Below are positions 1 to 64,000 of a stretch of DNA of 64,000 bases, one piece after another. The notes beneath the pieces were generated by a model, which did no database searches, was not told where the DNA came from, and saw only the letters and a program-made list of their open reading frames with translations. Both the position numbers and the translations under genes were made by a program. Each line of letters begins with the position of its first letter. The stretch's first letter is position 1. The DNA is from Levilactobacillus tangyuanensis (GTDB taxonomy: Bacteria; Bacillota; Bacilli; Lactobacillales; Lactobacillaceae): assembly GCF_003946545.1 (NCBI RefSeq), contig NZ_RHOA01000002.1, positions 124,001-188,000 of the forward strand. Reading direction: 5' to 3'.

Positions 1-375
1 CGTTGGCATGGTATCTACCCGGTCGAAAATTTCTTGGAAGAGTTTGCTGGTCAAGCCCTTGCCACGATGTGCTCTAGATACGGAAACCCGGTGTACGGCC
101 ACATAGGTCGCGTCCTTAGTCAACCATTGTCCATCAATTTCTGCATACGTTGCGTCAGGTCCTGGAATAACTGCACACGTTCCCAGCAGTTCCCCTGTCT
201 CTTCGTCAACATTAATGACTGTCCAACCATTCTTGATATCTTTGATCAGGTCATCTTGATGAGGATAAGTCTTCTGCCACTGATCGATTCCTTGAGCCGC
301 TAAATGATCACGACCATCAGCAATCAATGATTCAATGTGTGGTAAGTCTTCCATAGTAGCTTTACGTAACCGCAT
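1..375 (-). CDS. GNAT family N-acetyltransferase, tandem copy 1 (3' part outside window)
   Basis: The reverse strand reads an open frame from an ATG at 375 to the window edge, so the C-terminus is missing. The product resembles the next two genes: MRLRKATMEDL at the start, QWLTKDATY in the middle, and VHRVSVSRAHRGKGL, the acetyl-CoA binding motif A (R-x-x-G-x-G/A type). It should transfer an acetyl group from acetyl-CoA to an unknown amine. An ATG four codons upstream (387) lies inside the AAAGGATGG ribosome binding site, so the internal ATG about 8 bases after it is the better start. It is clearly more diverged than copies 2 and 3. Substrate unknown. Confidence 0.85.
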   Translation of the reverse strand, partial: MRLRKATMEDLPHIESLIADGRDHLAAQGIDQWQKTYPHQDDLIKDIKNGWTVINVDEETGELLGTCAVIPGPDATYAEIDGQWLTKDATYVAVHRVSVSRAHRGKGLTSKLFQEIFDRVDTMPT

Positions 376-435
376 ATCTAACACCATCCTTTATAGCTAG
401 TAAATCACTCGCTTTTTTTCATCTTAACGTTTTTA

Positions 436-510
436 CAACAAAAAAACAATACTGTTGTGCCTCCTCAAAATTGGAAGGGTTAACCTTCCTTAGGAGCCAT
501 GCAGTATTGT
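436..510 (-). terminator. Long nested hairpin between GNAT copies 1 and 2, probable terminator
   Basis: An outer 9-bp inverted repeat (ACAATACTG at 446-454, CAGTATTGT at 502-510) encloses a GGCTCCT/AGGAGGC-like stem and an inner GGAAGG/CCTTCC stem. On the minus strand it is followed by a run of T, as expected of a terminator for copy 2. The plus strand also has a short T run, so it may work both ways. At about 65 nt it is unusually large for a simple terminator. Confidence 0.6.
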
Positions 511-579
511 CGTCTTTTAAAAACTATTGGTTTGCCTCATTTAGTGACTTGATCACCCTTTAAGGCCCAACTATTTCTT

Positions 580-1143
580 CTATTGAATAGCTTCGGTCTG
601 AACCTTATGTTCAGCTTTGGTGTTGGCCGTCAACCGTTCGTAGGCAAAGTCCTTTACATTGTCGAGGTCCATCCCCAACAGCTTAACCATGCCAGTTTCG
701 GTAAAACCATTCTTCTTGATAATGTGTTGCATCGCCTTGTTGTCCGGATGGGTGTCGATCCGAATGGCCTCGATATCCTTGGCGTGGTCAATCTGCTCGA
801 AGACCCGCTGGAAAAGTTCGCCGGCTAAGCCGCGACCGTGATGGTGGCTAGACACTGCCACACGATGAATGGCCAAGTATGGCGCGTCCTTCGTCAACCA
901 CTGACCCTCGATTTGCTGGTAACTAACGTCTTCGCCCGGAATCACCGCAGCGGTCCCCAAGATTTCGTTGTCTTCTTCCAAGACAACCGTGAATCCTTGA
1001 TGAATATCATCAACGAGGACCGAAGTACCAGGGTAACTCCCCTGCCATTGGTCAATGTTCTGGTCGGCCAATAATTGCCGACCGTCCCGGATAATAGATT
1101 CAATTTGTGGCAAATCTGCCATAGTAGCTTGTCGTAACAGCAT
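580..1143 (-). CDS. GNAT family N-acetyltransferase, tandem copy 2
   Basis: A 187-residue single-domain GNAT protein. Motif A is visible as RVAVSSHHHGRGLAGELF near residues 95-112, and the C-terminal motif B region as HPDNKAMQHIIKKNGF. It should acetylate a small amine or protein N-terminus using acetyl-CoA in the cytoplasm; the substrate cannot be read from sequence. The start is set at the ATG at 1143 because the upstream in-frame ATG (1155) sits inside the AAAGGATGG ribosome binding site. It differs from copy 3 at about six residues only, mostly at the C-terminal end, so the two come from a recent tandem duplication. It has its own promoter and the long hairpin downstream. Confidence 0.9.
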   Translation of the reverse strand: MLLRQATMADLPQIESIIRDGRQLLADQNIDQWQGSYPGTSVLVDDIHQGFTVVLEEDNEILGTAAVIPGEDVSYQQIEGQWLTKDAPYLAIHRVAVSSHHHGRGLAGELFQRVFEQIDHAKDIEAIRIDTHPDNKAMQHIIKKNGFTETGMVKLLGMDLDNVKDFAYERLTANTKAEHKVQTEAIQ

Positions 1144-1187
1144 GTCTAACACCATCCTTTATATTTTCGTTTTAAAACAATTTAGAT

Positions 1188-1215
1188 ATCATATCATTTA
1201 TATTTTAAAAAGCAA
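1188..1215 (-). promoter_or_regulatory. Promoter of GNAT copy 2
   Basis: Minus-strand -35 TTGCTT (1210-1215), 16-bp spacer, -10 TATGAT (1188-1193). Copy 3 has the same -35 and spacing, so the promoter was duplicated with the gene. Confidence 0.65.
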
Positions 1216-1251
1216 CAGTTTTTATTCAGCTATTTAAACCAGCGACTCAAT

Positions 1252-1815
1252 CTATTGAACCGTCTCGCCCTGAACCTTATGTTCGGCCTTGGTGTTGGCC
1301 GTCAACCGTTCGTAGGCGAAGTCCTTCACATTGTCGAGGTCCATCCCTAACAACTTAACCATGCCGGTTTCGGTGAAACCGTTCTTCTTGATGATGTGTT
1401 GCATGGCCTTGTTGTCCGGATGGGTGTCGATCCGAATGGCTTCGATATCTTTTGCGTGGTCAATCTGATCGAAGACCCGTTGGAAAAGTTCACCGGCTAA
1501 GCCGCGACCGTGATGGTGGCTAGACACTGCCACACGATGAATGGCCAAATAAGGCGCATCCTTCGTCAACCACTGGCCTTCGATTTGTCTATAGCTAACG
1601 TCTTCCCCCGGAATAACTGCAGCGGTCCCCAAGATTTCGTTGTCTTCTTCCAAAACAACCGTGAACCCTTGATGAATATCATCAACGAGGACCGATGTGC
1701 CTGGGTACGTCCCTTGCCATTGATCAATGTTCTGATCGGCTAATAGTTGCCGACCGTCCCGGATAATAGATTCAATTTGTGGCAAATCTGCCATAGTAGC
1801 TTGTCGTAACAGCAT
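1252..1815 (-). CDS. GNAT family N-acetyltransferase, tandem copy 3
   Basis: Near-identical to copy 2 over 187 residues, with the same motif A (HHHGRGLAGELF) and the same ATG four codons inside the longest frame, placed about 8 bases after AAAGGATGG. The last residues (GETVQ against TEAIQ) hold half of the differences. The spacer to copy 2 is about 100 bp and carries only a promoter, with no obvious terminator. Function is acetyl transfer from acetyl-CoA to an unknown acceptor. Retention of two almost identical copies suggests either a very recent duplication or selection for dosage. Confidence 0.9.
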   Translation of the reverse strand: MLLRQATMADLPQIESIIRDGRQLLADQNIDQWQGTYPGTSVLVDDIHQGFTVVLEEDNEILGTAAVIPGEDVSYRQIEGQWLTKDAPYLAIHRVAVSSHHHGRGLAGELFQRVFDQIDHAKDIEAIRIDTHPDNKAMQHIIKKNGFTETGMVKLLGMDLDNVKDFAYERLTANTKAEHKVQGETVQ

Positions 1816-1859
1816 GTCTAACACCATCCTTTATATTTTTAATTTGATGCAATTTAGCA

Positions 1860-1887
1860 ATATTAACACGTCCGCTTCAAAAAGCAA
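1860..1887 (-). promoter_or_regulatory. Promoter of GNAT copy 3
   Basis: Minus-strand -35 TTGCTT (1882-1887), 16-bp spacer, -10 TAATAT (1860-1865), about 45 bp upstream of the start. Confidence 0.65.
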
Positions 1888-2048
1888 CGGATTATGTTCT
1901 GAATTTGATTGCTTTTTTGAAAAAAGTTGCGAAAGCCTTGGCGCACATGGGATTCAACGATCACCATTTCTCATCAAACGCTCATAACCGATCCCTTTTT
2001 TCATAAAAATATCCGAGTTCATTCCGGGATTTCATGAAAAAAGCGTAT

Positions 2049-2092
2049 AAAAAAAGCACCCACTCAAGAACTTTCTAAACTTGAGTGAGCGC
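2049..2092 (-). terminator. Rho-independent terminator downstream of the MerR gene
   Basis: Minus-strand stem built from CACTCAAG and CTTGAGTG arms extended by G-C pairs, then a run of seven T. It lies about 290 bp beyond the MerR stop codon. Confidence 0.75.
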
Positions 2093-2383
2093 CACGGGAG
2101 TAGCCTTGGGCGAGCGAAAAATCAAAAAACTTTAATTTTCCAAAAACACGTCGTTTTAGTTTCACGATCGCTTACGCTGACATTCATCAACGTAGTCCAT
2201 GCGCAAGAATAAACGCGCTATTACTAATGGTTATTCGCCTGGTTTCACAACACGTCAACAACATGATTGACCACCAATCCAGCCAGAAGATCGATTGGTA
2301 TCGAAAGTTTTTTCTGCCCAACACACAAAATCTCCCGTGCCTTCAGACTACCATTGTTAAGCCTGATAAACAATGAACTCGGC
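2093..2383. other. Intergenic stretch, no gene supported
   Basis: Between the MerR stop codon and the terminator I find no ribosome binding site with a credible frame and no clear structure. It could be a long 3' untranslated region or the decayed remains of a gene. Confidence 0.4.
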
Positions 2384-2824
2384 CTAATTTGTGGCCTCGC
2401 CGAGTCGAAATTCCCAGTGTTCGCCGACCTTATTCGCAAATAGGTGTTGATCCGGCGTTGGGTTGAATGGCCCAAGGTCAATCTCGGCCGTATCCTCTTC
2501 TATGGTCAACTCTTCAAAGCGGTCCTCAAAGAAAGACCTCAGTGTCTCCAGGTAATTATGACGCCGTTGGGCCAACTTAACGGCACCGACCAACGTATAG
2601 CCATCATCTAGGTAGGCTTTAATCTGTTGAACCGTCAGCAATGTCTCATAGCTAAACTTCCGATTGTGGCCATCTGCCAGAGCCTGACTGTGGATATAGC
2701 CCTTACGTTCCCAATACCGGATTTGACTCTGTGAAACACCCGTTGCCTCTGCAACGTCCCCGATGCCAAAAATTAAGGTTTCCATCGGAATCTTCTTTAA
2801 TAGTGTCTTTAAATCTTCATTCAT
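2384..2824 (-). CDS. MerR family transcriptional regulator
   Basis: A 146-residue protein with an N-terminal winged helix-turn-helix of the MerR type. GIGDVAEATGVSQSQIRYWERKGYI (residues about 20-45) is the hallmark, including the R-Y-W-E-R-K-G segment. A short helical linker follows, then an acidic C-terminal tail with no cysteine cluster, so an organic ligand is more likely than a metal. It is divergently transcribed from a multidrug MFS transporter, and the two promoters overlap one palindrome (2967-2985). That layout predicts autoregulation together with control of the efflux operon. The ligand is unknown. Confidence 0.88.
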   Translation of the reverse strand: MNEDLKTLLKKIPMETLIFGIGDVAEATGVSQSQIRYWERKGYIHSQALADGHNRKFSYETLLTVQQIKAYLDDGYTLVGAVKLAQRRHNYLETLRSFFEDRFEELTIEEDTAEIDLGPFNPTPDQHLFANKVGEHWEFRLGEATN

Positions 2825-2945
2825 GGTCGCTGTTCCACCATCCTTTTTCCTCCGCCCTTAATCCATCCCCGTCCGGTATCATCATAATGAAAGCGTTGTG
2901 ATTTTTACCAGATTATTTTAGATCAATGCTCGCTTTTCTCTAATC

Positions 2946-3007
2946 AGTATAGATAATTTAAAACTCTTGTCAAGGTTGTTGACAAAGTTAGTGAATCTGA
3001 GTATAGT
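2946..3007. promoter_or_regulatory. Back-to-back divergent promoters sharing an operator-like palindrome
   Basis: Plus strand: TTGACA (2979-2984), 17-bp spacer, TATAGT (3002-3007), driving the MFS gene. Minus strand: TTGACA (2968-2973 read in reverse), 16-bp spacer, TATACT (2946-2951), driving the MerR gene. The two -35 boxes are the arms of the palindrome TTGTCAA-N5-TTGACAA (2967-2985). A protein bound there would block both -35 elements at once. The sequence match is direct; the bound regulator is inferred. Confidence 0.8.
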
Positions 3008-3048
3008 TATTCCCAGAAATAATTTTAATGATAAAAGAGGGAAAAATT

Positions 3049-4533
3049 TTGGGAAATGCAACTGATACCAACGGAAAACCCTACAATCGGAGTTTACTGG
3101 TTATTCTTCTATTGATTGGGACTTTCTGTACTGTTTTGAATCAAACCATCTTAAGTACCGCCTATCCAACATTAATGAAGGCTTTTGACGTTTCGACGTC
3201 AACGGTTCAATGGTTAACCACCGGTTTCTTACTGGTTAACGGGATCATGATCCCGATTAGTGCCTGGTTACTGACGACGGTCAGCACCAAGTGGCTCTAC
3301 ATTGCCGCAATGTCGACCTTCCTATTAGGAACGGTTCTTTGCTGGACAGCCATTAGCTTCCCAATGTTGCTCATTGGTCGGTTAGTCCAAGCAGTCGGTG
3401 TTGGGGTTTCCATGCCCTTACTACAAACGATGATGCTAACGATCTTCCCTGCTAACCAGCGGGGGACCGCCATGGGGCTTGCCGGGATTGTTATCGGACT
3501 TGCCCCTGCCATTGGGCCAACCTTATCTGGTTGGGTCATCGACAACTGGACCTGGCGTGACTTATTCGGCATGATCGTGCCAATCGTGGCCATCGTCGTG
3601 ATTGCAAGCTTCTGGATCATGCGCAGTGTCCTGGAAACACACAAGGAACCTTTGGACTTCATCTCTGTTATCCTGTCCACGATTGGGTTTGGGAGCATGC
3701 TCTACGGCTTCTCATCCGTTGGGGACGACGGCTGGGGCAGTGCCATCGTGCTTTCAACCTTAGCCATTGGGGCCGTCTTCGTTGGCCTATTCATCTGGCG
3801 TCAATTAGTCATGGACGAACCATTCCTGAACTTCCGGGTTTACAAGTCTCGTGAATTCACGGTTTCAGCCATCTTAAGCTCCGTCGTTAACATGGCCATG
3901 GTCGGGGTCGAAATGGTTATTCCCTTATACCTACAAATGGTCAAAGGAATGTCAGCCTTTCACTCTGGCTTAACGCTGTTAGCCGGGGCCTTAATGATGG
4001 GGATTATGAGTCCAATCACCGGTCGGGCCTTTGACCGCTTCGGGGCTAAGCGCTTAGCCGTCATGGGGATGTTCCTCTTGACTCTTGGGACCTTACCATT
4101 CGTTTGGATTACCAAGGATACCGCAACTATCTACATTGTCTTACTCTACGCCATCCGGATGTTCGGGATTGCCATGGTCATGATGCCAGCCACTACCGCT
4201 GGGATGAACGCCTTGCCACTGAACATGATCAGCCATGGGACCGCCGTTAACAACACCCAACGGCAAGTCGCTAGTTCCGTTGGGACGGCCATCTTGATCA
4301 GTGTCTTGACTAACGTCACTAAGGGTAGCATGCCAGCCAAGCACGTCTTAACGACGAACCCGCTGAGCTATGCTAACAGTGCCATTAATGCCACTCTTTC
4401 CGGTTACCATGCGGCATTCTGGATTGCCATCGGCTTTAGCTTCATCGCTTTGATTATCGCCTTCTTCTTGAAGGGCAAGAACCGCTCCGAGCACCTTGCC
4501 GATGAGGACTCTACTCAGGGAGGTGCCGCCTAA
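3049..4533 (+). CDS. DHA2-family MFS multidrug efflux transporter (14 TM)
   Basis: About 494 residues with 14 hydrophobic segments, typical of the EmrB/QacA (DHA2) drug:H+ antiporters. Visible motifs are LNQTILSTAYPTL in TM1, motif A-like LLIGRLVQAVGVGVSMPLL, and motif C-like GLAPAIGPTLSGWVI. It should export toxic lipophilic compounds across the membrane using the proton gradient. I place the start at TTG 3049, 7 bases after AGAGGG. The upstream ATG at 3028 has no ribosome binding site and lies only about 14 nt after the expected transcript start. It overlaps the DUF4811 gene by one base (TAATG), so the two are co-translated, and it is probably controlled by the divergent MerR protein. Confidence 0.9.
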   Translation: MGNATDTNGKPYNRSLLVILLLIGTFCTVLNQTILSTAYPTLMKAFDVSTSTVQWLTTGFLLVNGIMIPISAWLLTTVSTKWLYIAAMSTFLLGTVLCWTAISFPMLLIGRLVQAVGVGVSMPLLQTMMLTIFPANQRGTAMGLAGIVIGLAPAIGPTLSGWVIDNWTWRDLFGMIVPIVAIVVIASFWIMRSVLETHKEPLDFISVILSTIGFGSMLYGFSSVGDDGWGSAIVLSTLAIGAVFVGLFIWRQLVMDEPFLNFRVYKSREFTVSAILSSVVNMAMVGVEMVIPLYLQMVKGMSAFHSGLTLLAGALMMGIMSPITGRAFDRFGAKRLAVMGMFLLTLGTLPFVWITKDTATIYIVLLYAIRMFGIAMVMMPATTAGMNALPLNMISHGTAVNNTQRQVASSVGTAILISVLTNVTKGSMPAKHVLTTNPLSYANSAINATLSGYHAAFWIAIGFSFIALIIAFFLKGKNRSEHLADEDSTQGGAA

Positions 4534-5255
4534 TGATTATCTTTGCGATTATTATCCTGGTTGTTCTTTCATTTATCTTCTTTGTTTACATTGAAAATAA
4601 AGCTGTCAGCAACGCTTTAACAGGATTATCAATTATTGCCCTACTACTCAGCATCTTCTTCATGATGCAAAATGACCGTGAACACCTCGGCATGCACAAC
4701 GTGACCGAAACGAGCACGCAAAACATTTACTCTGCTTCCCCTTCTAAGCAGATGCCCATGATGATTTACCAATCTGTTGGGACGGCCGACAAGCACCGGG
4801 TCTACGTTTACAAGACCAGTGCCAACGCCAAGAAAACCAGTCACACGGCCGCTAAGATTACCACCAAGAACGTGGTTAAGCGGACGACCGGTACGAACCG
4901 GATCGTGACGAAGAAGGTTTACCGTGAATACAAGAACAATACCAGCAAGTTCTGGTTTGGGTTGGCCGGTAACGGTCACAAGTATGTCAAGGAAACCAAC
5001 ACCATCTACCTCAACAAGAACTGGACGGTCTTGAGCACGAGTCAGGCCAAGCAACTCCAGAAGATGGCCAGTTCCAAGAGCTTCCAGGCCAAGCAAAAGG
5101 CTGCCGCCACTGCCTACGTTAAGCAACAAATGATGGCTGCTATGCAGAAGAATCCATCAATGACGGCTGCTCAACAGAAGCAAGTGACCAAGCAAGCCGC
5201 TGCGGCCTTCCAGGCTCAAGCCATGCAAAAACTGATTCAACAAATTAAGAAGTAA
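4533..5255 (+). CDS. DUF4811 domain-containing membrane protein, partner of the MFS transporter
   Basis: A 240-residue protein with two N-terminal transmembrane helices (residues about 2-20 and 27-44), a central extracytoplasmic-type region rich in Lys and Thr, and a C-terminal helical Gln/Ala/Lys-rich tail (KQQMMAAMQKNPSMTAAQQK). I recognise it as the DUF4811 type that lactobacilli carry next to this MFS transporter. The start codon overlaps the MFS stop codon, so the two are translationally coupled. An accessory role in efflux or membrane stress is inferred from context only. Confidence 0.8.
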   Translation: MIIFAIIILVVLSFIFFVYIENKAVSNALTGLSIIALLLSIFFMMQNDREHLGMHNVTETSTQNIYSASPSKQMPMMIYQSVGTADKHRVYVYKTSANAKKTSHTAAKITTKNVVKRTTGTNRIVTKKVYREYKNNTSKFWFGLAGNGHKYVKETNTIYLNKNWTVLSTSQAKQLQKMASSKSFQAKQKAAATAYVKQQMMAAMQKNPSMTAAQQKQVTKQAAAAFQAQAMQKLIQQIKK

Positions 5256-5261
5256 TTACCC

Positions 5262-5312
5262 AAAAAGGACGTGCCATTCTACTATCTGTTAGTGGAATGA
5301 CACGTCCTTTTT
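5262..5312 (+). terminator. Rho-independent terminator of the MFS-DUF4811 operon
   Basis: AAAAAGGACGTG and CACGTCCTTTTT arms with an inner CATTC/GAATG stem, right after the DUF4811 stop codon. The symmetric A and T runs would let it act on both strands. Confidence 0.85.
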
Positions 5313-5325
5313 AATTGACGGCAAA

Positions 5326-5356
5326 TAAAAACGCCCAGTGCTAATCACTGAGCGTC
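5326..5356 (-). terminator. Terminator of the small MerR-like gene
   Basis: Minus-strand stem GCTCAGTG / CACTGGGC followed by TTTTTA, about 35 bp after the stop codon at 5390. Confidence 0.75.
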
Positions 5357-5389
5357 TGTCATTTAAAATTTACGATTTCGTTACCAACA

Positions 5390-5629
5390 CTAGTTGGCTT
5401 GAGTCAGCTGGGATTGCCCACGGCGACACCGTGGCAGCAGCCCTGAGAGGTCAGCTAAAGATGTCCCGTTATCCTGGAAACATTGAATCATGTCAATCCA
5501 GTATAAGTCTGAATCGTCGAATTCGGTGGTTGAGTGTTCCTCTCCCAGCAACCCATTGTTCACGTATTCTTCTACGCGATTAGCATCAACATGTGCAACC
5601 GCAGATAATTCAGTCAAGTTCATCTTCAT
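5390..5629 (-). CDS. Small MerR-like DNA-binding protein
   Basis: 79 residues from the ATG at 5629. MNLTELSAVAHVDANRVEEYVNNGLL followed by DLYWIDMIQCFQDNGTSLADL matches the two halves of a MerR-type winged helix (helix-turn-helix, then the helix in which other family members have a WLxFIxCLRDTGMS-like string). The protein lacks the long coiled coil and effector domain. The longer frame starting at 5674 is unlikely, because its ATG lies within the -10 of the only good promoter; the internal ATG has GAGGG 8 bases upstream. It is divergent from azlCD, so control of that branched-chain amino-acid exporter is a fair inference. Confidence 0.65.
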   Translation of the reverse strand: MKMNLTELSAVAHVDANRVEEYVNNGLLGEEHSTTEFDDSDLYWIDMIQCFQDNGTSLADLSGLLPRCRRGQSQLTQAN

Positions 5630-5665
5630 CACTGTACCCTCGCTTTCTTTATTGTCAATGAGAGT

Positions 5666-5694
5666 ATCATACAACCCCCTTTAGACAAATGCAA
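5666..5694 (-). promoter_or_regulatory. Promoter of the small MerR-like gene
   Basis: Minus-strand TTGCAT (5689-5694), 17-bp spacer, TATGAT (5666-5671). Transcription would start downstream of the ATG at 5674, which rules that start out. Confidence 0.65.
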
Positions 5695-5732
5695 CCTTTT
5701 TTCTTGCGATTTTTTTCGGGTCAAATTTTGGG

Positions 5733-5761
5733 TTTACGGAACGCCGCCAGAGGGCTAAACT
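5733..5761 (+). promoter_or_regulatory. Promoter of azlCD
   Basis: TTTACG (5733-5738), 17-bp spacer, TAAACT (5756-5761), about 44 bp before the azlC start, whose ribosome binding site is AAAGGAAA. Confidence 0.55.
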
Positions 5762-5804
5762 AAAGATTAAAATCTTCTCATTTTACAAGAAAGGAAACCT
5801 GTCT

Positions 5805-6515
5805 ATGAGTCCTTCTTTAACCTTTAGATCCGGGGTGCAAGACGTCTTGCCAACGGTCTTTGGCTATATTGGTGTGGGACTGGCCTTTGGGATTGTTGCC
5901 CACACTAGTCACCTGAGTTTACTGGTCGTGGCGGGGCTATCCTTCCTGGTTTATGCCGGATCGGCTCAGTTTATTATCACCAGTATGCTCCTGCTCCATG
6001 ATCCACTATCCGGAATCTTTCTCTCCACCTTCTTAGTGAACTCCCGGATGATCCTCATGAGTACCAGTCTGGCTCAATACTTCCGCCATGAAAGTTTGGG
6101 TAAGAATCTATTTATCGGATCACTCCTAACGGATGAGACCTTTGCCCTTGCCATGAGCAAGCAGAACCTCACTCATGGCCGCCTGAGCTTCGCCTGGCAG
6201 ACGGCCGCCAACCTGGTCGCCTACCTGGTCTGGGGACTGGCAACGTTGGCTGGTGCGCTACTAGGCGGCCTGATTGCGAACCCCACCCGTTTCGGCTTCG
6301 ACTTTGCCCTCACGGCCATGTTTATCGGGCTGGTTTACCTCCAACTGATCGGTGACCGCAAATTGGGGATTCCCCTACAATTACAGGTGATGGCCTTTGT
6401 CGCCTTGGCCTACTACCTCCTCTTGAGTGTCGTGAGTCAAAACTTTGCCTTATTAATCGCAACTGTTGCCGGTTGCCTATTCGGAATGGAGCTGAGAAAA
6501 TGGCAATCACGTTAA
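5805..6515 (+). CDS. azlC: AzlC family branched-chain amino acid exporter, large subunit
   Basis: A 236-residue polytopic membrane protein. The N-terminal pattern (DVLPTVFGYIGVGLAFGIVA, then FLVYAGSAQFIITSMLL, then FLVNSRMILMSTSLAQYF) is characteristic of AzlC. With AzlD it forms a two-component exporter of branched-chain amino acids or their toxic analogues. Its length is usual for the family. The last 16 bases overlap the azlD start, showing translational coupling. The neighbouring divergent small MerR-like gene is a candidate regulator. Confidence 0.92.
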   Translation: MSPSLTFRSGVQDVLPTVFGYIGVGLAFGIVAHTSHLSLLVVAGLSFLVYAGSAQFIITSMLLLHDPLSGIFLSTFLVNSRMILMSTSLAQYFRHESLGKNLFIGSLLTDETFALAMSKQNLTHGRLSFAWQTAANLVAYLVWGLATLAGALLGGLIANPTRFGFDFALTAMFIGLVYLQLIGDRKLGIPLQLQVMAFVALAYYLLLSVVSQNFALLIATVAGCLFGMELRKWQSR

Positions 6516-6835
6516 CCGAACTCTGGGCGATTCTTGGTTGTGGTGCCGTGACCCTGTTGTCACGGTCACTGCCCTTCGCCTTCGTGAAACAGATGCGAAT
6601 GCCAAGCTGGCTCCTCGACTTCTTGACCTTCGTTCCCATTACCATCATGACGGCCCTGACCTGTGAGAGTCTCTTCGTTGGCCACACGGGTCACCTGGCG
6701 ACTCTGAACGTCGCCAACTTTTTGGCCGCGATTCCTGCGACCATCGCTGGGGTTCTCACCAAGAGTCTCCTGATGGTGGTGGTCGTTGGCATCATGGCCA
6801 TGGCCATCATTCGCTACTTTACCCTTGGAAGCTAA
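6500..6835 (+). CDS. azlD: AzlD family small subunit of branched-chain amino acid exporter
   Basis: 111 residues with four hydrophobic segments. The string GCGAVTLLSRSLPFAFVKQ near the N-terminus and the Pro-rich LLDFLTFVPITIMTAL helix are typical of AzlD. The start at 6500 is chosen because GGAG (6488-6491) lies 8 bases upstream; the frame extends nine codons further up, inside azlC, without a ribosome binding site. It works with AzlC in amino-acid export. Confidence 0.9.
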   Translation: MAITLTELWAILGCGAVTLLSRSLPFAFVKQMRMPSWLLDFLTFVPITIMTALTCESLFVGHTGHLATLNVANFLAAIPATIAGVLTKSLLMVVVVGIMAMAIIRYFTLGS

Positions 6836-6873
6836 AAGAGCAGCACCGCTAACCACGGTGACTGCTCTTTTTT
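6834..6873. terminator. Bidirectional terminator between azlD and the uracil permease gene
   Basis: AGAGCAG / CTGCTCT arms plus an inner CCG/CGG, followed by TTTTTT on the plus strand and flanked by AAAA, so it can also end the convergent permease transcript. Confidence 0.8.
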
Positions 6874-6876
6874 AAT

Positions 6877-8154
6877 TTACGCCTTTTTCTCGTAGGGCAA
6901 GACCAGGTTCAGAATGATCCCCAGGACAGCGGCCACGGCCAGGCCGGAAAACTCATACTGACCCACCTTCAGGTAGGCGTTCCCAATCCCAATCACTAGA
7001 ATGGCGGACGCAATCATCAGATTACGTTTCTGATTAAAGTCCACGTGCTTCTCAATGAGGATTCGTAGGCCACTGGAGGCGATCACCCCAAACAATAGGA
7101 AGCTAATCCCCCCGATAACCGGATTGGGGATGCTGTCGATTAGGGCGCTGAGTTTACCCACAAAGCTAAAAATAATGGCAAACGTGGCCGCTCCGATTAA
7201 GACATACACACTGTGTACCCGGGTAATCGCCAACACGCCCACGTTTTCACCGTATGAGGTCACTGGCGGTCCGCCAACAAAGCTGGCCATGATCGAGGCC
7301 AAGCCATCCCCCGCCAGCGTATGGTTAAGCCCCGGGTCCTTGAAGAAGTCCCGATGCGTAATGTCATTCAGGACCGTGATGTGCCCAATGTGTTCGGTCA
7401 TGGTGACAAAGGCAATTGGTGCCAGACTAATCACCGCTCCCCAATAAAAGTGTAAGGGATAGCTGATTCCAGGAAACTCAAACTTAGGTAACTGGAACCA
7501 CGCTGCCTCTAAAACGGGTTTGAAATTAACCAACCCCGCGACCACGGCAATCAGGTACCCCCCAACAATTCCCAGCAGGATTGGAATCAACCCAAGAAAG
7601 CCCTTTAGATAAAGGTTAAACCCAATGGTCAGCAGTAAGGTCAGCATCGCGACCAGGAAGAACTGCCAATGGTACGTGCCATTGCTGTCAACGGTGGCCT
7701 TCTGTGCCGCGCTGCTGGCCAACGACAGACCAATCACCATCACCATTGGGCCAACCACAACCGGTGGTAGAGCCTTGTTAATCCAATCGGACCCGAATTG
7801 AGCAACAATCAGGGCAACGATCAGATATACCAGGCCAACGGCCATCGTCCCCTGAGCAATCCCGGGATACCCAGTGGTCTTCATTAAGGCCACCATCGGG
7901 ACAATGAATGAGAAACTAGACCCCATGTACGCGGGAATCTTACCACGCGTAATTAATATGTACATCAGCGTGCCAACCCCTGAACTGAAGAGAGCAATCC
8001 CGGGATTCAGGCCGACCAGGATGGGAACCAGGACCGTGGAACCGAACATCGAGAATAAATGCTGTAGCGATAGGCCAAACCATTGGCCCCAACTGGGACG
8101 CTCCCAAATATCGATGAGGGCATCCGGATTGCGATAACGTGACGGTGATTTCAT
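6877..8154 (-). CDS. pyrP: Uracil permease (NCS2 family)
   Basis: 425 residues with about 12-14 transmembrane segments. LSLQHLFSMFGSTVLVPILVGLNPGIALFSSGVGTL near the N-terminus is the NCS2 uracil/xanthine permease signature, and FVTMTEHIGHI is the conserved substrate-site segment in TM8 of UraA-like proteins. It imports uracil with protons. The start at 8154 has GGAGG 8 bases upstream; the frame continues 38 codons further up only because the leader happens to be open. The leader carries a PyrR-type attenuator and a consensus promoter, supporting a pyrimidine role. Confidence 0.93.
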   Translation of the reverse strand: MKSPSRYRNPDALIDIWERPSWGQWFGLSLQHLFSMFGSTVLVPILVGLNPGIALFSSGVGTLMYILITRGKIPAYMGSSFSFIVPMVALMKTTGYPGIAQGTMAVGLVYLIVALIVAQFGSDWINKALPPVVVGPMVMVIGLSLASSAAQKATVDSNGTYHWQFFLVAMLTLLLTIGFNLYLKGFLGLIPILLGIVGGYLIAVVAGLVNFKPVLEAAWFQLPKFEFPGISYPLHFYWGAVISLAPIAFVTMTEHIGHITVLNDITHRDFFKDPGLNHTLAGDGLASIMASFVGGPPVTSYGENVGVLAITRVHSVYVLIGAATFAIIFSFVGKLSALIDSIPNPVIGGISFLLFGVIASSGLRILIEKHVDFNQKRNLMIASAILVIGIGNAYLKVGQYEFSGLAVAAVLGIILNLVLPYEKKA

Positions 8155-8184
8155 AGTGGTAACCTCCAAGGTAGTTTTGGGACC

Positions 8185-8291
8185 AAAAAAAAGACGCGTC
8201 CGTCCCGTAAGGTAACGTCGCGCCCACTCAGCGTTCACATTTAGCCCAGCATTAGCCAGAGAGTGCACCCTTCATTGCCTCACGGGACAAT
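8185..8291 (-). promoter_or_regulatory. PyrR-binding transcription attenuator in the permease leader
   Basis: The minus strand contains TTGTCCCGTGAGGCAA (8275-8290), a short stem with a loop that matches the PyrR recognition element (UCC-x-G-x-GAGG). About 50 nt downstream comes a GGCGCG/CGCGTC hairpin (8193-8224) followed by eight T (8185-8192). Known mechanism: PyrR with UMP stabilises the binding loop and lets the terminator form, shutting off uptake when pyrimidines are plentiful. No pyrR gene lies in this window. Confidence 0.85.
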
Positions 8292-8314
8292 GTTAAAGGA
8301 AACTATTTCTACGA

Positions 8315-8343
8315 ATTATACGGAGTCCCGAAACGACTGTCAA
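8315..8343 (-). promoter_or_regulatory. Consensus sigma-A promoter of the uracil permease leader
   Basis: Minus-strand TTGACA (8338-8343), 17-bp spacer, TATAAT (8315-8320): a perfect match. Transcription would begin just upstream of the PyrR element. Confidence 0.9.
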
Positions 8344-8360
8344 GACTTTCAGACCGACAA

Positions 8361-9566
8361 TCATCTCGACGCCGTTAGCCGTTGATACCACACATTGATT
8401 AACCATAAACCAATTAACAAACACCCGCCAATGATAATCAGCGTCCGGTTGGCTAGCCAATCCGTGACAAACCCAAAGATAAAGCTTCCGACCGGTTGAA
8501 AAGCATCGATAGCCAGGAAGAGAATCCCAAACATGCGCCCGAGAAACTCCGGCGCCGTGAGATTTTGGGTAATGGTAATTGCCCGAATCTCAAAACAGGA
8601 ATAGCAGAAACCAAAGACCGCACTGACACCAAATAAAATCCAGTAGTTCGGCCACAGTCCCGCCAGGGCCAAAGCCCCACCGGCGAGAGCCAGATCCAGA
8701 TAATTATCACGGCGCTGCGGGTCTCTGTGGTCCAGGGTCAAGCGCAGTCCCCCTAGAATCCCACCAACCGCCAACATCACCAACAGATAGCTATAGCGAC
8801 TCGAATCACCAGCGTATAGGTGCTGAACGTCATACGGCAAAACGAGTCTGACCGCCGCGAACAGGACATTGATCAGGCCGCCCAAAGCGATGGTCTCCAC
8901 TAACCCCGGCCGCCGCCAGACATATTGCCATCCCGTCACCAGGCTATCCCGGACCCCTAATTGCGATGACTTGCCGGATGGCGCCTGATAACGAATGCTC
9001 AGATAGAGGATGAATGACAACACAAAGGACCCGGCATTTAGCAACAAGAACCCCCGCAAGTCTAACCAATGAAGCGTCAACAACAGTCCACCCAGCAATG
9101 GGGCACAGATATCTGCCAAATCAATTAGTGTGTTGCTAACCGCATTAAACCGTTGCCGGCCACTCAGCGTAATCAACTCCGGAATCATCGCCTTGGCCGC
9201 TGGCAGACTGAACGCGAGGCCAATGTCTAAGAGGATGGTCAGGGTGATTAACGGCGCGGCCGTGATCCGCTGAGGATTGAGCCAAAAGGCACACCCTAGG
9301 CAGCCCAAGATGCTCAACAACTCGGCACTCACCACAATCCATTTGCGATTCAAGTTATCAACGACGACCCCGCATAGGAGGTCACCAAAAAACAAAACCA
9401 CCCCACCGGTGGCCTGAATGATGCCTAGCAAGGACGCATTGTCCGTGGCCTTGACCACGAACCAATTCAACCCGAACAGGTAGAGCGCATCCCCTAATCG
9501 AGAAATGAATGGCGCTAATAAAAGTGGATAATTAAAGGACTTGGGGGTCGACTTGACCGTTTGCAT
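8361..9566 (-). CDS. MFS transporter (EntS / macrolide-efflux-like, 12 TM)
   Basis: About 401 residues with 12 hydrophobic segments. The opening (FNYPLLLAPFISRLGDALYLFGLNWFVVKAT) and GDLLCGVVVDNLNRKWIVVSAE (loop 2-3 motif) are typical of the MFS_3 / enterobactin and macrolide exporter group. It probably exports a small molecule, but the substrate cannot be predicted. The ATG at 9566 follows AGAGGTGG; a GTG three codons upstream is inside this ribosome binding site. The next gene upstream (9596) is on the same strand 29 bp away, so they may be co-transcribed. Confidence 0.8.
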   Translation of the reverse strand: MQTVKSTPKSFNYPLLLAPFISRLGDALYLFGLNWFVVKATDNASLLGIIQATGGVVLFFGDLLCGVVVDNLNRKWIVVSAELLSILGCLGCAFWLNPQRITAAPLITLTILLDIGLAFSLPAAKAMIPELITLSGRQRFNAVSNTLIDLADICAPLLGGLLLTLHWLDLRGFLLLNAGSFVLSFILYLSIRYQAPSGKSSQLGVRDSLVTGWQYVWRRPGLVETIALGGLINVLFAAVRLVLPYDVQHLYAGDSSRYSYLLVMLAVGGILGGLRLTLDHRDPQRRDNYLDLALAGGALALAGLWPNYWILFGVSAVFGFCYSCFEIRAITITQNLTAPEFLGRMFGILFLAIDAFQPVGSFIFGFVTDWLANRTLIIIGGCLLIGLWLINVWYQRLTASR

Positions 9567-9595
9567 AGACCCCACCTCTTTCGTGATTACCGAAA

Positions 9596-10003
9596 TTAAT
9601 CGACCATCCGCCAGGCCCCTTCATCGGCCTTCGAAATATCATTCAAAAACTTCAGGACCCGTTTGGCCCGGTTTGGCTGTTGCTCGTTAAGCAGATTCAG
9701 CCCCGCGCCGGTGACCATTGGTTGGCTCAGCCGGAAGTTACCGTCATCCGTTTCCCCGGTCGCGAAGGCCATCACAGTCTCACCGGACTCAATCTGCGTG
9801 GTCAGGAAGAACATGGTGAAGTCATCATCGTCCATCATGTAAGCGGGCATTGCCCAGATACTTGGGGCAATCTCTTGCATTTCACCGGTGCTGGTACCAT
9901 CGAGAAACTTAAACTCCTTATGGTTGGCCTGGGTAACGGGTTCCTTCAATACCAGCATCATTTGAGCAAACTCGTCGTCGCCCATCTGTAGGTTATCTTT
10001 CAT
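9596..10003 (-). CDS. Conserved hypothetical acidic cytoplasmic protein
   Basis: 135 residues, strongly acidic, with no membrane segment or signal peptide. I do not recognise a domain. Notable segments are an MMDDDDF acidic patch and a hydrophobic strand-rich centre (TMFFLTTQIESGETVMAFATG), which suggests a small alpha/beta fold. The ribosome binding site AAGGAGG lies 9 bases before the ATG, so expression is well supported. It lies between a GNAT gene and an MFS exporter on the same strand. Confidence 0.75.
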   Translation of the reverse strand: MKDNLQMGDDEFAQMMLVLKEPVTQANHKEFKFLDGTSTGEMQEIAPSIWAMPAYMMDDDDFTMFFLTTQIESGETVMAFATGETDDGNFRLSQPMVTGAGLNLLNEQQPNRAKRVLKFLNDISKADEGAWRMVD

Positions 10004-10039
10004 CTTAAATTGCCTCCTTGAATAGATTCATGCTAATCA

Positions 10040-10561
10040 TTATACCAGCGTTGTTTGTAAAATTAAATCACGCTGTGCATCGCTGCCCAACTGAAAGACA
10101 TGATCGCCAATCTGTTGAAAGCCCATCCGTTCGTAAAACTTCCGAGCTGGCTGATTATGTTCCCACACGCCCAACCAGATCGCCGTCTTGTGTAACCGTC
10201 GTGCCTGGTCCACCGCGTGCTGATACAACGCCTTGCCCAGGCCCTGCCGTTTGTATGCCGGAAGAATATAGATCCGCTCTATTTCTAGTGACTGCGCCCC
10301 GCGATGCTCCGATTGCGATGCGTCCCAATTCAACTTCAGATACCCGGCAACCCGACCCTCGACCAGAATGAAGTCAAACGTCGTGGTTGGCTGAGTCAGC
10401 TCCTGCGTCAACTGTTTTGTGCTATAGGCCGTCGCCAAGTAAGCGGCTAAGTCTTCAGGCGTGTTCGCATCCCCAAACGTATCCGTAAATGTCTGTCGAC
10501 TCACCTGTTGTAAGGCTGCCAGGTCGTCAAGCGTACATGGCACGATCTTCTTTGTCATCAT
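10040..10561 (-). CDS. PaiA-like GNAT N-acetyltransferase
   Basis: 173 residues, matching the Bacillus PaiA polyamine acetyltransferase type along its length. Visible: TFTDTFGDANTPEDLAAYLATAY near residues 24-46, SLEIERIYILPAYKRQGLGKALY (motif A with Q/R-x-x-G-x-G) near 92-114, and IWLGVWEHNQPARKFYERMGF (motif B). Known family members acetylate spermidine, spermine or similar amines. The upstream MarR gene ends 11 bases before this start, so the two form an operon. The exact substrate is inferred from family resemblance. Confidence 0.85.
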   Translation of the reverse strand: MMTKKIVPCTLDDLAALQQVSRQTFTDTFGDANTPEDLAAYLATAYSTKQLTQELTQPTTTFDFILVEGRVAGYLKLNWDASQSEHRGAQSLEIERIYILPAYKRQGLGKALYQHAVDQARRLHKTAIWLGVWEHNQPARKFYERMGFQQIGDHVFQLGSDAQRDLILQTTLV

Positions 10562-10572
10562 TAATAAACTCC

Positions 10573-11025
10573 TTAATATTGTCTGGTCTGTCCCTGCTTC
10601 ACGTGTTCCCAGTCCTCAGCGACGTTGCCCGCCACCTTCTCCAGTAGGGAGGCCAGTGTGGTTGCCTCCTCGGCCGTCAGCCCCTTTAAGGCCATGTCAT
10701 TCGAATACGCATTCTCGCGTTGGACCAACGGATAAACAACGGCTCCCGCTTGGGTCACATAGAGTCGCCGAATCTTTCGGTTGCTCTCATCCGGCCGCTT
10801 CTCAATCAACCCCTGCTGTTCGAGCTTCTTAACCGACCGGGCGACCGTCGTCCGGTCAACCTTCACCATGGCCGCCAAATGGTCCTGAATGATGCCGGGA
10901 TGCTCGGCAATTCTGGCTAGATAGAGGTATTGGCCCTTGGCCAACTTAGCCTGCTGGAACTCACGGTTGGCAATGGCATCTAGGGCCCGGTAGATCGATC
11001 CAATTGGTCGTAAAATTTCCGTCAT
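10573..11025 (-). CDS. MarR family transcriptional regulator
   Basis: 150 residues with a winged helix. KGQYLYLARIAEHPGIIQDHLAAMVKVDRTTVARSVKKLEQQGLIEKRP (about residues 30-78) is the MarR helix-turn-helix, and the following NRKIRRLYVTQAG is the wing. It heads an operon with the PaiA-like acetyltransferase. A 24-bp palindrome overlaps its promoter (11064-11087), so it very likely represses its own operon until a ligand is bound. The ligand is unknown; a polyamine or toxic amine would fit the neighbour. Confidence 0.9.
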   Translation of the reverse strand: MTEILRPIGSIYRALDAIANREFQQAKLAKGQYLYLARIAEHPGIIQDHLAAMVKVDRTTVARSVKKLEQQGLIEKRPDESNRKIRRLYVTQAGAVVYPLVQRENAYSNDMALKGLTAEEATTLASLLEKVAGNVAEDWEHVKQGQTRQY

Positions 11026-11052
11026 GCGTGCCGCCTCCCTTGAATAGTCTCT

Positions 11053-11087
11053 AGTTTATCGCGATTATGTTGTATTTGCAACATAAT
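11053..11087 (-). promoter_or_regulatory. MarR operon promoter with overlapping palindromic operator
   Basis: Minus-strand TTGCAA (11076-11081), 17-bp spacer, TAAACT (11053-11058). The palindrome TTATGTTG-N6-CAACATAA (11065-11086, extended one base on each side) covers the -35 box and part of the spacer. Its size and symmetry fit a MarR dimer site. Confidence 0.8.
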
Positions 11088-11095
11088 AAACTGAA

Positions 11096-11125
11096 TAAAA
11101 AAAGACCTCCCGTAATCAGGAGGTC
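11096..11125 (-). terminator. Terminator of the GNAT gene at 11139-11726
   Basis: Perfect 7-bp GACCTCC/GGAGGTC stem with an 8-nt loop, followed on the minus strand by TTTTTT. Confidence 0.85.
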
Positions 11126-11138
11126 CCTTCATTAGTCA

Positions 11139-11726
11139 TTAATTAGCGATGCTGATTGGTTTCCCAATCTCCAGTTGCATGTGGTAGTAATCGTGATCGC
11201 CAACCACTTGGGTTCCAACAACTTCATAGCCCATCCGTTCATACAAACGCATAGCGCCAGGATTCTCGAAGTCTACGATCAGTCCAATTACTGACTGTCG
11301 GTCACGCCGGGCATAGACGGGTAAGGCCCGCAACAATTGGCGGCCAATTCCCTTTCCCTGCTGAGCAGGGTCTACTGCTAGCGAATCCAAATACCATTCC
11401 CCAGCTGCCGTTTCCGGTTCAGATTCCAGCGGTTCATCGAACGCTTCACTCTGAGCCGTAAGGCGTGTAATGACGTCATCCACGATGTCTTGTCGTTCGC
11501 CAGGATAACCAAAGGCTACCCCAACAACTTGGCCATCGGCCTCGGCCACCACCGTGGTTGCCGCACCGGACAAGTATGTCCGAGTACGGTACGCCGCCGT
11601 GATGACCTTCAATAAATCGGGGCCTGGAACGTCTTCCAGGTCAGTTAACTCCATCTCGTCATAGATCAAGTTCATCAGCGGTGCTATCTGAGGCGCATCC
11701 GCTGGTCGAGCTTCACGAATTATCAC
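11139..11726 (-). CDS. GNAT family N-acetyltransferase
   Basis: 195 residues. Motif A reads DSLAVDPAQQGKGIGRQLL near residues 114-132 and motif B ENPGAMRLYERMGYEVV. An insertion of about 40 residues around VVGVAFGYPGERQDIVDDVI lies between the first strands. It starts with GTG at 11726, 7 bases after GGAGG, behind a strong promoter. The overall plan (GYPGERQ..., then EWYLDSLAV) is shared with the degenerate GNAT at 26504-27082, so the two may be distant paralogues. The acceptor substrate is unknown. Confidence 0.88.
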   Translation of the reverse strand: MIIREARPADAPQIAPLMNLIYDEMELTDLEDVPGPDLLKVITAAYRTRTYLSGAATTVVAEADGQVVGVAFGYPGERQDIVDDVITRLTAQSEAFDEPLESEPETAAGEWYLDSLAVDPAQQGKGIGRQLLRALPVYARRDRQSVIGLIVDFENPGAMRLYERMGYEVVGTQVVGDHDYYHMQLEIGKPISIAN

Positions 11727-11756
11727 AAAAAATCCTCCATTTCTAGTTCTCTCACT

Positions 11757-11785
11757 AGATTACCGGAGGATGTCGTTCTTGTCAA
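11757..11785 (-). promoter_or_regulatory. Promoter of the GNAT gene at 11139-11726
   Basis: Minus-strand TTGACA (11780-11785), 17-bp spacer, TAATCT (11757-11762). The transcript would start near 11750, about 25 nt before the GTG start. Confidence 0.75.
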
Positions 11786-11855
11786 TGAATATGATTACCG
11801 TGATGCGTGGATTGCAACCCGTTGCCCAAAGTGTAAGCCAACGAGAAACAGGACA

Positions 11856-12638
11856 CTAGCTGTGATCCATGTTCTCATGGTGAGACTCCCTTCGTTTCGT
11901 CGAATCGCCGTCGGTGGCCGCTGCCGCCTCCCGTAATTCCACTAATTCTTGTCGAATTTCACCTAAAATTTCTAACTGAAACCGTTCAATTTCCATTGTG
12001 TGCGGGACCTGATTCTGAGCCAAGTGATCAACCTTGGCATGGAGCAACCGTAATTCATGCTCCGATTTCAGATTAACATGATAGTCATTTTCAGCCATCA
12101 TGCGGTCCCGATCCGCGGAGCGGTTCTGGCTCATCATGATGATGGGGGCCTGAATCGCCGCAACACAGCTTAACACTAAGTTTAAGAGAATAAAAGGATA
12201 GTTGTCAAAATTAACGCCAAACATATGTAGTCCGTTGACGATCATCCAACTAATCAAAACAAACATGAAGATAAAGATGAATCCCCAAGAGCCCCCAAAA
12301 CGGGCAACATCATCGGAAACCTTCTGGCCAAATGTCAGGCTCTCGGTCAAGCTCTCGTTGACATCAATGATGTCGTAATCGTCACTCTGTAAGGCCTTGG
12401 TTAGCTTATGATTAATCTTACGCGTCTGTTTGAGGTCGGCATTGATCATGGCGTCCACGTGTTCCAAGCGATACTTCAACAGGTGATGCCCACAAATATA
12501 ATCGGTGGTCCGACTCTGGGGAAACTCGCGCTTGATGCGGTTACGCAAACCGACCTCCAGTTCTGATAACTGTAAACTGGATTCCAATGAGACAGGTTGC
12601 CCATCAACGAGACAGGTCAATGATTCTTTTTCAGCCAT
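11856..12638 (-). CDS. DUF1003 family membrane protein
   Basis: 260 residues. The N-terminal 90 residues are soluble and include CLVDGQPVSLESSLQLSEL and YICGHHLLKYRLEHVD. Two transmembrane helices follow (FGGSWGFIFIFMFVLISWMIV and FILLNLVLSCVAAIQAPIIMM), then the DUF1003 hallmark SQNRSADRDRMMAENDYHVNLKSE. The C-terminal part is predicted coiled coil (MEIERFQLEILGEIRQELVEL). Function is not established for the family. It is 13 bp downstream of a pseudouridine synthase gene, probably as the last gene of that operon. Confidence 0.88.
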   Translation of the reverse strand: MAEKESLTCLVDGQPVSLESSLQLSELEVGLRNRIKREFPQSRTTDYICGHHLLKYRLEHVDAMINADLKQTRKINHKLTKALQSDDYDIIDVNESLTESLTFGQKVSDDVARFGGSWGFIFIFMFVLISWMIVNGLHMFGVNFDNYPFILLNLVLSCVAAIQAPIIMMSQNRSADRDRMMAENDYHVNLKSEHELRLLHAKVDHLAQNQVPHTMEIERFQLEILGEIRQELVELREAAAATDGDSTKRRESHHENMDHS

Positions 12639-12651
12639 CTAATATTGCCCC

Positions 12652-13539
12652 CTAATTGGCTTGAAGTGTTGTCAATAACCGCGAGAGGTCCGCCGGTAAT
12701 GGACTGACAAATTCACGGGCGGTCTGATCGAACGGATCGGTAAACGTGAGCTTCTGGGCATGTAGGGCCTGTCGAGTCAGCCCGCCCAACTCAGGACCAC
12801 CGTAAAGCGCATCCCCGATCAACGGATGATCCAACGCGGCAAAATGGGCCCTAATCTGATGCGTTCGCCCGGTATGAAGCTGAACGCGAACAACGGTCGC
12901 CGTGGCAAAACGCGCCGTTACCCAATACTCGGTGATGGCCCGCCGACCGTCCGGCGAGACCATTTGATTATAGCCACCGGGGTCACTAGCGAGTGGTAAA
13001 TCGATGACATCATGGTCCTTATCTAAGGAACCGGCAGCCACGGCCAGGTATGACTTGTGCACCAGATGGTCGGCCTGAAGTTGACTGGCTAAACTGTTGG
13101 CCAGTCGATGCCGAGCCACCCACACCACACCACTGGTAAAACGATCCAAGCGCGTCACAATGTGTGGCCGCAGGTCCGTGCTTCCGGCGGCAACCCAGTG
13201 GCCTTTAATCCGGTTCACCAGCGTGTCCTCACGATTGGCCGGCCCAGGAACCACATTTAATCCGGCCGGCTTGTCGATAATCAGCCAGTCGCGATTCTCA
13301 AACAGCACTTGAATCGGGCCATCGCTAGCGGCAACCGTGGGATCGCTCTCTTCAGCCGGGAGGCCAATGGTCACCTGGTCCCCCACCTGGAGGTCCACCG
13401 CGGCTGTCGCTGACTGACCGTTGACGCTGATGGTTCCCGCCGTCTTTAAGTCACTGAATACCCGATGACTAATCCCTTGTTGTGTTAAGAATCGCTTTAA
13501 ACTTGATACGGGTTTGGTGACCGGCCAAGTTAATTCCAT
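12652..13539 (-). CDS. RluD/RluC family 23S rRNA-type pseudouridine synthase
   Basis: 295 residues with an N-terminal S4-like RNA-binding segment (SSLKRFLTQQGISHRVFSDLKTAGTISVNG) and a catalytic RluA-type domain. The catalytic Asp is in VTRLDRFTSGVVW (Asp132), and VQLHTGRTHQIRAHFAALDHPLIGDALYG is the second conserved block. It should isomerise uridines in rRNA; which positions cannot be told. Ribosome binding site AAAGGAGAG precedes the ATG. It sits 15 bp after a GcvH-like gene and 13 bp before the DUF1003 gene. Confidence 0.9.
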   Translation of the reverse strand: MELTWPVTKPVSSLKRFLTQQGISHRVFSDLKTAGTISVNGQSATAAVDLQVGDQVTIGLPAEESDPTVAASDGPIQVLFENRDWLIIDKPAGLNVVPGPANREDTLVNRIKGHWVAAGSTDLRPHIVTRLDRFTSGVVWVARHRLANSLASQLQADHLVHKSYLAVAAGSLDKDHDVIDLPLASDPGGYNQMVSPDGRRAITEYWVTARFATATVVRVQLHTGRTHQIRAHFAALDHPLIGDALYGGPELGGLTRQALHAQKLTFTDPFDQTAREFVSPLPADLSRLLTTLQAN

Positions 13540-13554
13540 TACCCAATCTCTCCT

Positions 13555-13872
13555 TTAATCAACGACCAGATCAACCATCCAATCGAGTTGATCATTGTGT
13601 TGGTTTAAATATTCCGGATGGGCCGTTAACTCAGGGTTAATAGCCGCGATCTTTCCGGCAAACGGAAAGCGCAGGGTCAAGGACTCCTGCTCACCGGTAA
13701 TAATCATCAATGGGTCTCCGAGTAAGACACGACCGGCGGGTTTCAACCATTCAATCTTCTTGACTGGTCCCACCATTTCCCGGCCGTCATCGGCAAAGCC
13801 GATCCGGACCACATCTTCTGCGTGCGGTGTTAACCAAAGTGCATCTGCACTGGCTTCCAAACGATCAATCAT
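13555..13872 (-). CDS. GcvH-like (lipoyl-type) protein lacking the lipoylation lysine
   Basis: 105 residues from the ATG at 13872, the usual length of glycine-cleavage H protein. LWLTPHAEDVVRIGFADDGREMVGPVKKIEWLKPAG and FPFAGKIAAINPELTAHPEYLN follow the GcvH fold strand by strand. At the hairpin that normally bears the lipoylated lysine (E-S-V-K in the family), the sequence is TGEQESLTLRFPF with no lysine. It therefore cannot be lipoylated in the normal way. The start is chosen by GAAGGGG 8 bases upstream; the longer frame to 13926 has no ribosome binding site. No other glycine-cleavage genes are nearby. Confidence 0.75.
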   Translation of the reverse strand: MIDRLEASADALWLTPHAEDVVRIGFADDGREMVGPVKKIEWLKPAGRVLLGDPLMIITGEQESLTLRFPFAGKIAAINPELTAHPEYLNQHNDQLDWMVDLVVD

Positions 13873-14008
13873 CCTTGTCACCCCTTCAATTAAGTTCTGT
13901 TTATCAATCAATGACCATTTTACCATAGGCTCCGAACTCTCGGGATTTATTTTCCCCGCTCACTAACCAAAACCGTTATAATGAGACTATTAAAAGGGGG
14001 AGATTGCC

Positions 14009-14194
14009 ATGATGAAACAAGGTTATTTAAACGGGGGACTCATACTCATCGCCGGCATTGCACTGCTAATCTTTTTAGTTGTCAAACTAATCCCAAACGT
14101 GACTCACGATAAGGATACCACGACACTACTGGTGATCTTTGCCGTGGTGGCATTGGGGATCATCGGCATGGGTAGCTGGATTTGCTGGAGCTAA
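14009..14194 (+). CDS. Small membrane protein, two TM helices
   Basis: 61 residues: GGLILIAGIALLIFLVVKLI and TTLLVIFAVVALGIIGMGSWICW are two transmembrane helices joined by a short charged loop (NVTHDKDTT). It has an excellent ribosome binding site (AGGGGGAG), a TATAAT -10 at about 13977, and its own terminator, so it is a real monocistronic gene. I do not recognise a family; the function is unknown. Confidence 0.78.
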   Translation: MMKQGYLNGGLILIAGIALLIFLVVKLIPNVTHDKDTTTLLVIFAVVALGIIGMGSWICWS

Positions 14195-14202
14195 ACAAAT
14201 TA

Positions 14203-14243
14203 AAACGACTCAAGTCGGACGTTTGCCTGGCTTGAGTCGTTTC
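14203..14243. terminator. Terminator between the small membrane protein and recQ
   Basis: AAACGACTCAAG / CTTGAGTCGTTT, a perfect 12-bp stem with flanking A and T runs, so it may act on both strands. Confidence 0.8.
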
Positions 14244-14294
14244 GATCATATGACTTTGAACAACGGCGGGTGACCATGGTCCCCCGCTTTTTAA

Positions 14295-16067
14295 TTAGTC
14301 CGCCTTGTTTGCCCGAATCACGGCCATAAAGGCGGCGCCATACTTGGTAAGCTTACTTAGCCCAACCCCTTTAACCGTCAGGAAGGCGTCGTCATCCGTT
14401 GGCATGATTTCACACATTGCCTTCAACGATTGATCGGAGAAAATCACAAACGGTGGCACGTGTTGTTCCTCCGCCAAATCATGCCGCACTGCCCGAAGCT
14501 CTTGGAAGAGGCCGTCATCAACCGGTGCCAAGCGTTGCACGCGCTGGGCCATCTTGCGATAGACCGTCACTTCACCCTTCAACACTTGAGCTCCCATTGC
14601 CGACACATGGAGCGTGGGATACTGACCCCCGATTGCCTGGAGATACCCCCCAGCCGTTAAGAAATCAATCAGTGTGGTCAGGGTCTTCTGACTGGTCCCC
14701 CGCATGATGCCATAGGTGGACAGCTCACTCAGGTGATTATCGCGAATTCGTTGATTGTTCGCCCCAGCCAAGACCTGGGCCACGATGCCCTTGCCAAACC
14801 GTGACCGTAACCGCACCACGCACGACAAGATCTTCTGGGCCTCTTCGGTAATGTCCTGGGCCTGTCGATGGTCTTGGCAATTGCTGCAACGACCACATGG
14901 TTCGGAGTCCTCCCCAAAGTATTTTAAAATAAATTGTTGCAGACAGTCCTGGGTATTGGCATATTGACTCATCATCTGCAGCTTCATGTACGCCTGTTGC
15001 CGGTGTTCATCATCCATTTCCGATTGATCAATGAAGAAGTGTTGTATCTGAAGGTCGGCCGCGTGGAACAGCAAAATCGCCTCGCTGGGTAAGCCATCTC
15101 GACCGGCCCGGCCAGCCTCCTGGTAGTAGGCCTCTAACGTTCCAGGCACCTGGGCGTGAATCACGAAGCGCACGTTGCTCTTATCGATTCCCATCCCAAA
15201 GGCATTGGTGGCCACCATGACCTGGATTCGATCGTACAGGAAGTCTTCCTGATTCTGTTGGCGAACCTCATCGTCGAGCCCCGCATGATAGGCCGCCGCC
15301 TTAATATGGTGACTGGTTAACAGCTTGGTCAGCCGCGTGACCTCTTTACGGGTACTGGCATAAATGATGCCGGTCTCCCCCTGATTGACCTCGAGGTAGT
15401 CGAGAATATAGCGGTCCGTGTCCTGATCCTTAACGACCGTCAAGTCGAGGTTATCCCGGGCAAAACCGGTGTTGACCTCATTTTGCGGATCGATTTGGAG
15501 TTGCTGGCAGATGTCTCGTGCCACCTGCTCCGTGGCGGTCGCGGTGAGCGCCAGCACCTGTGGATGGGTGGGGAGTTGTTCGATAGCGGTGCTCAGTGCT
15601 AGGTAGCTTGGCCGAAAGTCGTGGCCCCACTGTGAAATACAGTGTGCCTCATCGACGGCCAGCAGATCGATCGGCAACTGAGCCAGGGCCTGAATAAAAC
15701 CGGCCGAGTCCAGTCGTTCCGGAGCCACGTACAACAGACGATAGTCGCCGCGGCGCAGCGCACTCAGGCGTTCTCGAATGTCCGGCCACTCAAGGGAACT
15801 GTTGATAAAGGTTGCGGGAATACCGCTATCATTCAGCGCATCCACCTGGTCCTTCATCAAGGATATCAAGGGGGACACCACCACCGTGATCCCCTCGAAT
15901 AGCATAGCGGGGATCTGGTAACACAGGGATTTTCCGCCCCCGGTCGGCATGATGGCCAAACTATTGTCACCCGCCAAAACGTGTTCCAAGACGGATCGTT
16001 GCCCTGGTCGAAAATCATCAAAACCAAAATTTTTCTTCAATACTTGTTGGGCCGCCGTTAGATCCAT
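14295..16067 (-). CDS. recQ: ATP-dependent 3'-5' DNA helicase RecQ
   Basis: 590 residues, full length for RecQ. Motif 0/I is present as FGFDDFRPGQ and IMPTGGGKSLCYQIPA (Walker A about residues 41-47), motif II as AVDEAHCISQWGHDFRPSY, and motif VI as QEAGRAGRDGLPS. The Zn-binding cysteines (CLQQFILKYFGEDSEPCGRCSNC) come next, then the RQC winged helix and a C-terminal HRDC domain (DDGLFQELRAVRHDLAEEQHVPPFVIFSD). It unwinds recombination and replication intermediates. The ribosome binding site AAGGAG lies just before the ATG. No partner gene is nearby. Confidence 0.96.
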   Translation of the reverse strand: MDLTAAQQVLKKNFGFDDFRPGQRSVLEHVLAGDNSLAIMPTGGGKSLCYQIPAMLFEGITVVVSPLISLMKDQVDALNDSGIPATFINSSLEWPDIRERLSALRRGDYRLLYVAPERLDSAGFIQALAQLPIDLLAVDEAHCISQWGHDFRPSYLALSTAIEQLPTHPQVLALTATATEQVARDICQQLQIDPQNEVNTGFARDNLDLTVVKDQDTDRYILDYLEVNQGETGIIYASTRKEVTRLTKLLTSHHIKAAAYHAGLDDEVRQQNQEDFLYDRIQVMVATNAFGMGIDKSNVRFVIHAQVPGTLEAYYQEAGRAGRDGLPSEAILLFHAADLQIQHFFIDQSEMDDEHRQQAYMKLQMMSQYANTQDCLQQFILKYFGEDSEPCGRCSNCQDHRQAQDITEEAQKILSCVVRLRSRFGKGIVAQVLAGANNQRIRDNHLSELSTYGIMRGTSQKTLTTLIDFLTAGGYLQAIGGQYPTLHVSAMGAQVLKGEVTVYRKMAQRVQRLAPVDDGLFQELRAVRHDLAEEQHVPPFVIFSDQSLKAMCEIMPTDDDAFLTVKGVGLSKLTKYGAAFMAVIRANKAD

Positions 16068-16210
16068 TTTGTTTACTCCTTAATAGTCAGTGTATCCATT
16101 CTAATAGGAAAAGGTGTTCGTGACAACCGAACAGCGCCGACCACCTGCCACAAATCATTGCGGGGGATCAATGATTCCTACCGTATTAGTTCATCCTCAT
16201 CGTTCTTTAA

Positions 16211-16219
16211 TGCTATAAT
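16211..16219 (+). promoter_or_regulatory. Extended -10 promoter of the C69 dipeptidase gene
   Basis: TGCTATAAT (extended -10, TG-N-TATAAT); no convincing -35 is visible, as is usual for this class. Confidence 0.55.
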
Positions 16220-16248
16220 ATTAATCAACAAAAGGAGTGATTGTATTC

Positions 16249-17649
16249 ATGAAAAAAGCTATCAAAGGTTCATGTACCACTATCCTCGTTGGTAAGAAAG
16301 CTTCCCTCGACGGATCAACCATTATTTCCCGGAATGATGACGGTCATGAAGCCCTCGACCCAGAACAATTTGTCGTCATTAACCCCGACGATCAACCCCG
16401 CGACTATACGGCGGTTATCAGTGGCGTTAATGTTAAATTACCCGATAATCCCATGCGTTACACGTCAATTCCTAACTCTGTCTTAACCAATGGTATCTGG
16501 CCCGCCGCCGGTATCAACAGTGCCAACGTGGCCATGTCTGCCACTGAAACGATCACCACGAACCCTCGTGTCTTGGGTATCGACCCATACGTTGTCGGCG
16601 GGATTGGTGAAGAAGACCTGGTGACCCTGGTCCTCCCTTACATCCACACCGCTCGTGAAGGGGTTGAACGGATGGGGAGTCTGCTCGAAGAATTCGGGAC
16701 TTACGAACCTAACGGCATTGGTTTCTCCGACAACGACGAAGTTTGGTGGTTAGAAACCATTGGTGGCCATCACTGGGCCGCCAAGCGGATTCCTGACGAC
16801 GCCTACGTGGTTGCGCCTAACCGCATGAACATTGACGACTTTGACTTCAACGCCGACGACACCTTAGCTTCCGCCGACTTGGAAGACATGATTGCCAACT
16901 ATCACTTGAACCCCGACTTCGACCGGGTAAATCTTCGGCACATCTTCGGGAGTGCTTCCGTTAAGGACACGGTCTACAACAACCCCCGTGCCTGGTTCGG
17001 TCAAAAGTACTTCAATCCTGAAATCGACCAAGATCCTCAAGGTCAAGACCTACCATTTATTTGCCACGCCAACCGTAAGATCTCCATTGAAGACGTTAAG
17101 TTCGTGCTGAGTTCTCACTATGAAAACACCAAGTACGACCCATACGGCCATGGCTCCGAAGACGACAAGAAACTCTTCCGGCCAATTGGGATCAACCGAA
17201 ATCACGACGTGCACATCCTACAAATCCGGAACGATGTTCCCCAAGCCATCGCCGGGATTCACTGGTTGGCCTTCGGTGCCAACACCTTCAACACGGTCGT
17301 TCCTTTCTACGCCAACGTTGATGACACCCCAGCCGTTTACAAGAACGCCACGAGTACCTTCGACCTGAACAACATGTACTGGTTGAGCTGCACCACAGCC
17401 CTCTTGGGTGACACGGACTATGACCTCTATGAAGACTTCCGTAACACCTACGAACTGGAAGCCATGAGCGCCTATCGTAAGATTCAAAACGATACCGATG
17501 CCGCTATCGTCGCCGGCAAGGATGCCAATTTGGCCCAAGCCAACGAAGACCTAGCTCACGAAGCCTTCACGCGTCAAACCAAGTTACTCGGTGACATGGT
17601 CACCTTTGGTTCCGAACACATGAAACTGCGTTACAACCTGAACGACTAA
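16249..17649 (+). CDS. pepD: C69 family dipeptidase
   Basis: 466 residues. The N-terminus [30 protein letters not shown] is diagnostic of the C69 (PepDA) Ntn-hydrolases: the Cys in SCTT is the catalytic nucleophile, exposed by removal of the first residues. It cleaves a broad range of dipeptides in the cytoplasm, finishing peptide breakdown begun by PepN and PepX, also in this window. ATG 16249 is preferred; a GTG four codons upstream overlaps the AAAGGAG ribosome binding site. Followed directly by a strong terminator. Confidence 0.93.
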
Positions 17650-17658
17650 TTTTCCATT

Positions 17659-17696
17659 TAAAAAGCGCTGCGAATTTATTTTCGCAGCGCTTTTTT
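17659..17696. terminator. Strong terminator between pepD and pepN
   Basis: AAAAAGCGCTGCGAA / TTCGCAGCGCTTTTTT: a near-perfect palindrome with A and T tails, shared by the convergent pepD and pepN genes. Confidence 0.9.
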
Positions 17697-17750
17697 GGCC
17701 TAAAAATGGACGCGACCGTACCGGCCACGTCCATTCATTTTTAAATCAAA

Positions 17751-20285
17751 TTAGTTGACCGCCTTGGCAACCGCAGCATTCACCGCTGATGCTTCTGCCT
17801 CGATCAAGGCAACTCGGGTGGCCACAACCTTCGTGTCCATTTGAATTTCCCGCGTCAAGCCGGGGGTATTGATCTTCGGTTCAAAGAAGGCCTTAAATTC
17901 GGCCAACCGCGTTGCCGTTCGGAAGACACCGGACGTCACCGTGATGTACGTGGAGAATTCCATATCACCACCAACGGTATCTTCGAGCCATTGCCAGTCG
18001 TTACGCAACCAATCCCAAGCCGCTTGTTCGCCGGCATCGTTAGCCAGAACCCCGCGGTACCAAGCCCGTAAGTCTTGTGGCTTGATGGTATCGGCGTCTT
18101 CGAACTTCTCGATCAACCGAGCAATCAATGATGGGTCGGTCGTGCTGGTTAAGGCCACCGACAAGTCGGCCTTGTAGCTGGCATCGGCGGACGTCCGGTA
18201 CGCGTCCAGCAGGTGGTCAAACAGGTCGGCACTCCCGAAGTTTTGGACCTCATTACGGAGCACCAGAACCCGCGTGGCTGCCGGTAAGGCCACCAGATTG
18301 TCACGGTTAGCCGTGAACAAGTCATGAGCGGCCTGAATAGCAGCCGCATTCTTGGCGTACAGGGCAGCGTTCAACACCGTTGGCCGAGCCAACTCATCAT
18401 CATTGGATTCGTCAGCCTTGGCGGTCCAGCCTAATCGGCTAACCGCGGCGGCACTCACCTTGTCGAAGAAGGCCTTCAAAGACTTTTCGTCGGCGGAGTC
18501 CGGCGTCACAAACTTCTTCAAGTTACCGGCCACGCTGTACAGTGCCGTATTCACAACGGCTGACTTGCTGTCGGAGAACCGGTCCAGTAATGGCACGATG
18601 TCGGCATAGGAAACCTGACGACCATCGGCGAGCAACCGCAGATCTTGGAGCAACTGTAATTTGGTAATTGGATCCAGGTCGTCGGCGTGATCCAAGATAT
18701 CTGCTAGCAAGGTGTCATCATACTTGACGATAAAATGCGAGCTGTTCCCTTGGTTCAACCGGAAAGGTTCGCCATTGGCTTGCCGTAGGTCGGCATAGTT
18801 CCCCACCGTCAGGCTCCAGTCTTTCAACAGGGTTGGCACAGCCTCATAGTTGCTTTCCAATGGTACCTGCCATTGACGGCCAACCTGCTGACCATCCCCG
18901 ATGAAGAATTGTTCTTGGGTCAACGTCAGGTTACCATCGACAACGGCTGCCGACACAACCGGATAACCGGGTTGTTCCAACCAGTCGTGCATGATGGCCC
19001 CAATGTCCATCCCGGAGGCGTCACCCAGGGCGGACCAGAGGTCGGCCCCGGTGGCATTACCATAACGGTGCGCCGTGAAGTAGGCCTTCAGGCCCTTCCG
19101 CAAGGCGTCGTCGCCGATAAGGGCCCGAACCATGACCAGCATGCGGGCACCCTTGGCGTAGACGATGGCGCTGTCGAAGACGGAGTCAATTTCTGCCGGC
19201 GTTTCCACCTGAACGTGAACGGACTGAACCCCATCCGTGGCATCCCGTTGCAGGGCCATTGGGGCCTCACCGGTCTGGAAGGCTTCCCAGATGTGCCAGT
19301 CGGGTTCTAAGGCGTCGACGGCCACGTATTCCATCATGTTGGCAAAGCTTTCATTTAACCAGAGATCATCCCACCATTTCATGGTGACAAGGTCCCCAAA
19401 CCATTGGTGGGCCAGCTCATGGGTGATGACCGTGGCTACCCGCCCCTTGATATCAAAGGCGGTATTGTCTGGGTCAATCAGCAGGTAAGCTTCCCGGTAA
19501 GTGACCAGGCCCCAGTTTTCCATGGCCCCAGCGGAGAAGTCTGGCAAGGCTAACTGCCAAGAGTGTGGCAGTGGATATGGCGTCTGGTAGAAGTCTTCGT
19601 AAAATTCAATGGCCCGCTTAGCAATGTCTAGCGCGAAGTCGAGTTCGTTGGCCTTGTGCGCCTTCGTCGCGAACACCCCAACCTTGACCCCACTCTTTGT
19701 CGTGGTGATCTTGCTTTGCATGTCCCCAAAGGCTAGGGCGATAAGGTAAGTTGACATCCGCACCGTGGTATCGAAGACGTGCACGCCGTTATCGTTACGA
19801 ATTTCGGGCATGTTACTGATGATGGTTTCACCCGGCTTCTCATCGAACTTGATGGCCAGGTCAAAGGTGGCCTTGGCCTCTGGTTCGTCGATACATGGGA
19901 AGGCCTGTCGAGCGGCCGTCGTTTCAAACTGCGTCCCGATCAGTTCCTTCTTCACCCCATTGACCTCATAGTAGGATGGGTAAATGCCCATCATGGAATC
20001 GGTCAGTGGCGCCGTGAAATCGATCTTCAGCGTGGTCACACCCGTCTTAGGCAACGTGATGTGAATGCCTTCGCTCTCGTCGTCAAAGGTAAACGGGACC
20101 GCTTGGTCATCGGCCGTAACGGCACTAATGGTCATGAATTTTTGGTGTACGGCAATCGCCGTCTGCTTGGCATCCCCAGTGATGGTGGACGTCCCGGAGA
20201 TCAGCTTGGCTTGCCGGTTAATATCGAGGTAAACGTTGTAATGCGTTGGTTGAAATAACTCGTAAAAGTGTGTGGATTCTGCCAT
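17751..20285 (-). CDS. pepN: Aminopeptidase N (M1 family, lysyl aminopeptidase)
   Basis: 844 residues, the normal size of lactobacillary PepN. The exopeptidase motif GAMENWGLVTYRE and the zinc site HELAHQWFGDLVTMKWWDDLWLNESFA (HExxH-18-E) are intact. C-terminal to these is the long alpha-helical domain typical of M1 enzymes. It is cytoplasmic and removes N-terminal residues, especially Lys, Arg and Leu, from peptides imported by Opp. The ribosome binding site AAGGAG and a TATAAT -10 (minus strand, 20317-20322) precede it. Confidence 0.97.
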   Translation of the reverse strand: MAESTHFYELFQPTHYNVYLDINRQAKLISGTSTITGDAKQTAIAVHQKFMTISAVTADDQAVPFTFDDESEGIHITLPKTGVTTLKIDFTAPLTDSMMGIYPSYYEVNGVKKELIGTQFETTAARQAFPCIDEPEAKATFDLAIKFDEKPGETIISNMPEIRNDNGVHVFDTTVRMSTYLIALAFGDMQSKITTTKSGVKVGVFATKAHKANELDFALDIAKRAIEFYEDFYQTPYPLPHSWQLALPDFSAGAMENWGLVTYREAYLLIDPDNTAFDIKGRVATVITHELAHQWFGDLVTMKWWDDLWLNESFANMMEYVAVDALEPDWHIWEAFQTGEAPMALQRDATDGVQSVHVQVETPAEIDSVFDSAIVYAKGARMLVMVRALIGDDALRKGLKAYFTAHRYGNATGADLWSALGDASGMDIGAIMHDWLEQPGYPVVSAAVVDGNLTLTQEQFFIGDGQQVGRQWQVPLESNYEAVPTLLKDWSLTVGNYADLRQANGEPFRLNQGNSSHFIVKYDDTLLADILDHADDLDPITKLQLLQDLRLLADGRQVSYADIVPLLDRFSDSKSAVVNTALYSVAGNLKKFVTPDSADEKSLKAFFDKVSAAAVSRLGWTAKADESNDDELARPTVLNAALYAKNAAAIQAAHDLFTANRDNLVALPAATRVLVLRNEVQNFGSADLFDHLLDAYRTSADASYKADLSVALTSTTDPSLIARLIEKFEDADTIKPQDLRAWYRGVLANDAGEQAAWDWLRNDWQWLEDTVGGDMEFSTYITVTSGVFRTATRLAEFKAFFEPKINTPGLTREIQMDTKVVATRVALIEAEASAVNAAVAKAVN

Positions 20286-20366
20286 GATTTTCTCCTTAAA
20301 TTGTTAGAATAGTTTAATTATACGACAATTAAATACCGGACGCCACGAATCCTATCGGAAGAATCT

Positions 20367-20411
20367 AAACAGGCCCATCAGTCGATACATCATCGACTGA
20401 TGGGCCTGTTT
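20367..20411 (-). terminator. Strong terminator of the secreted protein gene at 20445
   Basis: A perfect 18-bp stem (AACAGGCCCATCAGTCGA and its complement) with a 7-nt loop, located just upstream of the pepN promoter. Confidence 0.88.
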
Positions 20412-20444
20412 GATGAGACTCGTTTAAAATGGTCCAGAGATGGC

Positions 20445-20861
20445 TTACTTAGCGCGAGTCATGAAAAGGTCTCCGCCATTTTGCCAGCCATAGTTCAGCT
20501 TCTTGCCGTGACGACTCAAGAAGTTCCAATGCGTAAAGAGCGTATGACCCGTCAACTGAGTCATGCCATGACTACTCTTGATGGACTTAATAGTATGCAC
20601 CTTGTGATCGTAGCCAGATGGATCGGTGGTCAAATACCCCTGCATCTGCCACTTAACAGACTTCTTGTAAACTCTGACCTTGAACTTAGGCATCCACATA
20701 GTCTTCTTGCTGTGGTGCTTGCTGTTGTACTGTGGTTTAGACACCCAGGTTCCCCGTAGGTTCTTGGGAATGGTCTTCGAGCTCGCACTGGCTGATACCG
20801 TGAATAATGGGAGAATCAAGCCCAACACCATGAGTGACAATAAAATCTTTCTGAATTTCAT
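20445..20861 (-). CDS. Small secreted protein, unknown function
   Basis: 138 residues from the ATG at 20861, where GGAGCGTGG provides the ribosome binding site. MKFRKILLSLMVLGLILPLFTVSASA is a clear Sec signal peptide with an Ala-x-Ala cleavage site near residue 26. The mature part is short, basic and rich in Lys, His, Trp and Tyr (GTWVSKPQYNSKHHSKK), with an overall look of a small beta-sheet domain. I do not recognise the family. Two similar small basic secreted proteins lie just upstream, so this is part of a cell-surface cluster. Confidence 0.75.
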   Translation of the reverse strand: MKFRKILLSLMVLGLILPLFTVSASASSKTIPKNLRGTWVSKPQYNSKHHSKKTMWMPKFKVRVYKKSVKWQMQGYLTTDPSGYDHKVHTIKSIKSSHGMTQLTGHTLFTHWNFLSRHGKKLNYGWQNGGDLFMTRAK

Positions 20862-20914
20862 AATCCCACGCTCCAAATATGTATTTTAATACATCCTCAG
20901 GATAGCACCCTCAC

Positions 20915-20948
20915 AAAAAAACAGCCAACCTTTAATATGGTTGACTGT
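20915..20948 (-). terminator. Terminator of the secreted protein gene at 21045
   Basis: Minus-strand ACAGTCAACC / GGTTGGCTGT stem followed by T6. It lies about 95 bp beyond the stop codon. Confidence 0.75.
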
Positions 20949-21044
20949 CAGAACATTCAATAATTTTTCCACTGCTGCAGGGTAAGGTTTACCACACACA
21001 CCTAAATAGGCCATTAAGGTGTTTTGTATCGCCATGCTGACAGC

Positions 21045-21890
21045 CTACTTCACGTGAACGGACTTAACCGCGGTTACTCGTGAAAAATGACCATGTGAAT
21101 AATAACCAACGCTGGCACTGACTTTCTTGGCCTTAGGCGCGTAAATCTTTTGACTGAAGCTATGTGACCCCTTCAGCTTGGCATAACGGGTGCCCTTGTA
21201 GGTCTTGATCTGAGCATAGTTGGCCTTTTTCCCTAACTTTACAGTCCCGCTAACTTTAATGACCTTCTTGGAAGACGTCCTTTTAGCGGTTAACTTGGTC
21301 ATCGTGCTCTTAACTTTTGGCATCCCAGTGATCTTGGTTGGCCGCAGATCAATCTCAAAATATTGAATAAAGTAGTCGGAAATGTCACTAATACTGTCCG
21401 GGTCAACATTATTTTCACTAATCTGTTGATCGGCCGAATCAATTTCGTCATTAACGACGCCTTGGTAATCTGGTTCTAAGCGACCTTTGAACTGATCGTA
21501 AACCGCCAGCATTGCCTGATAATCCTGCGTAAATGCCGGTGTTACTTGGCCCTTACGACTTAATTCACTGACCGCGTGTGATGCCAAAATTTCCATAACC
21601 TGTGAAAAATAAGCTGAAATGGCATAGCCATACGCATTGACGGGATTTTTCTCCATGCGCTTAAAAAAGGCGGCGTTGAGTTGCATCTTGGCCTTAGGAC
21701 TGGCCGTTTTAACCGCCTGTTTAACGCCATTTTCGTCATCCTTAAACATTTGATAACTAATTGGGGCATTCTCATTGCTGTCGGCTTGTGCTTGGGTCGT
21801 TAACATAGGAACGGTGGTGGTCACGACGCCCCCGATTAAAACACTGCTAAGTAAAATGGTTGTTGCTTTGTTTATCCAGTTAAATTTCAT
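21045..21890 (-). CDS. Secreted protein with basic C-terminal domain
   Basis: 281 residues with a signal peptide (INKATTILLSSVLIGGVVTTTVPMLTTQAQA, cleavage near residue 36). The middle region, about residues 40-185, is predicted helical and acidic (NNVDPDSISDISDYFIQYFEIDL). The last 90 residues are Lys-rich and beta-like, with alternating short repeats (VKVSGTVKLGKKANYAQIKTYKG..., then KKVSASVGYYSHGHFSRV), which suggests wall or polyanion binding. No LPxTG motif. Function unknown. Confidence 0.75.
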   Translation of the reverse strand: MKFNWINKATTILLSSVLIGGVVTTTVPMLTTQAQADSNENAPISYQMFKDDENGVKQAVKTASPKAKMQLNAAFFKRMEKNPVNAYGYAISAYFSQVMEILASHAVSELSRKGQVTPAFTQDYQAMLAVYDQFKGRLEPDYQGVVNDEIDSADQQISENNVDPDSISDISDYFIQYFEIDLRPTKITGMPKVKSTMTKLTAKRTSSKKVIKVSGTVKLGKKANYAQIKTYKGTRYAKLKGSHSFSQKIYAPKAKKVSASVGYYSHGHFSRVTAVKSVHVK

Positions 21891-21932
21891 GGTTGGTTCC
21901 TCCTAATACGATTGCTGACATCACGTAATGAC

Positions 21933-22367
21933 TTACCACTTGGTCGTCTTATAGTAATAAGGCTTGTGGGCAAAAGACTTGGTCGTCGAAAGCTTTAAAC
22001 GGTTATGACTGAACGTCTTGATGTAATAGTGAACATGTTTGCCATGCTGGGTAACAGCCTTGATTTCATAAAGGTTCGAACTAAGCTTACGAGAAGGCAC
22101 CTTCGCCATCAACAGAATGGTCAGTTTACCAGCCCGGTCTTTTGGGGTTTTGGTGTTTCGGTATTCATTAGAAACGAAATTTTTGCCAATGCCGAGTAGA
22201 TTAAAATGTTTTTTAACCACTTTCGTGACATACATATTCCGAACCTTCTTGGGGGTCCCACTTTGCCACTTGTTCGCAGCCGATGCGGTCACAGGCGACC
22301 CAAGCAGGCTAACCCCGACAACGACCAAGGCAATGGCCATAACGATTGCATAAACTCTTTTTTTCAT
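21933..22367 (-). CDS. Small basic secreted protein
   Basis: 144 residues. The first 31 residues form a Sec signal peptide (VYAIVMAIALVVVGVSLLGSPVTASA). The mature part is very basic, with many Lys and Tyr (KKVRNMYVTKVVKKHFNLLG, YYIKTFSHNRLKL). Ribosome binding site TAGGAG precedes the ATG. It starts 22 bp after the membrane protein gene at 22390-22950, so they are probably an operon. I do not recognise the family. Confidence 0.72.
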   Translation of the reverse strand: MKKRVYAIVMAIALVVVGVSLLGSPVTASAANKWQSGTPKKVRNMYVTKVVKKHFNLLGIGKNFVSNEYRNTKTPKDRAGKLTILLMAKVPSRKLSSNLYEIKAVTQHGKHVHYYIKTFSHNRLKLSTTKSFAHKPYYYKTTKW

Positions 22368-22389
22368 AATTTTCGTCTCCTAAAAATAA

Positions 22390-22950
22390 TTAATCTTTAG
22401 TGTCTGAATCACCAACAAATGTCCCATCTTCGCGATAGTTAAATGAGTAATTTTCTGGCTTAAACGTCGCCAAGTACCGGCCCACGCCGATGATGGTGAA
22501 AAACAGTGCAAACACCCATAAAATCATGTGTCCAAAGGCCTTAAACATCATCTTCATGCCGGCCGCGTCGCTCTTGATGCCACTTTTGGTTTCGCCAAAC
22601 GAATGCTCACGACTTTGGAAGTTGGAGTTGACCAATCGGACGGCCCGATACTGAGCCTTTCTATAATCAGCCGCCTGCATCTCAGCATAATTATCAAAGA
22701 TCCCCTTAGCCTGACGACCGTGCTCCCACTCGTAAAACACTAAAAAACCGTTCGCAATCGGATAAAATATGCCGGCCTGAATACCGATGAAAATGTAATA
22801 AATGGGCATCTGTCCACCCATGAAGGCCTGCTTCCCCAAGTAAATCCATGCGATGGCCGTCACGATTGAAATCGCGTAACGCGTCACCCAGAACCGCGCG
22901 TTCAATCCGAAAAATAACTGCTTAATAATATCCCATATCTTTTGAATCAT
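22390..22950 (-). CDS. Membrane protein of unknown function, 4 TM
   Basis: 186 residues from the ATG at 22950 with GGAGGAG as ribosome binding site. Transmembrane segments lie at about 21-40, 48-70 and 138-158, with a central charged cytoplasmic loop (YEWEHGRQAKGIFDNYAEMQAADYRKAQYRAV). The N-terminal hydrophobic helix FFGLNARFWVTRY and the C-terminal YSFNYREDGTFVGD are conserved-looking, but I cannot name the family. It is followed at once by a secreted protein gene on the same strand. Confidence 0.72.
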   Translation of the reverse strand: MIQKIWDIIKQLFFGLNARFWVTRYAISIVTAIAWIYLGKQAFMGGQMPIYYIFIGIQAGIFYPIANGFLVFYEWEHGRQAKGIFDNYAEMQAADYRKAQYRAVRLVNSNFQSREHSFGETKSGIKSDAAGMKMMFKAFGHMILWVFALFFTIIGVGRYLATFKPENYSFNYREDGTFVGDSDTKD

Positions 22951-23411
22951 GAAACTCCTCCTCATCGATAACTGTCCACTTACTTAAATATAAGCGAAGT
23001 CATAGATTAATATACAACAAATAATCATTATTTTCCTTATTATCAGCAAAAAGAAGTCTTTTTTTCCTTGTTAAGGATATAAATACTCTATTATGATTAG
23101 TTTTTTTACCCCATGAAGGCAGATAAACCACCCCTGTAAAACGCCATTATTCAATTCCTAAGCCGGAAACAACGAGCATTCGCTTTTACCATTGAAAGCT
23201 TTGCCGAACGACCTGGCAATGCCGTTAAGCGCGAAGGCCTTCAAACTATAGGTTGTAGGCGATGGCTTCGGCTCTAAACCTAACTCTAAGCGATGACTTC
23301 ACAGAAGAATCGCTAACCGGCATCCATCCCCTAGAAATAATTTCCTATTCCAAGTCCCTACCAGAGACGCAACGGGAAGAAGTCTCGGAAAGTGTCTTAA
23401 AAATTTTAAAA
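22951..23411. other. AT-rich then mixed intergenic region, no gene supported
   Basis: The first 150 bp are AT-rich and probably contain promoters for the membrane/secreted pair. The remaining 300 bp have higher G+C and short open stretches on both strands but stops in every frame and no ribosome binding site, so they may be a decayed gene. Confidence 0.4.
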
Positions 23412-23639
23412 CTAAAGATGATACTTTTGAACGATTAGATTGGCCATTTCTGCCAGCGTGTACTCACCCTCATAGGTCTGATACTCGGACACCAAATCAA
23501 TCACGCCCGTCGTCAGCCGGATTTCAAAAATACGAAACCGTCTGTAATCAATGCGGTGGTCCGAACCCCGATCAATCAAAAACTTCAAATCTTGCAATAA
23601 TTGCAAATTGTTCAACAGTGGATCTGCAACCTTTTCCAT
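23412..23639 (-). CDS. Small hypothetical protein behind two tandem terminators
   Basis: 75 residues from the ATG at 23639 (AGGGGTG 9 bases upstream). The longer frame begins 12 codons earlier, inside a terminator-like hairpin. The protein has no membrane segment. LLNNLQLLQDLKFLIDRGSD looks like an amphipathic helix, and a strand-rich core and a short helix (LAEMANLIVQKYHL) follow. I do not recognise it. Two intrinsic terminators lie between the only nearby promoter-like sequence and the start codon, which suggests regulated read-through. Confidence 0.6.
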   Translation of the reverse strand: MEKVADPLLNNLQLLQDLKFLIDRGSDHRIDYRRFRIFEIRLTTGVIDLVSEYQTYEGEYTLAEMANLIVQKYHL

Positions 23640-23653
23640 GCAACTTTCACCCC

Positions 23654-23737
23654 TAAAAAAATAAGCTAGCCTCAACCAAATTGGTTAAAGCTAGCTTAAC
23701 GCGCCAAAAAAATAAAAAACAGACTTGTAAAAGTCTG
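23654..23737 (-). promoter_or_regulatory. Two tandem intrinsic terminators in a leader
   Basis: First on the minus strand: CAGACTT-TTAC-AAGTCTG (23720-23737) followed by T6. Second: AAGCTAGC...GCTAGCTT with an inner AACC/GGTT stem (23663-23697), then A-T7 immediately before the ribosome binding site of the 75-residue gene. A TTGACA at 23797-23802 could be the -35 of a promoter upstream of both; its -10 is weak. Confidence 0.6.
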
Positions 23738-23819
23738 AAAATTAATTGTTTAGGTACAGCTCTTAAATTTATTTATTAAATTAATTTTAACATACGTGTC
23801 AAGTCTCGGGTAAATAATT

Positions 23820-23862
23820 AAAAAGGACAGCCATCAGCGGATTTTTCCGTTTGTGGCTGTCC
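23820..23862 (-). terminator. Terminator downstream of the secreted protein gene at 23991
   Basis: GGACAGCCA (23825-23833) and TGGCTGTCC (23854-23862), with CCTTTTT on the minus strand. A second weaker hairpin with a TTATCAAC stem lies just upstream (about 23870-23905). Confidence 0.75.
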
Positions 23863-23990
23863 CTTTTAGGTTCCTTATCAACGGACGTTGATAATAGAGG
23901 AACGGTTTCAATTCATTTCTTTTTACGTTATTAAGCATTAAAAATGACCTTTTTATTTACAAGGTCGATCAACGCCGGCTTGGCGAGAAC

Positions 23991-24407
23991 TTATGACCAG
24001 CCCTTATGCGGCTTGACCGTCTTCAATTGTTTAGTCGTTGCCTTATTCGTGTTGGCCTTTTTCAATGCGCTACTGCGGACCCAGCCAGTGAACCCAGCTC
24101 CGTTTTTAAACTTGTAGTACACGACTTTTTTTCCGTTTTGAGTGACATGTGACGCGTAGGTAACCCACACATACCCACCTTTGTCCTCGTAAGCACCCAT
24201 CATAAAGATGGTCTTGTGCGTGATCTTACCGTTGGAATAGATATAGGATTTATTGGTCAAGACTTTATATGTATGGTCCTTGATGTTCGTGTAATACCGA
24301 AACTTGGTGTTAGCCGAAGCCGTAACGGGATTGGTCGTGGTAATAATGCCGCCAGCGACACCCAGCGTCGCAACAGTCAGGGCGATAAATTTTGTGATTT
24401 TTGACAT
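23991..24407 (-). CDS. Secreted protein with SH3-like / GW-like repeat
   Basis: 138 residues with a signal peptide (ITKFIALTVATLGVAGGIITTTNPVTASA, cleavage near residue 32). The mature domain has YVWVTYASHVTQNGKKVVYYKFKNGAGFTGWVRSSALKK, the pattern of a bacterial SH3 or GW surface module: a conserved W-V, then G-F-T-G-W-V. Such modules bind wall polymers. The ribosome binding site AGGAGG precedes the ATG. It is the first gene of the secreted-protein patch. Specific function unknown. Confidence 0.72.
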   Translation of the reverse strand: MSKITKFIALTVATLGVAGGIITTTNPVTASANTKFRYYTNIKDHTYKVLTNKSYIYSNGKITHKTIFMMGAYEDKGGYVWVTYASHVTQNGKKVVYYKFKNGAGFTGWVRSSALKKANTNKATTKQLKTVKPHKGWS

Positions 24408-24691
24408 GATAATCTCCTCCTATGAAATTAAGTACCAATTGATGGTGACCACAATCCCTCTCCCGGTTAAATGTTTAGCGAGTTGTTTATTATAGTTACC
24501 GAATATATTGTATCACAAGGAAACATTATTATACCTATATTCTTATATAAAAGGTTTTTTAATCCCTAAAACAGTTGGATGACTGTCATAAGTGATTATT
24601 AACGCCAAACTAGAATGCCAACAATATAAAAACGGATAGGCAAGAAGCGACGAACATTAGATTGACCACTTGAAAAATTACCGATAAGCAT
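24408..24691. other. Intergenic region, no gene
   Basis: AT-rich DNA upstream of the SH3-like secreted protein gene. No frame with a ribosome binding site and no strong hairpin were seen before the guaA terminator at 24692. Confidence 0.4.
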
Positions 24692-24737
24692 AAAAAAGAC
24701 AGACGCTAGCTAATAAGTATGCTAGCATCTGTCTTTT
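24692..24737. terminator. Terminator downstream of guaA
   Basis: AAAAGACAGA-C-GCTAGC and GCTAGC-A-TCTGTCTTTT arms with a 10-nt loop; A and T tails on both sides. It lies about 115 bp beyond the guaA stop codon. Confidence 0.85.
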
Positions 24738-24854
24738 GAAGCCCTATCCAAAATCTCTGGGTAGGAAACAATTGATTTTCAACCAAATTCGAGTCGATCT
24801 ACTTGCTCTAAATGCCGTTTTATCAGCGTTCACAACTCAATTTGTCTTTGGGAA

Positions 24855-26411
24855 TTATTCCCATTCAATTGTCGAAGGCGGCTTGCTCGTAACATCATAT
24901 AAGATGCGGTTAACGTGCTTGACCTCGTTAACGATTCGCACCGAAATGTCTTGGAGCACATCCCATGGAATGTGGGCGAAGTCCGCCGTCATCCCATCAA
25001 TGGACGTCACGGCCCGGATACCCACGGCATAGTCGTAGGTCCGGCCATCCCCCATAACCCCAACACTCTTGATGTTTGGTAACACGGTAAAGTATTGCCA
25101 AATATCACGGTCGAGACCAGCCTTCTTGATTTCCTCACGGAGAATCAAGTCACTGTCACGGACGATTTGTAACTTCTCGGGGGTAATTTCGCCGAGCACC
25201 CGAATCCCTAAGCCGGGACCTGGGAACGGTTGCCGCCAAACGAGATCGCTTGGCATCCCCAGCTTTTCACCCAACTCACGGGCTTCATCCTTGAAGAGTG
25301 AGCGGAGCGGTTCGATTAATTGGAAGTGCATGTCTTCTGGTAAGCCACCCACGTTATGATGCGACTTGATCGTCTGCGCGGTGTCGGTCCCACTTTCGAT
25401 AACGTCCGTATACAGCGTTCCTTGCGCCAGGAAGTCGATGCCATCGAGCTTTTGGGCCTCGTCATTGAAGACTTGGATAAACTCATTCCCGATGATCTTC
25501 CGCTTCTTTTCGGGTTCGGTCACCCCGGCAAGCTTGCTCAGGAACCGGTCCTGTGCATCGACCTTCACAATGTTCAGGCCAAACTTACCTTCCAGGCTAT
25601 CCATAACCTGTTTGGCTTCACCCTTCCGCAACAGGCCATGATCAACGAAGATACTGGTCAGTTGTGAGCCGATGGCCTTGTGTAACAGGACACCAACGAC
25701 CGAGGAGTCAACCCCACCGGAAAGTCCGAGGAGGACACGCTTGTCGCCAACCGTCTCCCGGATTTGTTCGATTTGCAGGTCGATGAAGTCATCCATCGAC
25801 CAGTTCGACTTTGCCTGACAAACGTCAAAGGCAAAGTGCTTGAGGATGTCGTTCCCGTAAACCGTGTTCCGCACCTCGGCATGGAATTGAATGCCATAGA
25901 ACTTGCGGTCAACGTTTTGCATCGCAGAGATTGGGCAATTCTCACTGGTGGCGACCCGTTCGAAACCATCAGGAACGGCGGTGACCAAGTCACCATGACT
26001 CATCCAGACCGTTTGCTCCTTAGGGGTGCCCTGAAAAAGGGTTGCGTCATCACTTAAAACGGTGATATCGGCGCGGCCATACTCCCGGTTATCGGCGGAT
26101 TCCACCTTACCACCAGGAAGGTAATGAGCCATCAATTGCATCCCGTAACAGATTCCGAGAATTGGGATCCCGAGTTCAAAAATTTCTGGATCCACATTAA
26201 AAGCGCTGCTGTCGTAGACACTGTTAGGACCGCCGGAGAAAATAATCCCCTTAGGACCCCATGCCTTGATTTCAGCGGCACTCATGGTGTGTGCCTTGAG
26301 TTCTGAGTAGACACCCAGGTCGCGAATGCGCCGGGTAATCAACTGGTTGTACTGACTACCAAAGTCTAAGACGATGATCTTGTCAAATTTTGACATATCA
26401 ACGTTTGCCAA
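24855..26411 (-). CDS. guaA: GMP synthase (glutamine-hydrolysing)
   Basis: 518 residues, family-standard. The N-terminal class I glutamine amidotransferase domain has [23 protein letters not shown], the nucleophile Cys in [15 protein letters not shown], and the catalytic His in FHAEV. The ATP-pyrophosphatase domain carries the P-loop [17 protein letters not shown]. The C-terminus ends in [10 protein letters not shown], the usual dimerisation end. It converts XMP to GMP. I choose TTG at 26411, 8 bases after GAAAGGG, giving an N-terminus [10 protein letters not shown]; the GTG at 26420 is inside the ribosome binding site and the ATG at 26396 is too far from it. Confidence 0.97.
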
Positions 26412-26503
26412 GCCCTTCACCCTTTCTTCATTTTAACGTTGGGTCTATCATACCGATTTCTGAAAGGCCGGTCAATCTAAATTCAACCGACCCACTTAAT
26501 TTG

Positions 26504-27082
26504 TCACCCTAAACGATAGCGCAAATGGAGCGTCAATTGCCGGTCCAGCCGTCGTTCGTGATGAACGACAAACCCAAATTGGGCGGCCAAATTCGCCAGG
26601 TGCGTCCCGGGCCGAACATCCATCCCCATGACAGGCTGACCACTCAGCCGGGCCTGATGAATCGCATCCCCTAACAACCACTCGTCGAACCACCATTGTT
26701 GATAGGTTTTTCCGGCCGACCGGGAACGAACCGTCAACAGGTCGAGATACCATTCGTCTGGCAGCGATCGGGGCGTCACCACCGGCTGTTGCGGTGGGGT
26801 AAGCTGTAATCGTTCAAACAAGTCCGTCCACTGATTGTCCAACTCGGCTTCACGGGCGGCCGGATAGCCATACGCCACCCCCACCGCGACCCCTTGGTTC
26901 TGATAAACCCGGGCCTGTGGGTAGCCGTAGCGAAAGTCGGGCTGCCGAAATCCCACGAATAGCAACTGGGACAATTGTTCCTTACTGACGCGGCGGAGAC
27001 GGCGTAATTGGCGTCGTTCCAGCTCGTGCAGGACCAACATGGCAACGGCATCCGCATCAACCAACGTGGCATCTCGCAGCAT
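26504..27082 (-). CDS. Degenerate GNAT-like protein downstream of coaA
   Basis: 192 residues. The plan follows GNAT proteins such as the one at 11139-11726: VAVGVAYGYPAAREAELD, then DEWYLDLLTVRSRSAGKTYQQWW at the motif A position, and LAAQFGFVVHHERRL at the end. The acetyl-CoA loop is poor (R-S-R-S-A-G-K rather than Q/R-x-x-G-x-G/A), so activity is doubtful. The ATG lies 11 bases after the coaA stop codon with a GGGGGCGAGG ribosome binding site, so it is co-transcribed with coaA, which supplies coenzyme A. A regulatory or CoA-binding role is possible but not shown. Confidence 0.7.
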   Translation of the reverse strand: MLRDATLVDADAVAMLVLHELERRQLRRLRRVSKEQLSQLLFVGFRQPDFRYGYPQARVYQNQGVAVGVAYGYPAAREAELDNQWTDLFERLQLTPPQQPVVTPRSLPDEWYLDLLTVRSRSAGKTYQQWWFDEWLLGDAIHQARLSGQPVMGMDVRPGTHLANLAAQFGFVVHHERRLDRQLTLHLRYRLG

Positions 27083-27093
27083 GGCCTCGCCCC

Positions 27094-28017
27094 CTAATAC
27101 TTCCGCAAGAGTAACCGATCGATCCGATGACCAATCGTCTTGTGAATAATCATATCCGCCCGGTTACGCGTTGGCAGGATGTATTCCTCCAGGTTCTTCA
27201 GGTCAATATCTTCCCAGACCTTCTTCCCCTTGGCCATCGCCTCATCGCGATCACCGATGGCATAAGGATAGTAATAGTTCTCGGGGTCCTGAAAGGCCGT
27301 TTCCAACAGTAACTCAAACCGTTCGAGGAACCAGTCTTCGATCAGATTGGCCTCAGCATCGACATATATCGAAAAATCAGTGAAGTCGCTAACATAAATT
27401 TGTTCATTAGTCGGCAATTGTAGGGTATTAATCCCCTCGACAATCAGGATGTCCGGCGCCGTAATGGTTTCAAACTCATCGGGCACAATATCGTAAATCT
27501 TATGCGAGTACAACGGGGCCTTGATCGATGGCACGCCCGCCTTCACGTCGTTCAGAAATTGAATCAGGGCCGCCATGTCGTAACTTTCTGGGAAGCCCTT
27601 GCGACTCATTAGCTGACGTCGCTTCAGTTCATCGTTGGGATAGAGGAAACCATCGGTCGTAATCAATTGAATGTTCGAATTTTTAAAGTAGTGATTTAAT
27701 AAGACTTCCAGCAGTCTAGCCGCCGTACTCTTGCCCACGGCCACACTCCCAGCGATCCCAATGATGAAGGGAACCCGGTGGGCCGGTTGTTGTAAGAAGG
27801 CTGCCTTGTCCTGTTGAAGCAAGCGATAATGATTGAATTGTAGCCGCAACAGATGGACCAATGGAATATAAATATCCTGGACATCTTGTAACGAGATGCG
27901 GTCATTAAACGCCTTAATTTGACGCAGACTCTCCTGGGTCAAGGGCAGCTTGGCATCATCGGAAAATGCCCGCCATTCGGCCCGTGTGAATGCATTGTAG
28001 TTAATGGGATCGCTCAT
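27094..28017 (-). CDS. coaA: Pantothenate kinase type I
   Basis: 307 residues. The Walker A motif GSVAVGKS is at residues 90-97 (PFIIGIAGSVAVGKSTAARLL), followed by the family segments TTDGFLYPN, RKGFPESYD and LIVEGINTLQ. It phosphorylates pantothenate, the first and regulated step of coenzyme A synthesis. The gene heads a two-gene unit with a GNAT-like protein. Length and motifs fit the bacterial type I (CoaA) enzyme. Confidence 0.97.
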   Translation of the reverse strand: MSDPINYNAFTRAEWRAFSDDAKLPLTQESLRQIKAFNDRISLQDVQDIYIPLVHLLRLQFNHYRLLQQDKAAFLQQPAHRVPFIIGIAGSVAVGKSTAARLLEVLLNHYFKNSNIQLITTDGFLYPNDELKRRQLMSRKGFPESYDMAALIQFLNDVKAGVPSIKAPLYSHKIYDIVPDEFETITAPDILIVEGINTLQLPTNEQIYVSDFTDFSIYVDAEANLIEDWFLERFELLLETAFQDPENYYYPYAIGDRDEAMAKGKKVWEDIDLKNLEEYILPTRNRADMIIHKTIGHRIDRLLLRKY

Positions 28018-28115
28018 GAAGACACCTCAACTTTAATAAAATAATTAAGTCCCATTATACCGCAAACCACCCATTGGCCGGGAAAAAAAGGTCGTTCCTC
28101 GATCATTGACCATGC

Positions 28116-28142
28116 AAAAAGGCAGCGACCGTAGCCGCTGCC
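28116..28142 (-). terminator. Terminator of helD
   Basis: AAGGCAGCG-type stem with its complement CGCTGCCTT and an 8-nt loop; T5 on the minus strand, just beyond the helD stop codon. Confidence 0.8.
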
Positions 28143-28159
28143 TTCATAATTAATATCTT

Positions 28160-30457
28160 TTACTCGTTAATCGTGTATTCTGCTTCGGGGACGTCACTCA
28201 AGAGTGGTGATAATTCACCAACCCCAACGATACTCAGGCGATGCATGGCCCGCGAGCAAATCGTGTAGAGCAATTGACGTTCGTCTTCCGCCGCATAACG
28301 GCTGGCAGACGCCTGCCAAACGATGACGGCATCGAATTCCAATCCCTTCGCCAGGAAGGATGGCACCACGATAACGCCGGGTGCTAACCGTTGGTTCTCG
28401 GATTGAATCAGGGTCACCGCAACCCCGGCAGCCTTCAGCTCCTCGGTTAAGGCCCGACAATCTGCCAGGTCCTTGCCGATGATGGCGGTCGTCTCATCTT
28501 CCGCGTTATTCTGCTTCAGTTGGGCAATCACCCGTTCGCGAGCGGTGGCCTCGTCTGGCGCGACCGTAATCGTTGGCAATTCCCCTTCACGGGCGAACGC
28601 CGTTACGGCCTCCCCGTTCTTTAAGATATGCTTGGTAAAGTCCGTCACCTGTTGCGTGGACCGGTAGGACTGGGTCAACTGAACGACCCGCGTCTTGTCG
28701 GGGTCAAACATGGTGCTCAACTCCTGCAAGAGGGTCCGACTGTTTTCCTTAGTGAAGATCGCTTGGTTCAGGTCCCCCAACATGGTAAACCGAGCCCGCG
28801 GGAAGCTGTACTTCAGAAAGGCCAATTGAAAGGCGTTATAATCTTGGATTTCATCCATGAAGACGTAGCGCATGTCGCGTTCACCGGTCTTCCCGGTCAT
28901 CTTGTCGTACAGATAGAGATACGGCGTGGTGTCCACCAACTGCATCCGGTGGTCCTTCAACTTCTCAATGCTTTCGTCGACGCTGGCATTCCAGTCGGCC
29001 GCCGAAACGTGGCTGTCCTTTAATTCCAAGCGGTTCGGCATGTCGCGCAGCATGTGAACGTATTGATTGTTAATACTCAAGAACCGAGCCCGCACAATGG
29101 CCTTACGGATCGGGTCAAAGGCCTTCATGACAATCTTACGCGCCAAGAACTGGAACTCCTTATCGGAGGACTCGAATTCTCTTGGATCGTCGCCATACAG
29201 GCTATCCAGTTCCTGTTTGCTCAGGTCCTGAATGGCTTGTTCGACCCATTTGGCCTTCATTTCACTGGAAATCCGGCGGTTCAAAATCCGAATCAGGGAT
29301 TCCTTCGTGGCCTGAAGTCGATTGGCCAAGTGATAGTTACGGTTGAAGCTATAGTAGATCGACTCAATCTTTTCCTTAGGGATAAAGACATCGCCCTGGA
29401 ACTTGATGTTGCGGAAAACCATGTCGCTGGCTTCCAAATGGTCGGCATAGGCCGTCACAGCATCGAAGAAGGCCAGACTTCCCTTCAAACGGTTAATCTG
29501 CTTTTGTGCCGGCGTGTTGGTTTCCCCAAAACGTTGGGCCAACGTTTCGACCTCGATCTTAGGTAACCGACGCCCAGCGTATTGATAATACGTCATTTGG
29601 ACCATGTTGTGTTCCCCTAATTCGGGCAGCACTTGGTCAATATAATCATTAAATAATTGGTTAGGTGAGAACAGCATAACCTGTCCCGCGTTTAAATGGC
29701 CCCGGTAGCGATACAGGAGGTAAGCTACCCGTTGTAGAATAGCGGCCGTCTTCCCTGACCCAGCCGCCCCTTGAACGAACAGCAGATCAGACTTCGTGTC
29801 ACGGATGATTTGGTTTTGTTCCTTTTGAATGGTCGTCACGATACTCTTCATCTTGGTATCGGAGTGTTCACTCAATGCCGACAGGAGCATCTGGTCGGTC
29901 ACGGTCTGATCCGTATCGTAGAGCGTCACGATGGTGCCGTCCTCGATCTGGAATTGCCGTTTCAACTGAACGTCAACCGTCTGTTCGCCATCCGGCGTTT
30001 GGTAGCTCACGTTCCCCAATTCGCCATCATAGTAAATGCTGGAAATTGGTGCCCGCCAGTCATAAATCAGGAAGTGATCGGGGGTATCCGAGAATGATCC
30101 CAGCCCGATGTAGATCGTTTCTGGCTTCGACTTAGGACCCTCTTGAAAGTCAATCCGGGCAAAGTAAGCCTTCTTCTCCAGCCGTTGCAACGTACTCAGT
30201 TCGGTCGTGGCATGTTGCCAACTGTTCTGACGTTCAGCCAGCATTTGTTGTTGTTGGCGAACGGATAAGGCCGTTTCCAATAACCCCTCATAACTATCTG
30301 TTTTAATTCGCAGATCGTTAACAAAGTTCTTACGAATTCCAGCCTCATCGTCTTCAGCTGAATCAATTCGCTGCTTGGCCTCCGTCTGTGCCGTCCTAAT
30401 CTTAGCAACCACAGCATCTAAATGTTCTTGTTCTTGAGCTCTAATTGAATCTGGCAA
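28160..30457 (-). CDS. helD: HelD-type RNA polymerase recycling ATPase (UvrD-like superfamily 1)
   Basis: 765 residues. An N-terminal antiparallel coiled coil (residues 1-100, EQEHLDAVVAKIRTAQTEAKQRI) is followed by YDWRAPISSIYYD, a HelD hallmark. Walker A GAAGSGKT is at 230-237 and the DExx box appears as YVFMDEIQDYNAFQLAFLKYSF. SF1 motifs end with GLEFDAVIVWQA and LYTICSRAMHRL. Known HelD proteins dissociate stalled RNA polymerase from DNA using ATP. The start is TTG at 30457, 7 bases after AGGAGG. Confidence 0.9.
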   Translation of the reverse strand: MPDSIRAQEQEHLDAVVAKIRTAQTEAKQRIDSAEDDEAGIRKNFVNDLRIKTDSYEGLLETALSVRQQQQMLAERQNSWQHATTELSTLQRLEKKAYFARIDFQEGPKSKPETIYIGLGSFSDTPDHFLIYDWRAPISSIYYDGELGNVSYQTPDGEQTVDVQLKRQFQIEDGTIVTLYDTDQTVTDQMLLSALSEHSDTKMKSIVTTIQKEQNQIIRDTKSDLLFVQGAAGSGKTAAILQRVAYLLYRYRGHLNAGQVMLFSPNQLFNDYIDQVLPELGEHNMVQMTYYQYAGRRLPKIEVETLAQRFGETNTPAQKQINRLKGSLAFFDAVTAYADHLEASDMVFRNIKFQGDVFIPKEKIESIYYSFNRNYHLANRLQATKESLIRILNRRISSEMKAKWVEQAIQDLSKQELDSLYGDDPREFESSDKEFQFLARKIVMKAFDPIRKAIVRARFLSINNQYVHMLRDMPNRLELKDSHVSAADWNASVDESIEKLKDHRMQLVDTTPYLYLYDKMTGKTGERDMRYVFMDEIQDYNAFQLAFLKYSFPRARFTMLGDLNQAIFTKENSRTLLQELSTMFDPDKTRVVQLTQSYRSTQQVTDFTKHILKNGEAVTAFAREGELPTITVAPDEATARERVIAQLKQNNAEDETTAIIGKDLADCRALTEELKAAGVAVTLIQSENQRLAPGVIVVPSFLAKGLEFDAVIVWQASASRYAAEDERQLLYTICSRAMHRLSIVGVGELSPLLSDVPEAEYTINE

Positions 30458-30624
30458 GCCAATCCCTCCTCGATTAACCGGTCAACATCCCGCTTAATGC
30501 TTGATAATTCGACTTTCAACTATACACTTACTTCCCTTATAAGGAAAGCATTCTGTTTACGTTTAACCCGGTTAGTAAGCCCCATCTTTGTTATAATAGT
30601 GATGATTTCTGAAGGGGTGACATT

Positions 30625-32481
30625 ATGGATCAAACGTCCTTATTAATTGTCTTAACGGCCGCACTTATCACGCCACTGGCCATGGCCCGTTTCAAACTAA
30701 CCGTCCTACCTACCGCCGTCGTGGAAATTCTCGTCGGGATTCTCTTGGGCCCTAGCCTGCTGAACATCGTTCACACCAACAGCACGCTATCGTTACTGTC
30801 CAATACCGGGGTTATCTTCCTGTTGTTCCTGAGTGGGATGGAAATCGACTTTAGCCTATTCAACCGTCGCAAGTGACCCCAAACACCGCTTGCCGCCAAG
30901 GTTGCTGGCCAAGCCTCGAAATATTCACCCGTCTTCCTGGCGGTATCCAGCTACGCGGCAATCATCGTCAGTTCACTGATCCTAGGCTTCCTATGTCAGT
31001 GGACCGGGAGCTTCAAGGACCCCTGGCTGGCGGCCATCATCTTCATGACCATTTCCCTAGGTATCGTCATTGCGACCCTGAAGGAAAAGGAACTGCTGAG
31101 TAAGCCCTTTGGTCAGACGGTCCTCTTGATCGCGGCATTGGGAGAAATCATCCCCCTGTTTGCCCTGACCATCTACGCCTCGGTCTTTGGTAGCGATAGC
31201 CAGTCCCTATGGTTAATCCTACTGGTCTTCGCCGCAGCGGCGGTCTTGTTCCGCCGGTTCAAGCCGTTCTTTAACTTCTTCGATCGGATCAACAAGTCCA
31301 CCACGCAACTCGACATTCGCCTGGCCTTCTTCCTGATATTTAGCCTCGTCGTCATCGCCGAATCCGTGGGGGCCGAAGGGATTCTGGGGGCCTTCGTTGC
31401 CGGGATTGTGATGAAGCTTCTCCAACCCCACGAAGACACCAAGGTTCGTCTCGATGCCATCGGCTACGGCTTCTTCATCCCCATCTTCTTCATGATGAGT
31501 GGGATCGAACTGAACCTAAAGACACTGCTCGCCGATCCGGCCACACTCCTCCTGATTCCCATCTTCTTTGGCGCCTATCTAGTCTCAAAGCTAGCCGTCT
31601 TCCCAATCCTGAAGCTACGATTCAAGATCAAGAATGCCATGGCCGGGACCGCCATCTCAGCCACGACCATCACCATGGTTCTGGCCGTGTTGCAGGTTGC
31701 GAAGACCATGAAGGCCGTCACGAGTCAACAATCCGGAGCCTTTCTGTTGGCCGCCATCCTGACCTGTGTCCTCGGTCCGCTGTTGTTCAATACCAGCTAC
31801 TCGGCCGAGGCGGAAGATCTCAAACGAACGACCGTCCACTTCATCGGGACCAACCTCTTCACGGTCCCCGTCGCCCAACAGTTGGCAAAGGAATGGTACG
31901 ACGTCAAGATGTACACGGATAAACCCGAAAACTACAAAACCTACAATTCCGAAATTAATGTTGAACTCTTAGATTCACTAGAGGTCAGTGCCGCCGAAAA
32001 GGTCTCGGCCTTCGATGCCGATATCGTAGTCCTCGGTCACTTTAATGCCGACAAGAACTATGAATTGGCCAAGGCGGCCAAGGCCTACGGTGTTCGTCGG
32101 GTCATCGCCCGGTTCGAAGACCGTAACGTCCTAAACGAACGCGAGGACGAGTTGACCGACCTGGGAATTGAAGTCTACAACACGCCCAACGTCAATATTG
32201 CCATGTTGCGAAGCCTGGTTGAGGCCCCAACGACGCTGAGACTGCTCACTTCATCGACGTCCGTCGTGTACGAAGTGGCCCTGCGCAACCGCCGATATAC
32301 CGACCAGGAGATTCGCAGTTTACCCTTCATTGCCGATATTACGATCAGTCAAATATTCCGCGCCGGGAAATTTATTCGGCCAACTGGTACCACAGTCTTA
32401 AAGATGAATGACCGCATCATTTTCACCAGCAGTCCCGAAACGGCTCGCGAAATCCGGCAGAATCTTGGCATCCTGAATTAA
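30625..32481 (+). pseudogene. CPA2 cation:proton antiporter with RCK/TrkA-N domain, interrupted by in-frame TGA
   Basis: One continuous frame of 619 codons encodes a monovalent cation:proton antiporter-2 protein: about 12 TM helices, then a cytosolic nucleotide-binding region (KRTTVHFIGTNLFTVPVAQQLAKEW) and a TrkA-C-like end. Codon 84 is TGA (30874-30876) in the loop after FNRRK; coding resumes directly in the same frame (PQTPLAAKVAGQASKYS). There is no frameshift. A restart at ATG 31045 would lose three or four helices. Promoter -10 TATAAT (30592-30597) and an AAGGGG ribosome binding site are intact. It is probably a recent nonsense allele or a sequencing error; read-through is possible. Intact homologues exchange K+ or Na+ for H+. 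Confidence 0.85.
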
Positions 32482-32524
32482 GACTGTTAGACTAGATCCA
32501 AATGATTCTAAAGGAGCGACTTAC

Positions 32525-33181
32525 ATGGCAACCGTCACACTTTACCTGGTCCGTCACGGCCAAACCTATTTAAACAAGTATCACCGCATCCAAGGGTGGT
32601 CCGATTCACCCCTGACCACCAAGGGTGAGGCTGACGCCGCACGGGCCGGCCAACGGCTCGCAGACATCCATTTTGCCGCGGCTTATGCCAGTGACACGGC
32701 TCGGGCCCAGAACACGGCTAAGGCCATCTTAGCGGCCAATACCACGCCCGTTACCTTGACGACCGAACCGGCCTTTCGTGAAGTTAACTTCGGTTACTTC
32801 GAGGGGTTGGACGCCGGCTTCACGTGGCATACTTTAGGCAGTCCGCTGGGTTATGATGACTTCAACACAATGATTGCCAATATGACCATCGAGAAAACCA
32901 AGGACCTGTTCCACGCACAGGACCCCTGGGGTGACGCGGAAGACAACGCCACCTTCTGGGCGCGAGTGCAACCGGGCCTCGACCATGCTGTGGCTACCGC
33001 CAAAGACGGCGACAACCTCTTGATCGCGACCCATAGCACAACCATTCGAAGCATTGTCTCCAAGTATTCCGATGTCGACGTGTCGATTCCGGTTAAGAAT
33101 GGTAGCATCACCCAGTTGGTTGTCACGGACGGTCACTACAGCGTTAGCGATTACAACAACAGCGAGGGTCCCCTCGCCTAG
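32525..33181 (+). CDS. Histidine phosphatase family protein (phosphoglycerate mutase-like)
   Basis: 218 residues. LVRHGQTYLNKYHRIQGWSDSPLTTKGEADA at the N-terminus holds the phospho-accepting His (RHG), and LLIATHSTTIRSIV holds the second catalytic His. FREVNFGYFEGLDAG is the conserved middle block. Such enzymes hydrolyse small phosphate esters; the substrate is unknown, and a true glycolytic mutase is unlikely. It starts 43 bp after the antiporter frame with an AAGGAG ribosome binding site, so it may share that transcript. Confidence 0.9.
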   Translation: MATVTLYLVRHGQTYLNKYHRIQGWSDSPLTTKGEADAARAGQRLADIHFAAAYASDTARAQNTAKAILAANTTPVTLTTEPAFREVNFGYFEGLDAGFTWHTLGSPLGYDDFNTMIANMTIEKTKDLFHAQDPWGDAEDNATFWARVQPGLDHAVATAKDGDNLLIATHSTTIRSIVSKYSDVDVSIPVKNGSITQLVVTDGHYSVSDYNNSEGPLA

Positions 33182-33192
33182 ATGAAATGACG

Positions 33193-33230
33193 AAAAGGCG
33201 AGTCGTTAGAAATAACGGCTCGCCTTTTTT
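33193..33230 (+). terminator. Terminator of the histidine phosphatase gene
   Basis: AAAAGGCGAGTCGTTA / TAACGGCTCGCCTTTTTT with a GAAA loop; one G-T pair. Strong on the plus strand. Confidence 0.9.
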
Positions 33231-33383
33231 GACGCCAATATTGGATAGATAATTTTCTTTGATTGAAGGTCAGCAACCCTAGAACCATGCAGTCATCCAC
33301 CGCCTAGGCCTCCATGAGAGATATCCCTGCCCAATGAACGATACCATACGGATGATCGATACCATCGTGATTAAACTACCAAC

Positions 33384-33512
33384 CATAGCCGGAGACCGGT
33401 AGGAAGGGGCCGGCTATGACGGCACTGTTGGTCGGTGGTCTACCGACTTACTGTGCCGGGCGAGCTTGGAGACCTGCGGGGTTGGCAGGGCTGCAAGTCG
33501 AGGTGTAAGCCC
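33384..33512. other. GC-rich chain of three hairpins in the gap between a phosphatase gene and oppF
   Basis: The 400-bp gap between convergent genes holds no frame but three consecutive stems. The first is CATAGCCGG (33384-33392) with CCGGCTATG (33410-33418). The second is CGGCAC (33420-33425) with GTGCCG (33453-33458), plus an inner GTCGGT/ACCGAC. The third is GGGC...GCCC (33458-33512) with nested CTTG/CAAG and CTGC/GCAG. More GC-rich inverted repeats lie at 33530-33570. It may be a structured RNA or a palindromic intergenic repeat; I do not recognise it. Confidence 0.5.
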
Positions 33513-33594
33513 GTTCTTTGGCTGGAACCGACCCCATAGCAGGCGCCCTTCCTGGCGGCCGGAGGCGGCCAACATCAATAGAAGAGCAAACAAA

Positions 33595-33631
33595 AACCCG
33601 CCAGGCTCCTCACAGTGAGCTAAGCGGGTTT
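33595..33631 (-). terminator. Terminator of the opp operon
   Basis: Minus-strand AAACCCGC...GCGGGTTTTTG stem with an inner GCTCAC/GTGAGG stem, directly after the oppF stop codon. Confidence 0.88.
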
Positions 33632-33636
33632 CGTAT

Positions 33637-34596
33637 TTAGTCTTTGATCAATGACGCTTCATGAGCACGCTTGGTGTACATGTCGATTTCATCATCGGCC
33701 GCACGAACCCAGTGCCGTGGTGAGATTTCCACCATGTGACGGGTCTTGCCATCATTTTCTTGGCTACCGTCGTAGGCGATCTCTTGACGAGTCCGTTCGA
33801 ACTCGGGATCGGGTACTGGCACTGCAGACAACAGACTCTTGGTGTAGTCATGCAGTGGATGTGCATAGATTTCATCGGAATCGGCAATTTCCAACATCCG
33901 GCCATAGTGCATAACACCAATCCGGTCAGAGATGTATTTCACCATCGAAAGGTCATGGGCGATGAACAGGTACGTTAAGCCCTGTTCTCGTTGCAGCTTC
34001 TTCATCAGGTTAACCACTTGGGCTTGAATCGACACGTCCAATGCGGAGATTGGTTCGTCAGCAATGACGAACTTAGGATCCACAGCTAACGCCCGGGCAA
34101 TCCCAATCCGTTGCCGTTGTCCACCAGAGAATTCGTGGGGGTACCGACTGGAATGGTCCTTGTTCAACCCAACGGTTTCCAGCAAGTCTTCAACCTTCTT
34201 AGAACGATCGGCATCGTCCTTAGCCAAATGGTTGATATCAATGCCTTCAGCCACAATATCCTTAACCTTCATCCGTGGATTCAAGGAAGCATAGGGGTCT
34301 TGAAAGATCATTTGCATGTCTTGCCGGAATTCACGGTGATCGGCGGCACTGGTGAAAGTGTCAACATTCTTCCCATTGAATAAGATCTCACCTGCCGTTG
34401 GTTCGTAGAGGTGAATGATTGCCCGACCAGTCGTGGTCTTCCCGGAACCAGATTCACCAACCAGCCCAAACGTCTCGCCCCGGTAGATATCAAAGGAAAT
34501 ATCATCGACAGCCCGAACTTCATCGGGTTTGCCCACGTTGAAGTATTGCTTGAGGTGCTTTACTTCGAGGATTTTCTCGGCATTTTCATAGTCCAT
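33637..34596 (-). CDS. oppF: Oligopeptide ABC transporter ATP-binding protein OppF
   Basis: 319 residues. Walker A GESGSGKTT, ABC signature FSGGQRQRIGIARAL and Walker B KFVIADEPISALD are intact, and the C-terminus carries the Opp/Dpp extension (HPLHDYTKSLLSAVPVPDP). It pairs with OppD to drive peptide import. The start overlaps the oppD stop by one base (TAATG). It is the last gene of the operon oppA-B-C-D-F and is followed by a terminator. Confidence 0.95.
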   Translation of the reverse strand: MDYENAEKILEVKHLKQYFNVGKPDEVRAVDDISFDIYRGETFGLVGESGSGKTTTGRAIIHLYEPTAGEILFNGKNVDTFTSAADHREFRQDMQMIFQDPYASLNPRMKVKDIVAEGIDINHLAKDDADRSKKVEDLLETVGLNKDHSSRYPHEFSGGQRQRIGIARALAVDPKFVIADEPISALDVSIQAQVVNLMKKLQREQGLTYLFIAHDLSMVKYISDRIGVMHYGRMLEIADSDEIYAHPLHDYTKSLLSAVPVPDPEFERTRQEIAYDGSQENDGKTRHMVEISPRHWVRAADDEIDMYTKRAHEASLIKD

Positions 34597-35696
34597 TATT
34601 GCTTTTCCTCCTCTTCTTCAACCGGACCCTGAGTCCGTTGCTGTGCTAACAGTTCCTTGTGCATCGTGGCGTATTGCTTTTGCCGTTCAACGATTTGTTC
34701 TGGTGGCGTCACCTTAGGTGCATCCGGATGGAGCAACCAGGTCGCGGCGTAATGCGTATCGGAAACCTTGAAGAATGGCGGCTCTTTCTCCGTATCAATC
34801 TTCAACGCATAGGCGTTCCGAGCAGCAAAGGCATCACCCTTTGGTGGGTCCAATAAGTCCGGTGGCGTCCCTGGAATCGATGGCAATTCGTCGCCACCAG
34901 TATCCAAGGTTGGCATCGAACTCAGCAAGCCCCACGTGTAGGGATGCTTAGGATTGTAGAAGATCTCGTCGACGGTCCCGTATTCCACGATTTTACCCGC
35001 GTACATAACGGCCACCCGGTCGGCCATCCCAGCAACCACCCCTAAGTCATGGGTGATGAAGATGATGGACGTCGAAATCTTATCTTGCAGTTCCTTCATC
35101 AGATTCAAGATTTGTGCTTGAATCGTCACATCCAACGCCGTCGTTGGTTCGTCGGCAATCAGAATTTCTGGGTAGTTAATCAGGGCAATGGCGATAACGA
35201 TCCGTTGCCGCATCCCACCTGAGAACTGGTGAGGATAGTCGTTAATCCGATTTTCGGCATCGGTGATCCCGACCAGCTTCATCATTTCCAAGGCTTGGGC
35301 TAACGCCTTTTCCTTCTTCATCCCCTTGTGAATCATGAGGGGTTCGGCAATTTGCCGACCAATCTTCATGGTTGGGTCCAAGGAGGTCATCGGGTCTTGG
35401 AAGATTTCGGCAATATCTTGGCCCCGAATCTTTTCCATGTCGGCCTCACTCTTCTTGAGCAAGTCCTCCCCTTTATACTTAATGGTTCCACTAGCAATGT
35501 CCGCGTTATTGGCGTTTAAGCCCATGATTGTCCGTGTCGTCACTGACTTACCGGAACCAGACTCCCCAACAATGGCAAGGGTTTCACCCTTACGTAAGTC
35601 GAAGCTGACGTTCCGAATAGCCTTAACGTCACCGGCATAAGTCTTAAAGTCAACTTGTAAGTCGCGAACTTCCAAAATGTTCTTGTCGTTATCCAT
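34596..35696 (-). CDS. oppD: Oligopeptide ABC transporter ATP-binding protein OppD
   Basis: 366 residues. Walker A GESGSGKSVTTRTIMG, signature FSGGMRQRIVIAIALI, Walker B EILIADEPTTALD, and a C-terminal Opp domain with NPKHPYTWGLLSSMPTLD and GDAFAARNAYAL. The last positions end in an acidic EEEEEKQ tail. It lies 13 bp after oppC; the ribosome binding site is weak, so translation may be coupled. It is a partner of OppF in the heterodimeric motor. Confidence 0.95.
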   Translation of the reverse strand: MDNDKNILEVRDLQVDFKTYAGDVKAIRNVSFDLRKGETLAIVGESGSGKSVTTRTIMGLNANNADIASGTIKYKGEDLLKKSEADMEKIRGQDIAEIFQDPMTSLDPTMKIGRQIAEPLMIHKGMKKEKALAQALEMMKLVGITDAENRINDYPHQFSGGMRQRIVIAIALINYPEILIADEPTTALDVTIQAQILNLMKELQDKISTSIIFITHDLGVVAGMADRVAVMYAGKIVEYGTVDEIFYNPKHPYTWGLLSSMPTLDTGGDELPSIPGTPPDLLDPPKGDAFAARNAYALKIDTEKEPPFFKVSDTHYAATWLLHPDAPKVTPPEQIVERQKQYATMHKELLAQQRTQGPVEEEEEKQ

Positions 35697-35709
35697 GACG
35701 TTTCTTCAC

Positions 35710-36735
35710 CTACTCTTTCGTCCGGGGGTCAAATGCATCCCGCAAGCCATCACCTAACAGGTTAAAGGCTAACATGATAATAGAGAGAACCAGTGCTGGC
35801 CACCACATTTGGTAAGGCAGGAACTGGAAGTTCTTTTGCCCATCGTTCAACAACGTCCCTAGTGATGCTTGGGGCGAAGAAATCCCAATCCCGATGTAGG
35901 ACAAGGTTGCTTCGAAGAAGATCGCGTTAGGAATCGTGAACATGGTGTTAATGATGATGACACTGGAAAGGTTTGGCAATAAATGTTTGAAGGCGATCTT
36001 TAATGGGCGTTCACCCAAGGTTCTCGCGGCCAAGATAAATTCTTGTTCCTTTAATTCCAGTGTCTGCGCTCTGACTAGCCGAGCCATGTTGGTCCAGGAG
36101 GTCAAGGCAATCGCGATGATAATGGAAAGCATCCCGGGTTTCAGAATCAAAATCAACAGGACAATCACCACTAAGTTAGGGATAGACAGGATGATTTCAA
36201 TGACCCGTTGCATGAACGTGTCAATTCGACCACCCTTCCAGCCGGAGAACATCCCGTATGCAACCCCAATTGTCAGGTCAAATAACGTGGCAACTAAGGC
36301 AATGATGAGGGAAACTCGGGTCCCGTAAAGTACCCGGGAGAAGAGGTCCCGACCTAAGTAGTCGGTCCCCATGATGTAATGGACGTTTGAAGCGCCCGCT
36401 TGTTTGTAAGCGTCAATCCGTTGGCCCGCTTGAACCAACGTCCCGTTGAACCCATTGATGTTAATTCCAGGAATCTTTGAAGGTAGGTTCGCATATGAAG
36501 GATTAACCGCATTGGGATTGTGGGGAGAAACGAAGATGGACCCAAAGGCCATCAAAAAGATAATTGCCAGAATGATCAGAGATGCCCAGGCACCCTTGTT
36601 CTTCTTCAACCGGCGCCATGCATCTTGCGCGAAGGTTAACGAAGGTGCCGCAATCTTTTCACTGTCCAGCGCTGCCCGGTCATCGGCTGAAATTGGCTTA
36701 AAGCTATCTTCAGGGAGTTTTACTGTATCTGCCAT
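35710..36735 (-). CDS. oppC: Oligopeptide ABC transporter permease OppC
   Basis: 341 residues with a long soluble N-terminus, TM1 near residues 53-75, and five more helices. The permease EAA loop reads AARTLGERPLKIAFKHLLPNL. MGTDYLGRDLFSRVLYGTRVSL is the typical OppC/DppC segment before TM2. It forms the channel with OppB. AGGAGG precedes the ATG; it starts 11 bp after oppB. Confidence 0.95.
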   Translation of the reverse strand: MADTVKLPEDSFKPISADDRAALDSEKIAAPSLTFAQDAWRRLKKNKGAWASLIILAIIFLMAFGSIFVSPHNPNAVNPSYANLPSKIPGININGFNGTLVQAGQRIDAYKQAGASNVHYIMGTDYLGRDLFSRVLYGTRVSLIIALVATLFDLTIGVAYGMFSGWKGGRIDTFMQRVIEIILSIPNLVVIVLLILILKPGMLSIIIAIALTSWTNMARLVRAQTLELKEQEFILAARTLGERPLKIAFKHLLPNLSSVIIINTMFTIPNAIFFEATLSYIGIGISSPQASLGTLLNDGQKNFQFLPYQMWWPALVLSIIMLAFNLLGDGLRDAFDPRTKE

Positions 36736-36746
36736 TTATTTACCTC

Positions 36747-37676
36747 CTAGTTAGCCTTTCCTGTAAGCCGAATCCGTGGGTCAACGATTCCGTAAAGGAT
36801 ATCGGTGAACAACAGAACGACACATAACATGAATGAGTAAACGATCGTCAATCCCATGATGGTTGGGTAGTCGTTAGTCAAGACTGACTTAACGAATTGT
36901 TCCCCAATCCCAGGGATGGAGAAGATGTTTTCAACAACCATGGAACCCGTCATGATGTTAACCGCTAACGGCCCAACGATCGTGATTAGAGGAATCAAAC
37001 TGTTCCGCAACGCGTGATGGAAGATCACACCAGTCTTGCTCAGCCCTTTGGCCTTCGCTAACTCAATGTAATCCGAACTCAACACGTCGACCATTTCGGT
37101 TCGGACGAACCGCGCCGATTCAGCCAGCGGTTGCGCCCCCAGCGCCAATGTTGGCAACACCGTGTAGATGAAGCCACCCCATTCAGCGATTGGGAACCAT
37201 CCCGCCTTTAACCCCAAGTAGTATTGGAGCAAGACGGCTAAGACGAAGGAAGGAATTGAAATCCCTAAGATTGAAACAACCGTCGTGGTTGAGTCAACCC
37301 AGGTATTTTGTTTCATCGCACCGAAGGCCCCGATGATAATCCCAATGATGACACCGACGACCATAGCTTGCAGCCCAATCTGTAAGGAAGGCCCGATCCG
37401 ACTTGAAATCAAGTAAGAAACAGGTTGATCGCTGAATTGGAATGAGGTCCCGAAGTTCCCCTTAACCGCACCGGCGAGGTACAGAAGGTATTGCTGCCAT
37501 ACGGGTTTGTTCAGGCCATATTGTTCGTAAATTAACGCAATTTGACTCTTGGACAACTTCGCTTGGTTGGTCAGTGGCGTCCCGGGTAACAACTTCATCA
37601 GGAAAAACGTCACGGTAATAACAATGAATAAGGTCAGGATCAGATAGAAGATCCGCTTTGCTAGGTACTTTGCCAT
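36747..37676 (-). CDS. oppB: Oligopeptide ABC transporter permease OppB
   Basis: 309 residues from ATG 37676 (GAGAGG 7 bases upstream; the five extra codons in the longer frame overlap that site). Six TM helices; ELAKAKGLSKTGVIFHHALRNSLIPLI is the EAA loop, and FFLMKLLPGTPLTNQAKLSKSQI is typical of the OppB periplasmic start. It is the channel partner of OppC. The preceding gene, oppA1, ends about 195 bp upstream, with a stem-loop between. Confidence 0.95.
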   Translation of the reverse strand: MAKYLAKRIFYLILTLFIVITVTFFLMKLLPGTPLTNQAKLSKSQIALIYEQYGLNKPVWQQYLLYLAGAVKGNFGTSFQFSDQPVSYLISSRIGPSLQIGLQAMVVGVIIGIIIGAFGAMKQNTWVDSTTTVVSILGISIPSFVLAVLLQYYLGLKAGWFPIAEWGGFIYTVLPTLALGAQPLAESARFVRTEMVDVLSSDYIELAKAKGLSKTGVIFHHALRNSLIPLITIVGPLAVNIMTGSMVVENIFSIPGIGEQFVKSVLTNDYPTIMGLTIVYSFMLCVVLLFTDILYGIVDPRIRLTGKAN

Positions 37677-37825
37677 TTGTTTACCTCTCAATCAGTAGAC
37701 TTATTCGTTACCGTTAAGTTGTTAAACTTAACAAAAACTCCACGAAAACAACAAGATGATGAATGATTGCAATAATATCGAAAAGTAAGGACCAACTCGC
37801 GTCAATCCTTACTCCCCGATAAAGC

Positions 37826-37855
37826 TTATTATGTCGGCGAACCGACGAGTAATAA
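37826..37855 (-). promoter_or_regulatory. Intercistronic stem-loop between oppA1 and oppB
   Basis: GTCGG-CGAA-CCGAC with outer TTATT/AATAA pairs and no long T run. It is placed just after the oppA1 stop codon. This layout often stabilises the binding-protein mRNA relative to the permease genes, and partial termination is also possible. Confidence 0.5.
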
Positions 37856-37871
37856 CAGAATTAATCGTGGC

Positions 37872-39497
37872 TTACTTAGAAATGTAAGCTTTGCTGAAGT
37901 CCCAGTTGGCGCCGGTTGGGAAGTAAATCAATCCCTTAACATTGGACTTAACCAATTGTGCCTTACCTTGTTGGTAAACAGGGATGATCCCTTGGTCGCT
38001 TAAGATGGTCTTTTGAGCATTGACCATGTCGTTCCAACGAGCATCGGCATTGTTGGCATCCTTACCGCTTGCGGCCTTAACGTACTTGTCGTAAGCAGAT
38101 GAGGACCATTTCCCGTTGTTGTAAGAGTTACCTGAGGTGAACAAGGATAAGAAGGAGATTGGGTCAGGGAAGTCGGCACCCCATGCGGAGATAACGGCAT
38201 CGAATTGACCATTTTGTGAACGACTCAAACGGGTCTTGAATGGTAAGTTACTGTTCGTGACCTTGATGTTGCCTAACTTAGCCCATTGACTTTGAACAAA
38301 CTCAGCGGAGTTCTTACCAGCTGGCGTGTCGTCAGCAAGCAGGGTCAATGAGTAGCTTGAACGACCAGTTTCCTTCAAGGCTTCTTTCCAAAGCTTCTTG
38401 GCCTTGGTTAAGTCTTGCGTGGTTGCTGATGGTACAGCGGCATCATCGTTGAAGTCCTTACCATTCTTAGATGCTAAGCCGGTTGAAACTAAGCCATCGG
38501 CAGCAGTTGAGCCGTCTTGTAAGACCTTGTTTACGAATTGCTTCCGGTTGATAGCCAATGATAAGGCTTGACGAGCCTTCTTGTTCTTCATCATTGAATC
38601 TTTCTTTTCGTTCATTTCAATGTAGAAGGTCGAAGCACTCTTCCGTTCAACGTATTGTTTGGAGTTCTTGTAGTTCTTAGGTTGTTGACCACTCAGGTAC
38701 GTTGCATCCAACTTGCCACTCTGGTATTGACTCAAAGCCGTTTGTGGATCCTTAATCGTCTTGACGTTGATCTTCTTAAGTTTAACATTCTTAGCGTTCC
38801 AGTAGGAAGGGTTTTTACTCATGGTCCAGTTGTCTGACGTCCCGGTCCAGTAAGTTAGCTTGAATGGGCCGTTGTAGACGTTGTCTTGAGCGTTGGTAGC
38901 ATACTTCTTACCGTACTTTTCAACAACTGATTGACTTTGTGGGAAGAACATTGGACTAGCAACTAAGGCTGGGAAGTAGCTCGTTGCTTGGGTCAAGGTC
39001 ACAACCACTTTGTAGTTGCCTTCTGCCTTAATCCCTAAGCTAGAAACAGGCTTCTTCTTGGCGATGATGGCGTTGGCATTCTTAACCTGCGCATACATGT
39101 AAGCATATTGAGAAGCGGTCTTAGGATTAACGGTGCGTTGCCAGGCAAAGACGAAATCTTTAGCAGTAACTGGCTTCCCGTTACTCCATTTGGATTTACG
39201 AAGATTGAAGGTATAAGTTTTCCCGTCTTTGGACTTGGAATAGCTCTTAGCAACACCAGGAAGCGTCTTGCTGTTCTTACCGAATCGGAGTAAACCTTCG
39301 CCAGTGTTGTTCGTGGTTTCCCCTGAAACCACGTCGGTGGCGGTTGATGTATCCATAGAAGGTAATGCTGAGTTTTCCATCCAATTTAACGTCTGTTTGC
39401 TTGAATCTGAACTAGATGACGAAGACCCACACGCCGCCAGGAAAACTGCGGAGAACAGAGCCACCGTCCCTAATTTGACTGCCGAATTAATTTTCAT
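37872..39497 (-). CDS. oppA: Oligopeptide-binding lipoprotein OppA, copy 1 (operon copy)
   Basis: 541 residues. A lipoprotein signal peptide ends in the lipobox LAAC (FSAVFLAACGSSSSSS). The SBP_bac_5 domain then runs to the C-terminus; GNNTGEGLLRFGKNSKTLPGVAKSY and LRKSKWSNGKPVTAKDFVFAWQRTVNPKT are the family blocks. It captures extracellular peptides for OppBCDF. It is the copy directly upstream of oppB and shares its strand. It closely resembles the two upstream copies in length and leader (AGAGGGGTTGGA before the ATG). Confidence 0.95.
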   Translation of the reverse strand: MKINSAVKLGTVALFSAVFLAACGSSSSSSDSSKQTLNWMENSALPSMDTSTATDVVSGETTNNTGEGLLRFGKNSKTLPGVAKSYSKSKDGKTYTFNLRKSKWSNGKPVTAKDFVFAWQRTVNPKTASQYAYMYAQVKNANAIIAKKKPVSSLGIKAEGNYKVVVTLTQATSYFPALVASPMFFPQSQSVVEKYGKKYATNAQDNVYNGPFKLTYWTGTSDNWTMSKNPSYWNAKNVKLKKINVKTIKDPQTALSQYQSGKLDATYLSGQQPKNYKNSKQYVERKSASTFYIEMNEKKDSMMKNKKARQALSLAINRKQFVNKVLQDGSTAADGLVSTGLASKNGKDFNDDAAVPSATTQDLTKAKKLWKEALKETGRSSYSLTLLADDTPAGKNSAEFVQSQWAKLGNIKVTNSNLPFKTRLSRSQNGQFDAVISAWGADFPDPISFLSLFTSGNSYNNGKWSSSAYDKYVKAASGKDANNADARWNDMVNAQKTILSDQGIIPVYQQGKAQLVKSNVKGLIYFPTGANWDFSKAYISK

Positions 39498-39560
39498 TAA
39501 TATCCAACCCCTCTTAGTTGTTTGAGCAATGAATTGACAACCTCAAATTTGATGTTTCCA

Positions 39561-39589
39561 ATTGTATATTAGAAAACAATTAAAATCAA
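39561..39589 (-). promoter_or_regulatory. Promoter of oppA copy 1
   Basis: Minus-strand TTGATT (39584-39589), 17-bp spacer starting TTAATTGTTTT, -10 TACAAT (39561-39566). The -35 and first half of the spacer are identical to the oppA copy 3 promoter. The remaining gap up to 39838 is AT-rich and contains no gene. Confidence 0.7.
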
Positions 39590-39838
39590 TAACAAAAACT
39601 AATTTATTTTAACTTTTCATAAACAAATGCTGCAGTTACAACGTTTCTGCCCAAAAATTAAAATTTGATTTCACATTTTGAATACGTTTATTCGTTACTT
39701 TTTGTATAGCATATACAGATTTATGAGAATTTTTTCGTTCAAAACTTTTAATTATTCAACTTTGTTCGAAAATGAGAACGACTAAATGACCACTAGCTGG
39801 CAGCTGGCCCACCTTTCACTCCCAATAAAACGGCCTAA

Positions 39839-39870
39839 CAAAAGAGCCTGGGTTTTGGCCCCAGGCTCTT
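39839..39870 (-). terminator. Terminator of oppA copy 2
   Basis: AAGAGCCTGG / CCAGGCTCTT stem with T on the minus strand side, just after the stop codon. It separates copy 2 from the opp operon. Confidence 0.85.
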
Positions 39871-39880
39871 GTGATCTATC

Positions 39881-41506
39881 TTATTTAGCGATGTAGGCCC
39901 GACTGTAATCCCAGTTGGCACCAACTGGGAAGTAGACGACACCCTTGACCTTAGACTTCATTAATTGTGGAATCCCCGTTTGGTAAACCGGAATGATCCC
40001 TTGGTCTTTGAGCAGAACCTTCTGCGCATCGACCAGGTTTTGCCACCGAGCAGCGGGCTTGTTGGCATTTGTTACCGAAGCATCCTTCATCAACTTGTCG
40101 TAAGACTTGTTAGACCACCGACCGTTGTTGTAACTGGTCCCGGTCGTGAAGAGCGACAGGTCGGTTGATGGATCTGGGTAGTCGGCACTCCAACCACTAA
40201 CAACGGCTTGGAATTGACCATTTTGTGACCGTGACAACCGTGTCTTGTAAGGAATGTTGGAATTCGTTACCTTGAAGTTTGACAACTTTGTCCACTGACT
40301 TTGAATGTATTCCGTGGCACTCTTGCCGGCTGGCGTATCGTCGGCCAACAACGTCAGGGAGTAACTCTTACGCCCTGTTTCCTTCAAGGCCTGCTTCCAG
40401 AGTGATTGGGCCTTCTTCAAATTGTAAGACGTTGCGGATGGCACTGTGGCTTCTGACGCGAAGTCCTTGCCGTTGCGAATGGCTAGGCCCTTGGAAACAA
40501 TCCCCGTTGCGGCCATAGACCCATCTTGCATGACCTTGTTCACGTATTGCTTCCGGTTGATAACCATGGACAAGGCTTGACGCGCCTTCTTGTTCTTAAG
40601 CATCGTGTCCTTCCGTTGGTTCAATTCAACGTAAGTAATCCGTGAGCTGGTCCGGGAATGGAAGTCTTTGTTATTTTTGTAATTCTTTGGTTGTTGACCA
40701 CTCAGTGTGATCGCATCCAGCTTGCCACTCTGGTATTGGCTAAGGGCGGTCTGTGGATCCTTAACGGCACTGTACTTCACGTGTTGGAGCTTAACCACCT
40801 TCGCGTTCCAGTACTTCTTGTTCTTGGTTAAGGTCCAGTTATCTGAGGTCCCAGACCATGACGTCAACTTGAAGGGACCATTGTAGACGTTGGTCTTGGC
40901 ATTGCTAGCGTAATTCTTACCGTACTTGTCAACGGCACCCTTGTTAACCGGGTAGAAACATTGTTGCGCGACTAATGTTGGGAAGTAACTAACTGGGTGT
41001 GCCAGTGTGACGACTAACTTGTAGTCCCCCACCTTCTTCACGCCCAGGGTCGATGTAGCCTTCTTCCCGGCCATGACGGCGTTAGCATTCTTAATGTCGC
41101 CATACAAGTAGGCGTATTCTGACCCGGTCTTAGGATCGACCGTCCGACGCCATGAGTAGACGAAGTCTTGCGCCGTCAGCTTATCGCCGTTGCTCCAGAC
41201 CGACTTCCGCAGGTTAAAGGTATAGGTCAACCCGTCCTTGGACTTAGAATAACTCTTCGCCAACCCGGGCAAGGTCTTGCTGTTCTTACCAAACCGTAGC
41301 AAACCTTCACCGGTGTTGTTCAACGTTTCCCCGGAAATAATATCCGTGGCTTTCGCATTATCCATTGAGGCTAATGCTGATGTTTCCATCAGGTTCAAGG
41401 TCTGATCCTTGGCCTGACTGCTACTGGACGAGTTCCCACACGCGGCAAGAATCACTGCTGCAAACGTGGCAACCGTCCCAAGCTTAATGGCTGATGTACC
41501 TTTCAT
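39881..41506 (-). CDS. oppA: Oligopeptide-binding lipoprotein OppA, copy 2
   Basis: 541 residues with the lipobox ILAAC and the SBP_bac_5 domain. It is the same length as copy 1 and aligns end to end by eye (for example NTGEGLLRFGKNSKTLPGLAKSYSKSKDG and QTALSQYQSGKLDA). It has its own promoter and terminator, so it is a stand-alone gene, presumably feeding the OppBCDF machine with a different peptide range. The leader AGAGGGGTCGGA matches that of the other copies. Confidence 0.93.
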   Translation of the reverse strand: MKGTSAIKLGTVATFAAVILAACGNSSSSSQAKDQTLNLMETSALASMDNAKATDIISGETLNNTGEGLLRFGKNSKTLPGLAKSYSKSKDGLTYTFNLRKSVWSNGDKLTAQDFVYSWRRTVDPKTGSEYAYLYGDIKNANAVMAGKKATSTLGVKKVGDYKLVVTLAHPVSYFPTLVAQQCFYPVNKGAVDKYGKNYASNAKTNVYNGPFKLTSWSGTSDNWTLTKNKKYWNAKVVKLQHVKYSAVKDPQTALSQYQSGKLDAITLSGQQPKNYKNNKDFHSRTSSRITYVELNQRKDTMLKNKKARQALSMVINRKQYVNKVMQDGSMAATGIVSKGLAIRNGKDFASEATVPSATSYNLKKAQSLWKQALKETGRKSYSLTLLADDTPAGKSATEYIQSQWTKLSNFKVTNSNIPYKTRLSRSQNGQFQAVVSGWSADYPDPSTDLSLFTTGTSYNNGRWSNKSYDKLMKDASVTNANKPAARWQNLVDAQKVLLKDQGIIPVYQTGIPQLMKSKVKGVVYFPVGANWDYSRAYIAK

Positions 41507-41557
41507 AAACTTCCGACCCCTCTATATGTAATGCTTGCTAACTTGACGTTGAAAACA

Positions 41558-41586
41558 ATACTAAATTAAAAATAGATTAGAATCAA
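41558..41586 (-). promoter_or_regulatory. Promoter of oppA copy 2
   Basis: Minus-strand TTGATT (41581-41586), 17-bp spacer, TAGTAT (41558-41563). Same -35 and spacing as the other two oppA promoters, but the spacer sequence has diverged. Confidence 0.65.
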
Positions 41587-41712
41587 TAGTAAATTTTAAT
41601 TCGATTGGTTTTTCCACCGTTCTAACCCCTATGTAACGGCTTTCTAGCCGATTATAATTTATTTTATATGAGAACACGATGATAAGGAAAGTCTAAGCTT
41701 CAATTGCCCCGA

Positions 41713-41742
41713 TCAAAAAAAGAGCGGCTCGCTGGCCGCTCC
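41713..41742 (-). terminator. Terminator of oppA copy 3
   Basis: GAGCGGC / GCCGCTC stem with a 6-nt loop, followed by T7 on the minus strand. Confidence 0.88.
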
Positions 41743-41766
41743 CCTTGCTTGTCATTCATCATCACA

Positions 41767-43404
41767 TTACTTAGCCATATAAGCATGGCTAAAGTCCCAG
41801 TTAGCGCCGACTGGGAAGTAAACAACGCCCTTGACGTTACTCTTAACCAATTGTGGCTTGCCTTGTTGATAGAATGGAATAATCCCTTGATCCTTCAATA
41901 AGACCCGTTGGGCCTTAATCAGATCTTGCCAACGCTTGCCAGTCTTATTGGCATCGGCACCGGTAGCGGCATCGATCAGCTTGTCATAGGTCTTGTTCGA
42001 CCACTTGCCTTCGTTATAAGAGTTCCCGGTGGTGAAGAGTTGTAGGAACGTGATTGGGTCGGCAAAGTCGGCCCCCCAGGCCGTCACAATACTGTCGAAG
42101 TCCCCACTGGCACACCGTGCGAGCACCGTCTTGTACGGCACGTTAGCATCGGTGACCTTCAATCCGGGTAACTTGGCCCATTGGCTTTGAATATATTCGG
42201 TTGAGCTCTTACCGGCAGCCGTATCATCCGCGGTCAACGTCATCGAGTAACTCTTACGACCGGTTTCCTTTAGGGCTTCCTTCCACAACTTCTTGGCCTT
42301 GGTCAGGTCTTGGCTCGTAGCCGATGGCACCTTAGCCGAAGCGGCGAAGTCCTTGCCCTTGTATGAGGCGAGTCCATCTGTCACTAACCCCGTTGGCGCC
42401 ACGGATCCATCGTCCATAATCTTATTGGTGAATTGTTGCCGGTTGATGGCGAGTGAAAGTGCTTGCCGAGCCTTCTTGTTCTTCATCATGGTGTCCTTAC
42501 GTTGGTTAACTTCAACGTAGGATGCCCGTGAACTGGTACGAGCAACGTATTCCTTACTGTTCTTGTAGTTCTTAGGTTGTTGGCCACTCAGGTAAATCGC
42601 ATCCAGCTTGCCACTTTGATATTGGCTCAAAGCCGTTTGGGGGTCCTTGACCGTGTTAAATGCCACCTTGTTGAGCTTAACGTTCTTGGCATTCCAGTAA
42701 CTGGCGTTCTTCGAAATCGTCCAGTTATCTGAAGTCCCCGACCAGGAGGTTAACTTGAAGGGACCGTTATAGACATTATCCGCAGCGTTGCTGGCATACT
42801 TCTTCCCGTAATGGTCCACGACCTTTTGATTCTGGGGGAAGAAGGTCGTTCCAGCAACCAGGTCTGGGAAATAGGAAACCGGGTGTGTCAGCGTGACGAC
42901 CAGCTTATAGTTGCCTTCCGCCTTGATGCCGAGACTAGAAACCGCCTTCTTGTGCTTCATGATGGCATTGGCATTCTGAACATCGCCGAATAGATAGGCA
43001 TATTCCGAAGCGGTCTTAGGGTTCACCGTGCGTTGCCAGGAATAGACAAAGTCCTTGGCCGTTACGGCATCCCCATTACTCCACTTAGACTTACGAAGAT
43101 TAAACGTGTAAGTTTTCCCATCCTTCGATTTGCTGTAGCTCTTGGCTACCCCGGGATGCAGGCTGGTCTTTTTTCCAACCCGCAGTAAGCCTTCACCCGT
43201 ATTGTTCAACGTTTCCGCAGAAACCGCATCGACGGATTTTGAAATATCCATCGTTGGCAATGCCGAGTTCTCCATCCAGGTTAAGGTTTGATCCTTCGCC
43301 TGGGCCTGACTGTTACTGGTACTTGATGTGGTCCCACAGGCAGCTAAAACACCCGCTGCTAAGGTTGCCACAGTTCCTAACTTAACCACTGAACTAATCT
43401 TCAT
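41767..43404 (-). CDS. oppA: Oligopeptide-binding lipoprotein OppA, copy 3
   Basis: 545 residues, lipobox VLAAC, and the full SBP_bac_5 domain. It shares with copy 1 the segments LTWMENSALPTMD and FNLRKSKWSNGDAVTAKDFVYSWQRTVNPKTASEYAY. The small length difference is in the linker after the lipobox (TTSSTSNSQAQAK). It is a separate transcription unit with promoter and terminator. It is divergent from hflX, which begins about 180 bp away. Confidence 0.93.
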   Translation of the reverse strand: MKISSVVKLGTVATLAAGVLAACGTTSSTSNSQAQAKDQTLTWMENSALPTMDISKSVDAVSAETLNNTGEGLLRVGKKTSLHPGVAKSYSKSKDGKTYTFNLRKSKWSNGDAVTAKDFVYSWQRTVNPKTASEYAYLFGDVQNANAIMKHKKAVSSLGIKAEGNYKLVVTLTHPVSYFPDLVAGTTFFPQNQKVVDHYGKKYASNAADNVYNGPFKLTSWSGTSDNWTISKNASYWNAKNVKLNKVAFNTVKDPQTALSQYQSGKLDAIYLSGQQPKNYKNSKEYVARTSSRASYVEVNQRKDTMMKNKKARQALSLAINRQQFTNKIMDDGSVAPTGLVTDGLASYKGKDFAASAKVPSATSQDLTKAKKLWKEALKETGRKSYSMTLTADDTAAGKSSTEYIQSQWAKLPGLKVTDANVPYKTVLARCASGDFDSIVTAWGADFADPITFLQLFTTGNSYNEGKWSNKTYDKLIDAATGADANKTGKRWQDLIKAQRVLLKDQGIIPFYQQGKPQLVKSNVKGVVYFPVGANWDFSHAYMAK

Positions 43405-43458
43405 CTAAGGTCCGACCCCTCTAAGTTTATAAACTGAATCTCTCTAAAACCGAGGATT

Positions 43459-43487
43459 ATTCTAGATGATAAAACAATTAAAATCAA
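43459..43487 (-). promoter_or_regulatory. Promoter of oppA copy 3
   Basis: Minus-strand TTGATT (43482-43487), 17-bp spacer starting TTAATTGTTTT, TAGAAT (43459-43464). Confidence 0.7.
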
Positions 43488-43546
43488 CCTCATTTTTTAA
43501 TAAACCAGGTAGACCAATCGTCAAAATCATTGCAAGTTGCCGGCCA

Positions 43547-43555
43547 TGTTATACT
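43547..43555 (+). promoter_or_regulatory. Extended -10 promoter of hflX
   Basis: TGTTATACT, an extended -10 (TG-N-TATACT), 16 bp before the AAAGGAGG ribosome binding site. Confidence 0.6.
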
Positions 43556-43586
43556 AGTAACAATAACTTTAAAGGAGGGTGATTCT

Positions 43587-44876
43587 TTGGAAGAAACCCC
43601 ACGAACACCAGTCATTACGATTGGTTTAAACTCTGGTCAGGCGACGTTTGACTACGCCATGACTGAACTGAAAAACCTAGTGGAGGCCAACAACATGACG
43701 GTCGTTGAAGAGATTCAACAGGCCCTCACCAAGCCCAATCCTGGGACCTACTTCGGTACTGGGAAGGTTGAAGAATTGGCCGCCATTGTGATCGATGACG
43801 GTGTCGATACCATCGTCGTCAACGATGAGCTGTCACCCAGTCAGATTCGTAACCTGGAAAAGGTCACCAAGGCCCGGATCATGGACCGCACCGGCCTCAT
43901 CCTGGAAATCTTTGCTAACCGGGCCCAGTCTCGCGAAGCCAAACTTCAGGTGCAGTTGGCCATGCTGCAATACCAACTACCCCGGCTCCACACCAGTGCT
44001 TCGCAACGGTTGGACCAACAAACCGGTAGCGGTGGCGGCGGTGGCTTCACCAACCGTGGTGCCGGTGAATCACAAACGGAAATGAGTCGGCGGACCATTC
44101 AACGGTCCATCAACCACGTTAACCATGAATTGAAGGAAATTAATCAAGCGGCAGCGACCCAACGACAACAGCGGGAGCGGAATCAATTACCTTCCGTTGC
44201 CCTAGTCGGCTATACCAATGCCGGAAAATCGACTTTAATGAATGCCCTCGTTCGGCAATTTGGGATGAATGAGGAGAAGCAGGTCTTCGTTAAGAACATG
44301 CTCTTCGCCACCCTCGACACCAGCGTTCGGCAACTCACCTTCCCCGACCAGAAGAAGATGCTCCTGAGCGATACGGTTGGGTTCGTCAGTCAGTTACCAA
44401 CGCAATTGGTGAAGGCCTTCCGCTCCACGTTGGCCGAGGCGGCCAATGCGGACCTGTTGATTCAGGTCGTTGACTACGCTGATCCCAACAAGGAAGCCAT
44501 GATGAACACCACGGAACAAACCTTACGCGATATCGGCGTAACCGATGTCCCAATGATTACGGTCTTCAACAAGGCCGACTTGACCGAAACCAACTTCCCA
44601 AGTCGTGCCGGCGACGCGTTAATTCTCTCCGCCAAGGATGCGGACTCCATCGACTTGTTGACGCAGACGATTAAGGAAAAGGTCTTTCACAACTACGTCA
44701 CGGCCACCTTTCTCGTCCCCTTCGCCAACGGGGAGGTTGTCGCCTACCTGAACGACAATGCCAATGTCCTGAGCACGGCGTATGAAGAGACGGGCACGGC
44801 CCTGAAGGTTGAACTTCAGCAGGCCGACTTCGCTCGCTTCAAGCAATACGTGGTGACGCCATCAACCAATGACTAA
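43587..44876 (+). CDS. hflX: GTPase HflX
   Basis: 429 residues. The N-terminal HflX domain (PGTYFGTGKVEELAAIV, VVNDELSPSQIRNLE, MDRTGLILEIFANRAQSREAKLQVQLAMLQYQLPRL) is followed by a Gly-rich linker (GSGGGGGFTNRG) and the G domain: G1 GYTNAGKST, G3 DTVGF, G4 NKAD. It splits or rescues ribosomes under stress. The start is TTG 43587, 8 bases after AAAGGAGG; the longer frame upstream lies over the promoter. Confidence 0.96.
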   Translation: MEETPRTPVITIGLNSGQATFDYAMTELKNLVEANNMTVVEEIQQALTKPNPGTYFGTGKVEELAAIVIDDGVDTIVVNDELSPSQIRNLEKVTKARIMDRTGLILEIFANRAQSREAKLQVQLAMLQYQLPRLHTSASQRLDQQTGSGGGGGFTNRGAGESQTEMSRRTIQRSINHVNHELKEINQAAATQRQQRERNQLPSVALVGYTNAGKSTLMNALVRQFGMNEEKQVFVKNMLFATLDTSVRQLTFPDQKKMLLSDTVGFVSQLPTQLVKAFRSTLAEAANADLLIQVVDYADPNKEAMMNTTEQTLRDIGVTDVPMITVFNKADLTETNFPSRAGDALILSAKDADSIDLLTQTIKEKVFHNYVTATFLVPFANGEVVAYLNDNANVLSTAYEETGTALKVELQQADFARFKQYVVTPSTND

Positions 44877-44893
44877 GCTTTAAATGACAAGAC

Positions 44894-44931
44894 AAAGGTC
44901 TCACGGATAATAAATTCCGTGGGACCTTTTT
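44894..44931. terminator. Terminator shared by hflX and the amino acid ABC operon
   Basis: AAAGGTCTCACGGA / TCCGTGGGACCTTTTT stem; T5 on the plus strand, with A on the other side, between convergent genes. Confidence 0.85.
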
Positions 44932-44938
44932 GCTCGTC

Positions 44939-45601
44939 TCAAGTTCTCGCCTGCCGCCGTTCCAACCAGTGGGCCAGTATCGACAACAGGAAGCAGACCG
45001 CGAAGTACAGAGCGGCCACCGCCACAAACATGGGGACGATGTAGTTGCTGTCCTGACCATAAATGATTTGCGAGCGATACAGCATCTCGGGTAAGAGAAT
45101 AATGGTTGCCAGTGACGTGTCCTTCACCAATGAGATGAATTGACTCACCAGAGCCGGAATCATCTTAACCATCGCCTGGGGTAACACAATGTGCCAGAGG
45201 GCCTGCCAATAGCTCAGGCCGTTGGCCCGGGCCCCTTCCATTTGCCCCTTGTCGATCGCCTGAATCCCGGAACGCACAATCTCCGCCAGCATGGCCGACT
45301 CGAAGATGGTCATTGCCAGGATTACCGCCACCAGAACCCCTGGCCGAATTCCCAGGTTTGGCAGGCCAAAATACGTAAAGAACAGGATTAGAATCAGTGG
45401 CAGATTCCGAATCACATCGATGATGCCACCAACAATCGCGGATAATCCCTTGATGCGGACGTACCTGACAATTCCCATGAACGATCCCAAGACAAAACTC
45501 GCTAGAATCGAGACTACGGAAACCAACAGTGTGAGGCCCAGGCCGCCGAAAAGGTAGCGGAGGTTTGCCGGCGTATAGGCCGCGATAAAGTCATGTAACA
45601 T
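44939..45601 (-). CDS. Polar amino acid ABC transporter permease, second subunit
   Basis: 220 residues with five TM helices and the HisM/GlnP EAA loop QMEGARANGLSYWQALWHIVLPQA. The N-terminal loop YTPANLRYLFGGLGLTLLVSVVSI is the usual first helix start. It forms a heterodimeric channel with the gene just upstream (12 bp apart), importing glutamine, glutamate or related amino acids. It is the last gene of a four-gene operon and is followed by a terminator. Confidence 0.92.
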   Translation of the reverse strand: MLHDFIAAYTPANLRYLFGGLGLTLLVSVVSILASFVLGSFMGIVRYVRIKGLSAIVGGIIDVIRNLPLILILFFTYFGLPNLGIRPGVLVAVILAMTIFESAMLAEIVRSGIQAIDKGQMEGARANGLSYWQALWHIVLPQAMVKMIPALVSQFISLVKDTSLATIILLPEMLYRSQIIYGQDSNYIVPMFVAVAALYFAVCFLLSILAHWLERRQART

Positions 45602-45614
45602 AGCGCTCCCCTCC

Positions 45615-46253
45615 TTAGGCCAACCGCTTTTCTAGATAACGCATGTAGGAACTAATAGGCAAGGTAATGGCCAAATACAACAGGCCAATCACGGCGTAGG
45701 TCGCCATCGTTGCCATGGAATCCGATGCGATGTTGTTCCCCTGATACATCAGGTCAAAGCCACCAACAAAGGCCAGCGTCGAAGAATTCTTAACCAAGTT
45801 CACGAATTGATTTCCCAGTGGCGGAATCACGTACCGAAACGCTTGTGGTAAGACGATGACGCGCATCGCCTGCCAGTAACTCAGGCCGTTCGCTCGGGCG
45901 CCTTCCATTTGACCAGGATCGACCGCCCGAATACCGGAACGAATCGTTTCGGCAATGAAAGCCGACGTGTACAGGGACAGCCCGATGGTTCCGGCGACAA
46001 AACCATTCAGCTTGATCACATACAGTGGCACTACCACATAGAAGAAGAGCGTGATCACCAACAAGGGAATATTGCGAAAGATTTCGATGTAGGTTCGGGC
46101 AATCCCCCGCAGCCAACGTTCTGGCGCCACTTCCAACAGTGCCACAACGGTTCCCAGTAATAGGCTGGCCGCTAACGCAATCAGGCTACAAATCAACGTT
46201 TGCCGGAGACCGACGAGCAACAGGCCCCCATAGTCATGGATAATCGCGATCAT
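45615..46253 (-). CDS. Polar amino acid ABC transporter permease, first subunit
   Basis: 212 residues with five TM helices. The EAA loop is QMEGARANGLSYWQAMRVIVLPQAFRYVIPPLGNQFVNLVKNSS, including the highly conserved P-P-L-x-N-x-F. Its ATG overlaps the binding-protein stop codon by four bases (ATGA), indicating coupling. It partners the permease encoded downstream. Confidence 0.93.
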   Translation of the reverse strand: MIAIIHDYGGLLLVGLRQTLICSLIALAASLLLGTVVALLEVAPERWLRGIARTYIEIFRNIPLLVITLFFYVVVPLYVIKLNGFVAGTIGLSLYTSAFIAETIRSGIRAVDPGQMEGARANGLSYWQAMRVIVLPQAFRYVIPPLGNQFVNLVKNSSTLAFVGGFDLMYQGNNIASDSMATMATYAVIGLLYLAITLPISSYMRYLEKRLA

Positions 46254-47086
46254 TGATGAGCCGCCTCCTCATAGTCGAACCCCTTAACATTGTGAAACCA
46301 CTTATTAATGAGTCGTTGATACTCGCCATCCTGGCGCAGGGTCACCAGGGCCTGGTCTACGGCGCGTTTAAGTGGCTGTTGTTGCTTGGCCATGGCAATC
46401 CCGTATGGCTCGGCCACAAATGTTCCCCCCGTGACCACGTATCCGGGATTTTGCAATGACAAGCCATAGAGAATGCCATTATCGGTGGTCAGCGCCTGAC
46501 CCTGACCGGACTTCAAGGCGGTCATGGCCTGCGCGTAATCCGTCAGCTGCAAGCCCTTCGCCTGCGGGGCAATTGCCAAGGCCTTTTCCACGGAGTTGGC
46601 ACCGACCACCCCAAGGATGGTCCCGTGCTGGGCATTCAAATCATGAATATTTTTAATTGAACTCCCCTTTTTCACCAACAGCGACTGACCGGCATTGAAG
46701 TACGTGCTAGAGAAGGCCACCATCTTGGCTCGCTCAGGCGTCTTGGTGACGGTGGCCATGATGGCATCGACATCCCCATTCTCCAGCATCGGCATCCGGG
46801 TGGCACTCGTCACCTGAACAAACTTCGCCCGGCCTTTTGGTCCAAGAATCTGTTTCGTAATGGCCTTAGCCAGGTCGATTTCAAAGCCCTTGATTTGATT
46901 ATCCCTGGTGTCTAGCAGGCCAAATAACCGAATGTCGGCCCGCACGCCCCAGGTCATGGTCTGAGACTTACGGTCGGCCTGCAAGACATCTTGGGCCGCC
47001 AGCGAGGGGTTCCCACATGCGCTGAGTCCGACCGTTAACCCCAATACCGCCAGCAAACTGGCTAGAAATCTTATCGTTCTTCGCAT
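46250..47086 (-). CDS. glnH: Amino acid ABC transporter substrate-binding lipoprotein
   Basis: 278 residues. The signal peptide ends in the lipobox LSAC (LTVGLSACGNPS), so the protein is lipid-anchored. The SBP_bac_3 domain shows WGVRADIRLFGLLDTRDNQIKGFEIDLAKAITKQIL, VTSATRMPMLENGDVDAIMATVTKTPERAKMVAFSSTYFNAGQSLLV, and FVAEPYGIAMAKQ. The pattern fits glutamine/glutamate binding proteins; the exact ligand is inferred. Located between the ATPase and permease genes. Confidence 0.9.
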   Translation of the reverse strand: MRRTIRFLASLLAVLGLTVGLSACGNPSLAAQDVLQADRKSQTMTWGVRADIRLFGLLDTRDNQIKGFEIDLAKAITKQILGPKGRAKFVQVTSATRMPMLENGDVDAIMATVTKTPERAKMVAFSSTYFNAGQSLLVKKGSSIKNIHDLNAQHGTILGVVGANSVEKALAIAPQAKGLQLTDYAQAMTALKSGQGQALTTDNGILYGLSLQNPGYVVTGGTFVAEPYGIAMAKQQQPLKRAVDQALVTLRQDGEYQRLINKWFHNVKGFDYEEAAHQ

Positions 47087-47099
47087 GGGTCTCCCCCCT

Positions 47100-47840
47100 C
47101 TAATGAGTCAAAATCTTACTGAGAAATTGGCGGGCCCGTTCATTAGTGGGTTGGCCGTCAAAGAACGTTTCCTTGGGATCGTCTTCCAGAATTTTCCCAT
47201 CGGTCATGAAGACGACGCGGTTGGCCACCTCACGAGCAAAGCCCATCTCATGTGTCACCACTAACATGGTCATACTGGAATCGCGGGCAATCCCCTTCAT
47301 GACCGTCAAAACATCATCAATCATTTCGGGATCGAGCGCACTCGTCGGTTCGTCAAAGAGCAAACACTTGGGATGCATGGCTAACGACCGGGCAATCGCT
47401 ATGCGTTGTTTTTGGCCGCCCGAGAGTTGGGCTGGTCGTTTGCCCGCCTGATCGACTAAGCCAACCCGGTCGAGCATGGCCATCGCTGTCTTGTGATTAT
47501 CGGTCTCATCGCGATGCAACACCAGTCGCGGTGCTAACATAATATTTTCGAGCACCGTCTTGTTGGCATACAGGTTGAAGTGTTGAAAGACCATCCCGAC
47601 ATTCTTACGAATCCGGTTAATGTCGGTGCGCTTCTCCGCCAGGTCTTGCCCGTTCACGATCAATTGGCCCTGTTGGATTGACTCCAGGCCATTGATCGTC
47701 CGAATCAAGGTCGACTTGCCCGAGCCGGACGGCCCAATCAGGACCACAGTCTCACCGGCCGCAATAGTGAGATTGATATCGGTCAGCGCGTGAAAGTTAC
47801 CATAGTATTTCTCGACATGATGAAATTCAATCATCGACAT
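47100..47840 (-). CDS. glnQ: Polar amino acid ABC transporter ATP-binding protein
   Basis: 246 residues. Walker A GPSGSGKST, Q-loop VFQHFNLYANKTVLENI (family-specific FNL), signature LSGGQKQRIAIARSLA, Walker B CLLFDEPTSALDPE, and H-loop VVTHEMGFAREVANRVVFMTDG. All these are the GlnQ/HisP type. It is the first gene of the operon glnQ-glnH-permease-permease. Upstream lies a palindromic repeat element and no recognisable operator. Confidence 0.95.
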   Translation of the reverse strand: MSMIEFHHVEKYYGNFHALTDINLTIAAGETVVLIGPSGSGKSTLIRTINGLESIQQGQLIVNGQDLAEKRTDINRIRKNVGMVFQHFNLYANKTVLENIMLAPRLVLHRDETDNHKTAMAMLDRVGLVDQAGKRPAQLSGGQKQRIAIARSLAMHPKCLLFDEPTSALDPEMIDDVLTVMKGIARDSSMTMLVVTHEMGFAREVANRVVFMTDGKILEDDPKETFFDGQPTNERARQFLSKILTH

Positions 47841-48002
47841 CGTTATCCCTCCTCAGCTAAGTCATCACCAGTGATTGCGACGGCGGTCCCGTCACTTGGG
47901 GCTATCCTAGTTGCCTAGTCAGCAACGGTCAAAGTTGGTTGCCGCATATGGTTGGTGACCGAACTATTTAAGTTAGCGGTGCCGTCGCCGGGGTACAAAA
48001 AA

Positions 48003-48117
48003 AGAGTGGGACAAAAGACGGTTAGCCGGCGAGCATTAAGGCTGCTAACCGAATAATCCTGGTCTTGGATTGTTTGGTTAGCAGTTTTAAGCGGAACCGG
48101 CTGCCTTTTGTCGCACG
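48003..48117. repeat. Long palindromic intergenic repeat, copy A
   Basis: A 115-bp irregular palindrome with four nested stems: GTGGGACAAAAG/CTTTTGTCGCAC, AGCCGG/CCGGCT, CTGCTAACC/GGTTAGCAG, and AATCC/GGATT. Loops and junctions (GAGCATTAA, TTAAGCGGA, GAAT, GTTT) are nearly identical to copy B at 59875, whereas the second and third stems differ in sequence but stay paired. On the minus strand it ends in CTCTTTTTTT, like a large terminator. It resembles ERIC-like elements in plan; I cannot name the family. Confidence 0.75.
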
Positions 48118-48140
48118 TTTCAGCCATATAAATGGATAGA

Positions 48141-48173
48141 CAAAAAAGAGTCTGGTTTTTTGTCCCAGACTCT
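48141..48173 (-). terminator. Terminator adjoining repeat copy A
   Basis: GAGTCTGG (48148-48155) and CCAGACTC (48165-48172); T6 on the minus strand. It ends the membrane-protein gene at 48195, about 20 bp away. Confidence 0.8.
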
Positions 48174-48194
48174 TTCAGCTATTATCGTTAATGA

Positions 48195-49124
48195 TTAATG
48201 GTGGTAACGAGAAGTCCGCGTCATCGGTTCGTCATCAGAAGATGACTCCCCAACGCTGGACAATTGATCGTAGCGGGCATGTCGCCCGGTCTCACGTGTC
48301 GTTGGCGTCGACTGGTCATCTGGATGTTTGTAGGCCAGTTGCACCGCCACTTCGAAGTCATTGGCTTGCTCAATCAATGAATTCCGCCCTAAGACCTTAA
48401 ATGGTCCGCCAACCAAGGTAGCATTGGCCAGATACAATTCAAACTGATCACGGACATCGGCAACGGGTTGTAACCCAACCGTGCTGACGGCCCCAACTCG
48501 TTGTGCCTCGGCCTGATTAATCCCCGCATAGACCGCCAATTGGCCGCCCTCTTGCTTCATTTCAAAATAGGGAATTAAGACGCCAGGACCCGTGGCATAC
48601 ACGGGCTTCCCATTTTGCTGGGTCTGCGCCATGATCTCACGGTCGCCAAGTCCGGAATAGTCCAGGTCTAACAATTGATGTTGTTGCAGACGCGTGGCTA
48701 AATTCTGAATGGTTGCCAGTTCGGCATCGTTTGACTTGAGCTTACCGGGCAAGATCTTCTTTTCATCAAAGTAACCATTGGCCGGAATATTACGACCCCC
48801 GCGGGCAATCTGCTTGCCCTCTTCTTCGGCTTCCTTGGGCTTGATGTGTAGCAACTTTTCAATCTTCGGCGAGATATCGAAGGGCGCCTTCTTGTCCGTA
48901 AAGTAGTACACCACATTGAGGTAGACAAAGTACAGCAGCAACAAGGCTACCGCCAGGATCAGCAACCCCCAGAATGGGTGCCCATTCTTCAGATAACGAA
49001 AGGCGATGTAGAACAAGTAAATGTCCCCCAGGAATCCCAGGATGACGTAAATCCGATTCTTAATCTTAACGTTCACGTTGATATAACCTAAGTAATGGTT
49101 AACCATATCTAAGAAACTAAGCAT
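48195..49124 (-). CDS. Conserved lactobacillary membrane protein (DUF6681-like)
   Basis: 309 residues. Two or three N-terminal TM helices (RIYVILGFLGDIYLFYIAFRYL and PFWGLLILAVALLLLYFVYLNVVYYF) are followed by a long soluble domain. That domain includes FDISPKIEKLLHIKP and NGKPVYATGPGVLIPYFEMKQEGGQLAVYAGINQAEAQRVG. The C-terminus is low-complexity and charged (SSVGESSSDDEPM). The DUF6681 assignment is from memory and tentative. It is followed, in order of transcription, by repeat copy A and preceded by a Ser-rich envelope protein gene. Confidence 0.7.
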   Translation of the reverse strand: MLSFLDMVNHYLGYINVNVKIKNRIYVILGFLGDIYLFYIAFRYLKNGHPFWGLLILAVALLLLYFVYLNVVYYFTDKKAPFDISPKIEKLLHIKPKEAEEEGKQIARGGRNIPANGYFDEKKILPGKLKSNDAELATIQNLATRLQQHQLLDLDYSGLGDREIMAQTQQNGKPVYATGPGVLIPYFEMKQEGGQLAVYAGINQAEAQRVGAVSTVGLQPVADVRDQFELYLANATLVGGPFKVLGRNSLIEQANDFEVAVQLAYKHPDDQSTPTTRETGRHARYDQLSSVGESSSDDEPMTRTSRYHH

Positions 49125-49144
49125 GTGCGATCCCCCTTTCCTGC

Positions 49145-49630
49145 TTACTGATTAGTCGTTGTATCATTCGTGGTCGTCGTGTCATGACTGTACGTCTGGG
49201 CACTCTGCGTGTCATCACTCGTGGACCCCGTCTGATCATCGGTTGTACTGCTGGATTCCGTCGACGTTGCCGGCTTCTTTGACGTTGAATTACCAGTCGT
49301 CGACCCCGTGCTGCCGTTGCCATTGGTCTTATCAGCTTCGGAAGTGGAATTAGCAGAAGAACTCTGCGTGTCCGTTGACGAACTGCTTGCCGAAGAATCA
49401 TCACTGCTACTATCCTTGCTGGAGTCAGAACTCTTCTTTTTACTATCGTCACTCTGTTTCTTGGAGTCATCCGATGAGCGATTGGAAATACTGGTGCTCG
49501 TCGTGGAGACCTTGGATGCCCCTTCGTTACTGTGGGTCACCGTGTTCGTCACCACGTTGGTTGCGCCCAGCGCCAATGCCATCGAAACGATTGCAAATGG
49601 CGTGATAAACGGCGGTGTTCGATACGCCAT
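49145..49630 (-). CDS. Ser/Thr-rich low-complexity envelope protein
   Basis: 161 residues. An N-terminal hydrophobic helix (FITPFAIVSMALALGATNVV) is followed by about 120 residues of Ser, Thr, Asp and Lys (SSDDSKKQSDDSKKKSSD). This looks like a membrane-anchored wall-spanning or glycosylatable stalk. AGGAGG precedes the ATG. It lies 20 bp upstream of the DUF6681-like membrane protein gene, so the two are probably one operon. There is no known domain and the function is unknown. Confidence 0.72.
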   Translation of the reverse strand: MAYRTPPFITPFAIVSMALALGATNVVTNTVTHSNEGASKVSTTSTSISNRSSDDSKKQSDDSKKKSSDSSKDSSSDDSSASSSSTDTQSSSANSTSEADKTNGNGSTGSTTGNSTSKKPATSTESSSTTDDQTGSTSDDTQSAQTYSHDTTTTNDTTTNQ

Positions 49631-49708
49631 GTCACATTCCTCCTAACCTTTTTTCCCTAATTAGTCTTCATTATTACACGACAATCTGAAAGAATCCCCA
49701 AAATTCTC

Positions 49709-50164
49709 TTAATTTTTAACTAAGGATTCTGTGATGCCGGCGGCCTTACAGTCGGCACAAATGCCGTACAACTCAAAGCTGTGGCCGGTGATATCGTATC
49801 CGGGCAACTGCTCGGCAAAGAAATCCATCGGGCACATCTGTAACTCGGTGACCTTGCCACAATTTTGACAGATAAAATGATGATGGTGTTGATGATGGAA
49901 GTCACACTGATACTTGACCCGGGTCCGCTCTTGCTCGGTGTTCTGTTCAACAATCCCCACCTCTTCGAATTCCTTGAGGTTACGGTAAACCGTGTTGTGA
50001 CTCATCCCTGGAAATTCTGTTCGCATGTAAGCGTCAACGGCCACGATGTCCGTGTAATGCCCCTGATTCGTCAACAAAAATTCCAATAGGGCGTGGCGTT
50101 GTTTCGTTATTTTAAGTTTGTTTTGTTTCAAAATATCTACGGCGGCGATTAATGTTTCTGCCAT
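49709..50164 (-). CDS. Fur family transcriptional regulator (Fur/Zur/PerR)
   Basis: 151 residues. The N-terminal winged helix (LKITKQRHALLEFLL, then MSHNTVYRNLKEFEEVGIV) and the metal-binding dimerisation domain are present. HHQHHHHFICQNCGKV gives the metal-site histidines and the first CxxC, and GICADC the second CxxC structural zinc site. It binds Fe, Zn or Mn and represses target genes; which of the three cannot be decided here. Spacing to the kinase-like gene upstream is 54 bp, so it may be co-transcribed. Confidence 0.9.
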   Translation of the reverse strand: MAETLIAAVDILKQNKLKITKQRHALLEFLLTNQGHYTDIVAVDAYMRTEFPGMSHNTVYRNLKEFEEVGIVEQNTEQERTRVKYQCDFHHQHHHHFICQNCGKVTELQMCPMDFFAEQLPGYDITGHSFELYGICADCKAAGITESLVKN

Positions 50165-50218
50165 GGTCAGGATTGACCTCCTTTGCTCTGGTCCAAATTC
50201 CTAGTTAGTTTAGCACAC

Positions 50219-50806
50219 TTACCGCAAAACACCACTATCAGCCGTCTCTCCCCGCTGGAGGCTCGTCATCAGGTCATCCAGCTTGAGTTGCGTTTGTTGC
50301 CAATGGTCATTGTTTAATTGAATGGCGCGTCCCCGTAAGGCGATGGGCATCGTCAGGTCACGACGGTATTCCGGGCTAGCGAAGCGCTTTTCCATCATAT
50401 CCTCATCGTCGCCCCGCTTGGTCAACCGACTGGCCAATTGCTCGGTCTCGGAGACCGTCAGAAAGATGATGACCGCCTGATCGCCCAGCTCTTCGGCATA
50501 GGTGATGGCCCCCTTGGTATCTAAGACAATGGCGGCAAAGGGCGCTCGCTTGAACCCGGCCGCGATTCCCTCTCGCGAGGAACCATAATGATAACCTGAA
50601 TAAACCACCGATTCAAGGTAGTGATTTTGCTTAAAGCTGTCGTCGTCTTCGAAATAATAGTCCTGGCCATCAACCTCGCCCTGCCGTGGTGGCCGGGTGG
50701 TATGGGTAATAATCTTCGTAACGGGATAATGGCTCACCAAATAATCTTGAACGGTGGTCTTACCGGTCCCCGTTGCCCCGGTGATAACTAAAACTTTAGG
50801 ATTCAT
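50219..50806 (-). CDS. Guanylate-kinase-like P-loop protein
   Basis: 195 residues. P-loop GATGTGKTT near the N-terminus, then THTTRPPRQGEVDGQDYYF, which is the GMP-binding block of guanylate kinases, and a YSGYHYGSSREGI segment as in Gmk. The rest (LASRLTKRGDDEDMMEKR) also fits. As a second gene besides the housekeeping gmk it may act on another nucleotide. It overlaps the Nudix gene by 11 bases, so the two enzymes are translationally coupled. Confidence 0.82.
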   Translation of the reverse strand: MNPKVLVITGATGTGKTTVQDYLVSHYPVTKIITHTTRPPRQGEVDGQDYYFEDDDSFKQNHYLESVVYSGYHYGSSREGIAAGFKRAPFAAIVLDTKGAITYAEELGDQAVIIFLTVSETEQLASRLTKRGDDEDMMEKRFASPEYRRDLTMPIALRGRAIQLNNDHWQQTQLKLDDLMTSLQRGETADSGVLR

Positions 50807-51224
50807 GTGGTGTCGCTCCCGTCAAATAGTGGTTCGCCTGGTCTAACAGGTCCTTTAGGTTATCGTATGTTAGCCGTTCACGAGCCGCCGCGTAATCAAA
50901 CCAGCCAAACTGACTAATCTCAATCTGTTGCCGTTCAATCGTCACATTGGCCGGAACCTTCGCGGTGTAAAGCACCACGTGTTTGTGATGGCCATTCGCC
51001 ATGTCATAGTCGACCGTTGCTTGGAAGCTTTCATCCACGGTCACGTTGAGTGCCGTCTCTTCCCGAATTTCCCGTACTGCTGTCTCGACATCGGTCTCGG
51101 TGCCTTCCACGTGTCCCTTGGGGAATCCCCAGAAGTCACTGGTGGCGCTCTTTAATAGTAAATACTCCGGCGTGTTCCCATTCAAACGATAAACCACTGC
51201 GCCGCTGGCATTCTCGGTAATCAT
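50796..51224 (-). CDS. Nudix hydrolase (Ap4A-hydrolase-like)
   Basis: 142 residues. The Nudix box is GHVEGTETDVETAVREIREETAL, matching G-x5-E-x7-R-E-x-x-E-E with Ala in place of the last Gly. WGFPKGHVE before the box and the short length are typical of bis(5'-nucleosyl)-tetraphosphatases. It hydrolyses nucleoside diphosphate-linked compounds such as Ap4A. It is coupled to the guanylate-kinase-like gene, suggesting nucleotide-pool housekeeping. The exact substrate is inferred. Confidence 0.87.
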   Translation of the reverse strand: MITENASGAVVYRLNGNTPEYLLLKSATSDFWGFPKGHVEGTETDVETAVREIREETALNVTVDESFQATVDYDMANGHHKHVVLYTAKVPANVTIERQQIEISQFGWFDYAAARERLTYDNLKDLLDQANHYLTGATPHES

Positions 51225-51330
51225 GATTAATGGCCTCCTCTAATAAAACCTACTCGATCTATTTTAAAACGAAATGAGGAGTAAGGGCTAGTCTTTCGCA
51301 AACTTTTGGCAAAACACCCCCCAACTCTCA

Positions 51331-51360
51331 TTGACTTTTAATTTAAGTCTAGGGTACACT
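51331..51360 (+). promoter_or_regulatory. Promoter of the permease-pepX unit
   Basis: TTGACT (51331-51336), 18-bp spacer, TACACT (51355-51360), about 35 bp before the start codon. Ribosome binding site AAGGAGG. Confidence 0.65.
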
Positions 51361-51395
51361 ATCCGAGATATGACCATTTATTAAGGAGGCTTTTT

Positions 51396-52793
51396 ATGGG
51401 ATTTGCGCGTATTTTCCGTCGCGAACAGTTAACCAATTATTTAAAAAGCGATCAGCACTTTGCAAAAACAATGACGGCCAAGGATCTCATGTCCTTGGGG
51501 ATTGGCGCGGTCATTGGTACCGGGATCTTCATTCTGCCTGGCACCATTGCCGCCCAATATAGTGGGCCTGGCATTGTGCTCTCCTTTCTGATAGCCGCCA
51601 TTGTCTGTTCCACGGCGGCCATGTGTTATGCCGAATTTGCTTCGGTCCTACCGATTGCCGGTTCCGCGTATTCTTACGGAAATCTGGTCTTCGGCGAAAT
51701 TATCGGCTGGGTCCTTGGTTGGGCCCTCATCTTGGAATACGTTTTGGCCGTCGCCGCGGTCGCCAATGCCTTTGGGGCGTACTTCAAATCATTCTTAGCC
51801 GGGTTTCATCTCATCATTCCGGCCGCCATCGCGGGGCCCTATGACCCCGCTCACGGCACCTACGGCAACCTGGTCGCGATTGCTGTGGTCATCCTCATCA
51901 GCTGGCTTCTCAACCATGGGATGCGAGAATCGATGCGGATTAATAACGCGATTGTTATTGTTAAAATTGCCATTATTATATTATTCGTCGTGGTCGGTAT
52001 CTTCTATGTCCGACCTAGCAATTGGCAGCCGTTCGCACCCTATGGGGCTCACGGTATTCTCCGCGGGGCTTCCACGGTTTTCTTCGCCTACCTGGGTTTC
52101 GACGTCGTGTCGGCCTCGGCAGCCGAGGTTAAGAACCCCCGGCGCAACATGCCCATCGGCATCATTGGCACCCTGATCGTGGCAACAATTCTCTACATGA
52201 TGGTGGCCATCGTCCTGACCGGGATGGTGCATTACACGCGGTTAAACGTGTCGGACCCCGTTGCCTTTGCCCTCACCCTGGTCCATCAAAATTGGACGTC
52301 CGGTATCATTTCCCTTGGCGCCCTTGCCGGTATGTTTACCATGATGGTGACCATGATTTACAGTTCCTCTCGCCTCATCTATTCAATTGGCCGCGATGGC
52401 CTGCTCCCTAAATTTTTGGGCCGGATCGACGAAAGGACCCAGACGCCGCGTAACAGCCTGGCCGTGATTACCGTGGTCATCGCCTTACTCGGTGGCTTCG
52501 TACCCTTGGCCCAGCTGACCAACCTGGTTAACATCGGGACACTGGTCGCCTTTCTCTTCGTCTCGTTTGGGATTCTACGACTGCGCCACCTACCCGACAT
52601 GCCCCACAACAGTGGCTTCAAGGTTCCCGGCTATCCCGTCCTCCCCATCATTTCCGGTCTACTCTGCTTCTACATGATGCTGCAGTTGCCTGCCGAAACC
52701 TGGATCGCTTCCAGCATCTGGTTTGCCATCGGTCTCGTCATCTACTTCAGCTATGGTCTACGCCACAGCCGGCTCAACGACCAAACCGATTAA
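51396..52793 (+). CDS. APC superfamily amino acid permease (cationic amino acid transporter type)
   Basis: 465 residues with 12 TM helices. LMSLGIGAVIGTGIFILPGTIAA is the APC TM1 motif. SFLIAAIVCSTAAMCYAEFASVLPIAGSAYSY in TM2-3 and FFAYLGFDVVSASAAEVKNPRRNMPIGI after TM6 are typical of the CAT/YfnA subgroup. It imports amino acids, probably by proton symport; the substrate is unknown. pepX starts 33 bp downstream without a terminator between, so transport and proline-peptide breakdown may be co-expressed. Confidence 0.9.
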   Translation: MGFARIFRREQLTNYLKSDQHFAKTMTAKDLMSLGIGAVIGTGIFILPGTIAAQYSGPGIVLSFLIAAIVCSTAAMCYAEFASVLPIAGSAYSYGNLVFGEIIGWVLGWALILEYVLAVAAVANAFGAYFKSFLAGFHLIIPAAIAGPYDPAHGTYGNLVAIAVVILISWLLNHGMRESMRINNAIVIVKIAIIILFVVVGIFYVRPSNWQPFAPYGAHGILRGASTVFFAYLGFDVVSASAAEVKNPRRNMPIGIIGTLIVATILYMMVAIVLTGMVHYTRLNVSDPVAFALTLVHQNWTSGIISLGALAGMFTMMVTMIYSSSRLIYSIGRDGLLPKFLGRIDERTQTPRNSLAVITVVIALLGGFVPLAQLTNLVNIGTLVAFLFVSFGILRLRHLPDMPHNSGFKVPGYPVLPIISGLLCFYMMLQLPAETWIASSIWFAIGLVIYFSYGLRHSRLNDQTD

Positions 52794-52826
52794 TTTTTCT
52801 GACTCTCAATAAGGAAGGCGTTAATT

Positions 52827-55268
52827 ATGCGTAACCAGCAATTTGCCATCCGTCCCACCACGGCTCCCGAAGCCGTCACGGAACTCAAACGTATTCACTT
52901 CTTGGATAACAACAATGTCATCCTTACCAACCCTAACGAACTATTGTTAGACCTGTTCGACCGTAGTTGGCCGGAATACCCGGACCAGCCCGCCATCGAA
53001 CACCACCTCAAGGCACTCATGGCCACCCCCGACCTTGATGGTTGGACCTACTTACACAGCCAGACCGAAGTCAGCATCGCTGCATTCTACAACCTGGCGC
53101 TCCAACGACTGGGATTCGCCGTCGACCTCGACTTCAAGCTCGCCGATCCGCTGGCCGCCATGCAGGCCCTGAACCTGCCGGTCTATCACGTGACAACCAC
53201 CAACCTGTCCGCCAGTGATCTGACCCAGGCCTGGTACCTGCTACTCACGACACACACCCACGACGGGCAAACGTTCCTCGACCTGCTAACCACCCATGGT
53301 TACTTTGAACCCTTGATGGCGGATCCCACGACACCTAAGCCCCTCATCTTCAATGGCAAGGCGCAGGCGGTCTTCGATACCACCAAGTTGATCCGCGACG
53401 TGGTCTACGTTGAAAGTTCCTTGGATACGGACGAAGATGGCCAACGTGATCTCCTAAAGGCTGAAATTCTCCGGCCTGCTGAAACGGCCAGTGGCATGAC
53501 CGTCCCCGTTCTGTACACCGCCAGCCCTTACAACCAAGGTACCAACGATGAGGCCGGCGAGGCCATGACGCACAACGTCAACGTGCCACTGGAAGCCAAG
53601 CAACCGCAAACACCCGATCTAGCCGACCTAACCCCGGCCGCGTTACCAACAGCCCCGGATCCTCGTCCGGTCAAGGCCACAACCACCGAGGCCACGGAGA
53701 CCTTTGCCCGTGAGAGTTCCTACACCCTTAACGACTACTTCTTGGCTCGGGGCTTCGCTGTCCTTTACGCCGCCGGCATCGGCACCAAGGATTCGGATGG
53801 TGTCCGCACCTCCGGCGATCCCGCCGAAACGGCGTCCACCACGGCGATCATCGAATGGCTGACGGGCGACCGCGTGGCCTTCACCGACCGCACGGCCACC
53901 ACCGCCATCACCGCTTACTGGAGTTCCAAGCTGGTAGCCATGACCGGTCGTTCTTACCTAGGGACCATGGCCACGGCGGCCGCCACCACCGGTGTCAAGG
54001 GCCTTAAGACCATCATCGGTGAGGCCGCCATCTCGAGTTGGTATGACTACTACCGTGACGGCGGCTTGGTCATCGCACCCGGCGGCTTCCCCGGCGAAGA
54101 TGCCGACGTCTTGGCGGAGGAAACCTTCAGCCGGCAACTCCAGGCCGGTGACTACCACCGCGTCCAGGAAAAGTGGCAGGCCGACCTGGCCGCTATTACC
54201 CACGGTCAAGACCGCACCACCGGGAACTATAACGCCTTTTGGGCCGCCCGGAATTACCTGGTCAACGCCGACAAGATTAAGGCTGACCTCCTATTGGTCC
54301 ATGGCCTCAACGACTGGAATGTTAAACCGCGCAACGTGAATAATCTTTGGAACGCTGTCCGGGATTTACCAATTACCAAGAAACTGGTCCTGCACCAGGG
54401 CCAACACATCTATATCAACGCCTTTCGCTCCATCGACTTCACGGACATGGTTAACCTGTGGCTGACCCACGAACTGTTGGGGATCGACAACGGCGCGGAA
54501 ACCTTGATTCCCGACGTCACCATCCAGGACAATGCCGAACCAGAAACCTGGCGGGCCTACCCTGACTGGGACGCCCCAACGAATCAACGTCTCACCTATC
54601 AACTCCGCCACGACGAGCTCGTCTCGGCCAAAACGGCCGGCCCGGCCGAAGCCACCAGTTTCAATGACCAATTACCGGTCGCCCAATTTAACCATTACAC
54701 GCAGGCCATCGATGACTGGCAACGCGACCTGCTTGGCGATAAACATAATGATATGTTCCGCCACCGGTTACTCTTCAAGTCGGCCGTTCTCACCGACCCC
54801 CTCATCATTGACGGCCGGGTCCAGGTCAAGCTTCGTGTCGCCGTCAACCAACCCGTCGGCATGTTGAGCTTCCAACTCGTTGATTACGGGACCGCTAAAC
54901 GACTGAACGTCTCGCCAACCAACCTGCGGCAGCCACTAGACGAGGGCTTCCATTGGCGTGAAGACCAACTCCGTGAGTTCCAACTGGCCGATCAACCTTC
55001 CCCTTGGAAGATGATCACGAAGGGCCATCGCAACTTGCAAAACCGCCACAATAGCTATCAGGTCGATGAGCTCCTACCAAACGAATTCTACGACTTGACG
55101 GTCACTCTGCAACCGACGCATTACAGGCTGTTGGCCGGTCACCAATTAGGCCTAGCGATCTACGCAACCGACTTCGGGATGACGGTACGGGGAAATCAAG
55201 ACCTACAATATTCCATCCAATTGGGGAACTCCTCAATCACCGTTCCCTGGGTCGTTGATCCCGCCTAG
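52827..55268 (+). CDS. pepX: Xaa-Pro dipeptidyl-peptidase
   Basis: 813 residues, the usual size of lactobacillary PepX. The catalytic serine is Ser376 in the motif GRSYLG (M-T-G-R-S-Y-L-G-T). The N-terminal PepX helical domain (residues 1-150) and the C-terminal jelly-roll ([20 protein letters not shown] and after) complete the S15 layout. It releases Xaa-Pro dipeptides from peptides imported by Opp. AAGGAAGG lies 8 bases before the ATG. Confidence 0.97.
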
Positions 55269-55343
55269 TTATTTTCGTATTTTAATAAACAGTGCTAAAC
55301 TAATTCAGAAGACTAAATTACTTTAAGAGTGGAGGAATTCTTT

Positions 55344-56255
55344 ATGAAACAAGGCACCACGATTATCACTTTAGACAATGGGTACCACCTCTGGACAAAC
55401 ACTCAAGGAACTGGCGACATTCACCTGCTCGCCCTACATGGTGGCCCTGGTGGCAACCACGAATACTGGGAAGATACTGCCAAGCAATTGGCTAACCAAG
55501 GCCTGAACGTCCAAGTTCACATGTACGACCAATTAGGCTCATGGTATTCAGACCAACCCGACTATAGCGACCCCGAAATTGCCAAGAAATACCTGACTTA
55601 CGACTACTTCTTGGATGAAGTCGAAGAAGTTCGGCAAAAATTAGGCATCGACAAGTTCTACCTCATTGGCCAATCATGGGGCGGTGCCCTGGTTCAAATG
55701 TACGCTGCTAAATACGGTGACCATTTGAAGGGTGCGATCATTTCCTCTATGGTTGATAACATCGACGAATACGTTGAAAGCATCAACCATATTCGGGAAA
55801 CCGTTCTCTCCGCTGACCAAGTTGCGTACATGAAGCAAGTTGAAGCCGACGGCAACTATGACGATCCTAAATACCAAAGCTACGTTGACATCTTAAACGA
55901 TGGCTACGTGGACCGGAAGAAGCCCGCTGCGATCTCCCACCTGATCAGCACGATGGCAACCGACGTTTACGGTGCCTTCCAAGGCGATAACGAATTCGTT
56001 ATCAAGGGTAAGCTGAAGGAATGGAACTTCCGTAGCCACCTCAAGGACATCAAGGTCCCAACGCTGTTAACCTTTGGGGAACACGAAACCATGCCCCTTG
56101 CCACTGGTAAGAAGATGGCCGAACTCATCCCCCACTCACGCTTCGTAACAACGCCAGAAGGTGGTCACCACCATATGATCGATAACGCTCCCGTCTACTA
56201 CGATCACTTGGCAACCTTCATTCGCGACGTGGAAAGCGACAACTTTAACGCTTAA
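55344..56255 (+). CDS. pepI: Proline iminopeptidase
   Basis: 303 residues from ATG 55344, 8 bases after GGAGG; a longer frame starts five codons upstream over that site. An alpha/beta hydrolase with the oxyanion block LHGGPGGNHEYW, nucleophile GQSWGG, and catalytic His in EGGHHHMIDN. It removes N-terminal proline, completing the work of PepX just upstream. It has its own extended -10 (TGCTAAACT, about 55290) and terminator. Confidence 0.93.
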   Translation: MKQGTTIITLDNGYHLWTNTQGTGDIHLLALHGGPGGNHEYWEDTAKQLANQGLNVQVHMYDQLGSWYSDQPDYSDPEIAKKYLTYDYFLDEVEEVRQKLGIDKFYLIGQSWGGALVQMYAAKYGDHLKGAIISSMVDNIDEYVESINHIRETVLSADQVAYMKQVEADGNYDDPKYQSYVDILNDGYVDRKKPAAISHLISTMATDVYGAFQGDNEFVIKGKLKEWNFRSHLKDIKVPTLLTFGEHETMPLATGKKMAELIPHSRFVTTPEGGHHHMIDNAPVYYDHLATFIRDVESDNFNA

Positions 56256-56265
56256 TCACCGACAT

Positions 56266-56304
56266 CAAAAAAGAGTCATGACAGCAATGTCATGGCTCTT
56301 TTTA
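56266..56304. terminator. Terminator between proline iminopeptidase and L,D-transpeptidase genes
   Basis: AAAAAAGAGTCATGACA / TGTCATGGCTCTTTTT around a GCAA loop; usable by both convergent genes. Confidence 0.88.
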
Positions 56305-56324
56305 TCATGCTTCTATTTAACTGT

Positions 56325-56912
56325 CTAGCGGATAACGACCTTCATCCCATAAGGGACATTCTCGTAGACCCACTTGGCATCGGCAACGGAAAGCCGCACA
56401 CATCCGTGGGATGCCGCGGTCTTCCCGAGTTCTTCGGCCTCACTCTTGATGTAGTGACCATCCTTATCCGTTGGCACACTGTGGAAGAGGTAGATCCCAT
56501 GGTCCTTCCAAGAAACCCAGTAACGGGCCCCTTCACCAGACGATTGATTATAGAAGAACTTCCCCCGTTCACCCTGAATGGCAAAGGTGCCGTGCGGTGT
56601 CTTATTCTCCTTACCGGTACCGGTTGAACAGTACATCGTGTAGAGAATGGTCTGGCCGTCACGCACGTAGACCCGTTGCTTACTGGTATTCACGTCCAGC
56701 CAAGCGTTGGGGTGCGCCTTCAGGTCAGGATAAGCCTTGTCTTCAGACGGCTCCCGCCAATTAACCGTGGGGGCCTTTTTCTTCAAGCTTAACTGGCTCA
56801 ACTTAAAATGCCCCGTCGAATTAACAACGGTCTTCTGATATAGCCGATTAATCCCAATCCCCGCAATCACCAGTAACACGATGACTACGAGTATTTTTCT
56901 GAAACGTCTCAT
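56325..56912 (-). CDS. L,D-transpeptidase (YkuD family)
   Basis: 195 residues. One N-terminal TM anchor (ILVVIVLLVIAGIGINRL) precedes an extracytoplasmic YkuD domain: AWLDVNTSKQRVYVRDGQTIL at the start, HGTFAIQGERGKFF, and the catalytic motif SHGCVRLS (Cys171). It forms or edits L,D cross-links in peptidoglycan. Ribosome binding site AAGGGTGG. Its length and topology match small lactobacillary L,D-transpeptidases. Confidence 0.92.
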   Translation of the reverse strand: MRRFRKILVVIVLLVIAGIGINRLYQKTVVNSTGHFKLSQLSLKKKAPTVNWREPSEDKAYPDLKAHPNAWLDVNTSKQRVYVRDGQTILYTMYCSTGTGKENKTPHGTFAIQGERGKFFYNQSSGEGARYWVSWKDHGIYLFHSVPTDKDGHYIKSEAEELGKTAASHGCVRLSVADAKWVYENVPYGMKVVIR

Positions 56913-57020
56913 GTGCTGCCACCCTTTATTCGTGTATTTTCACTCTCAGGGACAACTGTAACGGTTTTAAATGAAAAAGGGAACGCCTTTTACCAAAATG
57001 TAATCTCCCAGCAATGCTTC

Positions 57021-58574
57021 TTAATTATTCGCGGCCCGTAGACTGAGTTTTTCCACGTTCAGGATCTTATCGACCAATCCCGTGTAGAAGCTCGCCTCAT
57101 GGCTCACGATGATCGCGTTCCCAGAGAAGTCATTGATGGCATTCTTCAAGGCCTGCTTGGTTTCGTCGTCCAAATGGTTCGTCGGTTCATCCATGATGAG
57201 GAAGTTAGCGGGTTCAAATTCCATCATCGCTAACTTGACCTTGGTCTGTTCCCCACCGGAGAGCTCACCGATGGGCTTCATCGCGTTGGCGGAATCCAAG
57301 CCACACTTAGACAACTTCGTCCGAATGGCCTTTTGCGGTAACTTTTCGTACTTAGCCTGAATGATTTCTAGCGGCGTCTGGGCATTGTTATCCCAGACCA
57401 GGTCTTGGCTAAAGTAGCTAATCTTAGCCGATGGGGAGAAGTGAGCCTCCCCACCCTTGGCCTTGATTAAGCCCAGGATGGACTTGATTAGCGTTGACTT
57501 ACCAACCCCGTTGAACCCGGTCAACCCCACCTTCTGATTGGTGGTCACGGAGAAGGTCACGGGCTTCAGCAATGGCCGGTCATAACCGACGGACAATTCA
57601 TCAACCACCAAGGCGTTCTGCGACCCCGTTTCCTGATAAGGAAAGTCGAAGTGTGCCTGAACATTGGTCGAAGGTGGATCGACCCGATCCAACCGATTCA
57701 GCATCTTTTCTCGAGACTTGGCCATCGTTGACTTAGAGCCGGCCTTATTCTTACGAATAAACCGTTCGGCCTTTTCGATCACAACCTGCTGCTTATCGAA
57801 TTCGCGTTGTTGAGCCTTTTCCCGTTCGTCTCGTTGCCGCATGGCCTGCTTGAAGTTCCCCCGGTATTTGGTAATCTGACCGAAGGCAACGTTAATGATA
57901 CAGTTGGTCACATTTTGCAAGAAATCATAGTCATGGGACACTACTAACACGGCACCCTCAAAGTTGTTGAGGTAGTCTTCCAACCAGGCGATGTGCGCCA
58001 CGTCCAGGTAGTTGGTCGGTTCATCCAACAGAATCACATCGGGATTTTCCAGCAGCAGCTTGGCCAAAATAATCTTTGACCGTTGCCCACCAGACATCTT
58101 GGCAACCTCATGGTCACGCCCCATGTCATCCAGGCCTAACCCGGAGATCACTCGTTCGATCTGCGTCTCAACATCGTAGAAGTTACGGGCATCCAAGACC
58201 TCTTGAATTCGGCCGGCGCGCTCCAGTAACTTGTCTTCCATGGTCTCAGCGTATTCGGTATACAGCGCCGTCATCTGGTCATTCATTTCATACAGATCGG
58301 CGTAGGCCGTGTGTAAGAAATCAATCAGCGTCATACCTTCTGGGATATCCGCGTATTGGTCTAAGTAACCAATGTGCGTCTTCTTTTGCCATTTAACGGA
58401 ACCCGTCAAAGGGAGCTCCTGGCTCGTAATAATCTTGATTAAGGTTGACTTACCGACCCCGTTTTGCCCGACGACACCCATGTGTTCGCCCTTTTCTAGC
58501 GTAAAACTGGCCCCTTCATAGAGCTTCTTATCGGCGAAGCTCATACTTAGGTCGTCAACTTCTAATAGTGGCAC
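57021..58574 (-). CDS. ABC-F family ATPase (translation factor type)
   Basis: 517 residues with two ABC modules and no membrane domain. Walker A sites are GQNGVGKST and GFNGVGKST; signatures are MSGGQRSKIILAKLL and LSGGEQTKVKLAMM; Walker B sites are DVILLDEPTNYLD and FLIMDEPTNHLD. The basic linker between modules (FIRKNKAGSKSTMAKSREKMLNRLD) is the P-site tRNA interaction motif region. ABC-F proteins act on the ribosome; some give antibiotic resistance. It starts with GTG 58574 after AAGGGAAGGG. A terminator in the leader suggests attenuation. Confidence 0.92.
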   Translation of the reverse strand: MPLLEVDDLSMSFADKKLYEGASFTLEKGEHMGVVGQNGVGKSTLIKIITSQELPLTGSVKWQKKTHIGYLDQYADIPEGMTLIDFLHTAYADLYEMNDQMTALYTEYAETMEDKLLERAGRIQEVLDARNFYDVETQIERVISGLGLDDMGRDHEVAKMSGGQRSKIILAKLLLENPDVILLDEPTNYLDVAHIAWLEDYLNNFEGAVLVVSHDYDFLQNVTNCIINVAFGQITKYRGNFKQAMRQRDEREKAQQREFDKQQVVIEKAERFIRKNKAGSKSTMAKSREKMLNRLDRVDPPSTNVQAHFDFPYQETGSQNALVVDELSVGYDRPLLKPVTFSVTTNQKVGLTGFNGVGKSTLIKSILGLIKAKGGEAHFSPSAKISYFSQDLVWDNNAQTPLEIIQAKYEKLPQKAIRTKLSKCGLDSANAMKPIGELSGGEQTKVKLAMMEFEPANFLIMDEPTNHLDDETKQALKNAINDFSGNAIIVSHEASFYTGLVDKILNVEKLSLRAANN

Positions 58575-58604
58575 TTTGTTCCCTTCCCTTCTTCTCTCAC
58601 GCAG

Positions 58605-58628
58605 AAAAAGCCCCGACGTCGTCAAGGC
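58605..58628 (-). promoter_or_regulatory. Intrinsic terminator in the ABC-F leader (candidate attenuator)
   Basis: Minus-strand 8-bp stem GCCTTGAC-GAC-GTCGGGGC (58610-58628, two G-U pairs) followed by TTTTT (58605-58609), 31 nt upstream of the GTG start. No gene on this strand ends upstream, so it can only act on the ABC-F leader. Possible -10 TATTAT lies about 20-30 nt above it. Confidence 0.6.
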
Positions 58629-58716
58629 CTAATCCTAAACAATAATATAAGTAGTAACTTACCACGAAAAGCCGCCCTCCGTCAACTTCACCGCCTAGGG
58701 CCGACCGGGTAAACTA

Positions 58717-58725
58717 TGCTATAAT
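58717..58725 (+). promoter_or_regulatory. Extended -10 promoter of the VOC protein gene
   Basis: TGCTATAAT, 33 bp before the ATG; ribosome binding site GAAGGA. Confidence 0.65.
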
Positions 58726-58758
58726 GATTGAAATTCACATCCGAAGGACTGACAATTC

Positions 58759-59142
58759 ATGAATATTAGAAACATTGATCATCTAACCTTAACCGTTGCC
58801 GACATCGAGCGCTCCATTCGTTGGTACCACGAGGTCTTTGACCTCCCCATCATCGAATTTGGCGACGGTCGGCGCGGTGTCAAGCTCGGCAAACAAAAGA
58901 TTAATTTCCAACAGAGTGACACGCCCCACCTGCCCGTTGCCAAACACCCAACGCTTGGGAGCGCGGACTTCGCCATCATCGCTACCGACCCCTTGGCCAA
59001 TATCCTGTCCCATCTGACCAACTACGCGGTCGAAATCGTGGACGGTCCTCTCCCTAAAGAAGGCGCGCTCGGTCCCATGACCTCGGTTTACGTGCGCGAT
59101 CCGGACGAGAACCTCATTGAAATTGGGAAGTATGACCGATAA
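58759..59142 (+). CDS. VOC family protein (glyoxalase / dioxygenase-like)
   Basis: 127 residues with two beta-alpha-beta-beta-beta modules. IDHLTLTVADIERSIRWYHEVFDLPIIEF is the classic first module, and GPMTSVYVRDPDENLIEIGKY closes the second, with the metal-ligand Glu in NLIEI and His in DHLTL. It probably binds a divalent metal; the substrate is unknown (virulence/lactoylglutathione lyase-like subgroup). It is followed 20 bp later by a CPBP protease gene. Confidence 0.88.
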   Translation: MNIRNIDHLTLTVADIERSIRWYHEVFDLPIIEFGDGRRGVKLGKQKINFQQSDTPHLPVAKHPTLGSADFAIIATDPLANILSHLTNYAVEIVDGPLPKEGALGPMTSVYVRDPDENLIEIGKYDR

Positions 59143-59162
59143 AAAGGGGGTCTAAGGACGGC

Positions 59163-59861
59163 ATGTCTAAATTTCTAACAAATGGTCAACGCATCATGGA
59201 CTGGTTGGTTAAGTGTGCCCGCTGGGTCGGTTTTCTAATTTTCTACCTCTTCGATTCCTTCCTGTTGGGGCTCGCAACCGACATGGTCAAGCACGGTCAA
59301 CCGGGTCAAGTCAATCAATTTATCGGGCTGACACTGATTGTCGCCGCGTTAGTTCTGGGGGTCATTACCTGGCGCTATCAACGCCAACTGGCGGCGAACA
59401 ACCCCCGACATTTCGGCAAGCAACCACTGAATGCCAAACGCTTATGGCAACTGCTCGGCCTCTTCGCCCTGATGATGGCCGTCCAGTTCACGTGGAACTA
59501 CCTCATCCACATCCACGTGCTCAGTAGCCCGGTGAACCAGGCTCTCATTGATAAACAGGTGGTGCAGTTACCTCTGTGGAACCTGGCGTACTCTATCCTG
59601 TTTGCCCCAGTCATCGAGGAGCTGATTTTCCGGGGAATCTTCTTGAACTACTTCTTCAAGAAGGATACCCGCCTGATGAATTTCTTGGGGGTCCTCATCT
59701 CCGGGACGATCTTCGGTGCGCTGCACGTTCCTAGCCTCTCCATGACCTGGCTCATGTATTCCACGCTGGGCTGGATTCTTGGCTTCACGTATCTCCACTT
59801 CAGGGATATCCGCTACAACATGGCCCTGCATTTTCTGAACAATGCCATGTCATTACTTTAA
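59163..59861 (+). CDS. CPBP family intramembrane glutamic endopeptidase
   Basis: 232 residues with about seven TM helices. The CPBP (Abi/CAAX protease) motif 1 is FAPVIEELIFRGIFLNYFF with Glu152-Glu153 and Arg157; motif 2 is GTIFGALHVPS (His188); and the last motif is HFLNNA near the C-terminus. All catalytic positions are intact. Roles in the family include bacteriocin immunity and CAAX-like processing; there is no bacteriocin gene here. It is co-transcribed with the VOC gene. Confidence 0.9.
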   Translation: MSKFLTNGQRIMDWLVKCARWVGFLIFYLFDSFLLGLATDMVKHGQPGQVNQFIGLTLIVAALVLGVITWRYQRQLAANNPRHFGKQPLNAKRLWQLLGLFALMMAVQFTWNYLIHIHVLSSPVNQALIDKQVVQLPLWNLAYSILFAPVIEELIFRGIFLNYFFKKDTRLMNFLGVLISGTIFGALHVPSLSMTWLMYSTLGWILGFTYLHFRDIRYNMALHFLNNAMSLL

Positions 59862-59874
59862 AATGAACAAGAGA

Positions 59875-59985
59875 GTGGGACAGAAGGCGGTTAGTCAATG
59901 AGCATTAACGTCGATAGACGAATAATCCCGGTTTTGGATTGTTTGTCTATCGGGGTTAAGCGGAGTTGACTGCCTTTTGTCGCAC
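59875..59985. repeat. Long palindromic intergenic repeat, copy B
   Basis: Same four-stem plan as copy A: GTGGGACAGAAGGC/GCCTTTTGTCGCAC, AGTCAA/TTGACT, CGATAGAC/GTCTATCG, AATCC/GGATT. Stems 2 and 3 carry compensatory changes relative to copy A, whereas GAGCATTAA, AATAATCC, TTGGATTGTTT, TTAAGCGGA and TTTTGTCGCACGTTTC are conserved. It sits just after the CPBP stop codon, between convergent genes. Confidence 0.75.
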
Positions 59986-60014
59986 GTTTCTGCAATATAC
60001 GTTCGGAACGCACG

Positions 60015-60044
60015 AAGGGTCTGAGACTTTTGTCCCAGGCCCTT
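60015..60044. terminator. Hairpin adjoining repeat copy B, probable terminator
   Basis: AAGGGTCTGAGAC / GTCCCAGGCCCTT with a TTTT loop, then TTTTG. It matches the position and style of the hairpin beside copy A (GTCCCAG core in both). Confidence 0.65.
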
Positions 60045-60075
60045 TTGTGTTGCCATTGCTACTCGACCTCACTTT

Positions 60076-60849
60076 TTATTCCGCAAACAATTTCATTAAT
60101 TGGTTCTGTTCCAGTTGGTCCTTCTCCGCACCGCGAACGTCCAACTTAATCTGGCCATCTTGAACCATGACCAGTCGATTGCCGTATTTCAGCGCATCAC
60201 TCATCTTATGGGTAATCATCATCGTCGTTAATCGATGTGTGGTGACAATCTCTTGGGTCAGAGCCATCACCTGCGCACTCGTCTGTGGGTCTAGCGCGGC
60301 CGTATGTTCATCCAGCAACAACAGGTCCGGCTGACTCAGTGTGGCCATCAATAATGACAACGCCTGCCGCTGACCGCCGGACAGGTACTTCACCTGTGTG
60401 CTGAGCCGGTCTTCCAGTCCCATATGCAGCGTGGCCAACAGTTGGCGATAACTTGCCTCCTGCTGCGCATGCCGGTATAGCCCCAGACTCATGCTGCCCG
60501 TGTGCTGACTGGCTAGCGTCAGGTTCTCTGCCACGCTCAGCTCACCGGCCGTCCCCAACTTAGGGTCCTGGAAGACACGTGACAGCCACTGAGCTCGGTA
60601 GGCCACGGACTTTTTCGTCACGCGATGCCCGGCCAAGGTGAGTTCTCCGGCGTCCACCGGCAGCGTCCCCGCGATGGTATTCAACAGTGTAGACTTGCCG
60701 GCCCCATTATTACCGATAACGGAAATGAAGTCGCCCGGTTCAATCGTCAGGCTGACGTTTTTTAACACATGTCGTTCATTTGGGGTCCCGGGAAAGAAGA
60801 CCTTCTGTAGATGCTGGACGCTTAAGACTGCTGATGGACTGGTTTTCAT
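60076..60849 (-). CDS. ABC transporter ATP-binding protein (TrpXYZ-type system)
   Basis: 257 residues. Walker A GNNGAGKST, signature YLSGGQRQALSLLMATL, Walker B LLLLDEHTAALDP and H-loop TMMITHKMSDALKYG. The DEHTAALD form of Walker B and the short ISVIGNNGAGKSTLLNTIAG string are typical of ATPases that go with PF04392 binding proteins. The start overlaps the permease gene by 74 bases and has AGGAG 9 bases upstream, so expression is tightly linked. Probable aromatic amino-acid uptake. Confidence 0.88.
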   Translation of the reverse strand: MKTSPSAVLSVQHLQKVFFPGTPNERHVLKNVSLTIEPGDFISVIGNNGAGKSTLLNTIAGTLPVDAGELTLAGHRVTKKSVAYRAQWLSRVFQDPKLGTAGELSVAENLTLASQHTGSMSLGLYRHAQQEASYRQLLATLHMGLEDRLSTQVKYLSGGQRQALSLLMATLSQPDLLLLDEHTAALDPQTSAQVMALTQEIVTTHRLTTMMITHKMSDALKYGNRLVMVQDGQIKLDVRGAEKDQLEQNQLMKLFAE

Positions 60850-61747
60850 TTTGTTCGACTCCTATCTGTTTGAGGTAACGCTTCAACTGTTGCCGCGTCC
60901 GATACTTGTTCCGAATCAGTGGTAGGCAAATGACCACAACTAAGATGCCGGCGGATAAAATCTTCAAATCATCGACGGGGAAGCCTAAACCCATCGCCAC
61001 CGTTAATAAGTAACGGTAGATGATGGCGCCCAGGACCATGGCCGAGAGCCGTAACCAAATCTGGCGCCCACGGAGGAAGATTTCCCCCACCAGAACGGAG
61101 GCAAGACCAATCACAATGGTCCCAATACCCATCCCAATGTCGGCATACCCATTGCTCTGCGCAATGAGGGCCCCAGACAAGGCAATACAACCGTTAGAAA
61201 TCATGTAACCAATAATCACCATGCGATCCGTGTGAATCCCATTGGCGGAACTCATCGCGGAATTATTCCCGGTGGCCATCAAGGATAGCCCCAGCCGCGT
61301 CTTGAACAGCCAAATAAGGAGTGCCATGACCACGCCGGTCACGATGAGACCAATCCCGATGGTTTGTCCATCTAGCGTCCAACTCATGGGTAACCGATCC
61401 ATTAAGACCTTCTGACTCAGGAGCGGCACGTTAGACTTGCCCATGATATGCATGTTCACGGAGTACAGACCAGTCATGGTCAGAATCCCTGCCAGTAGTG
61501 ACGGCATGTGTAGCTTGGTATCCAGCATCCCGGTCACCCAACCGGCGAGGCAGCCGGCAATAAAACCGGCAATGGTGGCCGTCAGGGCCGACTGTCCTTG
61601 AATCATCGCGTGAACGGTAACCGCCGCTCCCAAGGGAAAACTGCCCTCGGTCGTCAAATCAGGAATATCTAAAATACGAAATGTAATAAACACACCGATC
61701 ACTAACGGCGCCCACAGGAGGCCCTGACCAATACTGGTGATTAACAT
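60776..61747 (-). CDS. ABC transporter permease (TrpXYZ-type system)
   Basis: 323 residues with about eight to ten TM helices, of the BPD_transp_2 type: GVFITFRILDIPDLTTEGSFPLGAAVTV is the hallmark N-terminal segment, shared with branched-chain amino-acid and tryptophan-type permeases. A conserved GNNSAMSSANGIHTDRMVIIGYMISNGCIALSGAL segment is in the centre. Its last 74 bases overlap the ATPase gene in another frame. AAAGGGG precedes the ATG; the binding-protein gene ends 23 bp upstream. Confidence 0.88.
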   Translation of the reverse strand: MLITSIGQGLLWAPLVIGVFITFRILDIPDLTTEGSFPLGAAVTVHAMIQGQSALTATIAGFIAGCLAGWVTGMLDTKLHMPSLLAGILTMTGLYSVNMHIMGKSNVPLLSQKVLMDRLPMSWTLDGQTIGIGLIVTGVVMALLIWLFKTRLGLSLMATGNNSAMSSANGIHTDRMVIIGYMISNGCIALSGALIAQSNGYADIGMGIGTIVIGLASVLVGEIFLRGRQIWLRLSAMVLGAIIYRYLLTVAMGLGFPVDDLKILSAGILVVVICLPLIRNKYRTRQQLKRYLKQIGVEQNENQSISSLKRPASTEGLLSRDPK

Positions 61748-61770
61748 AGTTGTTACCCCTTTCTCTGCGC

Positions 61771-62739
61771 CTAAGGCTCTTTAATCTGACTCGTTTGCAT
61801 CCCAATGGCCTTCGTGTTGGCCTTGTTAACATATAAGTGAAGCTTCTTGGATTGTTCAACCGGCATGCTCTGAGGCTTCTTGTGGTTAACCAAGACGTCA
61901 TAAGCCATCTTCCCGGTCTGCTTACCCAAGTCGTAGTAGTTAATGCCGTAAGTTGCCGTCCCACCATCTTCGGCCATTTCAATTGAACCGGTTACCACGG
62001 GAAGCTTGGCAACCTTCGCCTTCTGACCAATGGTCTTCATCGCACTAGCCATCAAGTTATCGGTTGGCAGGTACAGACCCGAAATCTTACCGGTTAGGCC
62101 GGCCAAGACACTGGTCACGTCGTTGGTGCTCGTCGCGCTGACAACCTTCAGGTTCAGGTGGTGCTTCTTGGCATAGGCTTTAGCCAGGTTCACCTGTAGG
62201 ACTGAATTTTCTTCGGATGAGTTGTACATAATCCCTAATGGCTTGTTGCCCTTGGACATGCTGGCTAATAGCTTTAATTGCAGGCCAACCGGCGTTAAAT
62301 CACTGGTCCCACTGACGTTGGTTTGGGGCTTGGCATTTGACTTCACCAGTCCGGCGGCCTTCAAATCGGTCACTGCCGTGACCAGGGTAGGCGTGGTGGT
62401 GGTTTTCTTGGCCAAGGCCTGGGCAGCCGGTGTCGCAATCCCGACTAGCAGGTCGTTCTTTTGCCGAACCAATTGTTGGCTCATGGTATTGAGGTTAGCC
62501 TGGTCGCCCTGAGCGTTTAAGTAGTGATACGTGACCTTGGTGGTCTTGTGATGGGCCTTCAATTCTTGATTCAGGCCGGCCTTGAACCCCTGGCGGCCTT
62601 CATCCAATGACCCGTGTTGCACCACCTGTAAAATCCCAACGTTCAGGTTATCCTTGCCCGAGGCTGACTTGCTGGAACAACCGGCTAAAACCAATCCCAA
62701 ACTCATTAACGCGAGACCACTCATAAGTAATTTTTTCAT
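61771..62739 (-). CDS. ABC transporter substrate-binding lipoprotein (PF04392 / TrpX type)
   Basis: 322 residues from ATG 62739 (TTGGAGG upstream); a longer frame starts 16 codons earlier without a ribosome binding site. The signal peptide ends in the lipobox LAGC (LGLVLAGCSSKS). The domain shows NVGILQVVQHGSLDEGRQGFKAGLNQEL, LVGIATPAAQALAK and PLGIMYNSSEENSVLQVNLAKAYAKKHHL, all typical of the ABC_sub_bind family. Family members bind tryptophan or other small amino-acid-like ligands. A leader with a Phe-rich reading frame lies upstream, so phenylalanine is a candidate ligand. Confidence 0.88.
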   Translation of the reverse strand: MKKLLMSGLALMSLGLVLAGCSSKSASGKDNLNVGILQVVQHGSLDEGRQGFKAGLNQELKAHHKTTKVTYHYLNAQGDQANLNTMSQQLVRQKNDLLVGIATPAAQALAKKTTTTPTLVTAVTDLKAAGLVKSNAKPQTNVSGTSDLTPVGLQLKLLASMSKGNKPLGIMYNSSEENSVLQVNLAKAYAKKHHLNLKVVSATSTNDVTSVLAGLTGKISGLYLPTDNLMASAMKTIGQKAKVAKLPVVTGSIEMAEDGGTATYGINYYDLGKQTGKMAYDVLVNHKKPQSMPVEQSKKLHLYVNKANTKAIGMQTSQIKEP

Positions 62740-62902
62740 TCTCAATTCCTCCAAGGTTATGTTGTTGACCGTTGCCATGCGGTCCATTTTGTATCATTAA
62801 ATGTCAAATGACCCAATGGTCAATTCAACCAATGTCAGCAATGACTGGCCGGTGTACGGGGTGTGAGTGATCGGCTCACCTCAGTGACTGGCCTGAAAAA
62901 AC

Positions 62903-63065
62903 AAAAAAACACCAGATAGATTCAAAGTAGAATCTACCTGGTGTTTATCGGGCCCGATATTATTTCTCCAGATAGATTTTACCCGTATCTATCTGGCGCT
63001 AAGTCATGCTTAAAAACTTTAGCTAATCGATAGATACGAACGCATTTGTGCGGCGCGTTCGTATC
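62903..63065 (-). promoter_or_regulatory. Candidate ribosome-mediated attenuator upstream of the TrpXYZ-type operon
   Basis: All on the minus strand. Hairpin GATACGAACGC/GCGTTCGTATC (63055-63065 with 63033-63043). Hairpin C:D CCAGATAGAT/ATCTATCTGG (62987-62996 with 62968-62977). Terminator E:F, 17-bp arms (62930-62946 with 62907-62923) followed by T7 (62903-62909). Alternative pairs: B (63029-63038, CGTATCTATC) with C (62984-62993, GATAGATACG), 10 bp perfect; D with E (62932-62941), 10 bp with one G-U. The Phe-codon region A can pair with 63017-63032 (CTTTAGCT/AGCTAAAG). So A:B, C:D, E:F compete with B:C, D:E. Pairings are read from sequence; the regulation is inferred. Confidence 0.65.
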
Positions 63066-63085
63066 CAACGGTGTGAATACAAACG

Positions 63086-63148
63086 CTATCTAAAGAAAAA
63101 GCTAAAGGCAAATTGGTTATTTAAATGATTAAGGCTATTCGATTTCAT
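63086..63148 (-). CDS. Phe-rich leader peptide (20 residues)
   Basis: An ATG at 63148 opens a 20-codon frame ending in TAG at 63086. Its C-terminal part reads FAFSFFFR: five Phe in seven residues just before Arg and the stop codon. GAAAGGG lies 11 bases upstream of the ATG, slightly far but usable. The frame starts about 33 nt after the expected transcript start, and the Phe codons overlap the first pairing segment of the attenuator. The likeness to the pheL peptides of enteric bacteria is in composition only. I infer that ribosome stalling on Phe codons controls the downstream terminator. Confidence 0.62.
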   Translation of the reverse strand: MKSNSLNHLNNQFAFSFFFR

Positions 63149-63187
63149 AATGGCAAAATCCCTTTCATTTATCAATTTACAAGTCTA

Positions 63188-63216
63188 AGTAAAACATTAA
63201 AAAATAACCATGTCAA
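63188..63216 (-). promoter_or_regulatory. Promoter of the Phe-rich leader
   Basis: Minus-strand TTGACA (63211-63216), 17-bp spacer, TTTACT (63188-63193). It lies 15 bp after the DegV stop codon, so the leader is its own transcription start and the terminator at 62903 need not belong to the DegV gene. Confidence 0.7.
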
Positions 63217-63230
63217 CCCCATAATCTCAT

Positions 63231-64000
63231 TTATTTCTCATTATCCAAATTGAGGAACTGCCGGTAATCGGCATTCCAGGCCAGCCCCATGGCGCCATCC
63301 CCCACGTGAACCCCGAAGCTAGGCCCAATGGTGGCGGACTTCAAGGTCACGGCTGGTAGCTCCGCCTGGGCCCAAGCCAACCATTGCTGAGTCAGCTCTG
63401 GCTGGTCGGCATTCAGCACCGTCACGGTCAGCTGAGTGGCGGGGTGTCCCTTAAGGCTAGCCGTCAACCGATCGAACAGATCGTGCCAGCCACTCTTCAT
63501 TCGCAACGAGCTCCCTGCCACACGAACCTTCCCCGACGCTTCAAAGACCAGCAAGGGCTTACCGGCCAGCAGTTGCGCATTAGCCGGGCCCCGACTGAGG
63601 TTCAGATCGCCGGTTCTCAGTAATGGCTTGATGGAATCCACCACAAAGCCTAGCTGACAAGTGGCCCGTAGCGCTGCCAGTCGTTCCAGAATCGTTGGCA
63701 CATCGAATCCCTTGGCGACCAGAGCCGCCGCTAAGCGCGCCTGTTCACCCATTGGCGTTAACACACCGCGAGAATCCCACGGCCAAATTTTCACGCTGGT
63801 CACATTCTCTGTAAAGGCGCCTAAGGTATTCACAAAGCCGGAAATGCCCTGCGAGGGGCCAATGATGATCACGTCGGTCACGCCCTGTTTCGCCAAGTCG
63901 TCACAAGTTGCAGCAATCGTCTGCATGGAAATCTGCGGTGCCGTGGGAATCATTTTCTCTCCCTTACTCAATCGCACCAACCGATAGTAGTCCGCGGTAC
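63231..64000 (-). CDS. DegV family fatty-acid-binding protein (N-terminus outside window)
   Basis: The frame is open to the window edge (TADYYRLVRLSKGEKMIPTAPQIS), so it is truncated at its 5' end; the apparent start at 63980 is not real. DVIIIGPSQGISGFVNTLGAF and VKIWPWDSRGVLTPMGEQARLAAALVAKG are conserved DegV segments that line the fatty-acid pocket, and FVVDSIKPLLRTGDLN is the typical middle strand. DegV/FakB proteins bind fatty acids and present them to the FakA kinase. FakA is not in the window. Confidence 0.85.
   Translation of the reverse strand, partial: TADYYRLVRLSKGEKMIPTAPQISMQTIAATCDDLAKQGVTDVIIIGPSQGISGFVNTLGAFTENVTSVKIWPWDSRGVLTPMGEQARLAAALVAKGFDVPTILERLAALRATCQLGFVVDSIKPLLRTGDLNLSRGPANAQLLAGKPLLVFEASGKVRVAGSSLRMKSGWHDLFDRLTASLKGHPATQLTVTVLNADQPELTQQWLAWAQAELPAVTLKSATIGPSFGVHVGDGAMGLAWNADYRQFLNLDNEK

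Follow-up and report, generated by a model that had tools for sequence, protein, structure and literature searches.

A leader-peptide attenuator predicted to control an aromatic amino acid importer, and its codon-exchangeable relatives in Lactobacillales

The three-gene operon of an aromatic amino acid importer, found in the 64,000-nucleotide stretch of Levilactobacillus tangyuanensis DNA analysed here (the window), is very probably controlled by a ribosome-mediated transcription attenuator responding to charged tRNA-Phe. In the Firmicutes, the control of amino acid genes is usually ascribed to T-boxes and repressors. A sequence-only reading of this region had described a promoter, a 20-codon frame, a chain of hairpins and a terminator with seven T, all of which lie on the minus strand, and both its coordinates and its description were right. 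It had also proposed that the ribosome-mediated attenuator senses phenylalanine; the sequence tests that it suggested turned out favourable, and this explanation stands as the best reading. The extent of the system had not been foreseen: the leader is spread across the order and comes in Phe/Tyr and branched-chain versions, possibly with a Trp cousin.

The importer operon and its predicted substrate

The operon lies on the minus strand and encodes, according to Pfam, a substrate-binding lipoprotein of the TrpX/CD0873 family (PF04392; 61771..62745), an ABC permease (BPD_transp_2; 60776..61747) and an ABC ATPase (60076..60849). The binding protein reaches 302 bits with the NCBIfam TrpX model NF041285, under the cut-off of 390. 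Among its solved relatives, CD0873 (6HNI) binds Tyr, SP1069 (3LFT) Trp and VC_1101 (3LKV) Phe; for these three, in the same order, the two selectivity positions are Glu/Tyr, Ala/Gln and Ala/Tyr (accessible part of PMC6816091). The window protein carries Ser/Tyr at the two specificity positions, with no Gln at the one that selects Trp. In the binding proteins linked to related leaders, the second position is never Gln (0/165); it is Tyr in 153, Phe in 10 and another residue in 2, five of the 170 proteins not being aligned. Six binding proteins with an acidic first position have Tyr-richer leaders (0.70 vs 0.32, p 0.001). The suggestion that this transporter, usually called tryptophan-type, handles Phe or aromatic residues in general agrees with specificity residues that are not of the Trp type, and the importer is predicted from its sequence to be a Phe (or Tyr) importer. 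With a binding protein of an aromatic-binder family and non-Trp residues, the operon would import the amino acid sensed by its leader, as judged by the predicted ligand. A search for prephenate dehydratase gave no match in the organism's own genome and a match in 14/14 control genomes; Phe auxotrophy is therefore predicted, which fits an importer under Phe control.

Architecture of the leader

The leader is located upstream of the operon and on the same strand. A sigma-70-type promoter, TTGACA-N17-TTTACT, can be read directly at 63188..63216 (TTGACA at 63216-63211, TTTACT at 63193-63188), and similar hexamers occupy the equivalent place in related leaders. The leader peptide ORF (63086..63148) consists of 20 codons, MKSNSLNHLNNQFAFSFFFR, from the ATG at 63148 to a TAG stop codon at 63088-63086, with GAAAGGGA as Shine-Dalgarno sequence 5' of the ATG. 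Its C-terminal end is FAFSFFFR, Phe making up five of the last eight codons. Related leaders keep the frame together with its aromatic codons, one of the points that the sequence-only reading had proposed to check: 49 distinct leaders share the FSFFFR ending, the Enterococcus version reads QLNN..FSYFR, and the start codon is ATG in 277 of 282 leaders, the ORF rule used favouring ATG. As in other attenuators, the predicted translation of the leader ORF holds a codon run for one amino acid, and an intrinsic terminator with a mutually exclusive antiterminator lies between this ORF and the first gene. A terminator was found by rule in 215 of the 282 family leaders.

The hairpin chain described earlier is present, yet it counts seven segments and not six because the hairpin GATACGAACGC:GCGTTCGTATC (S2:S3) is part of it. 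Segment S1a (CTTTAGC, 63101..63107) lies within the Phe codons and has the 3' end of S3 as partner, while S1c (CGTTTGTATTC, 63075..63085), directly 3' of the stop codon, pairs with S2 and would be masked by a ribosome at the stop. S2 (GGATACGAACGC, 63055..63066) can join S1c or S3, and S3 (GCGTTCGTATCTATCGATTAGCTAAAG, 63017..63043) can join S1, S2 or S4. The partner of S4 (CCAGATAGATACGGG, 62982..62996) is S3 on the read-through path or S5 on the termination path; S5 (AATCTATCTGG, 62968..62978) pairs with S4 or, forming the antiterminator, with S6. S6 (CACCAGGTAGATTC, 62930..62943) is otherwise the 5' arm of the intrinsic terminator, whose 3' arm S7 (GAATCTATCTGGTG, 62923-62910) is followed by T7 at 62909-62903, the two spanning 62903..62923. 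The whole leader folds at -95.8 kcal/mol against -59.3 kcal/mol for shuffles (z -8.1), a value as low being reached by 0/100 shuffles.

Two further elements were observed around this chain. A self-complementary ATCGGGCCCGAT at 62947-62958, between S5 and S6, has its GGGCCC core in most of the 49 FSFFFR leaders, and no separate hairpin corresponds to it in the Enterococcus leaders inspected; it is possibly a pause site or an extra stem. At 63110-63180, the 5'UTR AAATTGATAAATG is complementary to the HLNNQF codons and could hide the Shine-Dalgarno sequence by pairing with them. The native 5'UTR:LNN pairing has a lower energy than the swapped one in 116 of 184 cases (p 3e-7), with weak covariation support.

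Spread of the leader family

A blastn search found a match in 15/151 genomes of the family, three of which (L014-L016) later proved different: L014 and L016 have the same AFSFFF codons in a different RNA, and neither these nor L015 matches the HMM, so that all three were left out of the leader family. In L014, the leader MNSMQRVAFSFFFKIPSNRLVD (1482-1550) uses the same 19 bases for AFSFFF and is followed by an amino acid permease-like ORF. A pattern scan retrieved at least 118 stretches in named genomes. Among the 80 matches listed are Enterococcus, Tetragenococcus, Levilactobacillus, Companilactobacillus, Lactiplantibacillus, Pediococcus, uncultured Lactobacillus and Aerococcaceae, besides two loci (L042, L077) that are chance matches.

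A covariance model, R1, was built from 39 leaders, omitting L049, which contains N. At E <= 0.01, it matched 253/395 genomes and 60/80 genera of the order, conservation on a scale that rules out a chance origin of the leader. In one family sharing a leader with an Aerococcaceae genome (L078, L205), 48/76 genomes and 20/21 genera had a match; at the level of the class, 35/398 genomes did, 5 of these 35 lying outside the order. The window's own genome has one copy. With such an attenuator in 253/395 genomes, the aromatic metabolism of lactobacilli and enterococci is probably sensed by the ribosome. The leader pool analysed below started from 330 loci, of which 8 without HMM hit were dropped; removal of identical copies from 337 hits left 284 leaders, and two of these had no ORF, giving 282 distinct leaders with an ORF.

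None of the Rfam families reached its cut-off in the window. Weak hits to the trpB motif (27.7 bits, E 0.1), two microRNAs and HYMAI were taken as chance. The absence of a T-box from the locus, claimed by the sequence-only reading, was borne out by the Rfam search of window and genome, which rules one out here: RF00230 has no match over the cut-off in the window, whereas the rest of the genome has 24 matches, 6 of which exceed the cut-off. With RF02863 (sRNA_2410), the window scores 37.7 bits, under the cut-off of 61, which is exceeded by four of five relatives tested: L036, L044 and L027, before trpX-like genes, and L046, before a DAHP synthase gene. The name of this Rfam family implies an sRNA acting in trans, a function to which the window's match (E 9e-5, below cut-off) would lend some weight, together with the two transcripts seen for sRNA_2410 on E. 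faecium Northern blots in a paper whose accessible part lists it among sRNAs (PMC5593968). However, 254 of the 282 leaders are located 5' of a co-directional aromatic or ilv/liv gene, the others preceding another gene (17) or no gene of at least 100 codons that was found on the DNA analysed (11), and in L036, the Rfam hit starts within the ORF of a leader that belongs to a TrpX-type operon. A trans-acting sRNA appears very improbable on these grounds, and the leader is discussed hereafter as an attenuator of the genes that follow it.

Conservation and covariation of the pairings

The pairings were compared within the 49 FSFFFR leaders and among 39 diverse leaders. In the former, S3:S4 is 98.8% and S4:S5 99.6% paired. 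Cells changed on both sides number 8 for S2:S3, 3 for S3:S4, 6 for S4:S5, 7 for S5:S6 and 49 for S6:S7, counts reached by 0, 12, 0, 2 and 0 of 300 shuffles, respectively. S1:S3 and S1c:S2 show zero both-side changes within this group, where they are therefore uninformative. Among the 39 leaders, the S1a:S3 helix is 99.3% paired, with two pairs changed on both sides in one sequence each, and S1c:S2 is 100% paired, its variation being mostly one-sided; S1:S3 and S1c:S2 jointly are 99.8% paired, with three both-side-changed pairs in one sequence each. S2:S3 is 94.6% paired in the same sample and includes a single pair with A-U in 27, G-C in 10 and G-U in 2 leaders. Its 14 both-side-changed cells compare with 7.0 in shuffles (0/500 as high), the number of pairs with a both-side change (2) being no higher than in shuffles and the cell count alone being higher.

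A second test exchanged arms between dissimilar leaders, with statistics that, like those above, ignore phylogeny. From the 282 leaders, 67 were set aside that lacked a terminator by rule or had too little sequence, and 20 more were cut for terminator position or short arms; the remaining 195 were thinned to 134 non-redundant leaders. The mean energy of S5:S6 is -13.8 kcal/mol for native, -9.1 for swapped and -7.6 for shuffled arms (p=2e-22). Native energies are lower than swapped ones in 126 of the 134 leaders for S5:S6, 133 for S6:S7, 104 for S3 with downstream sequence and 98 for S1 with S3. In two Aerococcaceae leaders, the usual arm pair is replaced by GGCTTCTTTAGATA with TATCTAAAGGGAGCC opposite. 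By these comparisons of sequences, the antiterminator arms co-evolve. S3:S4 and S5:S6, the two pairings that had been expected to prevent termination (there named B:C and D:E), thus covary by pair counts and by the swap test. The complementarity of S5 and S6 could descend in part from the duplication of one hairpin.

Ribosome position and choice of fold

From these parts, we infer that the leader is translated and that the supply of Phe decides between termination and read-through. The ribosome would begin the 20-codon leader and, when Phe-tRNA is short, would stall on Phe codon 13, 15 or 17 and cover S1a. The stalled ribosome would leave S1c holding S2, so that S3 is free for S4; formation of S3:S4 would allow S5:S6, no terminator would form and transcription would read through. 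When Phe-tRNA is plentiful, the ribosome would reach the TAG and cover S1c, in which case S2:S3, S4:S5 and S6:S7 would form and transcription would end at T7.

Folding with a placed ribosome had been suggested as a check. It was performed here on the RNA 3' of the ribosome only, the polymerase having just cleared S5, in snapshots taken at equilibrium instead of true co-transcriptional folding; in these in silico snapshots, the fold changes with the position of the ribosome in the expected sense. When the A-site holds Phe codon 15 or 17, S3:S4 reaches 0.74 and 0.70, S4:S5 0.01 and 0.07, and S1c:S2 about 1. With the A-site at the stop codon, S2:S3 rises to 1.0 and S4:S5 to 0.90 as S3:S4 falls to 0. 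Stalling on Phe 15 or 17 is thus predicted to favour read-through, and arrival at the stop codon to favour termination; this is the classical sign. Moving the A-site to Phe18 is enough for the termination fold to prevail past S5, which would leave fewer than five Phe codons with a regulatory role; other ribosome footprints move this border by one or two codons. A mixed population is obtained with no ribosome, S4:S5 being at 0.58 and S3:S4 at 0.27 past S5, and S3:S4 at 0.74 at full length. Once S6 is out and S7 is not, S5:S6 still holds 0.72-0.79 when the ribosome has reached the stop codon, and when S7 is present at full length, the terminator wins in every ribosome state. The outcome must accordingly be kinetic, set by the order in which the helices form.

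The GATACGAACGC hairpin had been considered a weak point of the proposal, having to open for the mechanism to work. In the modelled folds it has the opposite part: a ribosome at the stop codon allows it to form, the termination fold follows from it, and S2:S3 would be the arm that turns 'ribosome at stop' into termination. A partner switch of S2 was looked for in 92 leaders, the 134 above minus 42 without a recognisable S2. It goes in the same direction in 45/92 and in the opposite direction in 0/92, and is not above 0.3 in 47/92.

Leader codons and downstream genes

The codon type of the 282 leaders was scored from their nine final codons by a fixed rule, and downstream genes were named via one representative per single-linkage cluster. 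The aromatic group of downstream genes comprises TrpX-type binding proteins (170), aroE (38), DAHP synthase (10), prephenate dehydratase (7), aroC (4), aminotransferase I/II (3), aroB (2) and aroK (1). Branched-chain genes, in Aerococcaceae-like genomes, are those of LivJ-like binding proteins (9), ilvE (5), ilvA (3) and ilvB (2). Leaders before aromatic genes end in YYFSYFR, AFSFFFR, FYFSYFR and similar; those before ilv/liv genes end in IISIIR, ISIIIR, LLISVIR or a Leu-rich variant, carried by the same RNA scaffold. Before aromatic genes, 227 leaders are of Phe/Tyr type and 0 of branched-chain type; before ilv/liv genes, the numbers are 0 and 19. All 246 classified cases agree (246/246; Fisher 9e-29, ignoring phylogeny). 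Thirteen of the 282 leaders are unclassified, 8 of them TrpX-type and 5 others, and include ORF picks wrong by inspection (L013 first pick, L253, L295, L242). Of the 14 genomes that have a branched-chain-type leader, 12 also possess aromatic ones; the two types are distributed according to operon, apart from cases in which an unexpected kind of gene follows. Leaders of branched-chain type come from one family; the covariance model, because it was built from aromatic leaders only, is biased against other leader types.

Leaders of the erm type report general translation. The RNA logic described above needs merely a ribosome that stops early or late and would suit an attenuator of this kind, reporting general translation instead of Phe supply, but the type of codon agrees with the class of amino acid that the operon handles in every classified case, and we give this explanation very little credence. 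Sensing of a particular amino acid through the leader codons is the reading retained.

Less expected genes are also found behind the leader, namely those of CitMHS-type transporters (L325, L327, L328), SBP_bac_3 proteins (L192, L332), a transketolase (L344) and a 2-hydroxyacid dehydrogenase (L302); the leader 5' of the transketolase gene carries a Trp codon. In L239/L251, L249/L230 and L013, two leaders adjoin before binding-protein genes, one Tyr-only (YYYGYYG, YYYSYYG) and the other Phe-rich, which suggests separate Tyr and Phe importers.

A Trp-type neighbour and the leader peptide

Just past the right end of the window, at contig position 188569-189558, lies the gene of a paralogous binding protein whose Trp-selecting position is occupied by Gln. 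A DegV-family gene (63231-64000) is located between the Phe-type and Trp-type importer operons. The leader of the paralogue reads MQMSAYKLNGRWQSR followed by a stop codon (L355 1157-1204, contig ~188327), and a candidate promoter, hairpins and a terminator are seen by eye. A search for the Trp type in 201 genomes gave a match in 185, and the best 30 of these loci were analysed. In 28 of the best 30, there is a short ORF that closes with a Trp codon and three or four further residues, mostly WQSR and stop. Gln occupies the Trp-selecting position in 29 of the best 30 loci; among the 28 loci that carry a Trp-codon leader, 27 have it and one could not be read there. This Gln was expected, as the best 30 loci had been picked by similarity to the Trp-type protein; the Trp codon in them is an independent observation. 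The Trp-codon leader is possibly a cousin of the Phe leader.

TnaC represents the arrest-peptide type of leader. A nascent peptide of that type, blocking its own elongation or release together with the free amino acid, could operate through the same RNA chain, and several features of the peptide would be in keeping with it: 169 of the 253 distinct leader ORFs keep LN, its Leu being written with each of the six possible codons, Arg is terminal in 243/282 leaders, twice with CGC/CGT codons, and most Trp leaders among the best 30 loci have one Trp codon in a W-Q-S-R context. Aromatic leaders, however, usually hold at least four target codons (249/282 by the codon rule), branched-chain codons replace aromatic ones on the same scaffold before ilv/liv genes, and the Ser-Arg codons, more weakly the LN codons, lie also within paired RNA. 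An arrest peptide as the sensor is thus improbable, and stalling of the ribosome on codons short of charged tRNA is preferred.

A probable codon-exchangeable sensor

Beyond the single locus, the same scaffold is found ahead of genes for making and taking up aromatic amino acids throughout Lactobacillales and, carrying mostly Ile codons, ahead of ilv/liv genes of Aerococcaceae. We consider it likely that a single leader-RNA scaffold of ancestral origin senses amino acids in general throughout Lactobacillales, its codons being exchangeable, and that it works both alongside T-boxes and in their place. A few swapped codons would re-aim it to Phe/Tyr before shikimate genes and aromatic importers, to Ile (or Leu) before ilv/liv genes of Aerococcaceae and possibly, in a cousin with one Trp codon, to Trp before Trp-type importers. 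The codons would then annotate the substrate of the transporter, and the LN..S..R-stop frame may add nascent-peptide stalling. A single scaffold with Phe/Tyr codons in some leaders and Ile codons in others amounts to a natural experiment on codon-specific sensing. Leader codons offer a cheap and testable predictor of transporter substrate, which puts 'tryptophan transporter' labels into question, and the leader family offers a meaning for an orphan Rfam sRNA.

Comparison with known systems

Ribosome-mediated attenuation is already known, and in Firmicutes it has been shown or predicted for ilv-leu and his genes (PMC5794164, PMC2965389 and PMC9413887, as far as their accessible parts go). The sequence-only reading had noted that Firmicutes normally rely on T-boxes, but leader-peptide attenuation is not unprecedented in the phylum. 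In Staphylococcus aureus ilv-leu, mutants and reporters support attenuation by Leu through a leader peptide; the Firmicutes leader peptide is shared, whereas that system senses Leu/Ile in one operon, and it is likened here by description, not by RNA (accessible part of PMC5794164). His leader peptides were predicted for hisS/hisZ of Bacilli (PMC2965389) and for his operons of the B. cereus group, Eubacteriales and Erysipelotrichales (PMC9413887); in the accessible parts of both papers, they are likewise predicted attenuators where T-boxes are usual in Firmicutes, but for His only, and that of the 2022 his-leader paper names no Lactobacillales case. The uORFC-13-1 motif upstream of aroF, with 24 representatives from Acholeplasma and environmental sequences only, also combines a Phe-coding uORF and a terminator before a DAHP synthase gene, a likeness of description, not of sequence (accessible part of PMC8632094). 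The trpXYZ operon of S. suis, a Trp uptake system, is a related transporter operon under transcription attenuation, but via a tRNA-Trp T-box and for Trp (accessible part of PMC9382623). RF02863 is homologous to the leader but was named as an Enterococcus sRNA. In the open-access literature, as far as its texts were accessible, no description of an order-wide, codon-exchangeable leader family as an attenuator, or of its spread, was found; an earlier mention in older papers is possible.

The classical leader-peptide attenuators are those of pheA, pheST, his, trp and ilv in Proteobacteria. The present family resembles them in having a leader ORF with repeated codons for the sensed amino acid, mutually exclusive hairpins and a terminator before the first gene. 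Unlike them, it has seven segments with a separate S2:S3 hairpin that would form with the ribosome at the stop codon, a sequence conserved across an order, and codon-swapped versions on one scaffold.
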